Assembly: GCF_900637665.1 (NCBI RefSeq)
Contig: NZ_LR134386.1
Coordinates: forward strand, 372,001-436,000
Length of the DNA: 64,000 bases
Reading direction: 5' to 3'
Origin: Chryseobacterium nakagawai
GTDB lineage: Bacteria; Bacteroidota; Bacteroidia; Flavobacteriales; Weeksellaceae
The notes beneath the pieces were generated by a model. The model was not told the origin of the DNA. It made no database searches and saw only the letters and a program-made list of their open reading frames with translations. Shown here piece after piece: positions 1 through 64,000 of the stretch. The translations under genes were made by a program, and so were the position numbers. Within the stretch, counting starts at the first letter, position 1. Each line of letters opens with the position of its first letter.

Positions 1-1509
1 ACTGTAACAAGCTGTAAAACTGATTTTGATACCGATGTAAAAGATATACAAGTATCAAAGGGAAGTGCTGATTTCTCAAAGTATGTTGCTTTAGGAAATT
101 CACTGACTTCCGGATATAGAGATGGTGCTCTTTATATAGATGGGCAGAATGAATCTTATCCATCTATGATTGCTCAGCAAATGAAACTTGTAGGTGGAGG
201 AGAATTTAAGCAGCCTTTAATGGGAGATAATAATGGCGGGTTGCTTCTTGCTGTTGCTCCGGGTGTTACCCCTCAGATTCAAGATACAAAGCTTTATATA
301 AAAAGTTTTGTTGATGGAGCTCCTGATATAGGAAATGTCAACGATAATAAAGCTACGAACTTGGTTAATACGGTTCTTAAGGGCCCTTTTAATAATATGG
401 GAGTTCCAGGGGCAAAGGTAGCTCATTTGCTTGCTCCGAAATATGGAGATATTGCAGGAATAGCAACCAAAACTGCAAACCCTTACTTTGTGAGATTTGC
501 TTCATCGCCTAATGCATCTGTAATTGATGATTTTGCTAGCCAAAGTCCTACATTCTTTTCATTATGGATAGGAAATAATGATGCTTTGTTATATGCCTTG
601 GCAGGTGCGGATAGTTCTGTTGAGACTTTGACACCTCCTGCACAGTTTAAGCAATATTATGACTTGTTGATTTCTAAAATTGAAGCAACAAAAGCAAAAG
701 GAGTTATTGCTAATATCCCAAATGTAACTTCTATTCCTTCTTTGACAACAATACCAACAAATCCTTTGACGGCTGCCGTTTTAGGAAAAGGAAATGTTGC
801 TGCTGGAGAAGCTGCAATCGATGATTTAAATAAAAACGTATACGGTCCATTAAGCCAGATTTTAACTGCATTAGGAGCTGGAGACAGAATTAAACCTCTT
901 TCTAAAACAGCTGCAAATCCACTATTGATTAAGGACGAAAGTATTGCCAATTTAGGAGTGCAGATCACAGCTGCGGCTGCGGCTTCTGGAAATCCAACTT
1001 TAGTGATGCTTGCTCCTTATCTTGGAGCTACTTATGGACAGGCAAGACAAGCAAAATCAGGAGATCTTGTTCCTTTAACAACGAAGGCAGCAATCGGTAC
1101 ATCTGAAACACTTCCTGCGGGAATTCCTGCGTCGCTTGGAGCTAGAGGAGTTGCTTATCCGTTTGCGGACAAATATATTCTGATTCCATCTGAGATTAAG
1201 GAGATCAATGATGCTATTGATGCTTATAACGTAACCATTAAGGCTGCAGCCACTGCAAAAGGTTATGCTTTTGTAGATGCAAATGCTAAACTTAAGCAAT
1301 TAGCTGCAGATTCTGGTATTTCTTGGGATGGAGTAAAATATACAGCTAAATTTGTATCCGGAGGTGCATTCTCATTGGATGGAGTGCATTTAACGGGTAG
1401 AGGATATGGTGTTATTGCCAATGAATTTATTACGGCAATTAACGCAACTTATAACTCATCGTTACCCCTTGTAAACCCTAATAATTACTCAGGAGTTACA
1501 CTACCATAA
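1..1509 (+). CDS. SGNH/GDSL-family hydrolase, probable lipoprotein (5' end outside window)
   Basis: The frame is open from base 1, so the start lies upstream of the window. The first visible residues TVTSC look like the end of a signal peptide with a lipobox Cys (bases 13-15), which suggests an outer-membrane-anchored lipoprotein. SGNH signatures are present in order: GNSLTSG (nucleophile Ser near base 100), GNND near base 570 (block III Asn) and DGVHLTG near bases 1378-1398 (catalytic Asp and His). About 500 residues are visible, long for the family because of an insertion in the middle. The family hydrolyses lipid or carbohydrate esters; the substrate cannot be told. A hairpin terminator follows directly. 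Confidence 0.85.
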   Translation, partial: TVTSCKTDFDTDVKDIQVSKGSADFSKYVALGNSLTSGYRDGALYIDGQNESYPSMIAQQMKLVGGGEFKQPLMGDNNGGLLLAVAPGVTPQIQDTKLYIKSFVDGAPDIGNVNDNKATNLVNTVLKGPFNNMGVPGAKVAHLLAPKYGDIAGIATKTANPYFVRFASSPNASVIDDFASQSPTFFSLWIGNNDALLYALAGADSSVETLTPPAQFKQYYDLLISKIEATKAKGVIANIPNVTSIPSLTTIPTNPLTAAVLGKGNVAAGEAAIDDLNKNVYGPLSQILTALGAGDRIKPLSKTAANPLLIKDESIANLGVQITAAAAASGNPTLVMLAPYLGATYGQARQAKSGDLVPLTTKAAIGTSETLPAGIPASLGARGVAYPFADKYILIPSEIKEINDAIDAYNVTIKAAATAKGYAFVDANAKLKQLAADSGISWDGVKYTAKFVSGGAFSLDGVHLTGRGYGVIANEFITAINATYNSSLPLVNPNNYSGVTLP

Positions 1510-1531
1510 TTATTGATTAAATAAAAACTTA

Positions 1532-1565
1532 AAAACCACAGGAGTAAATCTTGTGGTTTTTTTTT
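1532..1565 (+). terminator. Rho-independent terminator after the SGNH hydrolase
   Basis: Inverted repeat AAAACCACA (1532-1540) and TGTGGTTTT (1552-1560), followed by a run of T. It separates the hydrolase from prs. Confidence 0.85.
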
Positions 1566-1572
1566 AAATTTG
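1565..1572 (+). promoter_or_regulatory. -7 box of the prs promoter
   Basis: TAAATTTG matches the Bacteroidota TAnnTTTG box and sits 22 bases before the prs ATG, at the end of the preceding terminator T-run. Confidence 0.7.
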
Positions 1573-1594
1573 CAAAATCTTTTAAAAAGTAAAA

Positions 1595-2533
1595 ATGGCC
1601 GATCAGTTAAGTTATCTATTTTGTACAAGAACCAGCAGGGACTTGGCAGAGAAAATTGCCCAGAGTTATGGGAAAGAATTAGGAAAAATCAACTTTCAGG
1701 AGTTCAGTGACGGGGAATTTGAACCAGTTTTGGATGAATCTGTAAGAGGAGGAAGGGTTTTCCTAATCGGATCTACATTCCCGCCTGCAGACAATCTTTT
1801 AGAACTTCTTCTAATGATTGATGCAGCGAAAAGAGCTTCTGCAAAGAGCATTACCGTCGTAATTCCTTACTTCGGGCTTGCTAGACAGGACAGAAAAGAC
1901 AAACCAAGAGCGCCGATCGGTGCTAAGTTAGTTGCTAACCTTCTTACAGCAGCGGGAGCAACAAGAGTAATGACAATGGATCTTCATGCAGATCAGATTC
2001 AAGGGTTCTTCGAAATTCCGGTAGATCACCTTTATGCTTCTTCCATCTTCGTTGATTACATCAAATCTTTACACCTTGACAATCTTACGATTGCTTCTCC
2101 GGATATGGGTGGTGCAAAAAGAGCAAAAAACTATGCAGGTCACTTAGGGGCAGAAGTAGTAATTGCTTATAAGGAAAGAAAGAAAGCAAACGTTGTGGAA
2201 GAGATGTTCCTAATTGGAGATGTTACCGGTAAGAATGTAATTCTTATTGATGATATGATTGATACTGCAGGAACACTTTGTAAAGCGGCGGATATTTTGA
2301 TTGAGAAAGGTGCAAAAACGGTAAGAGCTATGGCTACTCACGGAGTACTTTCAGGAAAGGCTTACGAGAATATTGAGAACTCAAAACTTTTGGAAGTTAT
2401 TGTAACTGACTCAATTCCTGTCAAAAATAATTTGTCATCTAAAATAAAAGTGCTATCTTGCGCCCCATTATTTGCGGACGTTATGACCATGGTTCATGAG
2501 CACAAATCAATTAGCAGTAAGTTTGTTATTTAA
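1595..2533 (+). CDS. prs: Ribose-phosphate pyrophosphokinase (PRPP synthetase)
   Basis: Makes 5-phosphoribosyl-1-pyrophosphate from ribose 5-phosphate and ATP, feeding purine, pyrimidine, NAD, His and Trp synthesis in the cytosol. The 312-residue length is typical of class I enzymes. Visible signatures are PYFGLARQDRK (residues 91-101, catalytic flexible loop region), DLHADQIQGFF (129-139, metal/ATP binding) and ILIDDMIDTAGT (216-227, PRPP-binding loop). The ATG follows a TAAATTTG box. rplY follows after 55 bases with no clear terminator or promoter between, so the two are probably co-transcribed. Confidence 0.98.
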   Translation: MADQLSYLFCTRTSRDLAEKIAQSYGKELGKINFQEFSDGEFEPVLDESVRGGRVFLIGSTFPPADNLLELLLMIDAAKRASAKSITVVIPYFGLARQDRKDKPRAPIGAKLVANLLTAAGATRVMTMDLHADQIQGFFEIPVDHLYASSIFVDYIKSLHLDNLTIASPDMGGAKRAKNYAGHLGAEVVIAYKERKKANVVEEMFLIGDVTGKNVILIDDMIDTAGTLCKAADILIEKGAKTVRAMATHGVLSGKAYENIENSKLLEVIVTDSIPVKNNLSSKIKVLSCAPLFADVMTMVHEHKSISSKFVI

Positions 2534-2588
2534 TTGATTTTAAGTAGTTTGCGAATTAAATAAGAACAATTTTTTAAATTTTTTATAA

Positions 2589-3242
2589 ATGAAATCTATT
2601 ACAATTCAAGGTACAAAAAGAGAAAGCGTGGGCAAAAAGTCTACAAAAGCTTTACGTGATGCTGAATTAGTTCCTTGTGTTGTTTATGGAGGTGAGACCC
2701 CTTTAAACTTCTCTGCTGAAGAGAGAGCTTTCAAAGGTTTAGTATACACTCCTGAAGCACACACGGTATCTATTGAAGTTGACGGAAAAACAATTCCAGC
2801 AGTTCTTCAAGATATTCAGTTCCACCCAATTACTGACAAAATTCTTCACATTGACTTCTATCAATTATCTGACGATAAGCCAGTTGTTATGGAAGTTCCG
2901 GTAAGAATTACAGGACGTTCAAAAGGTGTTGTAGCTGGTGGTGTTTTACGTCAGTCTTTCAGAAAGCTAAAAGTAAAAGCTATTCCTGCTAATTTACCTG
3001 ACGAAATCGTTGTAGATGTTACTCCATTAAAAATCGGTAACAAACTTTACATCGGTGGTATCAAAACTGAAGGATATTCTTTCGTACACCCAGACAATGC
3101 AGTAGTAGTTGCTGTTAAGATGTCTAGAAATGCAATGAAAGGTGGTGCAGCAGCAATGGATGATGAGGATGAAGAAGAAGCAGAAGAAGTTGCTACTCAA
3201 TCTCCTGATGTTCCAACAACAGAAGAAAAATCTGCAGAATAA
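2589..3242 (+). CDS. rplY: 50S ribosomal protein L25 (Ctc/TL5 type)
   Basis: Binds 5S rRNA in the large subunit. The 217-residue form has the N-terminal L25 domain (from [20 protein letters not shown]) plus the longer C-terminal TL5/Ctc domain found in many bacteria, and ends in a glutamate-rich acidic tail (after about residue 190), as is usual in Bacteroidota. It probably shares a transcript with prs, a pairing common in this phylum. A strong hairpin terminator follows. Confidence 0.97.
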
Positions 3243-3267
3243 GAATTGCTTATTTAAACCATATAAG

Positions 3268-3294
3268 ACCCGTCATTTTTTGACGGGTTTTTTA
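3268..3294 (+). terminator. Rho-independent terminator after rplY
   Basis: Stem ACCCGTCA (3268-3275) with TGACGGGT (3281-3288) followed by T6. Confidence 0.9.
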
Positions 3295-3442
3295 TTTTGG
3301 GTAAAAGAGTAAAATTGCAATTTTACTCTTTGTCTTTTTCTCTTATCTCTTATCGGTTTTCTTAGCGATCTCCCATTGAATATTTCTATCAACTGACAAG
3401 TATCACTTCTTCATCCCATACTTTCTTTCGAAAAAAAAGCCG

Positions 3443-3450
3443 TAAATTTG
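3443..3450 (+). promoter_or_regulatory. -7 box of the sufS promoter
   Basis: TAAATTTG, matching TAnnTTTG, 42 bases before the sufS ATG. Confidence 0.65.
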
Positions 3451-3492
3451 AAGTGTTCTAAATAAGAACGCTTTAATTTAAAAAATAAATAA

Positions 3493-4713
3493 ATGTTTGA
3501 CATTCAGGAAATAAGAAGCCAGTTTTCTATATTAGACAGAGAAGTGAATGGTAAGCCGCTGGTTTATCTGGATAATGCTGCTACATCTCAAAAGCCAAAT
3601 TCGGTTTTAGAAGTCTGTCACGCATATTATACAGAACTTAATGCGAATGTTCACAGAGGAATTCATACATTAAGTCAACTTGCAACAGAAGAAATGGAAC
3701 TTTCAAGAAGAAAGATCCAAAAGTTCATTAATGCAGAACATGATTTTGAAGTTATTTTCACCAAAGGAACAACAGAAGGATTGAACCTTATCTCTTATAT
3801 TTTAACTCAAAAACTTAAAAAAGACGATGAGATTATTATTTCCTATCTGGAACATCACTCCAATATTGTTCCATGGCAATTGCTTTGTGAAAGAACCGGA
3901 GCGAAACTTCGAGTGATTCCTATTGACGAAAATGGAATTCTTCAGTTAGATTATTTTGATGAATTTTTAAGTGAAAAAACGAAAGTGGTTTCTGTGAATC
4001 AGGTTTCTAATGCATTGGGAATTGTAAATCCTATTGAAGAAATTATTGCAAAAACAAGAAAGAATACGGATGCTTATGTTGTTATTGATGGGGCACAGTC
4101 TGCTCCTCACTTCAATATTGATGTTCAGAAGATGGATTGTGATTTCTTTGTTTTCTCAGGACATAAAATGTATGCTCCGATGGGAACAGGGATCTTATAT
4201 GGTAAACGAGAGATACTGGAAGCTTTACCACCATTCCATGGAGGTGGAGAGATGATTGCAACATGTTCTTTTGATGGGACAACCTATGCAGGACTTCCAT
4301 TTAAATATGAAGCAGGAACACCAAACGTTGGAGGGAATATTGCATTAGGTGCAGCGGTTGATTTTATGAATGGAGTGGGGCGCGAGAATATTCAGAACCA
4401 TGAAAATGCTTTGTTGGAATATGCTCAAAGACATCTTTTAGAAATTGAAGGGCTGAAAGTATATGGTGAAAAAGCAAAGAGGGTAGGAGTTGTTTCCTTT
4501 AATCTGGAAGGAGTAGGGATTTCCTCCGATGTAGGGATGATCCTTGACAAAATGGGTATTGCTGTAAGAACAGGACATCACTGTACGCAGCCTATTATGG
4601 AATTCTTTAATATTGCCGGAACAGTAAGAGCCAGTTTTGCTGTTTATAATACTTTTGAAGAGATTGATCTTTTGGTAGAAGGAGTGAAAAAAGCACAACG
4701 AATGTTGTCTTAA
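3493..4713 (+). CDS. sufS: Cysteine desulfurase SufS
   Basis: PLP enzyme that takes sulfur from cysteine as an enzyme persulfide for Fe-S cluster assembly. At 406 residues it is full length. SGHKMYAP holds the PLP lysine (K225) and RTGHHCTQP holds the persulfide cysteine (C364); the RTGHHC context is that of the SufS (group II) class. It is flanked by rplY and an unknown gene, so the rest of a suf operon (sufBCD, sufE) is not here. It has its own -7 box and a terminator directly after the stop. Confidence 0.95.
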   Translation: MFDIQEIRSQFSILDREVNGKPLVYLDNAATSQKPNSVLEVCHAYYTELNANVHRGIHTLSQLATEEMELSRRKIQKFINAEHDFEVIFTKGTTEGLNLISYILTQKLKKDDEIIISYLEHHSNIVPWQLLCERTGAKLRVIPIDENGILQLDYFDEFLSEKTKVVSVNQVSNALGIVNPIEEIIAKTRKNTDAYVVIDGAQSAPHFNIDVQKMDCDFFVFSGHKMYAPMGTGILYGKREILEALPPFHGGGEMIATCSFDGTTYAGLPFKYEAGTPNVGGNIALGAAVDFMNGVGRENIQNHENALLEYAQRHLLEIEGLKVYGEKAKRVGVVSFNLEGVGISSDVGMILDKMGIAVRTGHHCTQPIMEFFNIAGTVRASFAVYNTFEEIDLLVEGVKKAQRMLS

Positions 4714-4720
4714 TAAAATT

Positions 4721-4748
4721 AACCTCTGATTGTTCAGAGGTTTTTTTA
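4721..4748. terminator. Terminator after sufS, possibly bidirectional
   Basis: Perfect stem AACCTCTGA (4721-4729) / TCAGAGGTT (4734-4742) with a T-run on the + strand. It lies between the convergent sufS and the leftward gene ending at 4753 and may serve both. Confidence 0.85.
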
Positions 4749-4752
4749 TATT

Positions 4753-5418
4753 TTATTTCCAGAATTCCCACCATTTTTTATCCTGGGAATCATGATTTTG
4801 AACGTTTTCAGGAGTATCATTATCTCCATAAGTTAATGAGTATTCTTTTACATTCATTAATTTTTTGATTCTCTTAGCATGTGGGCTGTGATTTAATATT
4901 TCATCAGTCAGCATGCAGAAAAGGACTTTTTGATTTTGAGAAAAGCGTTGATAGTTTCTTTCGATAAAATTCAGAATCTTTAGCTGATGTTCGCCATGTT
5001 CTTTTGCTATTTTGATGTAGATAACCAAAGCTTGCTCCTTTTTACCACCATCCTGATCAAATAGGGCATTTTCAATATATTGAAAATTTTCTTTTTTGCT
5101 TTTTCCATACATTTGAGGGATTGTGATGTCTGAAAAAAATTCGCTGTATTCCTTTGAATGAGCGGCATAAATTCTTTCGTACAGTAAGATATCAGTGATC
5201 TCATCTATATTATCGCATTCCAAAGTAATTTCTTTAAGCTTCTTAAATGATTCAATAAAAAGGCCTATATCGCTATTTTTCTTGTATTCAATGACTTGAT
5301 CTACACATAAAGAAATTTTGTCATATAATTCAACATTGATTTTCTGTTTTTTCTCTTCACGGGTTTGATTCACAAAGTTCATGAAATCCTCAAATCCGGG
5401 ATTTTTTTCGTTTTCCAT
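4753..5418 (-). CDS. Hypothetical protein, helical, C-terminal WWEFWK tail
   Basis: Not recognised. The 221 residues have no signal peptide or membrane segment and read as a charged, mostly helical cytosolic protein (many K, E, I and F). It ends in DKKWWEFWK, an aromatic tail that stands out from the rest of the protein and might be a docking tag. It lies downstream of hemE, separated by a strong terminator, so it is not clearly part of the haem operon. No TAnnTTTG box was seen in the 83-base gap before it. Confidence 0.6.
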   Translation of the reverse strand: MENEKNPGFEDFMNFVNQTREEKKQKINVELYDKISLCVDQVIEYKKNSDIGLFIESFKKLKEITLECDNIDEITDILLYERIYAAHSKEYSEFFSDITIPQMYGKSKKENFQYIENALFDQDGGKKEQALVIYIKIAKEHGEHQLKILNFIERNYQRFSQNQKVLFCMLTDEILNHSPHAKRIKKLMNVKEYSLTYGDNDTPENVQNHDSQDKKWWEFWK

Positions 5419-5438
5419 AGGTTATTTTTTTTTTGATA

Positions 5439-5469
5439 TAAAAACCTCATAAGTTTGAAACTTATGAGG
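5439..5469 (-). terminator. Terminator of the hem operon
   Basis: 25-base perfect palindrome at 5445-5469 (12-bp arms, CCTCATAAGTTT and AAACTTATGAGG, one-base centre), followed on the minus strand by TTTT. It lies just beyond the hemE stop. Confidence 0.85.
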
Positions 5470-5501
5470 CTTATTATTTAGAATGTTATATTCATGTTGT
5501 A

Positions 5502-6539
5502 TTAAAATTCTGAATTTGGTTTCCAGTCAACCACAGCTCTGATGAATGCTTCAGCATTTTCAACAGGAACGTTTGGAAGAATACCATGTCCAAGATTAGC
5601 AATATACCTGTCTTTTCCGAATCGGTTAATCATTTCATTTACCATCTTTTTGATGGTTTCAGGGGTAGAGTGTAATCTTGCTGGATCAAAGTTCCCTTGT
5701 AAAGTCATGGTGTGGTTTGTCAAAGTTCTTGCGAATTCTGGCTTAATGGTCCAGTCAACACCAAGAGCCGAAGCTTTAGACATAGTCATGTCTTCCAACG
5801 CGAACCAGCATCCTTTTCCGAATACGACTACATGGGTAAGTGGGCTTAATGCCTCAACGATCTGGTTGATATATTGCCAAGAGAACTCCTGATAATCCAT
5901 TGGAGAAAGCATTCCTCCCCATGAATCAAAAATTTGTACAGCAGAAACACCTTTTTCTACTTTTCTTTTTAAATAAGCAATCGTAGTATCGGTGATCTTT
6001 TGAAGTAATAAATGAGCTGCTTCAGGCTGTTGAAAACAGAAAGATTTTGCAATATCAAAAGCTTTGCTTCCTTTTCCTTCTACACAGTAGCAAAGAATTG
6101 TCCATGGAGATCCGGCAAAACCGATCAATGGAACTTCATTGTCTAGTTTTTGAAGGGTTAATTCAATAGCGTCAAAAACGTAGCCTAACGTATCATTCAC
6201 ATCCGGAGTTTCAATGTTTTGAACCTGTTCCATTGTTCTGATAGGAGTATCTAACCAAGGGCCAACAGATTCTTTCATTTTGAAATCAATTCCCATAGCC
6301 TGTGGAACTACCAAAATATCAGAAAACAGGATCGCTGCGTCTAAAGGAAATCTGCGGATAGGCTGTAAAGTGATCTCAGCAGCAAGCTCAGGGGTCTGAC
6401 ATCTTGTAAAGAAATCATATTTGTCTCTTAAAGCAATGAATTCCGGCAGATATCTTCCAGCCTGCCTCATCATCCAGACAGGAGGTCTTTCAACGGTTTC
6501 TCCGCGAAGTGCTTTTAAATATAGGTCGTTTTTTATCAT
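5502..6539 (-). CDS. hemE: Uroporphyrinogen decarboxylase
   Basis: Decarboxylates the four acetate chains of uroporphyrinogen III to coproporphyrinogen III. The 345-residue length fits the family. The N-terminal signature [16 protein letters not shown] carries the conserved Arg and Tyr of the active site, and [13 protein letters not shown] carries the catalytic Asp region; GNFDPARL near the C-terminus is also typical. It is the last gene of the leftward hemA-hemC-hemD-hemE operon, 45 bases after hemD. Confidence 0.97.
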
Positions 6540-6584
6540 AATCTATTTAAACTAATATCACCGTTTAATCCGGTAACAGATATT

Positions 6585-7268
6585 CTAAAGTTTGGTCACA
6601 ATTTCCAGTCTTATCAGCTCAAAAATAGAGCTCAGAGTGTTCTCTTCGGACGTGAAAATATTTTCGTGAGTGTAATTTCTTAATTCTCCTGATGTAGTTT
6701 CTCCAATCGAAAACAGCTTCATATCTTTCAGAGAATTTTGCTTTGCAAAACTACGAACTCCGCTGGGACTAAAAAATACTGCGGCATGATATTTTTCAGG
6801 AATTAAAGGATTGATTTCCTCAGTGTTGTATATTGTGATCTTTTTATATTTAATGTTTTGCAAAGGAAGTTCTTTGTCCAGTACATTAATGGCGAGATTA
6901 CCACAGAAATGAAGGAACTGTTCATGCTGGCAGTTTCCGATAATGAATCTGGAAAGCGCATCTGCATTCTTTAAGACCTTAAATGTTCCAAAGCCGTGCT
7001 TTCTTAATGCTCTTTTTGTCTTTTCACCCACGCAGTAGATTTTGTTGTAGTTTTTAGCCGTGAAATTTTCATTAGGCTTAAATCTATTTTTAAAAAACGA
7101 GGCTACACCATTCACACTGGTGAAGATCAAAGAGTAATTTTTCAGTTCAAACGGACTGATGAGAATAGGCTTGGTCTTAATTACCTCAACACAATCAACC
7201 AGGATATCCTCTCCTAATTCTTTGGATATAATAGCTTGGTCTATATTTTTGGTAAATAAGATTTTCAT
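6585..7268 (-). CDS. hemD: Uroporphyrinogen-III synthase
   Basis: Cyclises hydroxymethylbilane with inversion of ring D. HemD is poorly conserved in sequence. The call rests on length (227 residues), on patches such as LIFTSVNGVASFF, YCVGEKTKRALRKHGF and AAVFFSPSGVRSF, and on position between hemC and hemE. The ATG lies 62 bases after the hemC stop. Confidence 0.9.
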   Translation of the reverse strand: MKILFTKNIDQAIISKELGEDILVDCVEVIKTKPILISPFELKNYSLIFTSVNGVASFFKNRFKPNENFTAKNYNKIYCVGEKTKRALRKHGFGTFKVLKNADALSRFIIGNCQHEQFLHFCGNLAINVLDKELPLQNIKYKKITIYNTEEINPLIPEKYHAAVFFSPSGVRSFAKQNSLKDMKLFSIGETTSGELRNYTHENIFTSEENTLSSIFELIRLEIVTKL

Positions 7269-7330
7269 GTCTGTTGGATTAGAAAATGAAAAGAGTTAAA
7301 AAATTAGAGATCTAAATTGAATTAAATAAT

Positions 7331-8239
7331 CTAGATCTGGCTTTTGATTTCTGTCATCAATTCTTTTCCTCCGTTTTCCAGTACTACCTTGGCGAATCTT
7401 TCTCCAAAATTTTCTTCCGGGTTGTACTCGAAGTTCTCATCAATAGCAATGCAGTTTTTACCATCCAGTGAGCAAAGGGCTGCTGTAAAGCGGATCTGAT
7501 CCTCAATGATTTCTGCAAAAGCTCCAATAGGGGCTGTACATCCGCCTTCTAAAGTACTTAGGAAGTTTCTTTCGATTTCTACACAGATCTGAGTGGGCTT
7601 GTGGTTGATCTGCTTCAGGATTTCATTGATCTCCGGTTTATCGGAATGTCCTGCAACCGCAATAACGCCCTGAGATGGGGCAGGAATCATTACTGGAAGC
7701 ATTTCATAATCAATTTCCATTTTCATTCTTTTGATGCCTGCCAAAGATAAAATGGTAGCGTCAAAATTGCCATCTTCAAGCTTTTGAAGACGCGTCTGAA
7801 TATTTCCACGGATATCAGAAAACTCAGTATTCGGGAAATGTCTTAACCAGAAAGCTCTTCTCCTCAAACTGCTTGTTGCAAGCTTTAGTTCATGAAGTTC
7901 TTTGTTTTTAGCTGATTCTTTTCTGATCAAAATGTCTTGTGGGAAATCTCTTTCCAAATAGGCAATCATCTCAATATTCTGAGGCAACAGGGTAGGGACA
8001 TCTTTTAAAGAATGAACTGCAATATCTATTTCATCATTCAATAAGGCTATATCAAGGTCTCTTGTAAAAACCCCGGTGATTCCTAATGAATATAAAGGTT
8101 GATTAAGGTTCTTATCGCCAGAAGAAACGATAGGAACAATCTCCGTTAAATAGTTGTTGTTCTGAAGGTGCCTCGCAACCTCTCTAGCCTGCCAAAGTGC
8201 AAGTGCGGAATTTCTTGTTCCGATTCTAATGCTTTTCAT
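7331..8239 (-). CDS. hemC: Hydroxymethylbilane synthase (porphobilinogen deaminase)
   Basis: Polymerises four porphobilinogens into hydroxymethylbilane. IRIGTRNSALALWQA at the N-terminus, the HSLKDVPT substrate loop, SSLRRRA and LEGGCTAPIGA (dipyrromethane-cofactor Cys near residue 234) are all visible. The frame is open eight codons further, to an ATG at 8263, but the family normally starts at MKSIRIG, so 8239 is preferred. With that start it overlaps the hemA stop by 14 bases, which suggests translational coupling. Confidence 0.96.
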   Translation of the reverse strand: MKSIRIGTRNSALALWQAREVARHLQNNNYLTEIVPIVSSGDKNLNQPLYSLGITGVFTRDLDIALLNDEIDIAVHSLKDVPTLLPQNIEMIAYLERDFPQDILIRKESAKNKELHELKLATSSLRRRAFWLRHFPNTEFSDIRGNIQTRLQKLEDGNFDATILSLAGIKRMKMEIDYEMLPVMIPAPSQGVIAVAGHSDKPEINEILKQINHKPTQICVEIERNFLSTLEGGCTAPIGAFAEIIEDQIRFTAALCSLDGKNCIAIDENFEYNPEENFGERFAKVVLENGGKELMTEIKSQI

Positions 8240-9500
8240 TGAATTCGTTGTTTGGTTGTTCAACTAATATTTCGTGCATTAATTTACTAATTTCTTCGGC
8301 TTTTAAAGGATTATCGATGATATATTTTGCAAAACGGTTGGTGATCTTCTGGATCATTTTATCAGAAAGTTCCATATCCGTGATGTCTATATATTTATTT
8401 TTCTTGTAAAAATTATGCATTTCATTGCGTTCCATATTCTTTAAAACGGCTTTGAAATGGTGAATGTTTGGTGCTAGTTTTCTTTTTTTCTCCCACTCAA
8501 TAAAGTCTTTCATCAGCTCCTTAATGATCTTTTCGGCTTTAGGAATTTCTTTTTCCCTTTGCTGAATCGTTTCCTGGATCTGTTTTGAAAGTTCATCAAC
8601 ATCAATTAAAGTTACATTTTTATTTTCCGTAACATTCTTTTCAACGTTATGAGGAATGGAAAGGTCTATCACCAATGTTTCTTTTCCATTCGGGAAATGA
8701 GATTGGTTGATAATTGGGTGTTTGGCTCCTGTAGCCACGATAAGAATATCTGTTTCTTTTAATTCCTTGTCAAAATCAGAATAATCAACGTGAGGAATAT
8801 TATATTTTTGAGAAATTTTTTCAGCTTTCTCCTGAGTTCTGTTTGCAATTTTAATTTTGGGCTGATAAACATGTTTTACCAGATTTTCAACCGTATTCTG
8901 TCCAATCTCACCTACTCCAAGAAGAAGAATGTTCTTTTCAGTAATTTTCTTTTGGCTATTCAGAATATAATGAACTGCTGCATAAGAAACAGAAGCGGCT
9001 CCGTTGGAAATTCCGGTTTCATTCTTTATCCTTTTGGAAATCTGAATAGCAGCATTAATTGCTCTTTCCAGGTATGGATTAGAATTCTGCCTTTCCTTTT
9101 TAAAACGGCTATATGCTTTTTTGATTTGACCTATAATCTCAAAATCTCCAATGATCTGACTTTCAAGTCCCGCAGCGACCCTGAAAAGGTGTATTAAAGC
9201 CTCTTCTTTAGTTAAAATATTAGCAAACTGAAGAAAATCTGTAATGTTTACTCCAATGGTTTTGCAATATTCTTCTGCTACTAAAAGATAATTGGAAGAA
9301 GTGGTATAGATCTCTGTCCTGTTACATGTGGAAACTACAAATGCATCCCCAAGATCTTCCTGATGGACGCGGGAAACAAAGTTTTTGATGTTTTCATCAA
9401 AGAATGCAAACTTTCCTCTCGTTTCTACATCAGCCTTTTCGTAGCTTATAGAAAGCACGGCAAAATTCGATGTTCGATGGATGTTGGAATACTGTAACAT
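8226..9500 (-). CDS. hemA: Glutamyl-tRNA reductase
   Basis: First step of the C5 route to 5-aminolevulinate: NADPH reduction of glutamyl-tRNA to glutamate-1-semialdehyde. VVSTCNRTEIY holds the catalytic Cys (about residue 59), and LLLGVGEIGQNT is the Rossmann loop. The longest frame begins with a TTG at 9512, but that triplet is inside the promoter -7 box (9510-9517), so the ATG at 9500 (MLQYSNIHR) is the start; the leader would be only a few bases. It is the first gene of the hem operon. Confidence 0.96.
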   Translation of the reverse strand: MLQYSNIHRTSNFAVLSISYEKADVETRGKFAFFDENIKNFVSRVHQEDLGDAFVVSTCNRTEIYTTSSNYLLVAEEYCKTIGVNITDFLQFANILTKEEALIHLFRVAAGLESQIIGDFEIIGQIKKAYSRFKKERQNSNPYLERAINAAIQISKRIKNETGISNGAASVSYAAVHYILNSQKKITEKNILLLGVGEIGQNTVENLVKHVYQPKIKIANRTQEKAEKISQKYNIPHVDYSDFDKELKETDILIVATGAKHPIINQSHFPNGKETLVIDLSIPHNVEKNVTENKNVTLIDVDELSKQIQETIQQREKEIPKAEKIIKELMKDFIEWEKKRKLAPNIHHFKAVLKNMERNEMHNFYKKNKYIDITDMELSDKMIQKITNRFAKYIIDNPLKAEEISKLMHEILVEQPNNEFNEKH

Positions 9501-9509
9501 AAGCAACGG

Positions 9510-9517
9510 CAAATTTA
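9510..9517 (-). promoter_or_regulatory. -7 box of the hemACDE promoter
   Basis: CAAATTTA on the + strand is TAAATTTG on the minus strand, 9 bases before the hemA ATG. It decides the hemA start. Confidence 0.75.
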
Positions 9518-9827
9518 CGCTTTTTTTAATTAATCATCCTCTGATAGTGTATATGATAATTATCGTAAAAAACTATAGAGTTAAGTCAAAAAAAGATCAA
9601 GAAAGCTAATTAGGCAATTTTTCTATTTGCTTTGATCTTTTCTTAGTCTTTTTTACCCTTTTGATGTCCCATTAATTTTGGTTGAAATCAAACTCTGTAA
9701 TTATCTAAACAGAAAGTTAATAAAGAATTATAAATTTTAATAAAATTTTAACCAAATTATGTTGCATTGAAATTTCTTTAGTAGGGTTAAATTTATATCT
9801 TTGTAAACTTAAAATCAGAAGAAAAAT
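9518..9827. other. Intergenic region between divergent hem and mre operons
   Basis: About 310 bases with no gene. It holds the hemA and mreB promoters and an inverted repeat AAAAGATCAA (9591-9600) / TTGATCTTTT (9632-9641) with a 31-base loop. The hairpin is AT-rich and its role is unclear. Confidence 0.5.
9796..9803 (+). promoter_or_regulatory. -7 box of the mreB promoter
   Basis: TATCTTTG, matching TAnnTTTG, 24 bases before the mreB ATG. Confidence 0.7.
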
Positions 9828-10853
9828 ATGAGTTTATTTGATATGTTTACGCAAGAAATTGCGATAGACCTGGGAACAGCCAATACCCTTATCATCCATA
9901 ATAATAAAATTGTTATAGATCAACCGTCAATTGTTGCAATTGAACGTTCTTCGGGTAAACCCATTGCTGTAGGTGAACAGGCGAAACATATGCAAGGTAA
10001 AACTCACGAGGATATCAAAACAATCCGTCCATTGAAAGATGGCGTTATTGCAGATTTCCACGCTTCTGAACATATGATTAAGGAATTTATTAAGAAAATT
10101 CCTGGAATCAAAGGTAAATTCATACAGCCTGCATTAAGAATTGTAATCTGTATTCCTTCTGGTATTACTGAAGTTGAAAAGAGAGCGGTAAGAGACTCTG
10201 CTCAGAAAGTAAACGCAAAAGAAGTAAGATTGATCTATGAACCAATGGCTGCTGCTATAGGAGTTGGGATTGACGTACAGAAGCCTGAAGGGAATATGAT
10301 CATCGATATAGGTGGAGGTACTACGGAGATTGCTGTTGTAGCTTTAGGAGGTATCGTATGTGATAAATCTGTGAAAATTGCAGGAGATGTATTTACCAAC
10401 GATATTGCATATTACTTAAGAACTCACCATAACCTTTATATTGGAGAAAGAACTGCTGAAAGAATTAAAATTGAAGTAGGTTCCGCAGTGGAAGATCTTG
10501 ATGTAGACATTGAAGATATTCCGGTACAAGGTAGAGACCTTATTACAGGTAAACCAAAAGAAATTATGGTTGGGTATAAAGAAATTGCCCGTGCATTAGA
10601 CAAATCTATCATCAGAATCGAAGATGCCGTAATGGAAACGCTTTCCCTTACTCCACCGGAATTGGCTGCTGATATTTATAAAACAGGTATTTATCTTGCT
10701 GGAGGAGGTGCATTGTTAAGAGGCCTTGCGGACAGAATCCACAAAAAGACAGGTCTTCCTGTATTTGTAGCAGAAGATCCGTTGAGAGCTGTAGTTCGTG
10801 GAACCGGTATTGCTCTTAAGAATATGGATAAATTCAATTTCTTAATTAAATAA
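9828..10853 (+). CDS. mreB: Rod shape-determining protein MreB
   Basis: Bacterial actin that forms membrane-bound filaments guiding the elongasome. The 341-residue length is typical. The ATPase-fold motifs are clear: IDLGTANTLI (phosphate 1), IDIGGGTTEIAVVALGG (phosphate 2) and LAGGGALLRGL (adenosine loop). First gene of a five-gene rightward shape operon with its own promoter; mreC follows after 28 bases. Confidence 0.98.
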   Translation: MSLFDMFTQEIAIDLGTANTLIIHNNKIVIDQPSIVAIERSSGKPIAVGEQAKHMQGKTHEDIKTIRPLKDGVIADFHASEHMIKEFIKKIPGIKGKFIQPALRIVICIPSGITEVEKRAVRDSAQKVNAKEVRLIYEPMAAAIGVGIDVQKPEGNMIIDIGGGTTEIAVVALGGIVCDKSVKIAGDVFTNDIAYYLRTHHNLYIGERTAERIKIEVGSAVEDLDVDIEDIPVQGRDLITGKPKEIMVGYKEIARALDKSIIRIEDAVMETLSLTPPELAADIYKTGIYLAGGGALLRGLADRIHKKTGLPVFVAEDPLRAVVRGTGIALKNMDKFNFLIK

Positions 10854-10881
10854 TTTTAACTTTTTACGACTGTATATCTGA

Positions 10882-11736
10882 ATGGGATTTTTGCTGAGAT
10901 TATTTTCGAAGAACACACTTTTTGTCTTCTTTATATTCCTGCAAATTATTGCTCTGGTTCTGATATTCTCTAGAAATGCCATGCAGAGATCCTGGATTGC
11001 AGGCCAAACAGCTGCATTAAATTCATGGATTTCCGGGTATATTGATGAGGGAGTTTCTTATCTGAAGCTAAAACAGATCAATGAAGATCTTGTGGTTCAG
11101 AATAAAGCCCTTATGGCAGAATTGTATGGAAAAGACGGAACAAAAAATCCTGTTTTCAAAAGAGTACATGATACCATCGGAGGCGGTCAGATCTATACTT
11201 TTGTTGATGGTGAAATTGTTTTCAACAGCATCAACAGAAGAAATAACTATTTTACAATCAATCGAGGCCGAAGAGATGGTGTCTTTCCACAGATGGGGGT
11301 AATGGCACCTAGAGGTATCGCGGGGATTGTTATCAATTCTACAGACAGTTATGCATTGGTTCAATCTGTATTAAGTGTAAACAGAATCAGAATTAATGCC
11401 GCTCTGAAAAATTCCGGATATTTTGGAACATTAACATGGAACGGAGATAACTCCAGGGTGATGCACCTTGCAGATATTCCGAAATATGTTGCTTTAAAAG
11501 TTGGAGATACCGTTGTTACAGACGGGAAATCTGCAATTTTTCCAAAAGGGGTAACTATTGGAACTATTGCCGGATATTCAGTAGATAATAAAACCGGTTT
11601 CTGGGATATCTCAGTAGAGCTGAGTGAAAAAATGGGTGCGTTGAATAAAGTGTATGTCGTGAAGAACCTGAAGAAAGCAGAAGTGCAGAAAATTCAGGAC
11701 ACGATGCAGGCTGTAATAAAAAAGGAAAATGATTAG
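10882..11736 (+). CDS. mreC: Rod shape-determining protein MreC
   Basis: Elongasome scaffold linking MreB to periplasmic synthases. The 284 residues begin with a short cytosolic part and one membrane segment (about residues 11-30), then a coiled-coil stretch and the beta-domain, with motifs INRGRRDGVFPQMGV and GIAGIVINS. The last 8 bases overlap the mreD start, so the two are coupled. Confidence 0.95.
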   Translation: MGFLLRLFSKNTLFVFFIFLQIIALVLIFSRNAMQRSWIAGQTAALNSWISGYIDEGVSYLKLKQINEDLVVQNKALMAELYGKDGTKNPVFKRVHDTIGGGQIYTFVDGEIVFNSINRRNNYFTINRGRRDGVFPQMGVMAPRGIAGIVINSTDSYALVQSVLSVNRIRINAALKNSGYFGTLTWNGDNSRVMHLADIPKYVALKVGDTVVTDGKSAIFPKGVTIGTIAGYSVDNKTGFWDISVELSEKMGALNKVYVVKNLKKAEVQKIQDTMQAVIKKEND

Positions 11737-12235
11737 CAGAACTTTATTTACGGACATATTAATCATGATATTTCTTGTTGCATTACAGATTTTTGTACTG
11801 AACAGGATTACTATTTTCGGGAAGTATACTCCGGTATTATACCCTGTGTTCGTCATGTTCTATCCTTTCTTCAGAAACAAATTTCAATTTCTTGCGTTAA
11901 GCTTTTTGATAGGGTTGTCTATTGATGGTTTCCTTTATTCTTGGGGGATCAATGCCTTTGCTACAACGCTGATCGCTTATTTCAGGACCTTGATATTCAG
12001 AACATCTACAGATACGTCTACAGACTTTTTCTCTTTTCAGTCCCTGCAATGGGCGCAGTTTTTGCTGTTTTTATTTTCAAGTATTTTCCTGCATCAGCTT
12101 TTAGTACAATATATAGAGTTCTTTAAGTTTAGCAGATTTTTTGAAATATTATTTAATGTGTTGGTGACAAGTGTAATTTCTTTTATATTTATAGTGGTCT
12201 ACGCATTAATATTTAAAATCAAACAAAAAGTTTGA
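11729..12235 (+). CDS. mreD: Rod shape-determining protein MreD
   Basis: Small integral membrane protein of 168 residues with about five hydrophobic segments, which is the MreD pattern; sequence conservation in the family is low and the call leans on position. It overlaps mreC by 8 bases and its TGA stop overlaps the TTG start of the PBP2 gene. Confidence 0.9.
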   Translation: MISRTLFTDILIMIFLVALQIFVLNRITIFGKYTPVLYPVFVMFYPFFRNKFQFLALSFLIGLSIDGFLYSWGINAFATTLIAYFRTLIFRTSTDTSTDFFSFQSLQWAQFLLFLFSSIFLHQLLVQYIEFFKFSRFFEILFNVLVTSVISFIFIVVYALIFKIKQKV

Positions 12236-14277
12236 ACACACGTTATTTAAAAATTTTTTCCATCCTTGTTGTTATCGCCCTTATTTTTGTGGCGAGGCTT
12301 GCGTATTTACAATTGTTCACAGATCGTTATGCGCTGAACGCAGCCAATACTTCCATCAAAATTGAATATGTAATTCCTCAGCGTGGAGTTATTTTTGATC
12401 GAAACGGAAAGATCATGGTAGGAAACCAACCTGCTTATGAAATTTCCTTTACCCAAGGTTTAATGAAACCGGATTTTGATACATTAGGCTTTTGCAGTCT
12501 GATGAAGATCAGTAAAACGGATTTTATCAACAAGATCAATGTTATTAAGAAAGAAAAATATTATTCTAAGCTGACGCCTATGACCTTTCTAAAGGACCTT
12601 AGCAGGGAAGATATTGCGAGAGTACAGGAAATTATTTTTAAATATCCGGCATTTAATATTGTACAGAGACCTCAGCGTCAATATGAAGTTTCTACTTCAG
12701 GAAACCTTTTAGGGTATACCAGTGAAGTGAATGAAAAAGAGATTAAAAAAGATTCTGTCTACTATTTACCGGGAGATTTTATCGGTAAAACTGGGGTTGA
12801 AAAGTCTTATGAGAAGGAACTTCGTGGAGTAAAAGGAATGAAGTACATCCAAAAAGATATCAGGCTCAGAAACATTGGTTCTTATAAAAACGGATCTTTG
12901 GATAAGGATGTAATTACAGGTAAAGATATTACTCTGACTATTGATTATGATCTTCAGAGAACTGCTGAAGAAATGCTTGTTAACAAACATGGGGCAATTG
13001 TAGCTATTGATCCTAATAATGGAGAAGTATTAGTGGCAGCAACTGGACCGGATATTGACCCGAACCTCTTCACAGGACCTTATAAATCCAAAAATTTATA
13101 TGCTCTGTCAAAAGATACACTTTATGAAAATAAACCTACTTTTGATCGTTCTTTACAAGCAGGATATCCCCCAGGATCAACTTTCAAATTATTGACTGCC
13201 TTAGCAGCGATGCAAATGGGAGTAATGGATGAAAAAACGGTTTTCCCTTGTGGAGGTGGATTTTTCTATAAAGGTAAAAGAATTAAAGGGCATGGTGGAG
13301 CCGATCCGCTAATTCCTTCTATTCAGGTTTCCAGTAACTGCTTTTTTACCTACGCATTTATTGCAATTATTAAAAAGTATCCGGGAAATCCTTCAAAAGG
13401 TGTTGATGAGTGGAAGAAAATAATGAGCAGCTTTGGAGTAGGAGAATTTTTAAATAATGACTTTGCAGTGGGTGCAAAGGGTAGAATACCTTCCGGAGAT
13501 TTTTACGAGAAAAGGTTTAAAGCCATCATGAAGGCAAGTGGTTCGAAGAGAACCGATTTCCAAAATTGGGATGAAATGTCAACCGGAGCTATCTATAATG
13601 GAATGGGACAGGGAGATGTTTTGGTAACTCCTATTCAGTTGGCAAATTATGTAGCTGCTATTGCCAACAAAGGATGGTATTATACACCGCATATCGTAAA
13701 AGCAATTGATGGAAAAGCAAATCCAGATCCAAGATTTAAGGTTAAGCATAAAACATTAGTTGATCCAAAACATTTTGAACCTGTTTTAAAAGGTATGGAA
13801 GCCGTAGTTTTGAGAGGAACGGCAAGAGGATTGAAATCCAATGACTTTACACAATTAGCCAAAACAGGTACAGCGCAGGTTCCACAAGGAAAGGATAACT
13901 CTATTTTTGTATTGATTGCTCCTGCAGATAAACCAAAAATTGTTGTAGTAGCAGTAATGGAACATGCAGGGTTTGGAGCGACATGGGCAGGACCGGCTTG
14001 TACAGTAATTGCAGAAAAATATATTACCGGTGATTTGAAAAGGGAAAATCTGTATAAAAAAATGATTACCTCGAGTTTTATGCCGGAATACAAAAGACAA
14101 TGGATTGCAGACTTGAAGCGTAAAGGCCTTTATAAAGACCCTAAACCGGATTCAATTAAACAAAAAAGAATAAAAGATAGCCTGGAACTTGTTAAACAGC
14201 AAAAAGCCAAGCTTCAGAAAAAAATAGAAGACGATAAGAAGAATACTAACGCTCCTAAAAAACCTGTTAAGCAATGA
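12232..14277 (+). CDS. mrdA: Penicillin-binding protein 2 (peptidoglycan transpeptidase)
   Basis: Cross-links lateral-wall peptidoglycan together with RodA. One N-terminal membrane anchor (about residues 8-24), a dimerisation domain, then the transpeptidase with S316-T-F-K, S367-S-N and K544-T-G. The start is a TTG in the overlap TTGA with the mreD stop; the next in-frame ATG would remove the membrane anchor, so TTG is very likely real. The last 45 residues form a Lys/Gln-rich tail (IKQKRIKDSLELVKQQKAK and onward) beyond the catalytic domain. Confidence 0.96.
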   Translation: MNTRYLKIFSILVVIALIFVARLAYLQLFTDRYALNAANTSIKIEYVIPQRGVIFDRNGKIMVGNQPAYEISFTQGLMKPDFDTLGFCSLMKISKTDFINKINVIKKEKYYSKLTPMTFLKDLSREDIARVQEIIFKYPAFNIVQRPQRQYEVSTSGNLLGYTSEVNEKEIKKDSVYYLPGDFIGKTGVEKSYEKELRGVKGMKYIQKDIRLRNIGSYKNGSLDKDVITGKDITLTIDYDLQRTAEEMLVNKHGAIVAIDPNNGEVLVAATGPDIDPNLFTGPYKSKNLYALSKDTLYENKPTFDRSLQAGYPPGSTFKLLTALAAMQMGVMDEKTVFPCGGGFFYKGKRIKGHGGADPLIPSIQVSSNCFFTYAFIAIIKKYPGNPSKGVDEWKKIMSSFGVGEFLNNDFAVGAKGRIPSGDFYEKRFKAIMKASGSKRTDFQNWDEMSTGAIYNGMGQGDVLVTPIQLANYVAAIANKGWYYTPHIVKAIDGKANPDPRFKVKHKTLVDPKHFEPVLKGMEAVVLRGTARGLKSNDFTQLAKTGTAQVPQGKDNSIFVLIAPADKPKIVVVAVMEHAGFGATWAGPACTVIAEKYITGDLKRENLYKKMITSSFMPEYKRQWIADLKRKGLYKDPKPDSIKQKRIKDSLELVKQQKAKLQKKIEDDKKNTNAPKKPVKQ

Positions 14278-15503
14278 AATGGACAGAAGGGATAGATAAA
14301 CTAGGTCTAGGACTGTATTTCATGCTTTGCATTTTTGCTATTGCCAATATTTACAGTGTTGATCAGAAATTAGGAGAAAAGCAATTGATCTTCTTCTGTA
14401 TATCTTTAGTGGTAGGACTTGTTATATTTGTAGGAAGAAGTAAATTCTTCGAGAATATGGCAGGTATTATTTATATAGGCGGCGTTCTCTTACTGATAGG
14501 TCTTTTCCCTTTTGGAAAGGAAATTCTAGGCCAGAAGAACTGGTACAAGTTTGGAAGTCTTACGATGCAGCCTGTAGAGTTTGCAAAGATTGGTACAGCA
14601 TTAATGTTGGCCAACTATGTTTCAGGACCTGATTTTAACCTTAAGAACAAAAAGTCATTGCTGACAGCTTTAGGGATTATTGGAATTCCTGCAGTTGTGG
14701 TATTGGCTATTCCCGATGTTGGTTCTATGCTTGTATTTATTGCATTTTTTATCGCTTTATACAGAGAAGGATTAAGTGGCTTGCTCTTTGGTGTGGGATT
14801 TGTTTTTGCTGCTGTTTTTTTGGTAGCTCTAGCGATTCCGCCAGTATATGTAGCTGCTGCTATTTTAATTATTGCCGGAGTTTTGATCGCGATGAATTAC
14901 CATAGAATGTCCTGGGATGTGATTTCTATATCAGGAATTTCGGGATCTATTCTTTTGTTATGTGGACTGGCATTTGGTTCTCCTTATATTTTAGAAAAAC
15001 TGCCTAAGCACCAGAGAGAAAGAATTGAGGTTCTTTATAAAGGTGAAAAGGCGTTTAGAGATACTTCTGGATATAACTTATTATACTCCAAAACCGCTAT
15101 TGGATCCGGAGGGCTTTTAGGAAAAGGATATCGTGAAGGATCTGTTACTCAAGGAAAATTCGTTCCGGAGCAGGAAACCGATTATATTTTCTGTACCGTA
15201 GGAGAAGAATGGGGCTTCTTAGGAAGTGCTATCCTTATTTTATGCTACATGATATATATCGGACGAATCTATTACCTTGCAGAACGACAAAAATCTACCT
15301 TTAACCGTGTATTTGGCTATTGCTTTGCCTCGATCCTGATGATGCACTTTTCAATCAATTTAGGGATGGTTATGGGGCTTTTCCCAACGGTAGGGATTCC
15401 GCTTCCTTATTTCAGTTATGGTGGAAGTTCTTTGCTGGCCTTCTCTATGATGACTTTTATTTTCTTTAAACTTAATTATTCGGATAAGAATAGCTTAGTA
15501 TAA
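14274..15503 (+). CDS. rodA: Peptidoglycan glycosyltransferase RodA (SEDS family)
   Basis: Polymerises lipid II in the elongasome, paired with PBP2. It has 409 residues with many hydrophobic segments. Motifs typical of SEDS proteins are ILGQKNWYKFGSLTMQPVEFAK and, near the C-terminus, GLFPTVGIPLPYFSYGGSS. It overlaps the PBP2 gene by 4 bases (ATGA). Last gene of the mre operon. Confidence 0.96.
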   Translation: MKWTEGIDKLGLGLYFMLCIFAIANIYSVDQKLGEKQLIFFCISLVVGLVIFVGRSKFFENMAGIIYIGGVLLLIGLFPFGKEILGQKNWYKFGSLTMQPVEFAKIGTALMLANYVSGPDFNLKNKKSLLTALGIIGIPAVVVLAIPDVGSMLVFIAFFIALYREGLSGLLFGVGFVFAAVFLVALAIPPVYVAAAILIIAGVLIAMNYHRMSWDVISISGISGSILLLCGLAFGSPYILEKLPKHQRERIEVLYKGEKAFRDTSGYNLLYSKTAIGSGGLLGKGYREGSVTQGKFVPEQETDYIFCTVGEEWGFLGSAILILCYMIYIGRIYYLAERQKSTFNRVFGYCFASILMMHFSINLGMVMGLFPTVGIPLPYFSYGGSSLLAFSMMTFIFFKLNYSDKNSLV

Positions 15504-15583
15504 TTATCTTAAAAGATTTAAACTGGTTTTAGTTCTGCAACATTTGTGGATTCTATTGTTATACCTCTTCAATCATTACTTTT

Positions 15584-16165
15584 ATGAAAGACACTTTTGT
15601 TTTAGATCAAAATTTTGAAAATACAGATTTTGTACAGATCCCATTGGAAAAAGGAGAGTATGAAAACTGTACTTTTAAGAATTGCAGTTTTGAATATGGA
15701 AATCTGTCTGGTTTTAGTTTTACAGACTGCGATTTTATAGGGTGTAATTTAAGCATGGCAAAGCTTACCTCAGCAGCTTTTCGGAATGTCACTTTTAAAG
15801 AATGTAAGATGCTCGGCTTACAGTTTAATGATTGTAATGGCTTTGGGCTTTCTTTTAAATTTGATGGTTGTGCTCTTCATAGCTCTGTTTTCTACCAAAC
15901 ATCGATCAAGAAATCTATTTTCAAAGATTCTAAACTTATTGAGGTGGATTTTACAGAATGTGATTTATCCAGTGCGGTATTTTATAACTGTGATTTGTCA
16001 GGAGCTGTTTTCGATAATACTAACCTAGAAAAAGCAGATTTGAGAACTTCTGTTAACTATTCGATTGATTCGGGTTTAAATAGGCTTAAAAAGGCTAAAT
16101 TTTCGCTTTCGGAAGTGTATGGACTGTTGTATAACCTGGATATTGAAATAGACAGAAACAGCTAG
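15584..16165 (+). CDS. Pentapeptide-repeat protein
   Basis: The 193 residues are built of A(D/N)LXX-like repeats, for example FTDCDFIGCNLSMAKL, FYNCDLSGAVFDNTNLEKAD, giving a right-handed quadrilateral beta-helix. No signal peptide. The fold occurs in Qnr/McbG gyrase-protection proteins and in many proteins of unknown role; nothing here points to one function. It lies 80 bases after rodA, without a clean TAnnTTTG box, so read-through from the mre operon is possible. Confidence 0.85.
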   Translation: MKDTFVLDQNFENTDFVQIPLEKGEYENCTFKNCSFEYGNLSGFSFTDCDFIGCNLSMAKLTSAAFRNVTFKECKMLGLQFNDCNGFGLSFKFDGCALHSSVFYQTSIKKSIFKDSKLIEVDFTECDLSSAVFYNCDLSGAVFDNTNLEKADLRTSVNYSIDSGLNRLKKAKFSLSEVYGLLYNLDIEIDRNS

Positions 16166-16208
16166 GTTCTGAAAGGTTGTTGTAAACATTAATTATTAGA
16201 CACAATAG

Positions 16209-16264
16209 AAGCGGGCTTTAGTTCGCTTTTTTATATAAAATATCTTCCGTTGGCTTTAGCCAAA
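16209..16264. repeat. Two small GGCTTTAG hairpins, possible interspersed repeat
   Basis: AAGCG (16209-16213) and CGCTT (16224-16228) flank GGCTTTAGTT and are followed by T6, a weak + strand terminator. About 25 bases on, TTGGCTTTAGCCAA forms a second small palindrome. The shared GGCTTTAG core suggests an interspersed repeat, but no other copy was found in the window. Confidence 0.35.
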
Positions 16265-16286
16265 ACTTAATTTTAAATAAGACAAA

Positions 16287-16316
16287 TAAAAAAGCCATCA
16301 GAATTTCTGATGGCTT
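16287..16316 (-). terminator. Terminator of the NlpC/P60 gene
   Basis: AAGCCATCAGAA / TTCTGATGGCTT hairpin with a T-run on the minus strand. Confidence 0.85.
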
Positions 16317-16343
16317 CATTATTTAAATCAATTATTTATAAAA

Positions 16344-17054
16344 TTAAAAATTTGCTGGTGTAGCTTGCGTAGTAGAAGCTAGGTTGTTGTAAGCTTCCCC
16401 CTCCGCGTTGATAACTCTTTTTGCGAATCTGAACTTAGGTCCCCAATAAGAATCATTCAGTGAAGAAACCATTACTCCTTTAGATGTTGCTGCGTGGATA
16501 AATTTGATCTCACCTTCTTCAGTAACACTTTCTACAATCCCTACGTGAGAAATTCTTCTTCCGTGAGAAAAGAAGATTAGGTCTCCTTTTTGTAGGTCTC
16601 CTTTTTCAATTCTTTCACCTTCCTGAGCCTGAGAAGCTGCTACTCTTGGTAAAGTAAGACCTGCTGCAGCTCCGAAAACAGAAAGAACGAAAGCTGAACA
16701 ATCAATACCTCTTCTTGTAGTTCCTCCATATCTGTAAGGGGTTCCAAGGTATGTTTCAGCTTCTTCAAGGATACCATCAATGGTTTTATTATGTCTGATT
16801 GCTTTTGCAATCTCAGAATTTTTAACAGCTTTTTTAGCATTTGCTATAGATGCAGCTTTTTCAGCAAGAAAAGAGTCGATTAATTTCTGCTTATCCTGCT
16901 CCATTTTTTTGTTATCAATAGAAGCTAGTTTGGCATCTGTTTTGTATTCTTTACTGTAAGTTGCTGGTTTTGAAACTACATAATTGGTAGCGCACGATTG
17001 CAATGATACTGTAGTAACTAAAGCAACTAAATAAAACAAAACTCTTTTCTTCAT
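16344..17054 (-). CDS. NlpC/P60 (C40) peptidase, lipoprotein
   Basis: Putative peptidoglycan endopeptidase of the envelope. Residues 1-20 are a lipoprotein signal with lipobox LQSC (C21). A helical linker follows, then the NlpC/P60 domain with catalytic C119 in RRGIDCSAF, H170 in RISHVGIVE and a third polar residue H187 in FIHAA. The 236-residue length is typical of Spr/MepS-like enzymes, which cleave D-Glu-mDAP or mDAP-D-Ala bonds; which bond is cut is not visible. A TACTTTTG box lies 51 bases upstream. Confidence 0.93.
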   Translation of the reverse strand: MKKRVLFYLVALVTTVSLQSCATNYVVSKPATYSKEYKTDAKLASIDNKKMEQDKQKLIDSFLAEKAASIANAKKAVKNSEIAKAIRHNKTIDGILEEAETYLGTPYRYGGTTRRGIDCSAFVLSVFGAAAGLTLPRVAASQAQEGERIEKGDLQKGDLIFFSHGRRISHVGIVESVTEEGEIKFIHAATSKGVMVSSLNDSYWGPKFRFAKRVINAEGEAYNNLASTTQATPANF

Positions 17055-17105
17055 ATATATTTGATTAACCGTGTTAAAATGGAATATTTATTTTCAAAAG
17101 CAATA

Positions 17106-17113
17106 CAAAAGTA
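17106..17113 (-). promoter_or_regulatory. -7 box of the NlpC/P60 gene
   Basis: CAAAAGTA on the + strand is TACTTTTG on the minus strand, about 50 bases upstream of the ATG. Confidence 0.6.
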
Positions 17114-17507
17114 GAGATTCCGAGCAAAAGACCCCTGATATGATAATTGTCAGGATCTTATTTTAACACTATTTAACATATTATTTACATATGTTAAAGA
17201 AAAATAAACCGCAATTGCCTGTTTTTGGTAAGACTGCGGTTTTTTTTATTAAGATTCTTTAACAAAATCTATCGATTTTCTTCTATAAATCACGTTTTGT
17301 AATTTAAAACTCTAATTTTCAACGCTGTTAAAAAAACAAAATAAATTCTGTATAAATGCAATGATAGTAGTTGTTTAAGGAGAATTTTGTTAATAGTCTT
17401 ATGTGATATATCGCTTTTCAGGATAGGATAGAATATGAGGCAATGTTTAGTTAACAGTAGCAAAAGTCTTAACGAAGAAGAGGGAATTATGTTGAGGGAA
17501 TAGACAT
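17114..17507. other. Intergenic region with an orphan terminator, possible small RNA
   Basis: No gene was found. It holds a hairpin TTTAACATA (17172-17180) / TATGTTAAA (17190-17198) and a terminator-like hairpin AAACCGCA (17206-17213) / TGCGGTTT (17235-17242) followed by T8 on the + strand. No rightward gene precedes it, so a short non-coding RNA is possible. No convincing promoter box was found. Confidence 0.35.
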
Positions 17508-17541
17508 TATAAAAAAAATTCCTCAGAAAACTGAGGAATTT
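17508..17541 (-). terminator. Terminator of glnN
   Basis: Perfect 11-bp stem AAATTCCTCAG / CTGAGGAATTT with a 4-base loop, followed by T-run on the minus strand. Confidence 0.9.
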
Positions 17542-17564
17542 AACTAATATGGAACTTTACAGAG

Positions 17565-19760
17565 TTATTTTGTAAACAACATCTCTCTGTATTTTGTCAT
17601 TGGCCAAAGCTCATCGTCCACCATCATTTCAAGATTATCAGAAGCCTCTCTGATTCCGTCGAATAGTGGTTTTACTTTGTTGCAGTATTCTTCTGCCTGC
17701 TTTTGGCTGTTTGATATGCCTTTTGCTGCCTCTCTGGCTTTAATAAGATCTTCAACACCCAGTTTGATTTTAGAAACATTTTCAGAAATGCTGGTGATCA
17801 GACTCATCTGTTCTTTTGCTAATGGCTTAAATTCTTTGTCTCCGAAAATCTCCTTAAGACCCTTAACGTTTTCAATTAACCTGTTTTGATAATTTAAAGC
17901 AGAAGGAATAATATGATTTCTTGCAATATCACTTAGAACTCTAGCTTCAATGTCAATAACAGTAGAATATTTTTCTAGTTTAATTTCGTTTCTTGCTTCA
18001 ACCTCTCTGTGATTAAAGATTCCCATTTCCTCATAAAGATCTAGGAATTTTTTATCCATTTCCTGCTTAAGAGCTTCTGGAGTTGTTTTCAGATTGTTCA
18101 ATCCTCTTTTCTCTGCTTCTTTTGCCCAATCATCAGAATATCCGTCACCTTCAAACATAATGGTTTTACATTGCTTGATGTATTCTCTTAATACATTGAA
18201 AATAGCTTCGTCCTTCTTCAGTCCTGTTTCAATCAAAGCATCTACTTCTTTTTTGAAGTCACCTAATTGTTTTGCAGCAATAGTGTTCATTACAGTCATC
18301 GATTCTGCACAGTTTGCAGAAGATCCTACTGCTCTGATCTCAAACTTATTTCCTGTAAAGGCAAATGGAGAAGTTCTGTTTCTATCTGTATTATCTAATA
18401 GGATTTCAGGAATTTTTCCAACTACATTTAATTTTAATTCTGTTTTTTCTTCAGGAGATAATTTTCCGTTGGTAACTTTTTCAAGTTCTTCTAAAACGCT
18501 GAATAGCTGACTTCCGATAAATACAGAGATAATTGCCGGTGGAGCTTCGTTAGCACCCAGTCTGTGGTCGTTACTTGCAGAAGCAATACTTGCTCTTAAA
18601 AGATCTGCATATTCATATACAGCTTTAATAGTATTCACGAAGAATGTTAAGAACTGTAAGTTTTTCTTAGGATTTTTTCCTGGACTTAAAAGGTTTTCAC
18701 CAGTATCAGTAGCTAAAGACCAGTTGTTGTGCTTTCCGCTTCCGTTTACTCCTGCGAATGGTTTTTCGTGGAATAAGATGTGGAAGTGGTGCTTATGAGC
18801 TACTCTCGCCATGATATCCATCAACAAAGAGTTGTGGTCTACAGCAACGTTTACTTCTTCAAACATCGGGGCGAGCTCAAATTGGTTTGGAGCCACCTCG
18901 TTGTGTCTTGTTGTAGCAGGAATTCCCAGTTTCATACACTCAATTTCCAGCTCTTTCATGAAGTTCATTACCCTTGTAGGGATTGAACCGAAGTAGTGGT
19001 CGTCTAATTGTTGCCCTTTTGCTGGAGAATGTCCTAATAAAGTCTTACCTGTTAATACAAGATCCGGACGTGATTGGTATAGCGCGGAATCAACCAGGAA
19101 ATATTCTTGCTCCCAACCTAAAGTAGGAGTTACCTTTGTTACGTTTTTATCAAAATACTGCATTACGTTGGTCGCAGCTTCGTCTACAGCATTTAAAGCT
19201 CTTAAAAGAGGTGCCTTATAATCTAAAGTTTCTCCAGTATAAGAGATGAAGATCGAAGGAATACATAATGTAGTTCCCATAATGAAAGCTGGAGAAGTAG
19301 GGTCCCAAGCTGTATAACCTCTAGCTTCGAAAGTATTTCTGATTCCTCCATTCGGGAAAGAAGACGCATCCGGTTCCTGCTGAATCAATAAGTTTCCGCT
19401 GAATCTTTCGATCGCCCTACCTCCTTCGATAGGAGTGAAGAAAGAATCATGTTTCTCTGCAGTTGTCCCCGTTAAAGGCTGAAACCAGTGAGTATAGTGT
19501 GTTACTCCTTTGCTCATTGCCCAGTCTTTCATTGCTACAGCAACCTGATCTGCGATGTGTCTCTGGATTTTAGTCCCTTTTTTTACCGCATCCATAATAG
19601 ACTGGAATGCTTCTTTCGTTAAATATTCTCTCATTGTTTCTTCTGAGAAAACATTTTGGCAGAATAGTTCTGACAATTTCCCAGGGATTTCGACAGTGTT
19701 ATCTTTTCTGAAATCCTTAAATGGAAGAGTTTCTAATGCTTTGAATCTTAAGGTTGACAT
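17565..19760 (-). CDS. glnN: Glutamine synthetase, type III
   Basis: ATP-dependent synthesis of glutamine from glutamate and ammonia. At 731 residues it is the large GSIII type common in Bacteroidota, not the GSI of about 470. Family blocks seen include GWEQEYFLVD, GVNGSGKHNNWS, HRLGANEAPPAIIS and RNRTSPFAFTGNKFEIRAVG. It stands alone, with its own TAAATTTG box and terminator; three GGGGTGTTT repeats lie upstream of the promoter. Confidence 0.97.
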   Translation of the reverse strand: MSTLRFKALETLPFKDFRKDNTVEIPGKLSELFCQNVFSEETMREYLTKEAFQSIMDAVKKGTKIQRHIADQVAVAMKDWAMSKGVTHYTHWFQPLTGTTAEKHDSFFTPIEGGRAIERFSGNLLIQQEPDASSFPNGGIRNTFEARGYTAWDPTSPAFIMGTTLCIPSIFISYTGETLDYKAPLLRALNAVDEAATNVMQYFDKNVTKVTPTLGWEQEYFLVDSALYQSRPDLVLTGKTLLGHSPAKGQQLDDHYFGSIPTRVMNFMKELEIECMKLGIPATTRHNEVAPNQFELAPMFEEVNVAVDHNSLLMDIMARVAHKHHFHILFHEKPFAGVNGSGKHNNWSLATDTGENLLSPGKNPKKNLQFLTFFVNTIKAVYEYADLLRASIASASNDHRLGANEAPPAIISVFIGSQLFSVLEELEKVTNGKLSPEEKTELKLNVVGKIPEILLDNTDRNRTSPFAFTGNKFEIRAVGSSANCAESMTVMNTIAAKQLGDFKKEVDALIETGLKKDEAIFNVLREYIKQCKTIMFEGDGYSDDWAKEAEKRGLNNLKTTPEALKQEMDKKFLDLYEEMGIFNHREVEARNEIKLEKYSTVIDIEARVLSDIARNHIIPSALNYQNRLIENVKGLKEIFGDKEFKPLAKEQMSLITSISENVSKIKLGVEDLIKAREAAKGISNSQKQAEEYCNKVKPLFDGIREASDNLEMMVDDELWPMTKYREMLFTK

Positions 19761-19782
19761 ATTTGGGTGAATTTTGATAGGG

Positions 19783-19790
19783 CAAATTTA
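19783..19790 (-). promoter_or_regulatory. -7 box of glnN
   Basis: CAAATTTA on the + strand, TAAATTTG on the minus strand, 22 bases before the glnN ATG. Confidence 0.7.
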
Positions 19791-19832
19791 CAAAAAAAAT
19801 GAAACAAAAATGATTTGACCCTAAAAAATTAA

Positions 19833-19896
19833 GGGGTGTTTTGAAATTTTATATAAATTAAACAATTGTTTGGGGTGTTTCGAGTAGGGGTGTTTG
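19833..19896. repeat. Three GGGGTGTTT direct repeats
   Basis: Copies begin at 19833, 19872 and 19887, between the divergent glnN and 20067 genes. The first is 43 bases upstream of the glnN -7 box. The rest of the 306-base gap (19761-20066) shows only the two promoters. Confidence 0.5.
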
Positions 19897-20043
19897 TTTC
19901 TGCGAAGATTAAAATGCAATATTTATCGGGGTTTGGAAAGGGTGGTAGTATATAAATACATTTTATATGATACATTCCGTGATCCTATGCGAATTTAAGC
20001 CACTTATTAAAAGATAGTTAAAATAAAATGGACAAAGATTTCG

Positions 20044-20051
20044 TATATTTG
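20044..20051 (+). promoter_or_regulatory. -7 box of the 20067 gene
   Basis: TATATTTG, 15 bases before the ATG at 20067. It lies downstream of an in-frame ATG at 20028, which it rules out as the start. Confidence 0.7.
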
Positions 20052-20066
20052 TGTGAAATTTATTTT

Positions 20067-21758
20067 ATGACAAATTCTAGAGCAAGAGAAACAACAGAGG
20101 CTATTGAAAGATTATACATCTCTATGAGACATTTATTTTATAGAGGATTTTTCAAGCCAGCAGGGGTTTCAGGAGAAAGTATCAGAAGCTTGTTGAAAAC
20201 TATTAATCCGGAAATTTATGGAACTATGAGTGTTCCAAGTAAATTGGAACTTGATGGTTTAATGTATGTACTGGACAGGCTTCCGGAGGGAATTGAAGAA
20301 TGTGCTTTTATTCATCTTACATCTGATGAAGGGTTTGATAAAGGAAGTTTCGAACCAATTGTTCCAAAGAAAAGAAGAAGAAACTGTTATAGAATAGACG
20401 AACACCAGATGAATATTGAAGTTCTTTTGGGCCGTTCCGAAATTTATGACATTCTTACCCACCTTACATTCCTATTTATAGAAGCTGATAAAATCCGTAA
20501 CCTGGCATTCATTCAGGATGAAAACTGGAAACCTACACGCGCATTCAAAATTATTGAAGAAGTAGTGAAAGGTGAAAAGAAATTCAGCAGAAAAGAGAAA
20601 GAAGTGGCACTAATTCACCTTTCCTCTTTAATAGGAAGATCTTTTGATGAAACATTAAGAGCTTACAATACTTTTGGTGATGATAATAATCCGGACCGTT
20701 TATTTAAAATCATCTATAACTTAGCGAAAGTAAGTCTTGAAGATGCAAAAGGAACTACAGAAAGAGAAATTCATTTCAGTGCAATATTAAAAGAAAGAGT
20801 AGGACACCATTACTTTGGTGAGAAATGGGCGAATAAAGTGAAGGAGGTTTTATTTGAAAATAATCTTCATAACCGTCCATTGCATATTATTTCGGCGAAC
20901 ATGCACTCTGTGAAAAATATGCTGTATGCAAATGATGCGCTTAAAAAGAAGCATAACAATGAGGTAGATTATAAGTTGTACGAAGAGATTTCTAACAAAA
21001 AAGAACTTCGTGACAAGGTCTTAAAATTTGCCATGGATGAAGGGATGATCCATATTGCTGATAAAAGTGGAAGCAATATTGATGTACAGATCATTGACCT
21101 TAGCAAAATGAACCTGAAAAATACTCCATTTGCTGATACTAAGTTCTCAGGAGATGATGTAGTAATGGTCTTTGACTATGCTTTCGGTGAACAGGCTTTT
21201 GAAGTAATGGATGAATTGCTGAAACCTTATGAACATAAGGGAGAAGTATACATGATGCATGTAAAATCAGTATCCATTATGGGTAAAGCTGGTATTCTTA
21301 CCGGAGAAAAAGGTGATATTATGATCCCAACTTCTCACATTTTTGAAGGTACCGCAGATAACTATCCTTTTGAAAATGCATTGAAGCTTGATGATTTTAA
21401 AGATGATGAACTGAAAGCTTTTGAAGGTCCTATGATCACAGTTTTAGGAACATCGCTTCAGAACAAGGATATCTTGTCCTACTTTATGAATACTTCGTGG
21501 AGAGCGATTGGTCTTGAAATGGAAGGTGCTCACTATCAGAAAGCGATTCAGGTTGCTTCTAAAATCAGACATCATATTTCACCGGATCTGTTCGTTTGCT
21601 ATGCTTATTATGCTTCGGATAATCCTTTAGAGACTGGAAGTACTTTATCTTCAGGAGGTTTAGGTCTTACAGGAGTAAAACCAACGTATCTGATTACTTT
21701 AAGAATCCTTGAAAAGATCCTAAGAAGCGGAAAGAAAGAAGTTTCTGCTAAGAAATAA
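20067..21758 (+). CDS. Uncharacterised protein (DUF6909-like) with nucleoside-phosphorylase-like C-terminal motifs
   Basis: A 563-residue cytosolic protein, start chosen at MTNSRARETTEA because the -7 box lies between an upstream ATG (20028) and this one. It resembles a conserved Bacteroidota family that I recall as DUF6909. The N-terminal half is helical and unknown. The C-terminal third has, in order, GKAGILTGEKGDIMIP, GLEMEGAHYQKA and YYASDNPLE, which match the glycine-loop/GD, ribose-binding E-M-E and catalytic S-D elements of the PNP/UDP phosphorylase superfamily. A role in nucleoside or nucleotide cleavage is an inference. Terminator follows. Confidence 0.65.
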   Translation: MTNSRARETTEAIERLYISMRHLFYRGFFKPAGVSGESIRSLLKTINPEIYGTMSVPSKLELDGLMYVLDRLPEGIEECAFIHLTSDEGFDKGSFEPIVPKKRRRNCYRIDEHQMNIEVLLGRSEIYDILTHLTFLFIEADKIRNLAFIQDENWKPTRAFKIIEEVVKGEKKFSRKEKEVALIHLSSLIGRSFDETLRAYNTFGDDNNPDRLFKIIYNLAKVSLEDAKGTTEREIHFSAILKERVGHHYFGEKWANKVKEVLFENNLHNRPLHIISANMHSVKNMLYANDALKKKHNNEVDYKLYEEISNKKELRDKVLKFAMDEGMIHIADKSGSNIDVQIIDLSKMNLKNTPFADTKFSGDDVVMVFDYAFGEQAFEVMDELLKPYEHKGEVYMMHVKSVSIMGKAGILTGEKGDIMIPTSHIFEGTADNYPFENALKLDDFKDDELKAFEGPMITVLGTSLQNKDILSYFMNTSWRAIGLEMEGAHYQKAIQVASKIRHHISPDLFVCYAYYASDNPLETGSTLSSGGLGLTGVKPTYLITLRILEKILRSGKKEVSAKK

Positions 21759-21782
21759 TTGTAATTTCAAATGATAATATCA

Positions 21783-21816
21783 GCCTCAGATGTAAAATGC
21801 ATCTGGGGCTTTTTTG
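21783..21816 (+). terminator. Terminator after the 20067 gene
   Basis: GCCTCAGATG (21783-21792) / CATCTGGGGC (21800-21809), one G-U pair, followed by T6. Confidence 0.85.
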
Positions 21817-21875
21817 TTTTAAAATACATAAAGATCTGCGCTATCTGCAAAATCTGCGAGAGATTAAAAATCAAT

Positions 21876-21901
21876 ATTTTAATTACTTATCTTTAGAAAA
21901 A
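21876..21901 (+). promoter_or_regulatory. Promoter-like block of the DinB-like gene
   Basis: Contains TATCTTTA (21888-21895), one base off TAnnTTTG. 24 of its 26 bases recur at 22536-22561 upstream of the next gene. Confidence 0.5.
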
Positions 21902-21911
21902 CATATTTATC

Positions 21912-22391
21912 ATGAGTTCAGTATCACAATTAGCCGAAAGATTCAGAGAAGTTTTGCTTGATGGTCTCTGGATTGCCAATACCAATTTTAGAGATCAGCT
22001 TTCTGATATAAACTGGGAACAAGCGACAACCAAAGTAGGTTCTTTAAATACCATTGCCATGCTTACTTTTCATATTGATTATTATATAGCTGGGCTTGTA
22101 CATGTTTTTGAAGGAGGAGATCTGGAAATAAAGGATAAATACAGCTTTGATCTTCCCCCTATTGAATCTCAAGAACAATGGGGAAGCTTGTTAAATAAAC
22201 TATGGGAGGATTCTGAAAAGTTTATAGCATTATTAGAAAAAATGCCGGATTCAAAGCTTAATGAAAAGTTTGTAGATGAAAAATATGGAACGTATCAGAG
22301 AAATATAGACGGGATGATTGAACATGCTTATTATCATTTAGGGCAGATTACTCTCATAAAAAAACTGTTGAAAGAACAATACATAGAGTAA
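21912..22391 (+). CDS. DinB-like (DfsB/YfiT superfamily) protein
   Basis: A 159-residue four-helix-bundle protein. The putative metal-binding histidines are in LTFHIDYY (helix 2) and IEHAYYHLGQI (helix 4), the usual DinB/YfiT arrangement. Members include thiol transferases (such as bacillithiol S-transferase) and damage-inducible proteins of unknown function; which applies is not visible. It stands alone between two terminators. Confidence 0.85.
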   Translation: MSSVSQLAERFREVLLDGLWIANTNFRDQLSDINWEQATTKVGSLNTIAMLTFHIDYYIAGLVHVFEGGDLEIKDKYSFDLPPIESQEQWGSLLNKLWEDSEKFIALLEKMPDSKLNEKFVDEKYGTYQRNIDGMIEHAYYHLGQITLIKKLLKEQYIE

Positions 22392-22501
22392 AGTCCAAAA
22401 TTATACTCCTAATGATCTGTGAAAATCTGTATACTCTATGATTGAAAAAATAATTTTACTTTTCATTTAACAAGACCAGTAGAAAATCATCTAAAACAGA
22501 C

Positions 22502-22540
22502 AAAACCCTCTTGTAACTCCACGTTTGAGGGTTTTATTTT
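22502..22540 (+). terminator. Terminator after the DinB-like gene
   Basis: AAAACCCTC (22502-22510) / GAGGGTTTT (22527-22535) followed by ATTTT; the T-run merges with the promoter block of the next gene. Confidence 0.75.
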
Positions 22541-22561
22541 AATTACCTACCTTTAGAAAAA
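22536..22561 (+). promoter_or_regulatory. Promoter-like block of the M1 peptidase gene
   Basis: Contains TACCTTTA (22548-22555), one base off TAnnTTTG. Near-identical to the block at 21876-21901. Confidence 0.5.
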
Positions 22562-22573
22562 ATAAAATTTTAA

Positions 22574-24412
22574 ATGAGAAAATCGGCTGCAATCATTTTT
22601 GCGTTTATCATTTCACAATTTCATGCTCAGCAAGGAGCTTATTATCAGCAGGCTGCGAAGTACAAGATGGATATTGATGTCAATGCTGAAAAATTTACCT
22701 ATCAGGGAAAACAAACCTTAGAATACACCAATAACTCACCGGATGAGCTGAATGTGGTGTATTTTCACCTGTACTGGAATGCTTTCAAGCCTAATTCCAT
22801 GATGGATCAGAGAGTGTCTTCCCAAGGGAAAAATGGTGACGGAAGGTTGCAGAAAAATGGAATCTCAACACTGTCTTCCATTCCAAAAGATCAGGAAGGA
22901 GCTCAAAATATTCACTGGATCAAACAAAATGGTAAGGATCTGAAATTTGAAGTTCAGGAAACCATTATGAAAGTATATCTGGCGGAGCCTATTCAACCAA
23001 ACTCTACAACAACTTTTACCATGGATTGGGATGCTGTAATTCCTCAGCAGATCAGAAGAAGTGGAAGAAACAATAGAGAGGGGGTGGATATGACTATGAC
23101 ACAATGGTATCCGAAGATTGCTGAATACGATTATGATGGCTGGGCAACTTTTGATTATCTGGGAAGAGAATTCCATGCACCGTTTTCAGATTTTGATGTT
23201 ACGATTAAAATTAATAAAGACTATGTAGTAGGAGCTGGAGGAATTCTTGAAAACCCAACAGAAGTAAAAGGATACGATGCTGCTGCAAAGATCAAAACAG
23301 AAAAAGATAAAAAAGCAACCTGGAAATGGACTGCGAAAAACATCCTTGATTTTGCATGGAGTGCAGACAGAGATTATTCTGTGGAAAGCTTTAATGTTCC
23401 GGAAGGTCCAAAAGTATATTTAGTCTATCTGAAGAATGATAAAACTAAGGTTTGGGGAGAAGCACAACCCTACATTACCAAGTATTTCCAGATCATGAAT
23501 TCTCATTTCGGGAAATATGTGTATCCAACTTATGCCTTTATTCAAGGAGGTGACGGTGGAATGGAGTACGGAATGTGTACCATGATTCTTGGTGAGGCTA
23601 AAGATATCAAAGGACTGATGGGACTAATGGCTCACGAAGGTTCTCACTCTTGGTACCAGCAAATGCTTGCGACTAACGAATCTGTACGTCCTTGGATGGA
23701 TGAAGGTTTTACCAGTTATGCAGAAGGATATACTATGTATCAGTTATTTCCGGAAGAGCTTCCGAATCCGTTTGCCAACACTTTGAACGCGTACAGAAAC
23801 TTTGTTAAAAAAGGAATTGAAGAACCTGCGGTTTGGTTAGGAGATCACCATGATAATGGAACTTCTTACACGTATGCTTCTTACGTAAAAGGAGAGTTGT
23901 ATCTGGTACAGTTAGGATATATTATGGGCGAACAGAAGCTCGCAGAAACGTTGAAGCAATATTATGACCAATGGAGTATGAAACACCCGTCAGACAGAGA
24001 TTTCCTTCATATTGCTCAAAAGGTTTCAGGAATGGATTTAAAATGGTTCCACAATTATTGGATCAATACTACCAAAACGATCGATTACGGAATTAAGGAG
24101 GTAAAGTATGATGCAAAATCTACTACAGTTACCCTTATCAATAACGGTCAGGTTCCGATGCCAATTGATTTCAGTGTAATGACTACGGATAAGAAAATTG
24201 TAACTTATCAGATTCCATTGAATATGACTCATACGTGGAAAGAAAAAGATGCTTATGGTGAATTCAAGACGATGCCTTACTGGCCTTGGACTCAAAAAGA
24301 ATATACGATTACCATTCCTTATACAAAATCTCAATTGTCAGTATTGGGAATTGATTTCAGCCAGAGAATCGCAGATGTGAATATGGCGGATAACTTTGTA
24401 GAAGTAAAATAA
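22574..24412 (+). CDS. M1-family metallopeptidase (aminopeptidase N-like), exported
   Basis: Gluzincin metallopeptidase of 612 residues. Residues 1-19 are a signal peptide ending near HAQQ. Zinc-site residues are H354-E355-x-x-H358 in MAHEGSHSW and E377 in WMDEGFTSYAE; the substrate-binding GGMEYG motif lies upstream, in place of the usual GAMEN. It probably cleaves peptides in the periplasm or at the surface. Single gene with its own promoter block and a strong terminator. Confidence 0.93.
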   Translation: MRKSAAIIFAFIISQFHAQQGAYYQQAAKYKMDIDVNAEKFTYQGKQTLEYTNNSPDELNVVYFHLYWNAFKPNSMMDQRVSSQGKNGDGRLQKNGISTLSSIPKDQEGAQNIHWIKQNGKDLKFEVQETIMKVYLAEPIQPNSTTTFTMDWDAVIPQQIRRSGRNNREGVDMTMTQWYPKIAEYDYDGWATFDYLGREFHAPFSDFDVTIKINKDYVVGAGGILENPTEVKGYDAAAKIKTEKDKKATWKWTAKNILDFAWSADRDYSVESFNVPEGPKVYLVYLKNDKTKVWGEAQPYITKYFQIMNSHFGKYVYPTYAFIQGGDGGMEYGMCTMILGEAKDIKGLMGLMAHEGSHSWYQQMLATNESVRPWMDEGFTSYAEGYTMYQLFPEELPNPFANTLNAYRNFVKKGIEEPAVWLGDHHDNGTSYTYASYVKGELYLVQLGYIMGEQKLAETLKQYYDQWSMKHPSDRDFLHIAQKVSGMDLKWFHNYWINTTKTIDYGIKEVKYDAKSTTVTLINNGQVPMPIDFSVMTTDKKIVTYQIPLNMTHTWKEKDAYGEFKTMPYWPWTQKEYTITIPYTKSQLSVLGIDFSQRIADVNMADNFVEVK

Positions 24413-24430
24413 AAAGATCAACATAGAGAT

Positions 24431-24467
24431 AAAAGGAGTATTTGCAAATACTCCTTTTATTTTTTTA
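24431..24467 (+). terminator. Terminator after the M1 peptidase
   Basis: 28-base perfect palindrome at 24431-24458 (arms AAAAGGAGTATTTG and its complement), then a T-run. Confidence 0.9.
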
Positions 24468-24475
24468 TAAATTTG
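24468..24475 (+). promoter_or_regulatory. -7 box of coaX
   Basis: TAAATTTG, 41 bases before the coaX ATG and directly after the preceding terminator. Confidence 0.65.
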
Positions 24476-24516
24476 GAACTCAAATTTTTTTCAAATCATA
24501 GCCTGTTTAAATATAA

Positions 24517-25275
24517 ATGAATTCAATTGTAATCAACGTAGGGAACAGCAATATCAGATTTGGCCTTTTTAATGGTGATAATTGTGATATTTCATGGGTA
24601 ATCAATACAAAACCTTATAGAACAGCAGACGAGCTTTATGTGCAAATGCTGATGCTTTATCAGACGTATAAAGTTGACCCAAAAGAAATAGAGAAAGTAA
24701 TTATAGGATCAGTAGTCCCTCAGCTCACCAAAGTGATGAGTTCAGGAATTAAGAAAATCCACGGAGTTAATCCGGTAATTGTTGATCGTACAACGCCATC
24801 AGGAGTACAGGCGAAGTCTAAGCAGATGGGAACGGATATTTATGCCAATCTTGTGGCAGCTCATAACCTTTACCCAAACAGGAAAAAGATTGTAATTGAT
24901 TTCGGAACGGCTCTTACGGCAAGCTGTGTGGCTGAAACAGGTGAAACATTGGGAGTAATTATTGCTCCGGGGATTGTAACCTCTTTAAACTCCCTGATCA
25001 ATCAGACTGCTCAGCTTCCAGATATTGAACTTAAGAGACCTAAATCTGTGTTAGGATTAGATACGGTAACCTGTATGCAAAGCGGAATGGTATATGGTTT
25101 CCTTGGGATGGTAGAAGGTTTTATTAATCGTATTAATGATGAGGTGAATGATGATTGCTTTGTGGTAGCTACAGGAGGGGTTTCTCATGTGTATAAACCT
25201 TTAACAGATAAGATTCATGTAATGGATAGACTGCATACCTTGAAAGGGCTTTATTTCCTTGGAAAAGATCTGTAG
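24517..25275 (+). CDS. coaX: Type III pantothenate kinase
   Basis: First step of coenzyme A synthesis: phosphorylation of pantothenate. It belongs to the acetate/sugar kinase-Hsp70-actin fold. N-terminal VNVGNSNIRFGLF (phosphate 1), IVIDFGTALTASCV (phosphate 2 with the catalytic Asp region), PGIVTSLNSL and the C-terminal VATGGVSH (adenosine) are visible. The 252-residue length is standard. A GNAT gene follows after 51 bases. Confidence 0.96.
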   Translation: MNSIVINVGNSNIRFGLFNGDNCDISWVINTKPYRTADELYVQMLMLYQTYKVDPKEIEKVIIGSVVPQLTKVMSSGIKKIHGVNPVIVDRTTPSGVQAKSKQMGTDIYANLVAAHNLYPNRKKIVIDFGTALTASCVAETGETLGVIIAPGIVTSLNSLINQTAQLPDIELKRPKSVLGLDTVTCMQSGMVYGFLGMVEGFINRINDEVNDDCFVVATGGVSHVYKPLTDKIHVMDRLHTLKGLYFLGKDL

Positions 25276-25326
25276 ATATCATCCAGAAATGTTGAGTTAT
25301 ACCTCAACTTTTATTTCAATATAACC

Positions 25327-25872
25327 ATGAATAATATGAAAGAATTAAAAGAATTTCCAAAAATAGAAACTGAAAGACTGATTCTCTCTCAGTTGGAAGA
25401 GAAGGATATCCCTTTTATTGTTGAGTTTCTTAAGCATAGAATTTATTCAGATCTTACCTCTAATATTCCTTATCCTTATACGGAAAATGATGCTCAGCTT
25501 TGGATAAAAATGTCCCAAGAGGCTTTTGATGATAATACTGGCTTTACCTTTGGAATTAGAAATAAAAAAGAGGAACTTATAGGTGCTATCGGGCTTCATG
25601 ACAGAGATGATGATAAGGCGGAGCTTGGATATTGGGTAGGAATTCCCTACTGGAATAAAGGATATGTTACAGAAGCAGCGAAGGCTATAGTAGATTTCGG
25701 CTTTAATGACTTAGGTTTTAATAAGATTTATGCTACTCATTTCCTTCACAATCCTGCTTCCGGAAAAATCATGGAAAAAATAGGAATGGAGCGGGAGGCT
25801 CTTTTAAAACAACATGCCAAAAAAGACGACGAATATTTTGACCTTGCTATGTATTCTATCTTCAAAGATTAA
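25327..25872 (+). CDS. GNAT N-acetyltransferase (RimJ/RimL-like)
   Basis: A 181-residue acetyl-CoA-dependent acyltransferase. IETERLILSQLEEKDI at the N-terminus, LGYWVGIPYWNKGYVTEAAKA (the acetyl-CoA loop region) and NPASGKIMEKIGM are typical of the RimJ/RimL group that acetylates protein N-termini or small amines. The substrate is unknown. No own promoter box was seen, so it may be read with coaX. Confidence 0.9.
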   Translation: MNNMKELKEFPKIETERLILSQLEEKDIPFIVEFLKHRIYSDLTSNIPYPYTENDAQLWIKMSQEAFDDNTGFTFGIRNKKEELIGAIGLHDRDDDKAELGYWVGIPYWNKGYVTEAAKAIVDFGFNDLGFNKIYATHFLHNPASGKIMEKIGMEREALLKQHAKKDDEYFDLAMYSIFKD

Positions 25873-25895
25873 TTGGGATACGACCTTATAAAAAC

Positions 25896-25928
25896 AAAAA
25901 TCAGAGAACATTATATTCTCTGATTTTT
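25896..25928. terminator. Bidirectional terminator
   Basis: AAAAATCAGAGAA (25896-25908) / TTCTCTGATTTTT (25916-25928) between the convergent GNAT gene and the leftward peptide pair; A-run and T-run on the two sides. Confidence 0.85.
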
Positions 25929-25951
25929 TTATGGTTTTCAAAAGGGCCTTT

Positions 25952-26137
25952 TTAGAGATCTCCTGTACATGAATCACATTCTTTCAATGGATAGATCCAT
26001 GTGCCACTATCCTCATTAAAAAAAGGTTGAGTTCTGCATCCGATTTTTCTTACCCCATTGTCATCAATATAAAAACATTGATCAGGGCGGATTCCACCAT
26101 TAATTTTGGCCGTTTCTTTTCTTGCTAATTTTTTCAT
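25952..26137 (-). CDS. Bacteriocin-like peptide with GG leader (copy 1)
   Basis: A 61-residue precursor. MKKLARKETAKINGG is a double-glycine-type leader of the kind found on many small Chryseobacterium peptides; cleavage after G15 would give a 46-residue product with Cys at 21, 34, 54 and 57. It is a paralogue of the gene at 26190, and their upstream sequences also match. No C39 peptidase transporter or modification enzyme is in the window, so export and maturation are unknown. Confidence 0.8.
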   Translation of the reverse strand: MKKLARKETAKINGGIRPDQCFYIDDNGVRKIGCRTQPFFNEDSGTWIYPLKECDSCTGDL

Positions 26138-26189
26138 GTTGTTTTAATTTGAAGGTAAATGGAATTAGTTTAATTGTCTTTATTCATTT

Positions 26190-26384
26190 TTAAAGATCAG
26201 TAACTGTACATGGTTGGCATGCGTATTCAGGATTTGGATAAATCCATCCTCCACAACAGTCTGGAATGGGGCCTAATTGGCATCCAAGTTTTCTCTTGCC
26301 TGTGTTAGGATCAGTGTAAAAGCATTGTCCCGGTGCGATTCCACCATTGATTTTAGCTGTTTCTTTTCTGGTTAGCTTTTTCAT
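26190..26384 (-). CDS. Bacteriocin-like peptide with GG leader (copy 2)
   Basis: A 64-residue precursor with leader MKKLTRKETAKINGG. The predicted 49-residue mature part has six Cys (21, 35, 43, 44, 56, 59), two more than its neighbour; QCFY, KRKLGC and GGWIYP align with the copy at 25952. A TACATTTG box upstream (26408-26415) probably drives both genes. Antimicrobial activity is inferred from the leader alone. Confidence 0.8.
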   Translation of the reverse strand: MKKLTRKETAKINGGIAPGQCFYTDPNTGKRKLGCQLGPIPDCCGGWIYPNPEYACQPCTVTDL

Positions 26385-26407
26385 ATTGTTTTAATTTGAA
26401 TGTAAAT

Positions 26408-26415
26408 CAAATGTA
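26408..26415 (-). promoter_or_regulatory. -7 box of the bacteriocin-like pair
   Basis: CAAATGTA on the + strand is TACATTTG on the minus strand, 24 bases before the ATG at 26384. No comparable box lies in front of the second gene. Confidence 0.55.
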
Positions 26416-26472
26416 GGTAATTATTTGATTACTTGTATCTTGTTTTTCAATATGCGGTGACAAAAAAGAAAC

Positions 26473-26904
26473 TTATCTTTTGCTTTTAAAAAAATCTTTA
26501 ACAATGGTAGAGCACTCATTTTCCATAATCCCTGTAATGACTTCTGTTTTTGGATGTAGAGAAAGGTGTTTATTGATAAAACCCCTCTGTTCATCTCTGG
26601 CACCAATAACTACTTTGGAAATCTGTGACCATGATAAAGCTCCTGAGCACATGACACATGGCTCCATGGTAACATAAAGAGTACAATCCTTTAGATATTT
26701 ACCTCCTAAGAAATTAGCGGCTGAGGTGATAGCCTGCATTTCTGCATGGGCAGTAACGTCGTTTAATGTTTCAGTGAGGTTGTGTGCTTTTGCAATAACA
26801 CGGTTGTTGGAAACAACCACACATCCGATAGGAACTTCATCCTGTTCCAAAGCAGCCGCTGCTTCCTGTAGGGCCATTTTCATATAATATTCGTCTGTAA
26901 ACAT
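26473..26904 (-). CDS. tadA: tRNA-specific adenosine deaminase TadA-like nucleoside deaminase
   Basis: Zinc deaminase, most likely converting A34 to inosine in tRNA-Arg(ACG). The zinc site is visible as NDVTAHAEMQAI (His and catalytic Glu) and MEPCVMCSGAL (two Cys). The 143-residue length and DEVPIGCVVV motif fit TadA; guanine or cytosine deaminases of the same fold are less likely. It lies 5 bases after the stop of the TonB-like gene, so the two form an operon. Confidence 0.9.
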   Translation of the reverse strand: MFTDEYYMKMALQEAAAALEQDEVPIGCVVVSNNRVIAKAHNLTETLNDVTAHAEMQAITSAANFLGGKYLKDCTLYVTMEPCVMCSGALSWSQISKVVIGARDEQRGFINKHLSLHPKTEVITGIMENECSTIVKDFFKSKR

Positions 26905-26909
26905 CTAAT

Positions 26910-27536
26910 TTAATCAACCATCGTTAAAGTTAAAGGAATCCTGAAACGGAATCTTGCCGGATCACCCTTTACCATTGCGGGAGAAAATTTTTCAGAAATA
27001 GAGTAGAGGGCAATTTCAGCTTGTCTGTTGAACGTAAAATTATCACCCTGAGCATGAACGTTACTTACGCTTCCATCTTTTTCCACAATAAATATAACAT
27101 CTGTTTTTACTGTTTTGGAATCAGAGTTCACCCCCTCTACATAAAGAAGATCTGCAACCTCTTGTCGTAGGGTATTGATGCCTCCGGGATAATCTGCCAT
27201 CTTTTCTACATTCGCAGATTTATCGGTAAAATCCTGAGAGATTCCTTTTGTTGTTTTTAAAGTCTGAAGATCTTCAATATTTCTTACCCTCAACAGTGCT
27301 CCAATTAAAGCAGTGTTTTCAATGCTATCCATTTTTTTCATAAAAAAAAGAAAATCTCCTTTGATCGCATCTTTTTTAAGAACATTGGATTCTGCATCAA
27401 ATTTTTTCTTGAATTCATTATTTAGCATACCTCTATGCTGGTTGTAATAATTTTTTACCAACCGGAATTCCTCTTTTTGCTGAGATAAACAAAATGAAGA
27501 AATCATACAAAATATGCAAATGAATAAAGTTCTCAA
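26910..27536 (-). CDS. Exported protein with TonB C-terminal-like domain
   Basis: A 208-residue protein with a signal peptide at the N-terminus (cleavage near FCLSQQ). The C-terminal half, from YPGGINTLRQEVADLL to the PLTLTMVD end, follows the TonB C-terminal domain pattern common in Bacteroidota proteins. There is no membrane anchor beyond the signal peptide, so it is not a full energy transducer. The start is a TTG at 27536; the first ATG (27506) would cut the signal peptide short. Confidence 0.75.
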   Translation of the reverse strand: MRTLFICIFCMISSFCLSQQKEEFRLVKNYYNQHRGMLNNEFKKKFDAESNVLKKDAIKGDFLFFMKKMDSIENTALIGALLRVRNIEDLQTLKTTKGISQDFTDKSANVEKMADYPGGINTLRQEVADLLYVEGVNSDSKTVKTDVIFIVEKDGSVSNVHAQGDNFTFNRQAEIALYSISEKFSPAMVKGDPARFRFRIPLTLTMVD

Positions 27537-27589
27537 TAGGGATATTTATGTAAATATAACTAAAAAATATGAGATTGATTCAGCATCTG

Positions 27590-28510
27590 TTAACTTTCAA
27601 GATAGCGATTTAAAGATTCCTGAAGATGATTGCGGATGTCGTCAACTAAACCTTTCGGTTCTAGCACGGTGACTTCTTTTCCATAGGATAAAAGTTCCTG
27701 CATAAAATCATAAGTAGGATGAAGGAAAAACTCAAAATAGATCTCTTCCGGAGTTTCTTTAGTCTCTTTTTGTGACTGATGAAGCGGGAAGCTTCTAATG
27801 TATTCTCCCTGATGGCGGCTGCATTTTAATACAATGTTCTGCGGCTTCTGTTCTGCCAGGTTCATCACTCCAAAAGCATTTTTAAAATGCTCTCTGAAGT
27901 TATATTTATACTTTTCTCTGAACTGATTTTTAGCCACATCCAGATAATTGATTCTGTCTAATCCAAACGATTTTAAAATTTTATCCTTAGTGTCAATCGC
28001 AATAAGATACCATCTGTCTTTGGATTCTTTTAAAGCCAAAGGATGGACCTTTCGGGAGGTCATCAGTTTATTTTTATAATTGTAATGTTCAAAAGTAACC
28101 ACTCTTTTGTTACGGATGGCAAAGAACAAATCATAAAAATGCTCTATACCAGTTGGTTTACGGCTTTCAAAGAAAATGAAATTTGAAAAATCAGGGTGAA
28201 GATTCAGGGCGTTGCTTACCTGGAAAGATTCCAAAAGTTTTTGGTTATACTCATCCACTTCCATGATGGGGCGGCTTTCAATATAATACCGGTTGTCACC
28301 TTTTTTCTTATTGTGAATGGAAAGGTTGAAAAGGTCGGAAATCTCACGAATATCTCTCTGCAAGGTACGGATAGAATAACTTTTGATCCCGGCATCCTGG
28401 AATTCAAAAGAATTTAATAGATAGTCTTCCAACTGGGAATAGGTAGCCGGAGAACTTTCTAATCTTTTAATAATTAAGGCATATCTTGTCAGATAAAAAT
28501 CTTTCTTCAT
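27590..28510 (-). CDS. WYL-domain transcriptional regulator (HTH-WYL-WCX)
   Basis: A 306-residue regulator. The N-terminus (about residues 1-75) is a winged helix with IRTLQRDIREISDLF as the recognition part. The WYL domain follows (FFAIRNKRVVTFEHYNY, and HPLALKESKDRWYLIAID holding the RWYL core), and a C-terminal WCX-like part. WYL domains sense ligands, in several cases single-stranded DNA, in regulators such as BrxR, CapW, PafBC and DriD. The start is ATG 28510 (MKKDFYLTRYAL) because a GTG at 28528 lies in the -7 box. Its own promoter carries the operator shared with the genes to the right, so it is probably autoregulated. Confidence 0.9.
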   Translation of the reverse strand: MKKDFYLTRYALIIKRLESSPATYSQLEDYLLNSFEFQDAGIKSYSIRTLQRDIREISDLFNLSIHNKKKGDNRYYIESRPIMEVDEYNQKLLESFQVSNALNLHPDFSNFIFFESRKPTGIEHFYDLFFAIRNKRVVTFEHYNYKNKLMTSRKVHPLALKESKDRWYLIAIDTKDKILKSFGLDRINYLDVAKNQFREKYKYNFREHFKNAFGVMNLAEQKPQNIVLKCSRHQGEYIRSFPLHQSQKETKETPEEIYFEFFLHPTYDFMQELLSYGKEVTVLEPKGLVDDIRNHLQESLNRYLES

Positions 28511-28527
28511 GGTAAAATTTTGTACCA

Positions 28528-28563
28528 CAAATATATGGGCTTAATGCGACAAAACGTGTCGTG
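28528..28563 (-). promoter_or_regulatory. Promoter and operator copy a (WYL gene)
   Basis: -7 box TATATTTG (minus strand, 28528-28535), ten bases, then operator GCGACAAAACGTGTCGTG (28546-28563, + strand reading). Its core is the inverted repeat CGACA-N5-TGTCG. Confidence 0.8.
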
Positions 28564-28587
28564 TTTTATTTTTTTGTGATGAAGTTT

Positions 28588-28623
28588 GAAAAATAATAAG
28601 CCACAGAAACCCTGTGGCTTATT
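28588..28623 (-). terminator. Terminator ahead of the WYL promoter
   Basis: 12-bp stem AATAAGCCACAG (28595-28606) / CTGTGGCTTATT (28612-28623), T-rich on the minus strand side. It ends the leftward transcript coming from 29162. Confidence 0.8.
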
Positions 28624-28867
28624 CCATATTCTAATATTTATTTTCAGAATAAATTTTGAAGCTTTACAAGATCGCTTCAGGATCTTAGGCCTTGTTTTAT
28701 TTGGTCGTAGGCCGAATTTCCACAGGTGTGTTATATTTTCAGACATCGTTCTGGCTGTCCAACATTTGTGAATGGTGATTCAAAGGCGTTGAGAATGTTT
28801 AATGAGACTGCTGGGTGCATGATAGAGAGTAATGACGGACAGCATCAGAACTTGTCATATTTTTTAT
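28624..28867 (-). other. Long 3' untranslated stretch with a possible structured RNA
   Basis: About 240 bases with no credible gene between the 56-residue ORF and its terminator. GTTCTGGCTGTCC (28748-28760) can pair with GGACAGCATCAGAAC (28837-28851, one bulge), and AACATT (28761-28766) with AATGTT (28794-28799) inside it. Confidence 0.35.
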
Positions 28868-29038
28868 TTAAAAGGGATCTTCTTCCAGGATATCTTCATC
28901 AAAATCTTGTCTGAAGAAATTTTCAATGTCATTGAGATAGTTTTCATAATCCATCTCTGCATTTTCGATGTCACTCCATTCCACGGTGTAGAGATCTTCA
29001 TCGAAGAGTATATCTGTATTGTGATTGGATGTTTCCAT
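28868..29038 (-). CDS. Small very acidic protein (56 residues)
   Basis: Not a known family. From ATG 29038 the product METSNHNTDILFDEDLY and onward has about 20 Asp/Glu and one Arg in 56 residues, with aromatic residues between. The frame extends to a TTG at 29116, but the ATG is preferred. Such composition occurs in DNA mimics and in anti-regulators, which is only a guess here. The transcript starts at an operator-bearing promoter (29167-29202), giving a leader of about 120 bases. A second frame (28864-29097) encodes a basic 77-residue peptide and was judged less likely. Confidence 0.55.
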   Translation of the reverse strand: METSNHNTDILFDEDLYTVEWSDIENAEMDYENYLNDIENFFRQDFDEDILEEDPF

Positions 29039-29166
29039 GTTTTGTATTGTGATTTGGTGTTGGTTGTGTTTTGAACATACTTTAGGTTGCTCAGCATAGA
29101 TCAATATTGAATTCAAAGGCTTTTTAAAGTTTTTTATTAATTGTTTTTGTGCTCTTGTTTATATTT

Positions 29167-29202
29167 CAAAGGTAATAGAGGGTGGCGTCAAAACTTGACG
29201 TA
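29167..29202 (-). promoter_or_regulatory. Promoter and operator copy b (small acidic protein)
   Basis: -7 box TACCTTTG (minus strand, 29167-29174), ten bases, then operator GCGTCAAAACTTGACGTA (29185-29202), core CGTCA-N5-TGACG. Confidence 0.8.
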
Positions 29203-29237
29203 TAAAAAAATAACTCAAAAGAATTTTGAGTTATTTT
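29203..29237 (-). terminator. Terminator of the DUF2589 operon
   Basis: 14-bp stem AAAATAACTCAAAA (29207-29220) / TTTTGAGTTATTTT (29224-29237), loop GAA, then a T-run on the minus strand that runs straight into operator b. Confidence 0.85.
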
Positions 29238-29242
29238 AGTTT

Positions 29243-29797
29243 TTAAGAAAAATCGTTAATATCTATTTCATCAGCAATAAGCATAATGATGTCCATTTCA
29301 GAAAGCATTGATTTGAGTTTGATGCCTCCTAATTTTAAATCATTATCAGAAAGGATATGGCACCAGACTTTCTGTACAAAATCTTCAAATGTTATTTCTG
29401 AAGTATAAAGCGGGCTTGTTGTTTGTGCTGCTAAAGCCAGGATTTGCTTGGTGATATCTCTGCATTCATTCATTTTTGTTTCATGAGGCAGTAACACATT
29501 AAGCACACAGTTTTGCGCATCGTGAAGAAGATTTGCGGTAACCTTGAGCTGGTTTTTTTTAGCATTAAAACTTCTTTCATCACTGATTTTACCTGCCAGG
29601 ATCTTACTTCTGAAACCGGCTATTTCCGAAACTTCACTAATGGTGTTCGTAGAAAGAATATTCTCTACAGACTTCAGCCATGAAAGCATTTTCTCAACAA
29701 AAAAAAGATCTTTTTTCTCCAACGAAGAAACAATAGCTGGAAATTCCAGCAGCTGATCCTTTAGCTGGGAAACTAAAATAAACTGTGACTTTTTCAT
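29243..29797 (-). CDS. Hypothetical protein, last gene of the DUF2589 operon
   Basis: Not recognised. 184 residues, helical, no signal peptide or membrane segment. It begins 4 bases after the stop of the gene at 29802, so the two are translated from one message. The terminator begins 5 bases past its stop. Its role must be read from its neighbours: a DUF2589 protein and another unknown gene under the WYL operator. Confidence 0.7.
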   Translation of the reverse strand: MKKSQFILVSQLKDQLLEFPAIVSSLEKKDLFFVEKMLSWLKSVENILSTNTISEVSEIAGFRSKILAGKISDERSFNAKKNQLKVTANLLHDAQNCVLNVLLPHETKMNECRDITKQILALAAQTTSPLYTSEITFEDFVQKVWCHILSDNDLKLGGIKLKSMLSEMDIIMLIADEIDINDFS

Positions 29798-29801
29798 TCT
29801 A

Positions 29802-30485
29802 TTATTCAGGGATAAGCGTTTCTATAATATTTCCATTGATATCCTCATATCTCGACCATTCCATTCCTGCTTCACTCACACTCATTTTAGCGAAAATCAG
29901 GCATTTGGCATCCAGTTGCATTAATTTGCTTGCCTCTACAATAATCTCCCGGTTATCTATCTTTTCAATAACTCTTCTGGCTTCCAAAACAATCCTGTTG
30001 AAAAGGTTTTGCTGTAAAAGCTGGGGATCTGTATTCTTCCATGTAAAATTGGGAAGAGAACGACAGTATTCTACTGTATATTTTGAAATAGGTTCAAAAT
30101 ACTGTATTTGAGTATCGGTGAGCGTCGGTTTGTTTTCAGACTTAATCTTCGTTATATAATCATTATAACTAAACTCCTGATTGGCTAGGAAATTTCTTAA
30201 ATTCTGATCATTTTTAGTATCAGAAGCATTATAATCCGTTGAGGCAACTTTGGTAATTTCTTCATAAGAAAAATCTTTGAAAAGCAAGATAGGGGAGCTT
30301 CCTGCTGTAGCAAAAGGAATAGTAAGATCTACTGTCCCCACTTTCATTCTTGGAATGGAAAAATGTTTCAATAAATCATCTTTAGCATATTCTTTTGCAA
30401 TTTGTACAGTCTGTAAGTCTGTCATTTTTCTGGCTGCGGCAATTTCAGAGACAATACCTCCTAAATATTCATTCAATTTTGGCAT
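29802..30485 (-). CDS. Hypothetical protein, middle gene of the DUF2589 operon
   Basis: Not recognised. 227 residues, no signal peptide. The N-terminus (MPKLNEYLGGIVSEIAAAR) looks like an amphipathic helix, followed by a segment VGTVDLTIPFA resembling the beta-strand repeats of the adjacent DUF2589 protein, then a helical C-terminal half. It could be a partner of that protein. It is separated from it by a strong hairpin (30521-30546) and has no promoter box of its own. Confidence 0.7.
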   Translation of the reverse strand: MPKLNEYLGGIVSEIAAARKMTDLQTVQIAKEYAKDDLLKHFSIPRMKVGTVDLTIPFATAGSSPILLFKDFSYEEITKVASTDYNASDTKNDQNLRNFLANQEFSYNDYITKIKSENKPTLTDTQIQYFEPISKYTVEYCRSLPNFTWKNTDPQLLQQNLFNRIVLEARRVIEKIDNREIIVEASKLMQLDAKCLIFAKMSVSEAGMEWSRYEDINGNIIETLIPE

Positions 30486-30514
30486 GATAAGTTTTTTTTA
30501 ATTGATAAAGATTT

Positions 30515-30546
30515 TTTAAAAGGATGGCTGCCGGAGCAACCATCCT
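30515..30546 (-). terminator. Hairpin inside the DUF2589 operon, possible partial terminator
   Basis: 11-bp stem AGGATGGCTGC (30521-30531) / GCAACCATCCT (30536-30546) with one G-U pair, followed on the minus strand by TTTT. No promoter follows, so it must allow read-through to the next two genes. Confidence 0.65.
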
Positions 30547-30554
30547 GAAAATAA

Positions 30555-31127
30555 TTAAGTAGTAGTTACCGGTGCTGCGGAAGCAACAATAGCATCTTCT
30601 AACATATCCATAATTTTTGAAAGCCCTGCAGGTAATTCGTCATTTACAGCTTTTACATGTACGCCCAACGTATACGTTTTTTCCGTAGTTGAAGTACTTG
30701 AGTTGGTTTTCTTATAAGAAGCTGAAGCATTGAATTTAACTTTCCAGAATTTAGCGCTGATAGAAGCACTTCCCTGGAATTCACTAGCAATACTCTGAGT
30801 TTCTACAGAATTAAGCTTGGCGTTAAAATCAATAGTCATTTCGTCAATTCTTAAAGCCGGAATGGTCAGCATACAAAGTAATGGGACACTTAATTTTACT
30901 TCTGATGTTGTCACACTTTCGTTGTTTTCAGCGGTGCTGGGAACTGACTTTTTATAGATAAAATCTACATATTTAAGCTTTTTAGCTCCTTCTTCAAAGC
31001 CAACTTCTTTAATGAAATTTACTTGCGACATGGATGCGTCATGCTGAGCCTTGATCGCTGCCTGCATAGGTCCTCCGATGTAAACACTGAAATCTAAACT
31101 GTTTAATTCTTGTACTAAATTTGCCAT
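30555..31127 (-). CDS. DUF2589-domain protein
   Basis: 190 residues from MANLVQELNSLDF. IGGPMQAAIKAQHDASMSQVNFI at the N-terminus and the central beta-rich part with LSVPLLCMLTIPALRIDEMTIDFNAKL match the DUF2589 family, whose function is unknown. It has no signal peptide. The frame runs on to 31196, but those residues look like untranslated leader. It is the first gene of an operon under operator c, and a hairpin behind it may raise its level over the two genes that follow. Confidence 0.8.
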   Translation of the reverse strand: MANLVQELNSLDFSVYIGGPMQAAIKAQHDASMSQVNFIKEVGFEEGAKKLKYVDFIYKKSVPSTAENNESVTTSEVKLSVPLLCMLTIPALRIDEMTIDFNAKLNSVETQSIASEFQGSASISAKFWKVKFNASASYKKTNSSTSTTEKTYTLGVHVKAVNDELPAGLSKIMDMLEDAIVASAAPVTTT

Positions 31128-31440
31128 AATTCTAAAAATTTTTAAGGTTATTAATTGGTTAATAATATATAGTAGTGCTAGCAGACTAATATTCAATATT
31201 GGGCAATAGATATCCTGTTCAGTATTTGATGAACAGAAGATTATTAAAAATAATAGGGATAATGTAAGTTTGGAATAAGCTTATTTAGCTTTGGTTTCCT
31301 TGGTTATTTTGTTTATTTAAAGATAGTTGACTCAAGCGTCAAAACTTGTCGTGATATAATTTCTTTTCAATTTTATTACATTTTTGATGAATATTATAAA
31401 CTGATAAGGTCACATGTTTTAATTCGGTGTGAATTTTAAT
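31128..31440. other. Leader and promoter region of the DUF2589 operon
   Basis: No gene. It holds promoter and operator c (31318-31353), a leader of about 190 bases and a palindrome AATAAGCTTATT (31274-31285) whose sequence recurs in the hairpins at 31441-31490. Confidence 0.5.
31318..31353 (-). promoter_or_regulatory. Promoter and operator copy c (DUF2589 operon)
   Basis: -7 box TATCTTTA (minus strand, 31318-31325; last base off consensus), ten bases, then operator GCGTCAAAACTTGTCGTG (31336-31353). Confidence 0.75.
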
Positions 31441-31490
31441 ATAAGCTTAAAAGCTTATTTAGGTTCAATATAAGCTTTTAAGCTTATATT
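31441..31490 (-). terminator. Tandem AAGCTTAT hairpins at the end of the patatin gene
   Basis: Two AT-rich palindromes: ATAAGCTT/AAGCTTAT (31441-31458) and AATATAAGCTT/AAGCTTATATT (31467-31490). The patatin stop codon (31484-31486) is inside the second. They probably end its transcript. Confidence 0.5.
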
Positions 31491-32521
31491 TTGTTTCTGA
31501 TGAGCTTTTGGACAATCTGGTTCAGGACTTCTCTGTTATCATCAATATAGCTTAGTCCGGCTTGTATCAGGTTTTCAATATTAGACCGTCTTACGTTATC
31601 CATGGCTGGAGAAGCGTTTTTCAATGAGGGATTCAAACGGTAATAGTTTTTCTGGTTTCTCAACCCCAAGGTCTGGAACATTTGAGAAAGCTGATAATCT
31701 ACGGTTTCTGCATTGGCAGACATTAAAATATCAATAATGGGATTTACCCAGCCAATTTTTCCTGCCTTTTCGAGTTTATGAAATGAATAAGGCCTCGCTT
31801 CAATTCCGGTTCCTATAGATATGATAATCATATCATTTACTCCGGGATGATTAGCTTTCTGATGATTTTTTAAAACTTCTGCAAAAGGAATTTTTCTGGC
31901 TTCTGCATAAGCACAAAGAGCGGGATTATTCGCAAACATACCTCCATCAATCAGGCTGAAGATTTGCCCATACATTGATTTGATCTGTACCGGGCTGAAA
32001 TAGGTAGGTGCTGCGGATGTTGCCCTGCAAACATCTTTTACATAAAAATTATCTGTACTGAGATGAGCTTCACAGGAATTGAAAAGTTTTGCTCTTCTGT
32101 TCTCTATATCATAACTTGTTATTAAACACGGTTTTATTAATTCCTTTAATTCTAAATTTCCAAAAAAGTCGTTCAGGTTTTTTTGAAGAGCTTCCTGAGA
32201 AATTCTTTCATTCAACAATCCAAATGGATTAACCAGCTTTTCCCAAAAGGAAACCTGGAAGATATCACCGCCCTTTTCAGCATATAATTCCAATCCCTTT
32301 TGGATAGAATATTTTGCTTTACGGACTTCATCAGGACATAGAATAATAGAAGCAATCAGTCCTCCTGTGCTGCTGCCAGCCACCAGATCAAAATAATCCC
32401 CAAGCTTAGCACTTGGTTTATCATAATACTGGAGCTGTTCTTCTATGTAACGCAGAATAATACAGGTAATAATTCCCCTTATTCCGCCTCCGTCCAAAGA
32501 AAGAATGGTTGTCTTTTTCAT
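31484..32521 (-). CDS. Patatin-like phospholipase
   Basis: Ser-Asp dyad lipid acyl hydrolase of 345 residues, no signal peptide, so it would act on membranes from inside the cell. DGGGIRG (10-16) is the oxyanion loop, G49-S-S51-T-G the nucleophile elbow and D192-G-G the catalytic Asp. The layout and size resemble CapV, the phospholipase effector of CBASS, but no cyclic-nucleotide synthase is encoded nearby. It has its own promoter with operator d, linking it to the WYL regulator. Confidence 0.93.
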   Translation of the reverse strand: MKKTTILSLDGGGIRGIITCIILRYIEEQLQYYDKPSAKLGDYFDLVAGSSTGGLIASIILCPDEVRKAKYSIQKGLELYAEKGGDIFQVSFWEKLVNPFGLLNERISQEALQKNLNDFFGNLELKELIKPCLITSYDIENRRAKLFNSCEAHLSTDNFYVKDVCRATSAAPTYFSPVQIKSMYGQIFSLIDGGMFANNPALCAYAEARKIPFAEVLKNHQKANHPGVNDMIIISIGTGIEARPYSFHKLEKAGKIGWVNPIIDILMSANAETVDYQLSQMFQTLGLRNQKNYYRLNPSLKNASPAMDNVRRSNIENLIQAGLSYIDDNREVLNQIVQKLIRNKI

Positions 32522-32650
32522 GTTATTTTGTTAATTATTTTTTTAAGAATACATTGCAATATGATCTTGTGGAATTAGTAATTTTGGGGTCAGAAAAACA
32601 GTGAAATTCCATATTCAGATCTTGTTGCTTTTAGTGGCTTTCTTGTAAAA

Positions 32651-32686
32651 CAAAGGTAGGGCGGGGAAGCGACAGAACTTGACGTA
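32651..32686 (-). promoter_or_regulatory. Promoter and operator copy d (patatin gene)
   Basis: -7 box TACCTTTG (minus strand, 32651-32658), ten bases, then operator GCGACAGAACTTGACGTA (32669-32686). Confidence 0.8.
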
Positions 32687-32712
32687 TTTAAATTAATTTT
32701 AAAGAAAAAAAA

Positions 32713-33213
32713 TTAAAAAACAACATAATTTTTTTGATCTCTAGACATCTTCAAAAGCTTTCTCCAACTGGTTTTTACAGGTCCTTTCTTCGATGGAATT
32801 GTCTTTTTTTCAAAGTGGGGAAGATCTTTAAAAGTTTTCCAGTTTCCACCCCAATCCCAGCCATGTTTTGCAAAGATTTTCACACATTCATACCAGTCTG
32901 CAACCTTATCATTATCCCAGTCTTTTACAGTGTCCCAACTGGCCGTTTTTCCGTCGATCATCAGGCAGATATCTACAGCAAGACCATAATTGTGGATACT
33001 CTGGCCCGCTTTGGCATTGGTTATCTTTTTTCCGGATGTTATTCTTCCAATTGCATAAAGCTTTTCCTGCTCCTCAAAAGATCTTAATCCTTGGGTAATT
33101 CTTATCTTAGCTTTGCCGGTGAGGGCCGCATCACATTCTTTAATAATTTGCTTTACTTCATCTCTTACAAACGGGTGAAGTTCCTGAATTCTCTCTGCTG
33201 TTACTTTATCCAT
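32713..33213 (-). CDS. M15-family peptidoglycan peptidase (endolysin/CwlK-like)
   Basis: Zinc peptidase of 166 residues. SIHNYGLAVD gives zinc ligands H74 and D81, and DLPHFE gives H133; R44 in ITQGLRSFEEQ is also conserved. The closest functional types are L-alanyl-D-glutamate or D-Ala-D-Ala peptidases of phage lysis cassettes and CwlK. There is no signal peptide, as in phage endolysins, so it would need lysis or a holin to reach the wall; none is seen beside it. Operator e lies directly before it, giving a leader of about 10 bases. Confidence 0.9.
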   Translation of the reverse strand: MDKVTAERIQELHPFVRDEVKQIIKECDAALTGKAKIRITQGLRSFEEQEKLYAIGRITSGKKITNAKAGQSIHNYGLAVDICLMIDGKTASWDTVKDWDNDKVADWYECVKIFAKHGWDWGGNWKTFKDLPHFEKKTIPSKKGPVKTSWRKLLKMSRDQKNYVVF

Positions 33214-33230
33214 ATTCTTTTATTATGGAG

Positions 33231-33266
33231 CAAAAGTATAGGGCGGAAGCGACAAAACTTGACGTG
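33231..33266 (-). promoter_or_regulatory. Promoter and operator copy e (M15 peptidase gene)
   Basis: -7 box TACTTTTG (minus strand, 33231-33238), ten bases, then operator GCGACAAAACTTGACGTG (33249-33266). Confidence 0.8.
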
Positions 33267-33663
33267 TATCGAATGAAAAATATTTTATTCTCCCTTTATT
33301 GAGTTTTTTATTTTTAATAAAAATGGCCCCAAGACTTAGTCTTTTGTTGTTTATATTGAGGCTAAATATTGGCGACTGTAAGATGAGTTTGATTAATAAT
33401 TGTCTCTGCAATTCAAGTTTAAAACTTATAAAAATACCATATGCTAGAAAGGGAAGGAAAAAAGGACGTTTAATAAATGGAATTCGAACTTCCTCCTGAG
33501 GATCAGGAGTGATGTTGAGGTGTTATTGTACAGTTCCTATTTAAGTTTTGATAAGATTGAAAAAATGGATGCTAAAATACAGATTGAGTGTATATTTGTA
33601 AGAAATGTTGTCTTCAGATAGATCATGAAGATAATAGAAGGAAAATAAAAAAACACAATATCA
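33267..33663. other. Intergenic region ahead of the antiporter
   Basis: About 400 bases without a convincing gene; a short frame at 33299-33499 has no start context or family likeness. It holds a hairpin CTCCTGA (33493-33499) / TCAGGAG (33503-33509) without a T-run, and the -7 box TATATTTG at 33591-33598. Confidence 0.5.
33591..33598 (+). promoter_or_regulatory. -7 box of the antiporter gene
   Basis: TATATTTG, 65 bases before the ATG at 33664. The bases before it do not carry the WYL operator. Confidence 0.6.
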
Positions 33664-35247
33664 ATGCACACCATTTTACCCTTTTTGTTGGCCATGATAG
33701 CCGCTATTGTATTATTAAATATGTGGGCTGCTAAATTAAAAATCGCTTATCCGATTTTGCTGGTTGTATTTGGACTTCTTGTAAGTTTTATACCTGGTTT
33801 GCCTGCTGTAAAGATCAATCCCGATCTTATCTTTTTTATATTTTTACCCCCACTATTATTTGAGGCTGCCTGGTCCATTTCCTTTAAAGAAATGAAAAGA
33901 TGGTGGCGTATCATTGGAAGCTTTGCTTTCCTGGTTGTATTTTTTACCGCGTTTTCAGTGGCCATTGCTGCCAATTATTTTATTCCGGGATTTACGATTG
34001 CTCTGGGATTTTTATTGGGAGGCATCGTGTCTCCGCCAGATGCTGTAAGTACGGGTGCCATTATGAAATTTGTGAAAATTCCCAATACCACTGCAGCTGT
34101 TTTGGAAGGAGAAAGTTTACTGAATGATGCATCTTCTCTGATTATATTCCGTTTTGCTCTGATTACAGTAGGAACCGGACAATTTGTATGGCAGGAGGCT
34201 TCATTGGATTTTTTATGGATGGTGATCGGAGGGGCAGGAATTGGCCTATTGTTGGCCTGGATTTTTGTACAAGCTCACAAACGACTTCCTACAGATGCTT
34301 CATCAGATATTGCATTGACCCTTATTGAACCCTATCTGATGTACTGGATAGCAGAACAAATTCATTGCTCCGGGGTTTTGGCAGTTGTTTGCGGAGGCCT
34401 GTATATGTCTGCTAAAAGAATGATCTTTTTAAACAGTACAAGTCGTATAAGAGGATATAGCGTATGGGAAAGCTTTGTATTTATTTTGAATGGCATTGTC
34501 TTCTTAATTATCGGACTAGAGCTTCCTGAAATTGTAGGCGGCCTGCGTTCTGAAGGAATAGCTTTAAAGACTGCCATTAATTATGGAGTATTAGTGACTG
34601 TTATTCTTATTGCAGCTAGAATTATAAGCTCCTATGCGGCAATGATTACCACGATTATTTTTCGCCCCTCTGTCGCTCCCAGAGCATCTTCCATGAGAAG
34701 ACGTCTGATGATGCCTATTTTACTTGGATGGACGGGAATGAGGGGAGTGGTATCTCTGGCGGCAGCACTTGCCATTCCTATAACTCTTGAAAATGGAACC
34801 CCTTTTCCAAACAGAAATCTTATCTTATTCATCACTTTTGTAGTGATATTGCTTACTCTTTTGGTTCAAGGGCTTACATTGCCTTATTTTATAAAATATG
34901 GAAAAATATTTGATGACTTTATAGATGAAGAAAAAGAAGAACTGGCCCGTAAAGAAATCAAACAAAAATTAAGACAGCACGTTTATCACTTTCTTAAAAA
35001 CAAACATGAAAGCGAACTTCATAGTGATGCAGGAATAGAACGATTGTTGCGACATTGGGAAGAAAAAAACAAAGCCAATGATGCTGACTGGATGAACGAA
35101 AAATCCAAGGCTGTTTTTATCGAAATGCTTGAAATCCAAAGACAGTTCCTTTCAGAGCTTAATAAAGACGTTTCTGTGAATGAAGAGATTATCCGGCATC
35201 AGCTTTATCAGCTTGACCTGGAGGAAGAACGGTTGAAAATGATTTAA
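33664..35247 (+). CDS. Na+/H+ antiporter, CPA1 family
   Basis: Integral inner-membrane exchanger of 527 residues with about 12 hydrophobic segments up to roughly residue 415, then a hydrophilic cytosolic tail of about 110. FIFLPPLLFEAAW, SPPDAVSTGAIMKF and GESLLNDASSLIIFR (the conserved N-D pair) are CPA1/NhaP hallmarks. It expels Na+ in exchange for protons. It runs opposite to the WYL cluster. Confidence 0.93.
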   Translation: MHTILPFLLAMIAAIVLLNMWAAKLKIAYPILLVVFGLLVSFIPGLPAVKINPDLIFFIFLPPLLFEAAWSISFKEMKRWWRIIGSFAFLVVFFTAFSVAIAANYFIPGFTIALGFLLGGIVSPPDAVSTGAIMKFVKIPNTTAAVLEGESLLNDASSLIIFRFALITVGTGQFVWQEASLDFLWMVIGGAGIGLLLAWIFVQAHKRLPTDASSDIALTLIEPYLMYWIAEQIHCSGVLAVVCGGLYMSAKRMIFLNSTSRIRGYSVWESFVFILNGIVFLIIGLELPEIVGGLRSEGIALKTAINYGVLVTVILIAARIISSYAAMITTIIFRPSVAPRASSMRRRLMMPILLGWTGMRGVVSLAAALAIPITLENGTPFPNRNLILFITFVVILLTLLVQGLTLPYFIKYGKIFDDFIDEEKEELARKEIKQKLRQHVYHFLKNKHESELHSDAGIERLLRHWEEKNKANDADWMNEKSKAVFIEMLEIQRQFLSELNKDVSVNEEIIRHQLYQLDLEEERLKMI

Positions 35248-35285
35248 TCAGCTGTACCGCATTCAATACATGATGTTTTTGTAAA

Positions 35286-35321
35286 CAAAATTAGGATGTT
35301 AATGCGACAAAATATGTCGTA
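35286..35321 (-). promoter_or_regulatory. Promoter and operator copy f (no gene in front)
   Basis: -7 box TAATTTTG (minus strand, 35286-35293), ten bases, then operator GCGACAAAATATGTCGTA (35304-35321), core CGACA-N5-TGTCG. It points leftward into the 3' end of the antiporter gene; no minus-strand ORF follows. Confidence 0.7.
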
Positions 35322-35407
35322 TTTAAAAATAATATTTATTTGTTTTTCAATGTGTTAAATATGATGTTAATTAATGGCAAAAAAGTGATTTTATTCTTGA
35401 AAAAGAA

Positions 35408-35415
35408 TAATTTTG
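35408..35415 (+). promoter_or_regulatory. -7 box of the Y-family polymerase gene
   Basis: TAATTTTG, 21 bases before the ATG at 35437. Confidence 0.65.
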
Positions 35416-35436
35416 TGTAGATAATTCACAATCGTC

Positions 35437-36708
35437 ATGTATGCGCTGGTAGATTGCAATAACTTTTTTGTTTCCTGTGAAAGGACTCTGGACCCTTCCC
35501 TTGAAGGCAAACCCGTTGTGGTTCTCTCTAACAACGATGGATGTGTAGTGTCTCGAAGTAAGGAGGCAAAAGACCTTGGAATTCCTATGGCAGCGCCTGC
35601 ATTCAAATACAAAGAACTTTTCAACCAACATGATGTAAAAAGTTTTTCTGCAAAATTTGAACTCTATAATTATAAAAGTCAACAGGTAATTAATATAGCC
35701 CGTTCTTATGTTTTAGAGTATGAAGTTTATAGTATCGACGAGCTTTTTCTAGATCTTACAGGCTTTAAATATATTGACATTCACGAGTATTGTTCTAAAA
35801 TCAAAACAGAAATTCAGGAGAAAGAAAATATTCCTGTCAGTATAGGAATTGCACCCAGTAAAACCTTATGTAAAGTGGCTAACAGAATTGTGAAAGAATT
35901 TCCGGAGCAATGTAAGGGAGTTTATATTATGGATACTCCTGAGAAAATAGAGAAGGCATTGAAATGGCTGAATATAGGAGACGTTTGGGGAATAGGGAGA
36001 AAGCTGGCTGCTAAAATGAATGATAATGGTGTTTATAAAGCTTGGGACCTTCTTCAGAAACCTGAAATGTGGGTTCGGAAAATTATGGGAATTCATGGGG
36101 TAAGGATGATTCATGAATTAAGAGGAATTCGTCAATTGGAACTGGATGCTCCATCTCCTAAAAAATCAATTGCTGTTACCAGAAGCTTTATGCAAATGCT
36201 TACCGATAAAGAATCCGTTAGGGAACGCGTAGAAACCTTTGGAATGTACTGTTCAGAAAGATTGAGAAAGCAAAATACCTGCTGTAAAATGATTACTGTT
36301 TTCGTACAAACAAATCGTTTTAGAAATGACCTTCCTGAATACAGAAATGCTATGACCCAAATTCTTCCCAATCCAACCAATTCATCTATATTGATTGGAA
36401 GGGTCGTCAATGAGCTTTTTGAAGCCGTTTACAGAGACGGATTTCATTATAAAAGGGCAGGGGTGATGGTAAATGACTTTGTTCCTGAAGATCAGAGACA
36501 GATCAGCCTTTTTGAAGAAGATACACAAAATCAACATCTTCCTGTAATGAAGGCGATGGATGCCATGAACCGGAAATTCGGAAAGGATAAAGTACGTTTG
36601 GGAAGCATGAGCGGTGAAAATACTTTTGGCCGTGCCCAGCTATCTCCGGAATATGAAGCTTTCTTAAAAAAGAATACGCTGCCGGAAGCTAATTTTAGGT
36701 TTCATTGA
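35437..36708 (+). CDS. umuC: Y-family DNA polymerase, UmuC type
   Basis: Error-prone translesion polymerase of 423 residues. YALVDCNNFFVSCER (first metal-binding Asp), VLSNNDGCVVSRS and YSIDELFLDL (catalytic D-E) are typical of UmuC. The C-terminal part, around DQRQISLFEED and NRKFGKDKVRLGS, matches the DUF4113 tail of UmuC homologues. A umuD/lexA-like partner, often found just upstream, is missing here. Operator f lies 116 bases upstream but faces the other way. Confidence 0.94.
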   Translation: MYALVDCNNFFVSCERTLDPSLEGKPVVVLSNNDGCVVSRSKEAKDLGIPMAAPAFKYKELFNQHDVKSFSAKFELYNYKSQQVINIARSYVLEYEVYSIDELFLDLTGFKYIDIHEYCSKIKTEIQEKENIPVSIGIAPSKTLCKVANRIVKEFPEQCKGVYIMDTPEKIEKALKWLNIGDVWGIGRKLAAKMNDNGVYKAWDLLQKPEMWVRKIMGIHGVRMIHELRGIRQLELDAPSPKKSIAVTRSFMQMLTDKESVRERVETFGMYCSERLRKQNTCCKMITVFVQTNRFRNDLPEYRNAMTQILPNPTNSSILIGRVVNELFEAVYRDGFHYKRAGVMVNDFVPEDQRQISLFEEDTQNQHLPVMKAMDAMNRKFGKDKVRLGSMSGENTFGRAQLSPEYEAFLKKNTLPEANFRFH

Positions 36709-36895
36709 TATTGGAAAATCGAGAGAAAAGGGATTCGTTATTTTTTTAAACTTTCAGAAAAAATCAAATATTCATTTCAAAAAATATTAAAATTCCGTAT
36801 TTTGATATTGTAAAACAGTTGCTTATTTATTACATTTTCAGTGTTTTATGTTTTGTTTCGGAAAGTGTCTGTTGTGTGGGATCTGTTTTTGAGTC

Positions 36896-36903
36896 TATCT
36901 TTG
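36896..36903 (+). promoter_or_regulatory. -7 box of the C1q-like gene cluster
   Basis: TATCTTTG, 36 bases before the ATG at 36940. It lies inside a longer frame that starts with GTG at 36841, which it rules out. Confidence 0.65.
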
Positions 36904-36939
36904 GCAGAGAATAGTACTCGTTTTAAAACCACAAATTAC

Positions 36940-37800
36940 ATGAAAAATTTAATTATTTTGAGGAAATGGATATTCATTGCCGGATGCCTTTTTATACATT
37001 CCTTAACAGCACAGGTTGGTATTAATACCTCTAATCCCCAAACCATTTTCCATATAGACGGAGCTAAAGATAATCCGGCATCCGGAACTCCTTCTTCTGT
37101 ACAAGCCTCCAATGATGTAGCAGTTACCTCTTTGGGAGAAATAGGGATAGGTATTCTGTCTCCAGTTGTAAAGATCGATACAAGATCTGCCAGTAATACT
37201 GACAATTCGATTGGGGTGGGAGAGACTTCCCAGACTGCGTCTGTAGCAGGAAGTGGGGCGATAAGATATAATCCGTTAAATGGAGGGAAGATGCAGTATT
37301 CTGATGGAATAGTATGGCAGGATCTTATTTCTTCACCCACTAAAGCTGTAATCGTGGCGAATATTCAGGCAGCCAACTTTGCAATTAAAATTCCTTACCA
37401 GATTTCTACGGGTATTTCCGGCTGGAATGAAATCTCCGATTCTACAGTCAGTTTTAATCCGGGTACAGGAGTTTTTACTGCTCCACGAACAGGTGTATAT
37501 CTGGTCTCTTTTACTTATGATTTTGTGAGAATTCCTATAGTATCCGGTTATTTTTCTGAGGCCAGGTATGTAGTGAACGGAAGCAATACCGTAAAAAAAT
37601 GTGTAAAATCTTTTTCCAACATCTCAAAACAGGCACAAGTTGCAGGTTCATGTGTTGCAGGAGTCCAGCTTAATAAAGGAGATACCTTCCAGCCACAGAT
37701 TTATCAGTCTGTTTATAATGGCAGTTTGAGTTTACGTACAGATATTTCTTCTGCAAGTAATGACTATGGCTTTGTAAATCTTTCAATTTTAGAACAATAA
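36940..37800 (+). CDS. Secreted C1q-like domain protein (copy 1)
   Basis: 286 residues. A signal peptide ends at LTAQ, followed by VGINTSNPQTIFHIDG, the start of a short repeat module common in Bacteroidota surface proteins (also IGIGILSPVVKIDTRS). The C-terminal part, with NPGTGVFTAPRTGVYLVSF, has the pattern of a C1q/TNF-like beta-sandwich. Binding or adhesion is likely but the ligand is unknown. No obvious type IX sorting domain. First of three tandem paralogues with 11 and 7 bases between them. Confidence 0.8.
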   Translation: MKNLIILRKWIFIAGCLFIHSLTAQVGINTSNPQTIFHIDGAKDNPASGTPSSVQASNDVAVTSLGEIGIGILSPVVKIDTRSASNTDNSIGVGETSQTASVAGSGAIRYNPLNGGKMQYSDGIVWQDLISSPTKAVIVANIQAANFAIKIPYQISTGISGWNEISDSTVSFNPGTGVFTAPRTGVYLVSFTYDFVRIPIVSGYFSEARYVVNGSNTVKKCVKSFSNISKQAQVAGSCVAGVQLNKGDTFQPQIYQSVYNGSLSLRTDISSASNDYGFVNLSILEQ

Positions 37801-37811
37801 CACATTTGAAT

Positions 37812-38624
37812 ATGAAAAAACAATTAATACCAGCCTTGCTCATGTGCGGAAGTGTATGGATGAGTGCTCAGGTAGGAATTAATATGTCTACTCCTGAGAG
37901 GATATTACATGTGGATGGTCTGAAAAATACTTCAGCTTCCACCCTTTCCAGCTATTATGATGATGTAGTGATCACCTCTTCCGGAAATATGGGAGTGGGA
38001 ACGAAAACTCCCAAAACGAGATTGGATCTAAGATCTGGAGAGCGATTAAATGCTATGGGGATCGGAGGAACTGTGCAGACAGCTGCTGCTGCTAAAGCCG
38101 GTGCGCTGAGGTATAACTCAGGGACGCAGGATCTTAGCTACTCTAATGGGACTTCCTGGATCTCTCTGGCCCATAAAACATCCAATGATTTTGTAGATGC
38201 CGAAAATTCTTCTGCACAGAATTTTACTGATGGAGTACCATCTGCAATCACGGGCTGGACAGAGAGAACAGATGTTAACGATAGTTTTAATGCATCTACG
38301 GGAATTTTCACAGCTTCAAAAACAGGAGTGTACGTCGTTTCTTTTAGCATTTCATTGGCTTCAGGAAATATTGGCAATGATTCCCGGTATGAAACGCTCA
38401 TTCAAACGAACTCAGCTTCTTCCTCAACGAATAAAGTGTTCAAATGTGTAGGGAGTTATCCGGGAAATAATACGATTGAAAACCGTGTGGCCGGAAATTG
38501 TTCAGGAATATTTAATTTAAACCAAGGAGACAATATTACCGTGAGCCTGAACCAGAAGCTGGGAAGTTCAAAGACTTTAGATACAGATGCAACCCTTACC
38601 TCTTTAAGTATTTTCGGATTATAA
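37812..38624 (+). CDS. Secreted C1q-like domain protein (copy 2)
   Basis: 270 residues from MKKQLIPALLMCG; an upstream TTG at 37806 is not needed. Signal peptide to MSAQ, then VGINMSTPERILHVDG and MGVGTKTPKTRLDLRS repeats. C1q-like part with FNASTGIFTASKTGVYVVSF. Same operon as its two paralogues; sequences outside the shared motifs have diverged, so the duplication is not recent. Confidence 0.8.
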   Translation: MKKQLIPALLMCGSVWMSAQVGINMSTPERILHVDGLKNTSASTLSSYYDDVVITSSGNMGVGTKTPKTRLDLRSGERLNAMGIGGTVQTAAAAKAGALRYNSGTQDLSYSNGTSWISLAHKTSNDFVDAENSSAQNFTDGVPSAITGWTERTDVNDSFNASTGIFTASKTGVYVVSFSISLASGNIGNDSRYETLIQTNSASSSTNKVFKCVGSYPGNNTIENRVAGNCSGIFNLNQGDNITVSLNQKLGSSKTLDTDATLTSLSIFGL

Positions 38625-38631
38625 AAATAAG

Positions 38632-39546
38632 ATGATGAAAAAGAATTGTTTATTTATACTTATGTTTTTAAGTTTCCATTGTGTATTCTCGCAGGTTGGA
38701 ATCAATACCCCAAATCCACAGGGTATTTTACACATTGACGGGCAGAAGGATAATCCGTCTACAGGATCATCATTTACTCCATCTCAGCAAAGTAATGATA
38801 TGATAATTACAGCTGCCGGCAGGGTAGGAGTAGGAATGCTTACTCCAGCGGTAAAAGTTGATGCGAGAAATTCAGGAAACGGTGCGATTGGATTTGGTAC
38901 TTCTTCACTGACAGCAGCTGCGGCAGATGAAGGGGCACTTCATTACAATAACGGTGTGGAATATTCTAATGGAAATGAATGGCTGCCTATACTGACAGCA
39001 CAACCGGCAAGTAATAAAGTTATTGTGATTGCTGCCAAAACGAACAATAACGTAAAGCTCGCAGTTCCTTCTGCTGCGACAGTCACTGCAGGTCTTCAAA
39101 ACCGGTCGAGCAATTATCTCGTAGACTGGGCAAAGATTTTTGAAAGCAATTCAGGAACCAACTTTAACGCATCCACAGGAATTTTTACTGCACCGAGAAA
39201 TGGAGTATATGTGGCTACTTTTACAACAGATCTGGCGCCTTTGGCAATCAATTATACAACAGACCCTTTAAATCCTATTCAGATAGAAGCTATTTGGCAA
39301 CTCTACGATAATACAGCAGGTTTGCTGCCTGCAAATATTGTAAATACTGTAAAATGTGTGAATACAATGTCTTCCAACAGTATGGGAAATATTGATGCAG
39401 GAAGTAATTGTACAGCATCATTCTATATGACTTCGGGACAGCGACTGATGCCTTATATCTGGTTTAATTTAAATAATTCAAACCTGGCTAATTTCTCTTT
39501 AAACAACACAGGAGGGTACAACAATCTTACAATAGCAGAACAATAA
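38632..39546 (+). CDS. Secreted C1q-like domain protein (copy 3)
   Basis: 304 residues, ATG at 38632 (or 38635). Signal peptide to VFSQ, then VGINTPNPQGILHIDG and VGVGMLTPAVKVDARN repeats, and a C1q-like part with NASTGIFTAPRNGVYVATF. Its TAA stop directly abuts the stop of the convergent regulator gene, with no base between and no room for a terminator. Confidence 0.8.
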   Translation: MMKKNCLFILMFLSFHCVFSQVGINTPNPQGILHIDGQKDNPSTGSSFTPSQQSNDMIITAAGRVGVGMLTPAVKVDARNSGNGAIGFGTSSLTAAAADEGALHYNNGVEYSNGNEWLPILTAQPASNKVIVIAAKTNNNVKLAVPSAATVTAGLQNRSSNYLVDWAKIFESNSGTNFNASTGIFTAPRNGVYVATFTTDLAPLAINYTTDPLNPIQIEAIWQLYDNTAGLLPANIVNTVKCVNTMSSNSMGNIDAGSNCTASFYMTSGQRLMPYIWFNLNNSNLANFSLNNTGGYNNLTIAEQ

Positions 39547-41106
39547 TCAGGTGATCTCATCCAAAGTTTTGATAAAAGCGGAGGGATGAAGCCCTACTAC
39601 TTTTTTGAATTCAAGAGAGAAGGCACTGTGCGAAGAATATCCTGTAATCTCAGCAAGATGATTGATTTTGTATTTCCGGTATTGTGGTTCATTTTTTAAT
39701 TGATTAACAATATAGTTGATCCGAAGATGATTGATGTACTGATTGAAGTTGAAATTTTTGTGCTTTTTAATGACTGCTGAAAGATATTTTGTATTAATAT
39801 TCAAAGTATGGGAAAGATTGTAACGCGAGATATTCTTGTCATTAAAATGCAGATTTTCCTCAAAGTTCTGTAAGCCTACTAAAATATTTTCCTCTACTTC
39901 AGGGGAAATTTTTATTTCTGAAGGATGGTTGATAGCTTGTGGTAAGGGTTCTTCTCCTTTTTCTATAGGATCTTCTTCATAAATAACCGGAGAAATCCCT
40001 TCCTGGTATATTTTAGAGACCATTTCTTTATGTTTTTTTCTAAGGCTCATGATGTGTAACACAACAATACCCAAGATGGCAGTTAAAATAAGGCAGGCGG
40101 CAACTAAGGTTGTTGAAACCTTTTTACTTTTTGTAAGCTGCTGATCAAAATTCTCTTCTTTTTTTGAAAGTGTTTTATTGACGGCCATGGCTTTATTGTA
40201 AGCAATACTGTCTTTTAATTTAAGATTTTCAAGATTGTATTTCTGAACATTGGGAACATCGTTCAACTGAGAATAGGCTTCTTCAAGATTTTTTGTGACC
40301 TCTATTTTTTTCTCATTAAAACCATACCGATTAACGATGGCCAATGCTTTTTGGTAATATAAAACAGAACTGTCAGGCTTGTTTTGTTTAAAAAATGAGA
40401 ATCCGATGTCATTGAGAATATTAGATTTAAGATAATAATTACTCTCACCTACTAAAGAAAGAGCCTTTACAAAATAAGGCTTTGCTTCTGTGAACCTGCT
40501 GACTTCGGATAAACTGTAGCCTATATTGGTATAAGCAGAGACCAGTAGTTCATTTCTTCTAGAGGTGTTTTTGATCTTTTGAAATTCTCGGATAGCACTT
40601 ATTGAATAGAATTCTTTCTTTTTGTACTCATTTTTATTCAAGAGAATCAAAAAAGAATTATAGATCATTCCTTTCAATTCGTGCCCTTCATCAGTATTAT
40701 TGTTTTTTACCTCAGATAAAGCACTTTCGAGACTTTTGGAAGATTCGTTGAGAAGACCTAATTTTGCATATTGTGTTCCCTGCATTCTGTAAGCCAATGC
40801 TTTCCCTATTGAATAATTGTTTTGCGTGGAAATTTTTAAGGCTTTTTCTGCAAAATCAAGACTGCTTTTGGCATCTGATTTTAGATAACTGTTGTATGAT
40901 TTTAAATAATAAGCCTTAGCAAGATATTCCGGCACATTTCTTTTCTGTGCAGAATCAATAATATGATTCAAAACAATTTCTGAACTGTCCGGATTTTTAG
41001 AAGAAAGAACCCGGGCATATTTATATTGTCCATCAAAATCAAATGTTTGTGAGAATGTAAAAATTGAAATAATGAAAAAGAAAAATAAAGTGATTTTTTT
41101 CTTCAT
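39547..41106 (-). CDS. Membrane-anchored TPR protein with AraC-type HTH
   Basis: 519 residues. Signal peptide (1-19), several tetratricopeptide-like helical repeats predicted in the periplasm, one membrane segment around LVAACLILTAILGIVVLHI, then a cytosolic AraC-family DNA-binding domain at the C-terminus (NTKYLSAVIKK and AEITGYSSHSAFSLEFKK). This is a known Bacteroidota one-component design that senses outside and binds DNA inside. It may control the convergent C1q genes, which is a guess. It is the last gene of the leftward group starting at 42868. Confidence 0.88.
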   Translation of the reverse strand: MKKKITLFFFFIISIFTFSQTFDFDGQYKYARVLSSKNPDSSEIVLNHIIDSAQKRNVPEYLAKAYYLKSYNSYLKSDAKSSLDFAEKALKISTQNNYSIGKALAYRMQGTQYAKLGLLNESSKSLESALSEVKNNNTDEGHELKGMIYNSFLILLNKNEYKKKEFYSISAIREFQKIKNTSRRNELLVSAYTNIGYSLSEVSRFTEAKPYFVKALSLVGESNYYLKSNILNDIGFSFFKQNKPDSSVLYYQKALAIVNRYGFNEKKIEVTKNLEEAYSQLNDVPNVQKYNLENLKLKDSIAYNKAMAVNKTLSKKEENFDQQLTKSKKVSTTLVAACLILTAILGIVVLHIMSLRKKHKEMVSKIYQEGISPVIYEEDPIEKGEEPLPQAINHPSEIKISPEVEENILVGLQNFEENLHFNDKNISRYNLSHTLNINTKYLSAVIKKHKNFNFNQYINHLRINYIVNQLKNEPQYRKYKINHLAEITGYSSHSAFSLEFKKVVGLHPSAFIKTLDEIT

Positions 41107-41118
41107 TGTGTTTTGTGT

Positions 41119-41730
41119 TTATTTTTTTTCATATTTCCAGTTCCTCCCTTTTCCTTCAGCAATCCATTCCAAAGACTGTTCCATTCTTTTATTCCGGGTA
41201 GCTTCTGTTTTTGCCTCTACAATCCATGTAATGTATTCTTTTCTGAATGATGGAGAGGCTTTTTCAAAAATGCCCAATGCTTTTGGCTGAGCTTTTAGTG
41301 CAGATAGAAAATAATCAGGAATTTCCGCTTCTGTTTTGGTAGGAGCCGCTTTTTTCATAGTCACCCCCATATCGGTAAGCTCCATAGCTTCTTTGATGGC
41401 TTTTTTCAGCTGAGCTTTTGAGGGAAGGTTTTCAATCTTTGTAATTTTACCTAGGCTAAACATAGAGTTCTTCTCAATATCTTGAGTGATTTCCTGCATG
41501 GTTTTCATCTCTTTTTCCAGCCAGAAGCCGAATGTACAGTGTTGTTTGAATGAAGCCATAGCACAAAGGTTTTTCCCTTTGTAAATAAAATGTGGAAAAC
41601 TCCATTTCATGGTTTCTTCTGCATCAGGGCAGTATTCATGAACTGTTTCGCGGATATAATTTAAAATAGGTTTCGCAAAATCTTGAGATTTTTCAATATA
41701 GGTGTCTACTTTTGAGCTGTATTTTTCCAT
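41119..41730 (-). CDS. YdeI/OmpD-associated family protein (DUF1801-like)
   Basis: 203 residues from MEKYSSKVDTYIEK. A DUF1801-like N-terminal part (KWSFPHFIYKGKNLCAMASFKQH) and a C-terminal helical part with IPDYFLSALKAQPKAL and RKEYITWIVEAKT are typical of YdeI-like proteins, whose function is poorly known. The frame extends to an ATG at 41760 inside the upstream gene; 41730 is preferred, 4 bases after that gene's stop. Confidence 0.85.
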   Translation of the reverse strand: MEKYSSKVDTYIEKSQDFAKPILNYIRETVHEYCPDAEETMKWSFPHFIYKGKNLCAMASFKQHCTFGFWLEKEMKTMQEITQDIEKNSMFSLGKITKIENLPSKAQLKKAIKEAMELTDMGVTMKKAAPTKTEAEIPDYFLSALKAQPKALGIFEKASPSFRKEYITWIVEAKTEATRNKRMEQSLEWIAEGKGRNWKYEKK

Positions 41731-41734
41731 GATT

Positions 41735-42868
41735 TTATTGAAATAATTGTACGGTTTCATTCACCAGAAACTTCACCTGATCTGGTCTACCTCTGTCATT
41801 TTTGGGATTGTTGGCATAACTTCCGGTTTTCACGATGACCATATTATACTCAGGAACCATAATGATATATTGTCCCTGAAGTCCTAGGAAATAATAATGT
41901 TTGATGGGGTTGTCGTGATTGATCCAAAGGCCCATTCCGTAAATGTTTTCAGACTTTTTTGTTGGGGTTCTCATATGTTCAATAAAACCTGTGTTAAGAA
42001 CTTGATGATCATCAACTTTACCATCATTCAGAAATAAAAGTCCCAGTTTGGCAAAGTCTCTTGCATTGGAGTGGATACAGCAATAGGTCTTTTCCATTCC
42101 ATAATTATCTGTACTCCATTTTGCATCCTGTTCCATTCCCATTGGAATCCAGAATTTTTCAGAGAGATAGTTGGCTAATGGTTGTTGAAGTGCTTTTTTT
42201 AAGACAAAACCAAGAAGCTGAGTGGTTCCGCTTTGATATTCAAACCTTGTTCCTGGCAACTCTTTGAACTTTCGTGAAAATACTGCCTTTGCAAGACTCT
42301 TTCCATAATACGCTTTGGCATTAGGAAGAAAAGGGCTATTATAGTTTTCATCCCAGTCAAGACCAGATTCCATTTGAGCCAGATTCTTAATGGTAACCTG
42401 GTCTCCGAAAGTTTTCTCTTTAAATTCAGGATAAAAATTGGATAGGTTTTCATTAATATTATTAATTATCCCTTCTTCTAAAGCTTTTCCTAAAAGCATA
42501 ACAGTAACAGCCTTTGCCATAGAAAAAGAGTTGGTCTGAGAGAGCTGATTATAGCCCTCCCAGTATTGTTCATGAAGAATCTTCCCATCTTTTATCACTA
42601 CAAAAGCTGCCGTTTTAGAATGTTTTAAATTATCAACTAAGATTTTCGGTAATTCCTTTTTGTTGTATTCGGAATGCTCTTCCCATCGTTTAGGAGATCC
42701 TGTAGGAATGGGATTACTGGGAAACAGGTTTCCATCATCAATATAGGCGCTTGATCTTCCTTTAAGGTAAGTTTTGGAAATGCCACTAAATAAATAATCA
42801 TATCCCAAAAAGTAAGCAGCCGCAGCTCCGGCCGCTGCACCACCTATCATGTATTTTAGTATTCTCAT
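41735..42868 (-). CDS. Serine hydrolase, beta-lactamase class C family
   Basis: 377 residues. A hydrophobic, alanine-rich segment at the N-terminus (about residues 7-24) is a membrane anchor or uncleaved signal. SMAK in TNSFSMAKAVTV is the S-x-x-K nucleophile motif, and Y-Q-S in FEYQSGTTQ fills the second motif. Members are esterases, D-aminopeptidases or penicillin-binding proteins; the substrate is unknown. Promoter TAAATTTG on the minus strand at 42890-42897. It heads an operon with the YdeI-like and AraC-type genes. Confidence 0.87.
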   Translation of the reverse strand: MRILKYMIGGAAAGAAAAYFLGYDYLFSGISKTYLKGRSSAYIDDGNLFPSNPIPTGSPKRWEEHSEYNKKELPKILVDNLKHSKTAAFVVIKDGKILHEQYWEGYNQLSQTNSFSMAKAVTVMLLGKALEEGIINNINENLSNFYPEFKEKTFGDQVTIKNLAQMESGLDWDENYNSPFLPNAKAYYGKSLAKAVFSRKFKELPGTRFEYQSGTTQLLGFVLKKALQQPLANYLSEKFWIPMGMEQDAKWSTDNYGMEKTYCCIHSNARDFAKLGLLFLNDGKVDDHQVLNTGFIEHMRTPTKKSENIYGMGLWINHDNPIKHYYFLGLQGQYIIMVPEYNMVIVKTGSYANNPKNDRGRPDQVKFLVNETVQLFQ

Positions 42869-42889
42869 TTTTCGTCAATTGGTCTTTAA

Positions 42890-42897
42890 CAAATTTA
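42890..42897 (-). promoter_or_regulatory. -7 box of the serine hydrolase operon
   Basis: CAAATTTA on the + strand, TAAATTTG on the minus strand, 21 bases before the ATG. Confidence 0.65.
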
Positions 42898-42940
42898 AAA
42901 TAATTTGGATGAAAAAATGAAAATGAATCATCAAATACAT

Positions 42941-42948
42941 TATTTTTG
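42941..42948 (+). promoter_or_regulatory. -7 box of the M48 peptidase gene
   Basis: TATTTTTG, 8 bases before the ATG at 42957, so the leader is very short. Confidence 0.6.
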
Positions 42949-42956
42949 TTTAATTG

Positions 42957-44294
42957 ATGAAAAATATGACCAGAAAACTTATTGTATTGATGTGCTTCCT
43001 GCTGTCCTTAGCAGGAATTTCCCAAACTTATAAAGCAATAGATACCGCAGATTATCTTCAGCGGAAAGAGTTTTTAAAAAGTTTTACAGTCAATAATGAA
43101 AATCTGATCAAAGGGCTGAGGTCACAGTATTCCGGACGGGGAGGTTCTGAAATTTCCAAAATATATAAAGAATTTGGAACTGATTTTGAAAAACAGGTGA
43201 AAAATAAAGACTTTGTTTTTAAATCTGAGTTTGATGTAGTCATTAAATCTCTGGTAGAGCGTCTTAGAAAAAATAATCCCAAAATTCCAAAAGATCTTAA
43301 AATTCTAATCGCAAGAGATAATACTCCTAATGCTTACTGTCTTGCGGATGGTACTTTTGTTATTAATATGGGACTGTATATCTGGATGGATAATGAAGCT
43401 CAGATTGCGGGTGTAATTTCCCATGAATTGGGACATAAAATAGAGGAGCATACAATGAAAATGGTTCTAAGTCTTGTGGAGCAAAATGAGTTGGATAAAA
43501 GTACCGTACAGAATATCAAGGAAACTACAGATAGACAAAGCCTTGGACGAAATCAAAAAGCATTTGACATTTTTAAAAACAGGCTTTACAAAAAAAGTAT
43601 CCAAAAAAGAAAGCAGGAAATACAGGCAGATTCTTTGGGATATGTTATTTTTAGAAACAGTGAATTTAAGAAAAGTGAATTTATCAATGGTTTACAAATA
43701 CTTCAGACATTTGACACAATTTCTCCCAGAGAACTCAAGATAGAGACTTATAAAAAACTTTTTGATCTCCCAAAACAGGCCTTCAAGGAGAAATGGATGA
43801 AGAAAGAAGATTTTTCCCTTTACAATTACAACTTTTATAAAGAAAAGCTAAACAAAGATTCTGTAGCATCACATCCCGAAATGGTTAGAAGGATAGAAAA
43901 ACTTAAAAAGACTTTTCCTGAACTTAATAGGTCTGTAGAACCGGAAAAACCTTCAGAGGCTTATCTTGCTTTGAAAAAAACGGCAAGAATGGAAATTCTT
44001 CCTAATTATTTTCATTCTGAAGATTATGGAGTAGGGATTTATACAGCAATGCAGTTCCTTCAGGATGGGGAAGAAGAAAAATACTATAAAGACTGGCTGG
44101 GCAAATGTTTTACTAAAATCTACGAAGCCAGAAAAAAGTATAATCTGAACCGTTATTTGGATCGGATAGAACCTAAAAATCAAAGTGAAAGCTATCAGCA
44201 GTTCCTGAATTTTATGTGGAACCTGGGTCTGGATGAGATCAAAAATATTTCAGATTATTATCAGGTCGCTGGAATTGCTGCAACACCCAAATAG
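42957..44294 (+). CDS. M48-family metallopeptidase, exported
   Basis: 445 residues. Signal peptide ends near AGISQ. The zinc site HELGH is in GVISHELGHKIEEH, and the downstream IQADSLGYVIF carries the third ligand (E-x-x-x-D pattern), as in M48C/BepA-like periplasmic peptidases. It probably takes part in envelope protein quality control. The start is ATG 42957; a TTG one codon earlier is not needed. Confidence 0.9.
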   Translation: MKNMTRKLIVLMCFLLSLAGISQTYKAIDTADYLQRKEFLKSFTVNNENLIKGLRSQYSGRGGSEISKIYKEFGTDFEKQVKNKDFVFKSEFDVVIKSLVERLRKNNPKIPKDLKILIARDNTPNAYCLADGTFVINMGLYIWMDNEAQIAGVISHELGHKIEEHTMKMVLSLVEQNELDKSTVQNIKETTDRQSLGRNQKAFDIFKNRLYKKSIQKRKQEIQADSLGYVIFRNSEFKKSEFINGLQILQTFDTISPRELKIETYKKLFDLPKQAFKEKWMKKEDFSLYNYNFYKEKLNKDSVASHPEMVRRIEKLKKTFPELNRSVEPEKPSEAYLALKKTARMEILPNYFHSEDYGVGIYTAMQFLQDGEEEKYYKDWLGKCFTKIYEARKKYNLNRYLDRIEPKNQSESYQQFLNFMWNLGLDEIKNISDYYQVAGIAATPK

Positions 44295-44344
44295 TATCAT
44301 AAGTCGGTGTGAGCATCACAATACTTTAGATTTTCAAGACGAAA

Positions 44345-44377
44345 AGCTATCTCAAATGTGAGATAGCTCTTATTTTT
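44345..44377 (+). terminator. Terminator after the M48 gene
   Basis: 10-bp stem AGCTATCTCA (44345-44354) / TGAGATAGCT (44359-44368), loop AATG, followed by a T-rich run. Confidence 0.85.
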
Positions 44378-44499
44378 AGCCAAGTATATACCAATGATTT
44401 TATTTACATAAAGCTTATGTGTCAATGGTTTAAAAAATTTTGCTCCCTAGGCATATAGAATAGAGACTTGAAAAATAATGAGGAAAGAACAATTTTTTA

Positions 44500-46029
44500 T
44501 TAGTAGTTCAGCTTTTCCAGGCGGATTTTGTTGAACTTTTCTTTCTCATTATACTCACGAAGTAAGATATAACCTTCTTTTCCTACATATGGAATGACAG
44601 TATAATTGTCTTTTTCTGAAATAGGAATAATTTCCTGTTTGAATTTTCCGTCAATAATCGTATTGATAAAAAGATTCCATCTTTTTTGTTTTGTAGCTTC
44701 ATCCTTTTGATAGTCACGATAAAAGAATACTACATCTTTACCTCCGTTAAGGTATTGTGAGAACAGGTAATCACTATTTACCCATTTTGATTTTTCCTTT
44801 TCAAAAACCTGAACATTTTTTACTTTGAAATCTTTATCTGTATAAATATAAACAAGATCGGTTGTTTTGGGAGCATTATATTGGCCCGCTGGTTTATACT
44901 TTTCGGATAAAATTCCGACACTTCCGTCATTCATAAAATACATGTCTTTGGTTTGCAACATATAGCCATTTTCTACAAAGCCATTTTTATTAACTTTTGG
45001 TAGAAAAGAAGCAATATGAGGATCAAAATTAATAACTTTGGTGTCTGTGGTAAAGTTTGACTTATCTACTATTAATCTTGCAAATCCTACAAAATCAGAA
45101 TTGTTGTAATTCCTTCCCAGCAGCACCACTTTGTCATCAAAAGTTTTATCATTATCGAGCGGTTTGTAGTCAGAATAGAAAGAGTCAATATTGTCTATAG
45201 CATCATCAGAAAGCCCTGTAATGGGTTTGTTTGCTGCTTCTTTACCCGTTTTCATATCAATGACCAGAAGGCTGAATGCTTTATCTTTTTCATTTACTTT
45301 TTTCATCACACAATACATATAGTTTTCATCTCTTTCAAGAACTGATAATGTGGTGAAAATCTTTTTACTTCCCTCAGTATTGTATTTATACCTCCAGACT
45401 TCCTTTTTGTTATTGTCGAATCGGATCAGGCTATTGCTGTTTTGATACTTTCCATAATCTTTATATTCTATAGCAAAATAACCTCCTTGTTTCAATTCTC
45501 CAACTGCTGAAACATAATTATAGCCTTTTTCCTTTTTCTCGTCACGGTTTTCTTTACGCTGTTCTTTCCAGCTTTTGGGCTCATTGATCTCTTTGAAAGT
45601 GCCATCTTCCTGATAATCATAATATATTTTTCTGGTAATTGTGTTAGTCTTTGGATCTATTACCATAGAAACAGGGGTGAATACTTCTCTGATCTTTACC
45701 TGTGAATAATCCATCATAGAAGGTTTAAGAATAATTTGTCCTTTGAAATCCACATATCCTCTATAAGAAGCTGCTGTGATATCACCTTCAAATTCTTTAT
45801 TGGCAACAGGGTTGAGGTTCTTATCTAAGATAACATATTCAAATTTTTTGGTTTTATCTCCGGATTTCCCATAAGAATATAGGGAAACATAGCCATACAG
45901 ATTATCTTTATCATCAAATAAAGCATTCATTCCTACATGATCTCCTGCGGCTAATGTTGTTAAATCCTGGGTTTGGGAAAATGAAAATGTTTGGACAAGT
46001 CCAAACATCAATAAAGTAATTTTTTTCAT
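44500..46029 (-). CDS. Exported protein of unknown function
   Basis: Not recognised. 509 residues with a signal peptide (1-19, cleavage near FSFSQ). The rest reads as repeated beta-strand units with phrases such as LYGYVSLYSYG and NEKDKAFSLLVIDMKTG, suggesting a propeller-like or other all-beta fold. It has no lipobox. It stands alone; a hairpin at 46086-46107 separates it from the gene upstream. Confidence 0.75.
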   Translation of the reverse strand: MKKITLLMFGLVQTFSFSQTQDLTTLAAGDHVGMNALFDDKDNLYGYVSLYSYGKSGDKTKKFEYVILDKNLNPVANKEFEGDITAASYRGYVDFKGQIILKPSMMDYSQVKIREVFTPVSMVIDPKTNTITRKIYYDYQEDGTFKEINEPKSWKEQRKENRDEKKEKGYNYVSAVGELKQGGYFAIEYKDYGKYQNSNSLIRFDNNKKEVWRYKYNTEGSKKIFTTLSVLERDENYMYCVMKKVNEKDKAFSLLVIDMKTGKEAANKPITGLSDDAIDNIDSFYSDYKPLDNDKTFDDKVVLLGRNYNNSDFVGFARLIVDKSNFTTDTKVINFDPHIASFLPKVNKNGFVENGYMLQTKDMYFMNDGSVGILSEKYKPAGQYNAPKTTDLVYIYTDKDFKVKNVQVFEKEKSKWVNSDYLFSQYLNGGKDVVFFYRDYQKDEATKQKRWNLFINTIIDGKFKQEIIPISEKDNYTVIPYVGKEGYILLREYNEKEKFNKIRLEKLNY

Positions 46030-46081
46030 GGTTGAATTTTGAACTAAAATAATAAATTATAGTACTATTTGCTAAAGAAAA

Positions 46082-46107
46082 TAAAGAGCCCTGAAAAATC
46101 AGAGCTC
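46082..46107 (-). terminator. Terminator of the lipoprotein gene
   Basis: GAGCCCTGA (46086-46094) / TCAGAGCTC (46099-46107), one G-U pair, followed by TTTATTTTC on the minus strand. Confidence 0.75.
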
Positions 46108-46129
46108 AGTATTTTAATAAAGTAAACAA

Positions 46130-46954
46130 TTACTTGTTATACTCGTAAAGGTAAGTATGTTTATTAGTTCCAAAAGCAGAGCTTGTATAGGTCATTACCG
46201 ATTTAGTAGGGTAATTAGCGGTATTAAGAGTATGAACAGCACTGGTCTTGGTAGTTCCGTTCGATGCCCCTGCATAATTTCCGTCTGCTTTTACCAGGTT
46301 ATTGTAGCCTAATTCCCCATCTGAAAGAGAGAATAGATCCATTTTTATATACCCTTTTACATTTTTCATAGGATGGTTATTGCCGTCATAAGAAAATGTA
46401 GTACTGAAGGTTGTTCCGTTGTTCGAGTAAGTGATTGAAAGCAGGTTTCCATTAGCATCCAGATAAATATCTTTGTCTTGATACTTAATATCTGAGTAAG
46501 TTCCGGTCGTTGGATTATAGAGATAGGTTTGAAGAGCTTTATGTTTTACATGGCTGTCGCTCAGATATTGAAGTGTTTCGGTGTAAACCAATGTTCCAGG
46601 CTGATGTTTATCCGTTACTTTTTCAGAAACCAGTTTTCCATTGGCATAAGAAAATTCTCTCATAATTTGTAGTGCGCCAGTCTTGGAGTATACTTCCGTT
46701 TTTATGATATAATCGCCATCATACGTATATAATGTCTTTTCATTATCTGCAACATCAAAAGCTTCAACTATTCTTGTTCCGTTGTATTTATACTCTATAG
46801 TAAAAGACTCGCCGTCCTGAGTGATCTCGGTTGATTTCTTTAGAAGATAAGGAGTAGATTGATTATTATTGTTGTTATCTGTACTGTCATCATTTGATGA
46901 ACTGCAGCTGGCCATTACTGCCAAAACAAGTGATGAAATAATTAATTTCTTCAT
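46130..46954 (-). CDS. Lipoprotein of unknown function
   Basis: 274 residues from MKKLIISSLVLAVMASC, with the lipobox Cys at residue 17 followed by a Ser/Asp/Asn-rich linker (SSSNDDSTDNNNNNQ). The rest is made of repeated short beta-hairpins (YTYDGDYI, FSYANGKLV, FSYDGNNHPM) that recall YD/RHS-like or DUF4595-like repeats. A longer frame begins with TTG at 46984, but that lies beside the -7 box, so ATG 46954 is used. Confidence 0.78.
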   Translation of the reverse strand: MKKLIISSLVLAVMASCSSSNDDSTDNNNNNQSTPYLLKKSTEITQDGESFTIEYKYNGTRIVEAFDVADNEKTLYTYDGDYIIKTEVYSKTGALQIMREFSYANGKLVSEKVTDKHQPGTLVYTETLQYLSDSHVKHKALQTYLYNPTTGTYSDIKYQDKDIYLDANGNLLSITYSNNGTTFSTTFSYDGNNHPMKNVKGYIKMDLFSLSDGELGYNNLVKADGNYAGASNGTTKTSAVHTLNTANYPTKSVMTYTSSAFGTNKHTYLYEYNK

Positions 46955-46981
46955 AGGTATAATTAGTTTTTTTAATTGCTT

Positions 46982-46989
46982 CAAAAATA
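46982..46989 (-). promoter_or_regulatory. -7 box of the lipoprotein gene
   Basis: CAAAAATA on the + strand, TATTTTTG on the minus strand, 27 bases before the ATG at 46954. Confidence 0.6.
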
Positions 46990-47025
46990 ATCATTTTCCC
47001 AATACGGATATGAATATTTTTTGAA

Positions 47026-47056
47026 AAGGAAAAAGCCCTGATAATTCAGGGCTTTT
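47026..47056 (-). terminator. Terminator of glyS
   Basis: 11-bp stem AAAAGCCCTGA / TCAGGGCTTTT (47031-47056) just beyond the glyS stop, with a T-run on the minus strand. Confidence 0.85.
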
Positions 47057-47059
47057 ACA

Positions 47060-48601
47060 TTATATTTTAGAAAGTAGATTTCTGAAGTTGGTCTTCTCAT
47101 CAATGATTCTTCTCAATTCTGAAACCGGAACTCTTTCCTGTTGCATCGTATCCCTGTCTCTGATGGTTACCGTATGATCCGTTAATGAATCATGGTCTAC
47201 CGTAATACAATAAGGAGTACCGATCGCATCCTGTCTTCTGTAACGTTTTCCGATGGCATCTTTTTCTTCGTAGAATAAGTTGAAATCGTATTTCAGGTCG
47301 TTGAAGATCTTTTCTGCATATTCTGCTAAACCATCTTTCTTCATTAAAGGAAGAATAGCCGCTTTAATGGGTGCTAAAGCCGGAGGTAAAGATAAAACTG
47401 TTCTTTCTGAACCATCTTCCAATACTTCGTCTTTTAAACAGTGAGAGAAAATAGAAAGGAATAACCTGTCTAAACCTACAGAAGTTTCTACTACATAAGG
47501 AACATAGTTTTCGTTTCTTTCAGGATCGAAGAACTGAAGTTTTCTTCCGGAGAATTTTTCGTGAGCCTTAAGGTCAAAATCCGTTCTTGAGTGAATTCCT
47601 TCCAATTCTTTGAAACCAAATGGGAAATTGAATTCAATATCAGCTGCTGCATTGGCGTAGTGAGCTAATTTCTCGTGATCATGGAATCTGTAATTATCAG
47701 TACCTAATCCTAAAGCTAAGTGCCAGTTCAGACGCTTTTGTTTCCATTGCTCATAGAATTCAAGTTCTGTACCCGGAGCTACGAAGAATTGCATTTCCAT
47801 TTGTTCGAATTCACGCATTCTGAAGATAAACTGTCTTGCAACAATCTCGTTTCTGAAAGCTTTACCAATCTGTGCAATACCGAAAGGTAATCTATGACGT
47901 GAAGTTTTCTGAACATTTAAATAGTTCACAAAAATACCTTGTGCCGTTTCCGGTCTTAAGTAAAGATCCATAGCACTGTCTGCAGAAGCACCAAGTTTAG
48001 TTCCAAACATTAAGTTGAACTGTCTCACCTCTGTCCAGTTTTTAGAACCTGTATCAGGATCAGCAATTTCAAGTTCTTCAATTAATGCTTTTACATCAGC
48101 AAGATCTTCATTTTCTAAAGATTTTGCCAATCTTGAAAGAATAGCCTCTCTTTTCGCTCTGTATTCCAGAATTTTTGGATTCGTAGCTACAAACTGGTCT
48201 TTATCGAAAGCTTCTCCGAATCTCTTCGCTGCTTTTTCGATTTCTTTATTCTCTTTATCTTCAATTTTAGCACAGTAGTCTTCCACCAAAACGTCTGCTC
48301 TGAAACGTTTCTTAGAATCCTTATTGTCAATCAATGGATCGTTGAAAGCGTCTACGTGGCCTGATGCCTTCCATGTCGTTGGGTGCATAAGGATCGCCGA
48401 ATCAATACCCACAATATTTTCGTTAAGCTGTACCATAGCTTTCCACCAGTATTGTTTGATATTATTTTTAAGTTCAGCTCCATTCTGTCCATAGTCATAA
48501 ACAGCGGATAAACCATCATAGATCTCACTTGAAGGGAAAATAAATCCATATTCTTTAGCGTGAGAAATTACTTTCTTGAAAACATCTTCTTGCTTTGCCA
48601 T
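47060..48601 (-). CDS. glyS: Glycyl-tRNA synthetase (dimeric type)
   Basis: Charges tRNA-Gly. 513 residues, the homodimeric (eukaryote-like) class II type. Class II motifs include RHRLPFGIAQIGKAFRNE (motif 2) and ETSVGLDRLFLSIF (motif 3); an anticodon-binding domain follows with IGKRYRRQDAIGTPYC. The start is ATG 48601 (MAKQEDVFKKV), because the TATTTTTG box at 48623-48630 lies inside the longer open frame. Confidence 0.97.
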   Translation of the reverse strand: MAKQEDVFKKVISHAKEYGFIFPSSEIYDGLSAVYDYGQNGAELKNNIKQYWWKAMVQLNENIVGIDSAILMHPTTWKASGHVDAFNDPLIDNKDSKKRFRADVLVEDYCAKIEDKENKEIEKAAKRFGEAFDKDQFVATNPKILEYRAKREAILSRLAKSLENEDLADVKALIEELEIADPDTGSKNWTEVRQFNLMFGTKLGASADSAMDLYLRPETAQGIFVNYLNVQKTSRHRLPFGIAQIGKAFRNEIVARQFIFRMREFEQMEMQFFVAPGTELEFYEQWKQKRLNWHLALGLGTDNYRFHDHEKLAHYANAAADIEFNFPFGFKELEGIHSRTDFDLKAHEKFSGRKLQFFDPERNENYVPYVVETSVGLDRLFLSIFSHCLKDEVLEDGSERTVLSLPPALAPIKAAILPLMKKDGLAEYAEKIFNDLKYDFNLFYEEKDAIGKRYRRQDAIGTPYCITVDHDSLTDHTVTIRDRDTMQQERVPVSELRRIIDEKTNFRNLLSKI

Positions 48602-48622
48602 AATTTTTTTACGTCTGATGTG

Positions 48623-48630
48623 CAAAAATA
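48623..48630 (-). promoter_or_regulatory. -7 box of glyS
   Basis: CAAAAATA on the + strand, TATTTTTG on the minus strand, 21 bases before the glyS ATG. Confidence 0.65.
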
Positions 48631-48739
48631 TGAATTTGGATTCCAAAATCATGAAATTCAATAAAAAAAGGTATAATAATACTTGAAATAGGTCTTTTTT
48701 TGTTTTTTAGGAGCCGGGAACCTGCTTTTGCTACTCGCT

Positions 48740-48786
48740 TTTTCTTAGTTTCGGCGGCGGCTTTGCCGCCGCCGAAACTAAGAAAA
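48740..48786. repeat. Long GC-rich perfect hairpin
   Basis: 22-bp perfect arms (48740-48761 and 48765-48786) with loop TTT. The inner part is GGCGGCGGC / GCCGCCGCC, unlike the AT-rich surroundings. It is not placed like a simple terminator of glyS, which reads away from it. Confidence 0.8.
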
Positions 48787-48835
48787 GAGCTCAAACATAC
48801 CGCTCAATCAGGGCTATTGACTGCTGCGCCTCTAC

Positions 48836-48868
48836 AACCCTAACAGGTTTCAAAAACCTGTTAGGGTT
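48836..48868. repeat. Second perfect hairpin, AACCCTAACAGGTTT type
   Basis: 15-bp arms (48836-48850 and 48854-48868), loop CAA. The sequence resembles interspersed hairpins seen between genes in Flavobacteriia, from memory. The rest of the gap 48602-48945 shows only the two promoters. Confidence 0.75.
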
Positions 48869-48933
48869 AGAATAAGAATAGCCTCTTACATTTTTAAAGC
48901 TTCTCTCTGAAACAAGAATCAGTAGAAAATTTC

Positions 48934-48941
48934 TACTTTTG
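48934..48941 (+). promoter_or_regulatory. -7 box of truC, nearly leaderless
   Basis: TACTTTTG ends 4 bases before the ATG at 48946, so transcription would start at or beside the start codon. Confidence 0.6.
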
Positions 48942-48945
48942 CCCC

Positions 48946-49665
48946 ATGTTAGAAATTCTTTATCGCGACGAGCATATTATTGCCATCAATAAGCCCAGTG
49001 GATTATTGGTTCACAAATCCTTCTATGCAGGTGAAGCAGATACCTATGCTATTCAGGAATTACGAAAGCAGATTGGACAAAAAGTGTATCCTGTGCATCG
49101 TTTAGACCGCAAAACTTCTGGAGTTTTATTGTTTACCTTAGATAAAGAAACGCTTAGAATCATGAGCGATCGTTTTGCAACCAGAGAAGTGGAAAAAAAG
49201 TATATTGCCATTTTACGAGGCTGGGCCAAAGAAGAAGAAACCATCGATTACGACTTGGTTAATGAAAATGAAGTCAAGCAAAACGCGATTACTTATTATC
49301 ATCTTTTGCAAAAAACAGAAATTGATTTGCCTTTTTTAAAACATCAGACTTCGAGATATTGTTTAGTAGAAGCCATTCCTGAAACGGGAAGATTTCATCA
49401 ATTGAGAAAACATTTTAAACATATCCTACACCCAATTTTGGGTTGTCGCAAACACGGATGTAATAAACAGAATAAACTGTGGCTTCAAACATTTGGTATC
49501 AACAAAATGACCCTTCACGCCCATCAATTAATTTTCAATCATCCTATCACCAACGAAAAAATGATACTGAATGCTACAGTAGATGAAGAGTTTAAAAGAG
49601 TAGGGAATCTTCTTAATTTTGATTTAACTGCGTATTCTCAATCAACAACCAAAGAGGAAGACTAA
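48946..49665 (+). CDS. truC: tRNA pseudouridine(65) synthase-like RluA-family enzyme
   Basis: 239-residue pseudouridine synthase. HRLDRKTSG holds the catalytic Asp. The N-terminus MLEILYRDEHIIAINKPSGLLVH and the overall length match TruC, which modifies U65 of tRNA, better than RluA/RluC/RluD (no S4 domain). Assignment to TruC is by sequence memory. The message seems almost leaderless. Confidence 0.88.
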   Translation: MLEILYRDEHIIAINKPSGLLVHKSFYAGEADTYAIQELRKQIGQKVYPVHRLDRKTSGVLLFTLDKETLRIMSDRFATREVEKKYIAILRGWAKEEETIDYDLVNENEVKQNAITYYHLLQKTEIDLPFLKHQTSRYCLVEAIPETGRFHQLRKHFKHILHPILGCRKHGCNKQNKLWLQTFGINKMTLHAHQLIFNHPITNEKMILNATVDEEFKRVGNLLNFDLTAYSQSTTKEED

Positions 49666-49774
49666 TCCTTGACAAGGATCTTTTTTGATTAATTTAATTT
49701 TCTACTATAGATGCTGTATATCAAACATTTTGATAAAATATCATAGGTTAATCTGCCATTAATTTTAAAATGAG

Positions 49775-49782
49775 TAATTTTG
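49775..49782 (+). promoter_or_regulatory. -7 box of pyrD
   Basis: TAATTTTG, 15 bases before the pyrD ATG. Confidence 0.65.
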
Positions 49783-49797
49783 TAAAACTTTTTTTCA

Positions 49798-50835
49798 ATG
49801 TACAAATCGCTCATTCGTCCGATTCTTTTCAAATTTGATCCTGAAGAAGTACATCACTTTACTTTTTCGATGCTTAAGAATTTTGGATTTCTTACTAAAT
49901 TATTTTTCCCCAAACCTATTGAAGACAAACGTCTGGAAAGAGAAGTTTTCGGATTGAAATTTAAAAATCCTGTAGGACTGGCTGCCGGTTTTGATAAAAA
50001 TGCCGTCTTGTTCAACGAATTGGGAGACTTAGGTTTCGGGTTTGTAGAAATTGGAACAGTTACCCCAAGAGCTCAGGCAGGAAATCCTAAGAAAAGATTA
50101 TTCCGTTTGATTGAAGATGGTGGAATTATCAATAGAATGGGATTCAACAATGATGGGTTACAGGCTGCGATTGAAAAACTGAAATCCAATAAAGGAAAAA
50201 TAATCATCGGTGGAAACATCGGAAAAAATACAGATACAAAACCTGAAAACTATACACAGGATTACCTGGATTGTTTTGAAGGTCTTCATCCGCATGTAGA
50301 TTATTTTGTACTCAATGTGAGCTGTCCGAATGTTGGAAGCCATGCGAAGCTGGAAGATGTGGAATATCTGCGTGAACTGATTACGGAGGTAAAGAAAATC
50401 AATCAGTCAAAATCCGTACAGAAACCTATATTACTTAAAATTGCTCCGGATCTTAATGATGTACAATTGGATGAAATTATAGATCTTATTGCAGAAACTA
50501 AAATAGATGGTGTGATTGTTTCCAATACTTCTGTCAACAGAGAAGGATTGAAGACCTCTCCAGAAGTTTTAGAACAGATCGGAAACGGAGGATTAAGCGG
50601 AAAACCGATTCGTGAGAGAAGTACTAAAATGATCAAATATCTTTCGGATAAAAGTAATAGGGCATTTCCGATCATTGGAGTAGGAGGAATTCACTCTGCA
50701 AAAGATGCGATTGAAAAATTAGATGCTGGGGCAAGCCTGGTTCAGTTATATACCGGATTTATTTATGAAGGACCACAATTGATTAATGAAATTAACAAAG
50801 AAATTTTAAAAAGAGCAAGCAGATTGCCAAGATAA
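49798..50835 (+). CDS. pyrD: Dihydroorotate dehydrogenase, class 2 (quinone)
   Basis: Fourth step of pyrimidine synthesis, passing electrons to quinone at the inner membrane. 345 residues with the N-terminal helical extension ([20 protein letters not shown]) that defines class 2, then an FMN-binding TIM barrel: [31 protein letters not shown]. The catalytic-base motif reads NVSCPNVG, with Cys where E. coli and human class 2 enzymes have Ser. Single gene followed by a terminator. Confidence 0.95.
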
Positions 50836-50841
50836 ATATAG

Positions 50842-50865
50842 AGAGACCATCTGGTCTCTTTTTTT
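50842..50865 (+). terminator. Terminator after pyrD
   Basis: AGAGACCA (50842-50849) / TGGTCTCT (50852-50859) followed by T-run. Confidence 0.85.
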
Positions 50866-51004
50866 GTTTTCGCTACGGATACACAAATTTTCATTAATGC
50901 TATCTGCTATAAATTCATATAAGAACCTTTATTTTCTAAATGCATAAATAAAAAAATTCTTGCATTCACGGCAAGGAAAAATATGATGTTAGATAGAATC
51001 CTTT

Positions 51005-51898
51005 TTATTTTGACTTTGTTACAGCAGCATTTTTAATATCAACAGTTAGTCTATAAGCTGGAGAAGAATTCGATTTTCCGATTTTATACATTATCGTTTT
51101 GTCATCCTTTGATTTTATTTTGATGGTGTCATAGATATTTTCCAGACAGCTTTCAGTAAGGAATTCTTCATATCTTTTATAATTCCAGTCTTTGGTAAAA
51201 TAAAGAACCCGATAGCCTTTTTCACCCTCGCTGGCTCCGCATCTTCCACAAGCATTAAGGTTGGATGAATGTTCAAAATACAGTAAAACCCGGTTCCCTT
51301 TTTCTCCGGAAATGTAGGAAATCAGTTCATTCCCTCCATATTGATTGATGATATCAAATGTATTGATTCTTTTATGGTTAGGTAAGATTAGATAATTATT
51401 GTAACGATAGATCATATCATTGCCGGTGAATAATTTAGCAGACTGAACTTTATCTTTATTATCCAAATAAAAACTTCCTGAAATAGGATTTTTCTGAGTT
51501 TGATCCTGCCCAAATAAGATCGTTTCTTTGGGAGTGAAATTTTTGACAATTTCAGCTGTTTTTTCAACGTCCTGTGGCGAGTTGATTTTTTCTTTAAACT
51601 GGTTGGAAATCTGTTTGTGCTTAGGACCAAAATTATACAATGACAGCTTACCATAATCATAAAGTCCTGTTAGAGGAATTTTCTTCTGGTATTTATCGTA
51701 GTAATACCAACCCTCCACAAAATGCTGGTATAAATTGCAATCCGGAATGCCGTCATAATGAAGCTCCAGTGTAATGGGAGCACCTGCAATTTCTCCCTTA
51801 AAGATTTGAGAAGAATCTGTGACGGTTTTTAATTCTACTTTTTGGCTTTTACCCGGAAGGAAAAAGGAAAGTAAAAGAACAATAAGAAGTTTTTTCAT
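51005..51898 (-). CDS. Exported protein of unknown function
   Basis: Not recognised. 297 residues from MKKLLIVLLLSFFLPGKSQ (signal peptide). The body has repeated Tyr/Gly-rich strands (HYDGIPDCNLYQHFVEGWYY, LTGLYDYGKLSLYNFG) and a C-x-x-C pair in NACGRCGA. ATG 51898 is preferred over an upstream start at 51934. It begins 16 bases after the DUF445 gene stop, so it is in the same operon. Confidence 0.75.
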   Translation of the reverse strand: MKKLLIVLLLSFFLPGKSQKVELKTVTDSSQIFKGEIAGAPITLELHYDGIPDCNLYQHFVEGWYYYDKYQKKIPLTGLYDYGKLSLYNFGPKHKQISNQFKEKINSPQDVEKTAEIVKNFTPKETILFGQDQTQKNPISGSFYLDNKDKVQSAKLFTGNDMIYRYNNYLILPNHKRINTFDIINQYGGNELISYISGEKGNRVLLYFEHSSNLNACGRCGASEGEKGYRVLYFTKDWNYKRYEEFLTESCLENIYDTIKIKSKDDKTIMYKIGKSNSSPAYRLTVDIKNAAVTKSK

Positions 51899-51914
51899 GG
51901 TTGTATTACCGTTT

Positions 51915-53159
51915 TTAAATAAAGAAATGGGCAATGGTATAAATGATAAGTCCCACCAGACCTCCTACCAAGGTTCCATTAACACGGATGAACTGAAGAT
52001 CTTTTCCTACTTCCAGTTCCATTTTTTCGCTCAATTCCTTACCCTTCCAATTGCCCACAGTAGTACTGATGAGGTTTCCGAATTGATGCGTGTTTTTCAA
52101 AATATATTTATAGGCCGTTACCCGAACCCAATGATCGATTTTATTCTGAAGATTTTCATCGGTTTTTAAATTTTTAGAAAACTCATTCAGGTTTTTGGAA
52201 AGATAATTTTTCAAGGCAGAATGGTCTTCCTGCAGCTCTTTCATCAGTGTTTTTTTGATAGAGACCCAAATATCATTGGAATACTCATCAAGCTTATCAT
52301 TTTTAAGCAATCCATCTTTAATGGTTTTAAATTCCTCCTCCCATTTAGGATCTTCTTTAAGATCAACGGAAAATTCATGAATTTTTTGAGTAATTAAAGT
52401 TCTTACTTCATGTTCCGGATCTTCTTCTATTTCTTTGAAAAAATCAGACAGCCCATCTGCAATCTTATCTGCAATTTTATTATCAACAAAAGAGGGGATG
52501 AAAGTGTAACTTCCTTTCTTTACCCGGTCTTTAATCATTTCATCATTTTGAATAATGTATTCCTTGATCTGTTTGGAAAGATTGGTAATAATTCTCTGAT
52601 GGTCATTTTTTTCCAGGATATAATGAATACCATTTCCTACCACTTTGTTAAGTTTGATATCATCTGTCATTTCTGATACCTTTTTACTGATGAACTGACT
52701 CACAGTAGAATCGTCAAGCTTATTGAGGATATCAAGAATAATATCTGACAGGTTTCGGATCAGAATATCCTGATTCTTTTCTTTGGCAAGCCATTCGCCT
52801 GCAAAGCCGGAAACCTTTATCTTTTGAATGTAGGGCCGGATATTTTGAGGGGAAAGAAAATTACTAACGACAAAGCTTCCCAGATTGTCTCCTAATTTTT
52901 GCTTACTGTTTTCAATCAGATTGGTATGAGGAATTGGAAGCCCCAATGGATGGCGGAATAATGCCGTTACGGCAAACCAGTCCGCTAAGGCTCCTACCAT
53001 GGCAGCTTCTGCAAAAGCACGTACATAGCCAATCCAATGAGAAGAACTGGACTTCTGCATAATGGTGGTTACAATGAAAATAAGAGCCATCAGAACAAAT
53101 AGCCCTGTAGCAAATGCCTTATATTTTCTAAGCTGTTTTCTTTTTGCTTCGTCATTCAT
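51915..53159 (-). CDS. DUF445 (YjiN-like) membrane protein
   Basis: 414 residues from MNDEAKRKQLRKYKAFATG. One hydrophobic segment near the N-terminus (about 20-37), a small hydrophobic region AMVGALADWFAVTALFRHP that is the DUF445 signature, a long amphipathic helical part, and a C-terminal membrane segment (VGGLVGLIIYTIAHFF). Function unknown. The minus-strand box TAAATTTG ends 5 bases before this ATG, so the message is almost leaderless; the longer frame to 53198 would run through the promoter. Confidence 0.88.
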   Translation of the reverse strand: MNDEAKRKQLRKYKAFATGLFVLMALIFIVTTIMQKSSSSHWIGYVRAFAEAAMVGALADWFAVTALFRHPLGLPIPHTNLIENSKQKLGDNLGSFVVSNFLSPQNIRPYIQKIKVSGFAGEWLAKEKNQDILIRNLSDIILDILNKLDDSTVSQFISKKVSEMTDDIKLNKVVGNGIHYILEKNDHQRIITNLSKQIKEYIIQNDEMIKDRVKKGSYTFIPSFVDNKIADKIADGLSDFFKEIEEDPEHEVRTLITQKIHEFSVDLKEDPKWEEEFKTIKDGLLKNDKLDEYSNDIWVSIKKTLMKELQEDHSALKNYLSKNLNEFSKNLKTDENLQNKIDHWVRVTAYKYILKNTHQFGNLISTTVGNWKGKELSEKMELEVGKDLQFIRVNGTLVGGLVGLIIYTIAHFFI

Positions 53160-53164
53160 ATTCT

Positions 53165-53181
53165 CAAATTTACTAAATTTG
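53165..53181. promoter_or_regulatory. Back-to-back divergent -7 boxes forming a palindrome
   Basis: CAAATTTA (53165-53172, minus-strand box of the DUF445 gene), one base, then TAAATTTG (53174-53181, plus-strand box of msrB). The 17 bases are a perfect palindrome. Confidence 0.65.
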
Positions 53182-53241
53182 GTTATGAAACCATTCAATG
53201 TTAATAAAGCTTTTATTAAACTTTAAAAGTTAAAATTTACG

Positions 53242-53769
53242 ATGAAATTTTTAATTTCAACCATCATATTAATTGTTCTGCAGGGATGTAGGCAGAAACA
53301 GCAACCTATTAAAATCACTTCTATGGAAAATAAAGAAGCAAAAAACAATCCATATTACTCAAGAACCGATACTACGAAATTGACTATTTCAAATGAAGAA
53401 TGGAAGAAAGTTCTGGCTCCGGATCTTTATGCAATAGCAAGAGAAGCGGCTACAGAAAGAGCTTTTACCGGAAAATATAATGATTTTGATGAGTTAGGAG
53501 ATTATTATTGTGCGGTTTGTGGGAATCATTTGTTCCGTTCCACATCAAAGTTTTCAAGCAGCTGTGGGTGGCCAAGTTTCTTTGAAGCAGATAAAGAAGG
53601 TGTATACTACAAAAGAGATCAGGCGTATGGAATGGATAGGGTAGAAGTACTTTGCAAAAGGTGTGATTCTCATTTGGGACATGTGTTTGATGACGGTCCA
53701 AAGCCTACAGGATTGAGGTATTGCATGAATTCCGTTAGCCTGGAATTTGTTGGAGATTCTCAAAAATAA
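53242..53769 (+). CDS. msrB: Peptide-methionine (R)-S-oxide reductase, lipoprotein form
   Basis: Repairs R-methionine sulfoxide in proteins. 175 residues. A lipobox LQGC (C16) indicates an envelope-anchored form. The MsrB domain has the zinc pairs CAVC and CKRC, the SSCGWPSFFEA motif and the catalytic Cys in GLRYCMNSVSLEF. It probably works on oxidised periplasmic proteins. Promoter at 53174-53181, divergent from the DUF445 gene. Confidence 0.95.
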   Translation: MKFLISTIILIVLQGCRQKQQPIKITSMENKEAKNNPYYSRTDTTKLTISNEEWKKVLAPDLYAIAREAATERAFTGKYNDFDELGDYYCAVCGNHLFRSTSKFSSSCGWPSFFEADKEGVYYKRDQAYGMDRVEVLCKRCDSHLGHVFDDGPKPTGLRYCMNSVSLEFVGDSQK

Positions 53770-53869
53770 CGGGCTTTATTTCACAGAATCAGGACGTTAA
53801 AGTTTCTTAAATTCAGTTAAACTTTGTAGACTTATAAGTGGCTGATAGCGATGTTTTTATAATTTTGCC

Positions 53870-53877
53870 CCACTAAT
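53870..53877 (+). promoter_or_regulatory. -7 box of the L,D-transpeptidase-like gene
   Basis: TAATTTTG, 21 bases before the ATG at 53899. Confidence 0.65.
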
Positions 53878-53898
53878 TTGGTACTAATATATTATTGA

Positions 53899-54657
53899 AT
53901 GAAAGGATTTTATGGCGTAATAGGCCTTGTTTACATGGTGACGACTTCATTCTACATTTCTCCGAAAGCGGTGGTGAAGAATGAAAACGTCAACATAACA
54001 AAGACAGAAAGAATAACTGACACGAAATCTGAGAAAAATACTACTACGGCAGTATCTTCTTCAGAAGCACTCTACCAATCCATTGAATTTGACCCTGAGC
54101 ATGAACTGAACTATGAAGTTTTTTCTAAAGCATTAACAGGATTTGAAAACCTAAAGAAAGCAGGATTGCTTACTGATGAGTCGCATTTATTGACTATCTG
54201 CGATTTTTCTATGTCTTCTAATACCAAAAGACTTTGGGTCATTGATCTTAATGACAAAAAAGTAGTATTCAACTCATTGGTTGCCCACGGTAAAAATACA
54301 GGCGAAGAATTTGCCACGAATTTTTCTAACACGGAAAGTTCGCGACAGAGCAGCATGGGATTTTATATCACAGATGCAACGTATCAGGGAGATAATGGAT
54401 ATTCATTGAGATTATTAGGAATGGATAAAGGATTCAATGATGCTGCGTACAGAAGAGCAATTGTAATGCATGGTGCAGATTATGTAAGTGATGCATTTGC
54501 AGCGGTACATAAAAGAATCGGAAGAAGCTGGGGATGTCCTGCTGTTCCCAGAGAACTCTCACAATCAATGATCAATACGATAAAAGGAAGAAATCTATTA
54601 TTCATCTACTATCCTGATCAGAATTATCTTTCCTCTTCGGAATGGTTAAAAGCATAA
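53899..54657 (+). CDS. Murein L,D-transpeptidase catalytic-domain protein
   Basis: 252 residues with a signal peptide or anchor at the N-terminus. The catalytic region IVMHGADYVSDAF and RSWGCPAVPRELS gives the H-G and S-x-G-C-P of the YkuD-like fold (Cys nucleophile). LWVIDLNDKKVVFNSLVAHGK matches its strand 1-2 region. It likely forms or cleaves L,D bonds in peptidoglycan or attaches proteins to it. Its stop is 4 bases before a bidirectional terminator shared with the kinase gene. Confidence 0.9.
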   Translation: MKGFYGVIGLVYMVTTSFYISPKAVVKNENVNITKTERITDTKSEKNTTTAVSSSEALYQSIEFDPEHELNYEVFSKALTGFENLKKAGLLTDESHLLTICDFSMSSNTKRLWVIDLNDKKVVFNSLVAHGKNTGEEFATNFSNTESSRQSSMGFYITDATYQGDNGYSLRLLGMDKGFNDAAYRRAIVMHGADYVSDAFAAVHKRIGRSWGCPAVPRELSQSMINTIKGRNLLFIYYPDQNYLSSSEWLKA

Positions 54658-54661
54658 ACGG

Positions 54662-54693
54662 AAAAGCAGTCTGATCAGACTGCTTTTTTATTT
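54662..54693. terminator. Bidirectional terminator overlapping the kinase stop codon
   Basis: 26-base palindrome (54662-54687, arms AAAAGCAGTCTGA and complement) with T-runs on both sides. The histidine kinase stop (54675-54677) and its last codons are inside it. Confidence 0.85.
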
Positions 54694-56054
54694 TTAGATG
54701 AAAATTCTATAGTGAATGTACTTCCCTGAGAGACCTCAGAATCTACATAAAGGTTTCCTTCATGAATTTCTACAATTCTTTTTACGATAGATAGCCCAAT
54801 TCCGTTTCCTTTTTCAAAGTTTTTATTGGAACCTCTGTAAAACAGTTCAAATATTTTTGTGAGATCCTGTTCAGACATTCCTACACCTTGATCTACAAAA
54901 CGGATTTTTATCGATGAGGTATGGGCTTCAATTTCTACCCTACAGCTTTTATCATTGGAATATTTACAAGCATTTTCCATAAGATTTGAAAAGGCTACTT
55001 GCAGTAAATAAGGGTTGCCATACCCATCATAATTGCTTTCCTCTTCATCATTACTTATATAGTTGATTCCGATTTTATAGTGGATGTTTTTTTTGATCAG
55101 TGCCAGCTTTGCCTCTGCTAAAATTTCATCTAAACGAATATTGGTAAAGCTGATCTGTGAAACATCATAACTGGCTCTCGCAAAATCTAAAAGCGCTGAT
55201 GAAAGCTCTGAAGCATCATTAGCGTCCTGAAGAGCATTGTCAATAGAAAGTTTATAATCATCCAATGTTACATTCAGTTCTTTTGCAAGTTCGAGTTCTG
55301 CAATCAGGGTAGAAAGTGGTGTACGGAATTCATGAGAAATGGTCGTCACAAATTGTTTATGATTGTTAAATGATTTTTCTAGCCTGTTAAAAGTAGAGTT
55401 AAAAGTTTCGGTAAGCTCGTAAATTTCATCTTTGGCTTTCGGAACATCCAGACGCTGGTTGAGATTATGTTCTGAAATATCCCGGATTTGAAGAATGATA
55501 TCTTTCAGAGGCTTCAAAGTATAATAGGAAAAAAGAAACCCGATAATGAAAATAACAATAACCGAACTGATATAAATAATAATAATATCTTTCTTAAACT
55601 CGGCGATATGGGCATTCCCGGTTACATCTACTGCACTTCCGATGATATAATAATCTTCTCCAGCCGATTTGAATTTAATGGCGATATACTGGCGATCATC
55701 CTGTTGCCAGAATATTCTGTTTTTGTTGGATTTAATGATTTTATCGAGATATTTTTCATTGCTTTTTAAAGGCGGGATATCAGTAAATGTCAGGTCTTTT
55801 TTGCTGTTGTAAACGCTGATATCAGCCTCATTCAACAATCTCTGGTTTCTTTGATGCAGTTCACGGATCTTTTCATCACTGATTCGGACATCAAAAATAA
55901 ATTCGGAGCGCCAGATGACTTTATATCCTAAACGATCATTAAACTCATCTTCTCTGTTTTTTTCAGAGACCACATAGAGCACATAAGCAAACATAAAGAG
56001 AATGCCTGCCGTAAGAATGGCGTAAATTAATGCTGTTCTGGTGGCTATTTTCAT
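54675..56054 (-). CDS. Sensor histidine kinase
   Basis: 459 residues. Membrane segment at about 9-29, a periplasmic sensor part, a second membrane segment (IIIIYISSVIVIFIIGFLFSY), HAMP (LKPLKDIILQIRDIS), HisKA with the phospho-His in TTISHEFRTPLS and HATPase with NLMENACKYSN (N box), VDQGVGMSEQ (G1) and GNGIGLSIVKRI (G2). It is the partner of the OmpR-type regulator whose TGA overlaps its ATG (ATGA). The likely target is the divergent porin operon. The signal sensed is unknown. Confidence 0.95.
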   Translation of the reverse strand: MKIATRTALIYAILTAGILFMFAYVLYVVSEKNREDEFNDRLGYKVIWRSEFIFDVRISDEKIRELHQRNQRLLNEADISVYNSKKDLTFTDIPPLKSNEKYLDKIIKSNKNRIFWQQDDRQYIAIKFKSAGEDYYIIGSAVDVTGNAHIAEFKKDIIIIYISSVIVIFIIGFLFSYYTLKPLKDIILQIRDISEHNLNQRLDVPKAKDEIYELTETFNSTFNRLEKSFNNHKQFVTTISHEFRTPLSTLIAELELAKELNVTLDDYKLSIDNALQDANDASELSSALLDFARASYDVSQISFTNIRLDEILAEAKLALIKKNIHYKIGINYISNDEEESNYDGYGNPYLLQVAFSNLMENACKYSNDKSCRVEIEAHTSSIKIRFVDQGVGMSEQDLTKIFELFYRGSNKNFEKGNGIGLSIVKRIVEIHEGNLYVDSEVSQGSTFTIEFSSKNKKAV

Positions 56055-56737
56055 AATTGTGAAGCGAAAATAAATCCTACGCCCGGTTTGGTGTGAATGA
56101 GTTTAGTGTCAAAATTCTTATCTATTTTTTTACGTAAATAGGCAATGTATACATCAATATAGTTGGTTCCTGTATCAAAATGATTTCCCCAGACATTATC
56201 CGCAATTTCTTCACGGGTAAGAATTCGTTCCGCATTACTTACAAGAAAAACCAGGAGTTTGAATTCTTTTGGAGTAAGTTCTATTTCTTCATTATTTCTG
56301 AAGACACGGTTTATTTTTCGATTAATCTTAAGATCATGATATTCCAGATCAATAAGGTAAGTTTCTTTGGCTTTGTTTGAACTTCTTTGGAGAATAGCCT
56401 TTATTCTTACAAAAAGCTCTCTTATTTCAAATGGTTTTACCATATAATCATCGGCACCGGCATCAAATCCTTCTACCTTCTCATCAATGGTTCCCAATGC
56501 TGTAAGCATGATAATTGGGAGGTCAGTATATTTCTGTTTAATGAATTTACACAAGTCTATGCCGTTCATTTTGGGAAGCATAATATCTGTAATAGCCAAA
56601 TCAAAAGTTAATTTACCAAGCAGCGCAATAGCATCTTCTGCATCTTCAGAAATATATACCTGATAGCCCTGGCTTTCTAACCCTCGCTTTAACAGACTTG
56701 AAACCCGTGAATTATCTTCTATTATTAAAATTCTCAT
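56051..56737 (-). CDS. OmpR/PhoB-family response regulator
   Basis: 228 residues. Receiver domain with the phosphoacceptor Asp in LAITDIMLPKMNG, MLTALG and PFEIREL (conserved Thr and Lys regions), then a winged-helix DNA-binding domain (ELTPKEFKLLVFLVSN, VDVYIAYLRKKID). Co-transcribed with the kinase. Regulators of this family bind direct repeats about 11 bases apart, and such repeats lie in front of the porin gene next door. Confidence 0.96.
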   Translation of the reverse strand: MRILIIEDNSRVSSLLKRGLESQGYQVYISEDAEDAIALLGKLTFDLAITDIMLPKMNGIDLCKFIKQKYTDLPIIMLTALGTIDEKVEGFDAGADDYMVKPFEIRELFVRIKAILQRSSNKAKETYLIDLEYHDLKINRKINRVFRNNEEIELTPKEFKLLVFLVSNAERILTREEIADNVWGNHFDTGTNYIDVYIAYLRKKIDKNFDTKLIHTKPGVGFIFASQL

Positions 56738-56825
56738 AAGGAAATATTAAAAGTGTTGAAGGCTGATTTTCAGTTCAGTATTTTGTTTTTAAAATATTGA
56801 TTTCCAGCTTTCCTAAAGCCCTTTG

Positions 56826-56833
56826 CAAAGGTA
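56826..56833 (-). promoter_or_regulatory. -7 box of the two-component operon
   Basis: CAAAGGTA on the + strand, TACCTTTG on the minus strand, 88 bases before the regulator ATG. Confidence 0.55.
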
Positions 56834-56878
56834 TTTCTTATTTTCTTTTTATGGTAGCAGATTAACTCTTTTAATAGT

Positions 56879-56938
56879 TTTCTAAAAGGTTTCTAATAGA
56901 TTTCTAATAACGGTGTAGGCCTTCCCGATCTAATTTTG
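56879..56938 (+). promoter_or_regulatory. Porin promoter with three direct repeats (likely response-regulator site)
   Basis: TTTCTAAAAG (56879), TTTCTAATAG (56890) and TTTCTAATAA (56901) repeat at exactly 11 bases. The -7 box TAATTTTG follows at 56931-56938. Confidence 0.7.
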
Positions 56939-56977
56939 TCCCGTTGAAATCAACAAAAAAGATTAGAACAGAAAAAT

Positions 56978-58306
56978 ATGAAGACAAGATCTTTCAGAAC
57001 CGGAATCGCTTTATTTGTCCTGTTGGGAATTACGGGAAAATTAGAAGCTCAGAAAAAAAATGACTTTAATAACCCGGGATTGACTCATTATTTTAATGAT
57101 GAACATTCCCGGTATATCTCCCTGAGTGGTTATGCAGAATTATGGGCAAGATATGCTCAGCTTAACCCCGGAAGCCTTATCAATAACGAAGCAAAAACGG
57201 ATGTTTCTGACCTTTCTCTTCGTAGAGTTCGGGTAAAAATGACGTACAAGCCTACTGAAAAATTAATGTTTGTTCTACAAGGAGGAACTACCAATATCAA
57301 TGTCAACGCAAAAGGAAGTAATTATTTTGATTTATTGGATGCTTATGCAGAGTATTCTTTCAGTGATAAAATCGCTTTCGGGGCTGGGCGTTCTACCTGG
57401 AGAGGTCTTTCAAGATTTACAACAGGCCCTTTGAATACGTTGCTGTATGATTTACCGGCTTATGCAACAGCTAATGCAGGAGCTACCGATTATACGGTAC
57501 GTGAGCTGAGTGCATATGTGAAAGGTCAGCTGGGAAAATTTGATTATCGATTGGTTGTTGCTGATCCTTATACTATGGCAACTTCAGATCCTAAATTTAA
57601 TGTGGCCACCTTTAGTAAGAATTCTCCAGGAAAAGATTTCTCAGGGTATTTCAGATATGCTTTTTTAGATAAAGAAAATATTTCAACGCCATTTAATTCA
57701 GGTACCTATGTGGGGAAAAAGAATGTCTTAAGCTTAGGAGCAGGTTTTGATTACATTCACAATGCCTTATGGCATCAAGATGCTGCTAAAAATACAGTCA
57801 ATGATGATATGAAGAGCTTTGCGGTAGACTTATTTTATGATGCTCCTTTAAATAAAGAAAAAGGAACCTCAATAAGTGCTTACGGAATGGCAATGCATAA
57901 TGACTATGGTCCTAATTATATCCGTTATGTAGGGACGAATAATCCCGCAACTTCGGTAGATGTTACACAAGCAAGTCTAAATGGTGCAGGAAATGCAATG
58001 CCGGTTATAGGAACAGGAAATACGTATTATGTACAATTAGGAGGAACCCTTCCTTATTTAGATAAAGAAAAGAAAAACCTTCAGCTTCAACCTGCTGTTG
58101 GAGTACAGTTGTCCGATTTAAAAGGGTTTCATGATAATGCTGTAGTCTATGATGCAGGAATATCATTGCTGATGAATGGAATGTCTTCGAGATTAACCTT
58201 TGACGCTCAGAATAGACCGGTCTACACTAATGATCCTTCAAATAATGCGGTTGTTTCAGATAGAAAATGGCAGTTTGTCCTTAAATACAGAATTGATTTT
58301 AATTAA
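56978..58306 (+). CDS. Outer-membrane porin (OprO/OprP-like)
   Basis: 442 residues. Signal peptide to LEAQ, then an all-beta protein with alternating strands and aromatic ends. RYISLSGYAELWARYA and SLRRVRVKMTYKPTEKLMFVLQGG match the start of phosphate-selective-porin-like barrels, and the chain ends in Phe-Asn. The solute is unknown. First gene of an operon with the Dabb and cupin genes, probably activated by the adjacent two-component system. Confidence 0.85.
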   Translation: MKTRSFRTGIALFVLLGITGKLEAQKKNDFNNPGLTHYFNDEHSRYISLSGYAELWARYAQLNPGSLINNEAKTDVSDLSLRRVRVKMTYKPTEKLMFVLQGGTTNINVNAKGSNYFDLLDAYAEYSFSDKIAFGAGRSTWRGLSRFTTGPLNTLLYDLPAYATANAGATDYTVRELSAYVKGQLGKFDYRLVVADPYTMATSDPKFNVATFSKNSPGKDFSGYFRYAFLDKENISTPFNSGTYVGKKNVLSLGAGFDYIHNALWHQDAAKNTVNDDMKSFAVDLFYDAPLNKEKGTSISAYGMAMHNDYGPNYIRYVGTNNPATSVDVTQASLNGAGNAMPVIGTGNTYYVQLGGTLPYLDKEKKNLQLQPAVGVQLSDLKGFHDNAVVYDAGISLLMNGMSSRLTFDAQNRPVYTNDPSNNAVVSDRKWQFVLKYRIDFN

Positions 58307-58317
58307 AATATGTGACT

Positions 58318-58737
58318 ATGGAAAGAAGAAAATTTTTATTCCGCTCTGTACAGGCTTCGGCTCTGTTACTTATTTCCGGAAATATGCTGGCATCTGCTTT
58401 ACCCATGTTTAATCCTATAAAAAAGAAAAAAATGTACTTCCATTATTTATTATTCTGGCTAAGAAAAGATCTTTCAGATCCAGAGATCAAAGAGTTTGAA
58501 AATTTTTTTGAAGGCCTTAAAAAACTTCCTTATCAGAAAAACCTCCGCTATGGAAAACCGGCAGCCTCAAGTCCTAGAAATGTTTTAGATAATACATTTA
58601 CCTACAATGCATCTATGGAATTTGATAGTCTGGAAGAACTGGAAGCTTATGGCCAGCTTCCTGAGCATCTTGCATTGGTACAAAAATATAAACCATTCTT
58701 TGAGAGAATGTTAGTTCACGATACTGTATATAATTAA
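58318..58737 (+). CDS. Dabb-family (stress-responsive A/B barrel) protein
   Basis: 139 residues from MERRKFLFRSVQASALLL, which has a twin-Arg-like start and hydrophobic segment suggesting export. The rest (YFHYLLFWLRKDLSDPEIKE and FDSLEELEAYGQLPEH) matches the Dabb alpha+beta barrel. A GTG two codons earlier (58312) is also possible. It lies 11 bases after the porin stop. Function of the family is poorly known. Confidence 0.82.
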   Translation: MERRKFLFRSVQASALLLISGNMLASALPMFNPIKKKKMYFHYLLFWLRKDLSDPEIKEFENFFEGLKKLPYQKNLRYGKPAASSPRNVLDNTFTYNASMEFDSLEELEAYGQLPEHLALVQKYKPFFERMLVHDTVYN

Positions 58738-58758
58738 AAAATAAAATTTAAATTTATA

Positions 58759-59238
58759 ATGAAAAAAATAGGTAAAGGGCTTAGCCTTGTTTTAGCATTA
58801 AGCACCGTAGGATTTATGAATGGACAACATAAAAATCATAAAAATGTGAGCGTAACCACGGAAGCATCTACAGAATTTATTCCTGCCATAAGATTAATTA
58901 ATAATCCGGATGGCTCATGTTCTTTCGAAAAAGGAAAGATTCCGACGCTGAAACACATGAATACAACTACTTTCTGGATGAGTAACAAGACTGAAGAATG
59001 GGAAAAAAATGCCCATCCTGCTCCAAGAAGGCAATATGTTATTACTATCAAAGGAAATATCAGATTTAAAGTAACAGATGGCTCTACTTTTATGATTAAA
59101 CCTGGGGTAGTACTTCTTGCTGAAGACCTAAAAGGAACAGGACATAGCTGGGATATGGTGAAAAGTAAAGAATGGGAAAGATTATATATCCCAATTGCTG
59201 AAAATGCTGATGACTTTTTTGTACGTGATGGTCAGTAA
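58759..59238 (+). CDS. Cupin-like exported protein
   Basis: 159 residues with a signal peptide ending near FMNGQ. QYVITIKGNIRFKVTDGSTFMIKPGVVLLAEDLKGTGHSW gives the strand pattern and G-x-x-x-F-x-V-x-D-G layout of a cupin barrel, with a single clear His (GHS) as a possible metal ligand. No enzyme activity can be assigned. Last gene of the porin operon. Confidence 0.8.
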   Translation: MKKIGKGLSLVLALSTVGFMNGQHKNHKNVSVTTEASTEFIPAIRLINNPDGSCSFEKGKIPTLKHMNTTTFWMSNKTEEWEKNAHPAPRRQYVITIKGNIRFKVTDGSTFMIKPGVVLLAEDLKGTGHSWDMVKSKEWERLYIPIAENADDFFVRDGQ

Positions 59239-59284
59239 CTTTTAATACAACTCTTTATAGAGTATATAGATTCGTTATGTTATG

Positions 59285-59312
59285 AAGCAGCCAATTGGCT
59301 GCTTTTTTATTT
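59285..59312. terminator. Bidirectional terminator
   Basis: AAGCAGCC (59285-59292) / GGCTGCTT (59297-59304) with a T-run, between the convergent cupin and TlpA-like genes. Confidence 0.85.
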
Positions 59313-59320
59313 TAAAGAAT

Positions 59321-60445
59321 TTATTGTAAATATTCTTTGATAACGGTTCTGGCTTCCTCAATGCTATTGCTGATTCGGGCAATTATTTTTCCGTTTTCGT
59401 CAATGATAAAATGAAGAGGATAGCTTGTAGCGTTTACCTTCTTTTGGAAGTCTTTGTTTGTATCAAAGAAATTAACCCAACTGGCATTGTTTTTCTTTAG
59501 AATATTCTTTGCAACCTCCATTCTATTGAGTTTTTGCTCGTCGGTAATCGTAATGAAATTTACATTTTGGCCTTTATATTCATGATAGAGTTTCACAACT
59601 TCGGGCATACTTTTTATGCACGGGGCGCAAGTAGTTGACCAATAGTCAATAAACGTTAATTTATATTTCTTAAAGTCTTCAGAAGTCAACTTATTTTCCT
59701 GGTCAAAATAAATATCAGGTATTTTTTGCCCAATAGAGGTAGACTGTTCTGCTTTTAAACGAGCTTCAACACCTTTGTATAATTTATTTTGTTTAAATTT
59801 TGCTGAAAATAAATTCAAGTTTTTCAAGTAAGCAGGGTGGTAATTTTCAAGAGTATAATCATTCACAATTTCCCATAATGCAACATACGAATTGGGATTT
59901 TTCCTTATATATTCCCCTAAAAACTGCTGTTTTTTCTCCATGTTTATCAAACTGTCGCGTTGATGGGAACCTTTGGATTTGATATAAAACTGTTCCAATG
60001 TTTTTTGTAAATCTTTATATTCTTTATTGGTTGGAGAATCTATATTTAGCTCCAGATTATTAATATTTTGAGGTAAATCAATTTTATATATTCCTTTTTC
60101 TAAGAAAAATATTTTTGTATTATAAACTCCCTCACCTTTTTTTCTTATATAACTAAAGGCTACAGGCTGAGGATATTCTATAAAACCATTGACAATATTT
60201 TTCTTTTGAATTTTAAAATAATAAATTGAATGATCTGTCTTGAACTTTTTCCCAAAATCAGAAATATTTTGGTTCGTTTGTATTTTAAATGTATAAAGAT
60301 CTCCAAATCCATTTCTTGTCATCGGAGCTCCGAACATGAGACTGTCATTAATATATGAATTTGAACTGAAATCAATTTCAAAATTATTCTGAGAATAAAT
60401 AAAATTTGAAATGAGAATTAGTAATACATAGTGAAATTTCTTCAT
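59321..60445 (-). CDS. TlpA-like thioredoxin-fold protein
   Basis: 374 residues. Signal peptide (1-18), a DUF4369-like N-terminal half, then a TlpA/AhpC-TSA thioredoxin domain with the redox pair CAPC in YWSTTCAPCIKSMPE and the cis-Pro region ATSYPLHFIID. Such proteins act as periplasmic thiol-disulfide reductases or in cytochrome maturation. Its partner is not in the window. Confidence 0.88.
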   Translation of the reverse strand: MKKFHYVLLILISNFIYSQNNFEIDFSSNSYINDSLMFGAPMTRNGFGDLYTFKIQTNQNISDFGKKFKTDHSIYYFKIQKKNIVNGFIEYPQPVAFSYIRKKGEGVYNTKIFFLEKGIYKIDLPQNINNLELNIDSPTNKEYKDLQKTLEQFYIKSKGSHQRDSLINMEKKQQFLGEYIRKNPNSYVALWEIVNDYTLENYHPAYLKNLNLFSAKFKQNKLYKGVEARLKAEQSTSIGQKIPDIYFDQENKLTSEDFKKYKLTFIDYWSTTCAPCIKSMPEVVKLYHEYKGQNVNFITITDEQKLNRMEVAKNILKKNNASWVNFFDTNKDFQKKVNATSYPLHFIIDENGKIIARISNSIEEARTVIKEYLQ

Positions 60446-60479
60446 AAAATAATTTGTACGAAACTAACTTACAAAAAAA

Positions 60480-60519
60480 TTATACACAAAAATCCCTGTG
60501 CTTTAAAAACACAGGGATT
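60480..60519 (-). terminator. Terminator of fabF
   Basis: AATCCCTGTG (60491-60500) / CACAGGGATT (60510-60519), followed by T-rich sequence on the minus strand. Confidence 0.85.
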
Positions 60520-60612
60520 ATAAATATTTTCTTGTATTTTGTCCTTCGGACTCAATAAGAATGTATTGTTCAATTTCCGATTGAAAAAACTCTCAGAATG
60601 TTATTTTAAAAA

Positions 60613-61854
60613 TTAAGAAAACTTCTTAAAAACTAAAGTAGCATTGTGTCCTCCAAAGCCAAAAGCATTGCTCAATGCAAAATTGATCTCTTTTTCCTTA
60701 GCCTCTCCGAAAACAATATTAATATCTTTCGGAATGCTCTCATCAATGCTGTGAAGATTGATGGTTGGTGGAATAATACCATTCTGAATAGCCTTAATAG
60801 AAAGGATGGCTTCAACAGCTCCGGCAGCACCTAATAGGTGCCCGGTCATTGACTTCGTTGCACTGATATCAAGATTTTTACTTCCTTTAAAAGCATTATT
60901 AATGGCTTTTAATTCAACCAGATCTCCTAATGGAGTAGAAGTAGCATGTGGATTAATATAATCAATGTCCTCTATATTAGCACCTGCTTCTTTTATGGCT
61001 AAATGCATTGCCTTGATGGCTCCAACCCCTTCAGGATGAGGTGCTGTCATGTGATATGCATCTGCCGTCATGGCTGCACCTGCTAATTCTGCATAGATTT
61101 TTGCTCCTCTAGCCACTGCATGTTCGTATTCTTCAAGAACCAATGCTCCTGCGCCTTCACCCATTACAAAGCCATCTCTTTCTGCATCATAAGGACGGCT
61201 GGCTGTAGCAAAGTCATCGTTTCTTGTAGACATGGCCTTCATAATAGAGAACCCTCCTATTGAAGCGGGAGTAATAGCAGCTTCAGAACCTCCACTGATG
61301 ATTACTTTAGCTTTCCCGAGACGGATGTAATTGAAGGCATCCATCAATGCTGTATTTCCTGTTGCACAGGCAGAAACGGTTGTATAATTGATCCCCTGAA
61401 GTCCGTATTTCATGGAAATCATCCCTGAAGCCATATTGGCAATAAATTTAGGGACAAAGAACGGATTAAAACGAGGAGTTCCATCACCCTGTGCAAAATC
61501 CATTACTTCCTTTTCAAAAGTCCACATTCCGCCCTGTCCTGTTCCCCAGATTACTCCTGAATCGAAAGGATCCATTTTTTCAAGGTCTAAGCCGGAATCC
61601 TGTATTGCCTCTGCTGAAGCATACATTGCATATTGTGTAAAAAGATCACTTCTTTTGATTTCGTTGTGAGTAAGATGTAGCTTCGGATCAAAACCTTTTA
61701 CCTCACAAGCAAAGTGTACTTTAAATTTTTCTGAATCGAAATGAGTGATTAACCCTGCTCCGCTAGCTCCGTTAATACTGTTCTGCCAAAAATCTTCGAC
61801 ATTATTTCCCAAGGGTGTCACTGCGCCCAATCCTGTAATGACAACTCTTTTCAT
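60613..61854 (-). CDS. fabF: 3-oxoacyl-[ACP] synthase II
   Basis: Condensing enzyme of type II fatty acid elongation. 413 residues. Catalytic Cys is C163 in VSACATGN; the two His are in NPHATSTPLGD and SMTGHLLGAAG. The rest of the fab genes (fabD, acpP) are not near. It lies 191 bases downstream of the thiolase gene, so it may have its own promoter, although no clean -7 box was seen. Confidence 0.96.
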   Translation of the reverse strand: MKRVVITGLGAVTPLGNNVEDFWQNSINGASGAGLITHFDSEKFKVHFACEVKGFDPKLHLTHNEIKRSDLFTQYAMYASAEAIQDSGLDLEKMDPFDSGVIWGTGQGGMWTFEKEVMDFAQGDGTPRFNPFFVPKFIANMASGMISMKYGLQGINYTTVSACATGNTALMDAFNYIRLGKAKVIISGGSEAAITPASIGGFSIMKAMSTRNDDFATASRPYDAERDGFVMGEGAGALVLEEYEHAVARGAKIYAELAGAAMTADAYHMTAPHPEGVGAIKAMHLAIKEAGANIEDIDYINPHATSTPLGDLVELKAINNAFKGSKNLDISATKSMTGHLLGAAGAVEAILSIKAIQNGIIPPTINLHSIDESIPKDINIVFGEAKEKEINFALSNAFGFGGHNATLVFKKFS

Positions 61855-62045
61855 ATTGGTTGATTATTTAAAACTGATTAGATTTTCATGAGGTAAAGTG
61901 TTTTTACCCATGCTTCATTTCACTGCTTTTCTTTATCATTCTGTTTTCCGTTTGCAATATTATCATTTTTCTTTCGCTGCAGACGAATAAACAGGTGTAT
62001 TATTTATAGCATAATGAATGTTTTTTTAATAAAAATAGCTGGAAA

Positions 62046-63314
62046 CTACTTTTCTAAGATCATTGTTACCCCTTGTCCGCGGGCAGCACAAATGGAAATA
62101 AAACCTTTTCCGCTTCCTTTTTCATTCAGGAGTTTGGCTAAGGTGGCTATTATTCTTCCGCCTGTTGCTGCAAAAGGATGAGCGGCTGCAAGACTTCCGC
62201 CTTTTACATTGAGTTTACTTCTGTCTATCTTTCCAAGGGCTTTTTCTAGTCCGAACTGTTGAGCCAGATCATCATTTTCCCAAATTTTGAGGGTGGCCAG
62301 CACTTGAGCAGCAAAGGCTTCATGAATTTCGTAATAGTCGAAGTCTTCTAAATTCATTCCTGCTTTTTTTAGCATTCTTTCTGCTGCGAAAACAGGAGCC
62401 AATAACAAATTCTGTTTGTTTTCAACATATTCTATCCCAGCAAGCTCTGAAAATGTAATATAAGCTAAAATAGGAAGATTATTAGCTTTAGCCCATTCTT
62501 CACTAGCTAATAAAACAGAAGAAGCTCCATCTGTAAAAGGAGTAGAATTTCCTGCTGTTAAAGTTCCGTTTTGCTTATCAAAAGCTGGTTTTAATTGGGA
62601 TAGTTTTTCAAGGCTGGTATCACGACGTAGATTATTATCTTTCTCCAAGCCATAGGCAGGGGTAATCATATCATCGAAGAATCCCTCATCATAAGCTTTG
62701 GCCATATTCTGATGACTTTTCAAAGCCAATTCATCCTGATCTTCCCTTGGAATTTTATAATATTTTGCTGTTATTTCAGTATGTTCTCCCATTACCAAAC
62801 CTGTCTTCGGTTCCTGGCCCTTGTAAGGGATGGGCATCCAGTCTTTTAGCTTTGGACTTAATAACTGTTTTATTTTTCCAAATGCAGATTTTTCTTTATT
62901 TGCTTTTAAAAGAGCTTTTCTCAATCGGGGAGAAGATTCAAAAGGAATATTACTCATGGCTTCTACACCACAGGCAATACCACTTTCTATTTGTCCAAGA
63001 GCAATTTTATTTCCGATATAGATAGCCGCTTCAATTCCTGTATCACAAGCCTGTTGAAGATCGCAGGCAGGAGTGGCAGGGTTCAATGATGTATTCATTA
63101 CCGTTTCTCTGATGAGATTGCTTTCAGAGATATGTTTGATAACTGCACCACCAGCTACTTCTCCAAGTAATTTACCCTGTAAGTGATAACGGTCTATCAA
63201 ACCATTCAGAGCAGCCAGTAAAAGCTCCTGATTACCTTTTTCCGAATAGGCGGTATTCATTCTGGCAAATGGGATTCTGTTGTATCCTACAATAGCCACT
63301 TTTTTTGTTTCCAT
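62046..63314 (-). CDS. Acetyl-CoA C-acyltransferase (thiolase)
   Basis: 422 residues from METKKVAIVG; the frame extends to 63350, overlapping the TetR gene, but 63314 is preferred. Nucleophile C90 is in DLQQACDTG, HEAFAAQ carries the second catalytic His, and the C-terminal Cys is in CAARGQGV (family: C-x-G-x-G). It could act in beta-oxidation (FadA/FadI type) or in condensation. It lies 10 bases after the TetR stop, so the regulator probably controls it. Confidence 0.92.
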   Translation of the reverse strand: METKKVAIVGYNRIPFARMNTAYSEKGNQELLLAALNGLIDRYHLQGKLLGEVAGGAVIKHISESNLIRETVMNTSLNPATPACDLQQACDTGIEAAIYIGNKIALGQIESGIACGVEAMSNIPFESSPRLRKALLKANKEKSAFGKIKQLLSPKLKDWMPIPYKGQEPKTGLVMGEHTEITAKYYKIPREDQDELALKSHQNMAKAYDEGFFDDMITPAYGLEKDNNLRRDTSLEKLSQLKPAFDKQNGTLTAGNSTPFTDGASSVLLASEEWAKANNLPILAYITFSELAGIEYVENKQNLLLAPVFAAERMLKKAGMNLEDFDYYEIHEAFAAQVLATLKIWENDDLAQQFGLEKALGKIDRSKLNVKGGSLAAAHPFAATGGRIIATLAKLLNEKGSGKGFISICAARGQGVTMILEK

Positions 63315-63324
63315 AGTATGCAAT

Positions 63325-63930
63325 TTATGATGGAATAATTGTGAGTTCATGATCTATCATATCTTTTACCTTATCCAGAGCCTGGTTCAGGAATCGTTCA
63401 TCATCCATGGTTTTTGAAAGTAAGATTCCCCCTTCAATAAGCATGATAAACAAAGACGCATATTTATCAGCATTTATTGAAGCTTTCAATTCACTGTTTT
63501 TTTGTCCCTGAGTGATCACTGCAGATATTTTCTCCGTCCATAGGGTAAATGATTTCTGAACATATTCTTTAAGTGCAGGGAAGGAATCATCAGCTTCCGT
63601 TGCGGCATTCATTAGAGGACAACCTCCGTTTGAAAATACAGAACGCCAGTTTTTCCTGTAGAAAGATACAAAAGCATGAAGTTTATCGGTTGAGGTTGAG
63701 TATTGATCTCCAAGTGAATGGTTCATTACCTTACTTAGCAGTCCTGCATTATATTTATACACTTCAATAGCTACCTGATCTTTGTTTTCAAAGTTTCCAT
63801 AAATGCTCCCTTTGGTGAGTCCGGTTACCTGGGTGATATCTGATAAAGACGTAGCACTATAGCCTTTGGTATTGAACAAAGTAGCCGTTTTCTCAATGAT
63901 AAATTGTTTTGTCTTTTCCGCTTTTGACAT
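63325..63930 (-). CDS. TetR/AcrR-family transcriptional regulator
   Basis: 201 residues from MSKAEKTKQF; an upstream GTG at 63939 is less likely. The N-terminal helix-turn-helix reads LSDITQVTGLTKGSIYGNFENKD, the standard TetR pattern. The ligand-binding part is variable; the thiolase and FabF neighbours suggest an acyl-CoA ligand. A perfect palindrome overlaps its promoter, so it most likely represses itself and the thiolase gene. Confidence 0.93.
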   Translation of the reverse strand: MSKAEKTKQFIIEKTATLFNTKGYSATSLSDITQVTGLTKGSIYGNFENKDQVAIEVYKYNAGLLSKVMNHSLGDQYSTSTDKLHAFVSFYRKNWRSVFSNGGCPLMNAATEADDSFPALKEYVQKSFTLWTEKISAVITQGQKNSELKASINADKYASLFIMLIEGGILLSKTMDDERFLNQALDKVKDMIDHELTIIPS

Positions 63931-63951
63931 TTTAAACACTTAATTATGATG

Positions 63952-63985
63952 CAAATATACAAAAATATACCAAGTGGTATATTTT
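63952..63985 (-). promoter_or_regulatory. TetR promoter and palindromic operator
   Basis: -7 box TATATTTG (minus strand, 63952-63959). Two bases on lies a perfect palindrome with 11-base arms AAAATATACCA and TGGTATATTTT around a 2-base centre (63962-63985), placed over the -33 region. Confidence 0.75.
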
Positions 63986-64000
63986 ATTTTAAAATGAAGT

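Follow-up and report, generated by a model that had tools for sequence, protein, structure and literature searches.

Genes and promoter elements at the locus

The window (the whole 64-kb stretch of Chryseobacterium DNA that was analysed) carries a minus-strand locus in which genes for a WYL regulator, an acidic protein, a DUF2589 protein, a phospholipase and a peptidase are preceded by copies of one operator, as follows.

27590..28510, minus strand: WYL regulator, HTH-WYL-WCX, 306 aa (WYL, PF13280, 3.6e-13; WCX, PF25583, 9.2e-9)
28528..28562, minus strand: operator + N10 + TATATTTG, promoter of the WYL gene (0 mismatches)
28842..28859, minus strand: relic operator, a degenerate seventh copy (2 mismatches, box lost)
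28868..29038, minus strand: acidic 56-aa protein, conserved locus member (20 D/E, 1 K/R)
29167..29201, minus strand: operator + N10 + TACCTTTG, promoter of the acidic protein gene (0 mismatches)
29243..29797, minus strand: third gene of the DUF2589 operon, 184 aa (no Pfam family)
29802..30485, minus strand: second gene of the DUF2589 operon, 227 aa (sub-threshold DUF7006 match only)
30555..31127, minus strand: DUF2589 protein, first gene of the operon (PF11655, 4.1e-32)
31318..31352, minus strand: operator + N10 + TATCTTTA, promoter of the DUF2589 operon (1 mismatch, within the box)
31484..32521, minus strand: patatin-like phospholipase (PF01734, 1.4e-25; GxSxG and DGG present)
32651..32685, minus strand: operator + N10 + TACCTTTG, promoter of the patatin gene (0 mismatches)
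32713..33213, minus strand: M15 peptidase, phage-endolysin type (PF13539, 1e-19; PHROG 2649 endolysin, 6.2e-30)
33231..33265, minus strand: operator + N10 + TACTTTTG, promoter of the M15 gene (0 mismatches)
35286..35320, minus strand: operator + N10 + TAATTTTG, with the NhaP gene between the site and M15 (0 mismatches)

The ATG at 28510 was taken as the start of the WYL gene. In the translation used for the domain search, the WYL domain spans residues 125-191 and the WCX domain residues 224-299; the protein was modelled with a pLDDT of 82.5. Scanning of 10 window proteins with PADLOC revealed no BREX protein and no cyclase; the WYL protein matched CRISPR-associated WYL models, and the patatin matched "Effector, Phospholipase" (3.9e-61). 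The patatin is CapV-like. It had no obvious signal peptide (by hydropathy and inspection only), and none was obvious on the M15 peptidase. The acidic protein was recovered by tblastn in 18 loci (17 genomes), with a site upstream in 17 of those loci. An Rfam scan of 27000-36800 gave no match.

A sequence-only reading of this DNA had proposed six copies of one operator, each at a fixed 10-base gap from a TAnnTTTG-type box with that at 31318 deviating, and both proposals were borne out. The 18-mer occurs with 0 mismatches at 28546, 29185, 31336, 32669, 33249 and 35304. Allowing up to 3 mismatches, we counted 8 matches against 1.15 expected, a number that 0 of 100 dinucleotide shuffles reached. 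The minus-strand box lay 10 bases from the site in 6/6 cases, being an exact TAnnTTTG in five and TATCTTTA at 31318. The assignment of five sites to the WYL gene, the acidic 56-residue protein, the DUF2589 operon, the patatin and the M15 peptidase holds as well. In relatives, the position aligned with the relic at 28842 holds an intact promoter, that of a toxin operon; the toxin cassette of the relatives' loci is absent from the window itself.

Geometry of the element across genomes

Across genomes, the element has the consensus ACGWCA-NN-TTYTGWCGY-N10-TAnnTTTG, with a single orientation and spacing. Among 181 distinct sites around 80 WYL genes, all of which face one way, TAnnTTTG (at most 1 mismatch) was found exactly 10 bases downstream in 178, and an exact box occurred at no other offset from 0 to 39. 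Spacing and orientation were also kept at 104 of 104 sites in another set, whose species overlap those of the 181-site set. A test for a -33 element (TTG) detected no preferred spacing in 91 non-regulon TAnnTTTG promoters, the intended baseline for 56 regulon promoters.

Size of the regulon and its link to the WYL gene

The set of sites read from the window proved to be real and at the same time incomplete: the regulon is genome-wide, with 22 sites (0 in the reversed control), of which 9 precede T9SS/RHS, DUF285 or beta-helix proteins. No repair gene was present among the 19 first genes read behind these sites, 3 of the 22 being without a gene read.

Within the family, 71 of 197 genomes have a WYL orthologue and carry 2-34 sites (median, 14; at least 4 in 69), and the 126 genomes without it have a median of 0 sites (at least 4 in 6); since these genomes are related, the counts are not independent. 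Site number tracked the orthologue in the same direction within genera g24, g26, g38 and g41. In the own genus, one genome of 50 has no WYL gene, and it has 0 sites; in g36, the sole orthologue-bearing genome is no outlier in site number. Across the 197 genomes, WYL and M15 occurred together in 67, WYL only in 4, M15 only in 4 and neither in 122.

A site was present in the WYL gene's own promoter at 80 of 80 loci, for 49 of 51 WYL genes of a broader set and for 7 of 20 distant paralogues; paralogues at 33-38% identity bear the same element. A quickly built WYL tree with long branches requires 8 changes of the site label (shuffled mean, 15.5; 0/500 shuffles as low), and these changes suggest that the element was repeatedly gained or lost among paralogues. 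The search of relatives called for by the sequence-only reading thus had the predicted outcome, with the site preceding the same gene families and its number following the WYL gene. One switch thus stands at about twenty places, probably worked by a single sensor protein, and the genes behind it resemble those of toxins, surface proteins and enzymes that open cells.

Targets in relatives

In 69 full-length loci, the site preceded M15 in 23/23 and the patatin in 23/23 cases where these were present, the acidic gene in 25/27 and DUF2589 in 7/9. The cargo around WYL/M15 differed between loci. The locus proteins formed 148 clusters, a set that takes in bystanders (e.g., glycine-tRNA ligase and transposase), and 100 of 123 representatives of 100-900 aa were among the proteins read for toxin and immunity families. 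CdiA-CT, Tox-MPTase4, ADP-ribosyltransferase, EndoU and WHH toxins were found, together with SUKH immunity proteins, i.e., the variable toxin domains and immunity genes that define polymorphic toxins. Many targets carry a signal peptide, so that lysis is not needed for them. For a 1221-aa QTLFRFVSLR protein, the profile gave no credible solved relative (best E, 0.077), and the model of its first 1200 residues had a pLDDT of 52. A plasmid search returned 25 records with WYL proteins, all below 60% identity.

recA and repair genes behind the element

The element precedes recA in 11 of 11 loci of the sister genera g25, g26 and g36 and in 0 of 19 elsewhere. It was found in none of 4 recA loci of the own genus, the best match at the own recA having 5 mismatches. 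In single genomes, umuCD, rmuC, sbcD and RecB-like genes lie behind the element, and DEDD-exonuclease/UvrC was also found there. One genome, G105, has 5 sites, recA among them, yet no WYL domain at E 0.001. A LexA-type HTH was detected in 3 of the 11 recA-site genomes (G076, G125 and G106, all of g26) and in none of the other 8.

Comparison with known regulators

The nearest solved relatives of the WYL protein are PafBC and DriD, which by profile comparison are far nearer to it than BrxR and CapW; in one structural ranking, BrxR ties with PafBC. The RecA-independent PafBC promoter of mycobacteria (P1, RecA-NDp) is given, in the excerpt of PMC5656591, as tTGTCRgtg - 8 nt - TannnT. By our own count, this corresponds to TGTC-N12-TA, the spacing of TGWC-N12-TA here. 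PafBC and the protein studied here have WYL and WCX domains in common. According to the excerpt of PMC6789036, PafBC is a LexA-independent activator that consists of two modules, has a non-palindromic motif and counts recA among its targets. Here, the element stands before recA only in g25, g26 and g36, the site is an inverted repeat although the spacing is identical, and toxins are among the targets in Chryseobacterium. Moreover, we found one protein rather than a PafB+PafC pair or fusion: the window ORFs of 26-37.5 kb include one WYL gene, and the genome's two further WYL genes lie more than 1 Mb away.

DriD of Caulobacter crescentus shares the single-chain HTH-WYL-WCX fold with the modelled WYL protein; its gene set differs as far as PDB titles tell, and this comparison covers the protein side. 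BrxR and CapW also have the fold of the WYL protein here. They bind inverted-repeat operators and are local repressors of one defence operon, whereas the regulon here is dispersed, and no BREX protein or cyclase was seen among the 10 window proteins scanned. In colicins and pyocins, toxin and lysis genes are under DNA-damage control. Similarly, toxin and lysis-type genes stand here behind a DNA-damage-type element, but the regulator is a WYL protein and the set is large and dispersed. Unlike in the LexA SOS regulon, the own genome gave no LexA HTH (PF01726) match at E 0.001, in a search that detected controls in 10 of 14.

Proposed mechanism and alternatives

We consider it rather probable that the WYL protein is an activator in the manner of PafBC and DriD, acting on a damage element independent of LexA, and that Chryseobacterium has recruited this system to control a colicin-like arsenal. 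The WYL protein, and some of its paralogues in the family, would then have this element as their cognate promoter element. Once activated by a nucleic-acid signal (e.g., single-stranded DNA), a dimer of the WYL protein would bind the inverted repeat at the place expected for a -33 element and, like PafBC and DriD, bring housekeeping RNA polymerase to the -7 box; the WYL gene would be positively autoregulated. In g25, g26 and g36, the element would mediate a response to DNA damage that is independent of LexA. Chryseobacterium would use it to express toxins with their immunity proteins, surface and T9SS/RHS proteins, and also the endolysin-type peptidase and the phospholipase, which would open the damaged cell and free the signal-less toxins, following colicin/pyocin logic. 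Chryseobacterium and its relatives may thus fire weapons upon DNA damage. The wider claim that members of the family mount a LexA-independent SOS response by way of single-chain WYL activators acting at a palindromic element of PafBC-like geometry, and that Chryseobacterium has converted this system into a suicide switch that releases toxins encoded across its genome, seems to us evenly poised. The stress-triggered membrane and wall attack guessed from the window is strengthened by the endolysin family, the phospholipase-effector family and recA behind the element in sister genera; the guess had omitted the genome-wide T9SS/RHS, DUF285 and beta-helix targets.

It is possible, if on the unlikely side, that M15 and the patatin are anti-bacterial effectors or an abortive-infection pair rather than release genes, and that the signal in Chryseobacterium is other than DNA damage. 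The match of the patatin to defence phospholipase effectors and the position of the own recA outside the regulon are consistent with this, whereas the M15 peptidase is of the phage-endolysin type without an obvious signal peptide and accompanies the regulator in 67 of 71 genomes despite the varying neighbour cargo. Abortive infection and release are, moreover, compatible with each other.

The sequence-only reading had allowed the WYL protein either to block the -33 region or to replace it. A repressor like BrxR or CapW, occupying that region until lifted by a signal, would leave regulon and targets unchanged, and the structural tie with BrxR, a repressor, speaks for it. We nevertheless find it doubtful: a repressor does not depend on a fixed spacing and direction relative to the -7 box, such as are kept at 178/181 sites, and this rigid one-sided geometry, the spacing shared with the PafBC promoter (excerpt of PMC5656591) and the closeness by profile to PafBC and DriD lead us to infer replacement, i.e., activation.

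That the element belongs to another regulator, the WYL gene being merely one target, is quite improbable: G105, the three g26 genomes with a LexA-type HTH and M15, which is as closely tied to the element as is the WYL gene, point that way, but against them stand the site in 80/80 WYL promoters, the tracking of site number within five genera, the element at paralogues of 33-38% identity and the LexA searches negative in the own genome and 8 of 11 recA-site genomes.

To our knowledge, DNA-damage gene control in LexA-less bacteria of this phylum is largely open. The damage-responsive WYL activator that we favour would provide a concrete element, a likely regulator and a gene list for such a response in LexA-less Bacteroidota, and would play the part for toxins of Bacteroidota that LexA plays for colicins. 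The common promoter also offers a handle on new toxin and immunity genes.

The site at 35304 has no co-oriented gene and points into the 3' end of the opposite-strand NhaP antiporter gene. In several loci, some 117-123 bp separate it from umuC, and it was considered as a umuC promoter; this was rejected because the site faces away and a site in promoter orientation was found in 0 of 19 umuC loci. In one relative locus (L096), from which the NhaP gene is absent, the counterpart of site 35304 feeds M15.

Sequence, copy number, and geometry of the element

The sequence-only reading had described six copies of the element in the window, and we found all six at the positions it had named, without a mismatch. 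At up to three mismatches the window holds 8 matches, compared to 1.15 expected, and none of 100 shuffles attained 8. In promoter sense, the element reads ACGWCA-NN-TTYTGWCGY-N10-TAnnTTTG and is asymmetric, with TTTTG at its core and A/T-rich sequence upstream. Genome-wide (5.6 Mb), this combined pattern gave 22 matches at ≤2 mismatches versus 0 in a reversed control and 24 versus 2 at ≤3 mismatches.

The spacing between site and box was investigated using sites picked by the 17-mer alone (≤1 mismatch), without demanding the box. Two sets were used, which overlap in species and in which many sites are orthologous: 104 distinct sites from the window together with loci retrieved around the WYL gene and 181 sites from 80 named loci, the best 80 of 145 relatives with a WYL gene (by title, 78 Chryseobacterium, one Weeksellaceae, and one Flavobacterium). 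TAnnTTTG was present at offset 10 (≤1 mismatch) at 104/104 sites, of which 97 were exact. The 10-base gap claimed from the window also held at 178 of the 181 sites (165 exact), and neither set had an exact box elsewhere within offsets 0 to 39. On the opposite side and strand, an exact box was seen at 8/104 sites, every time at offset 4. All 181 sites point in the same direction as the WYL gene. Similarly, in the mycobacterial LexA/RecA-independent promoter, for which the introduction of PMC5656591 gives the consensus tTGTCRgtg - 8 nt - TannnT, exactly 12 bases separate TGWC from the TA of the box downstream by our count, as they do in the element. From this geometry and from kinship, we infer that the WYL protein activates rather than represses.

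The element follows the WYL gene across genomes

The element had been proposed as the operator of the WYL protein, and its pattern was searched in 197 genomes of the family, drawn from a larger group, of which 71 carry a WYL orthologue (≥59% identity). The counts support the proposal: these 71 genomes hold 2 to 34 sites (median, 14; 69 of them with 4 or more), whereas the 126 genomes without the orthologue have a median of 0 (none in 71, at least 4 in 6). The same difference was observed within single genera: 2 to 13 sites with the orthologue (9 genomes) versus 0 to 2 without (14) in g24; 3, 4, and 4 versus 0 to 2 (33 genomes) in g41; 11 to 16 (4 genomes) versus 0 and 0 in g38; and 5, 6, and 6 versus 1 to 3 (4 genomes) in g26. 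In Chryseobacterium itself, 49 genomes with the orthologue have 6 to 34 sites, and the only one without it (G188) has 0. In g36, however, the lone orthologue genome has 4 sites, within the range of the 13 genomes without (1 to 5).

An element lies ≤250 bp upstream of the WYL gene in 80/80 named loci and before the orthologue in 49/51 loci of a broader set, the exceptions being a site before the preceding gene (L107) and a copy with 3 mismatches (L111). Among WYL paralogues at 31 to 38% identity, 7/20 have the element (≤2 mismatches). Beyond the family, 167 genomes of the order were sampled, and 11 of them contain 1 to 5 sites; three genomes of genus g80 have 2 to 5, one of which precedes a WYL gene. 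In one genome (G012, L103:4315-4559), the full WYL gene has upstream of it a short fragment of a WYL gene whose operator is intact, suggesting duplication of the cassette at this locus.

Putative targets in sister genera and in the own genome

We searched recA loci in 30 chosen genomes, two of which (G047 and G076) were picked because an element before recA was already known there. In g25, g26, and g36, the element precedes recA in 11/11 loci (9 at ≤2 mismatches, 2 at 3), which suggests a link with DNA damage; in g36 it precedes a bcp-like gene immediately upstream of recA. None of the 19 loci of other genera, four of them Chryseobacterium, has it at ≤3 mismatches. The element is found both at recA and in the M15-patatin-WYL locus in G048, G076, and G157 (3 mismatches at recA in G157), and before both recA and its own WYL gene in G132. 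Two observations speak against WYL control of the element: G105 has the recA site, yet no WYL domain was found in its genome, and a LexA-type HTH is present in three g26 genomes.

By our assignment, the 29 sites of six genomes (G047, G075, G076, G081, G149, and G157) divide as follows: 10 before recombination/repair genes, one before a bcp-like gene (G081, neighbor unread), 4 before hsdM, 1 before a Cas6-like gene, 4 before WYL genes, 6 in the M15-patatin-WYL locus, and 3 before nothing recognizable. Models confirmed the identities of RmuC, HsdM (L303), RecB-like (L305), SbcD, UmuC, UmuD, and a DEDD-exonuclease/UvrC protein; for the remaining hsdM copies, bcp, cas6, and a second RecB-like gene, the names come from inspection by eye. 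Since genes of the hsdM type, from type I restriction systems, stand behind the element in g25/g36 (L303, L304, L308, and L312), restriction-modification may be part of the proposed damage response in these genera.

A DNA-damage role in Chryseobacterium is opposed by the absence of the site from its recA and of repair genes among the first genes read behind the own-genome sites. Outside the locus, these sites precede four T9SS-tail proteins (an RHS-repeat protein comes after the one that was scanned, and similar long genes after the rest), two DUF285 and three beta-helix-type proteins, a second M15 gene with tandem sites, and three proteins unscanned or without recognized family; for two sites, the flank read contains no gene.

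Cargo of the M15-patatin-WYL locus

M15 and WYL genes are coinherited (both in 67 genomes, WYL only in 4, M15 only in 4, neither in 122). The M15 protein matches phage endolysins (6.2e-30). For the patatin, the match is to the phospholipase effectors of PADLOC (3.9e-61), which we take to be of the CBASS CapV type. Judging by gene type, release would occur through lysis. Signal peptides were assessed by hydropathy and by eye.

In relatives, variable operons between M15/patatin and WYL encode CdiA-CT, Tox-MPTase4, or M14 domains or, in g24 (L112), an ADP-ribosyltransferase. In a set of 100 upstream-ORF representatives, matches to SMI1/KNR4 (SUKH) immunity proteins numbered 7 and those to Tox-MPTase4 4, with a single match to each of EndoU, WHH, and ART. 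The window lacks such a toxin operon: 28577-28735 corresponds to ~7 kb in G193, and a degenerate site at 28842 lies inside a block aligning with the intact promoter of the G193 toxin operon. The acidic 56-residue protein is kept with its own site in 17/18 loci (17 genomes) and, at a guess, is possibly a regulator.

The commonest cargo was a protein of 1220 to 1370 aa (QTLFRFVSLR...; clusters of 19 and 16 members), for example:

L097:6465-10538, QTLFRFVSLR... protein
L154:697-4359, QTLFRFVSLR... protein
L253:1395-5180, QTLFRFVSLR... protein

The copies scanned gave no Pfam family, and no solved structure matched; it is perhaps a delivery component.

A Na+/H+ antiporter gene (33664-35247) sits between two operators of the window. 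Since a locus without this gene (L096) has tandem sites before M15, site 35304 may now yield antiporter antisense RNA. Finally, two small ORFs at 25952-26384 share a leader ending in GG (MKKLxRKETAKINGG) and, by eye, look like bacteriocin-type peptides.
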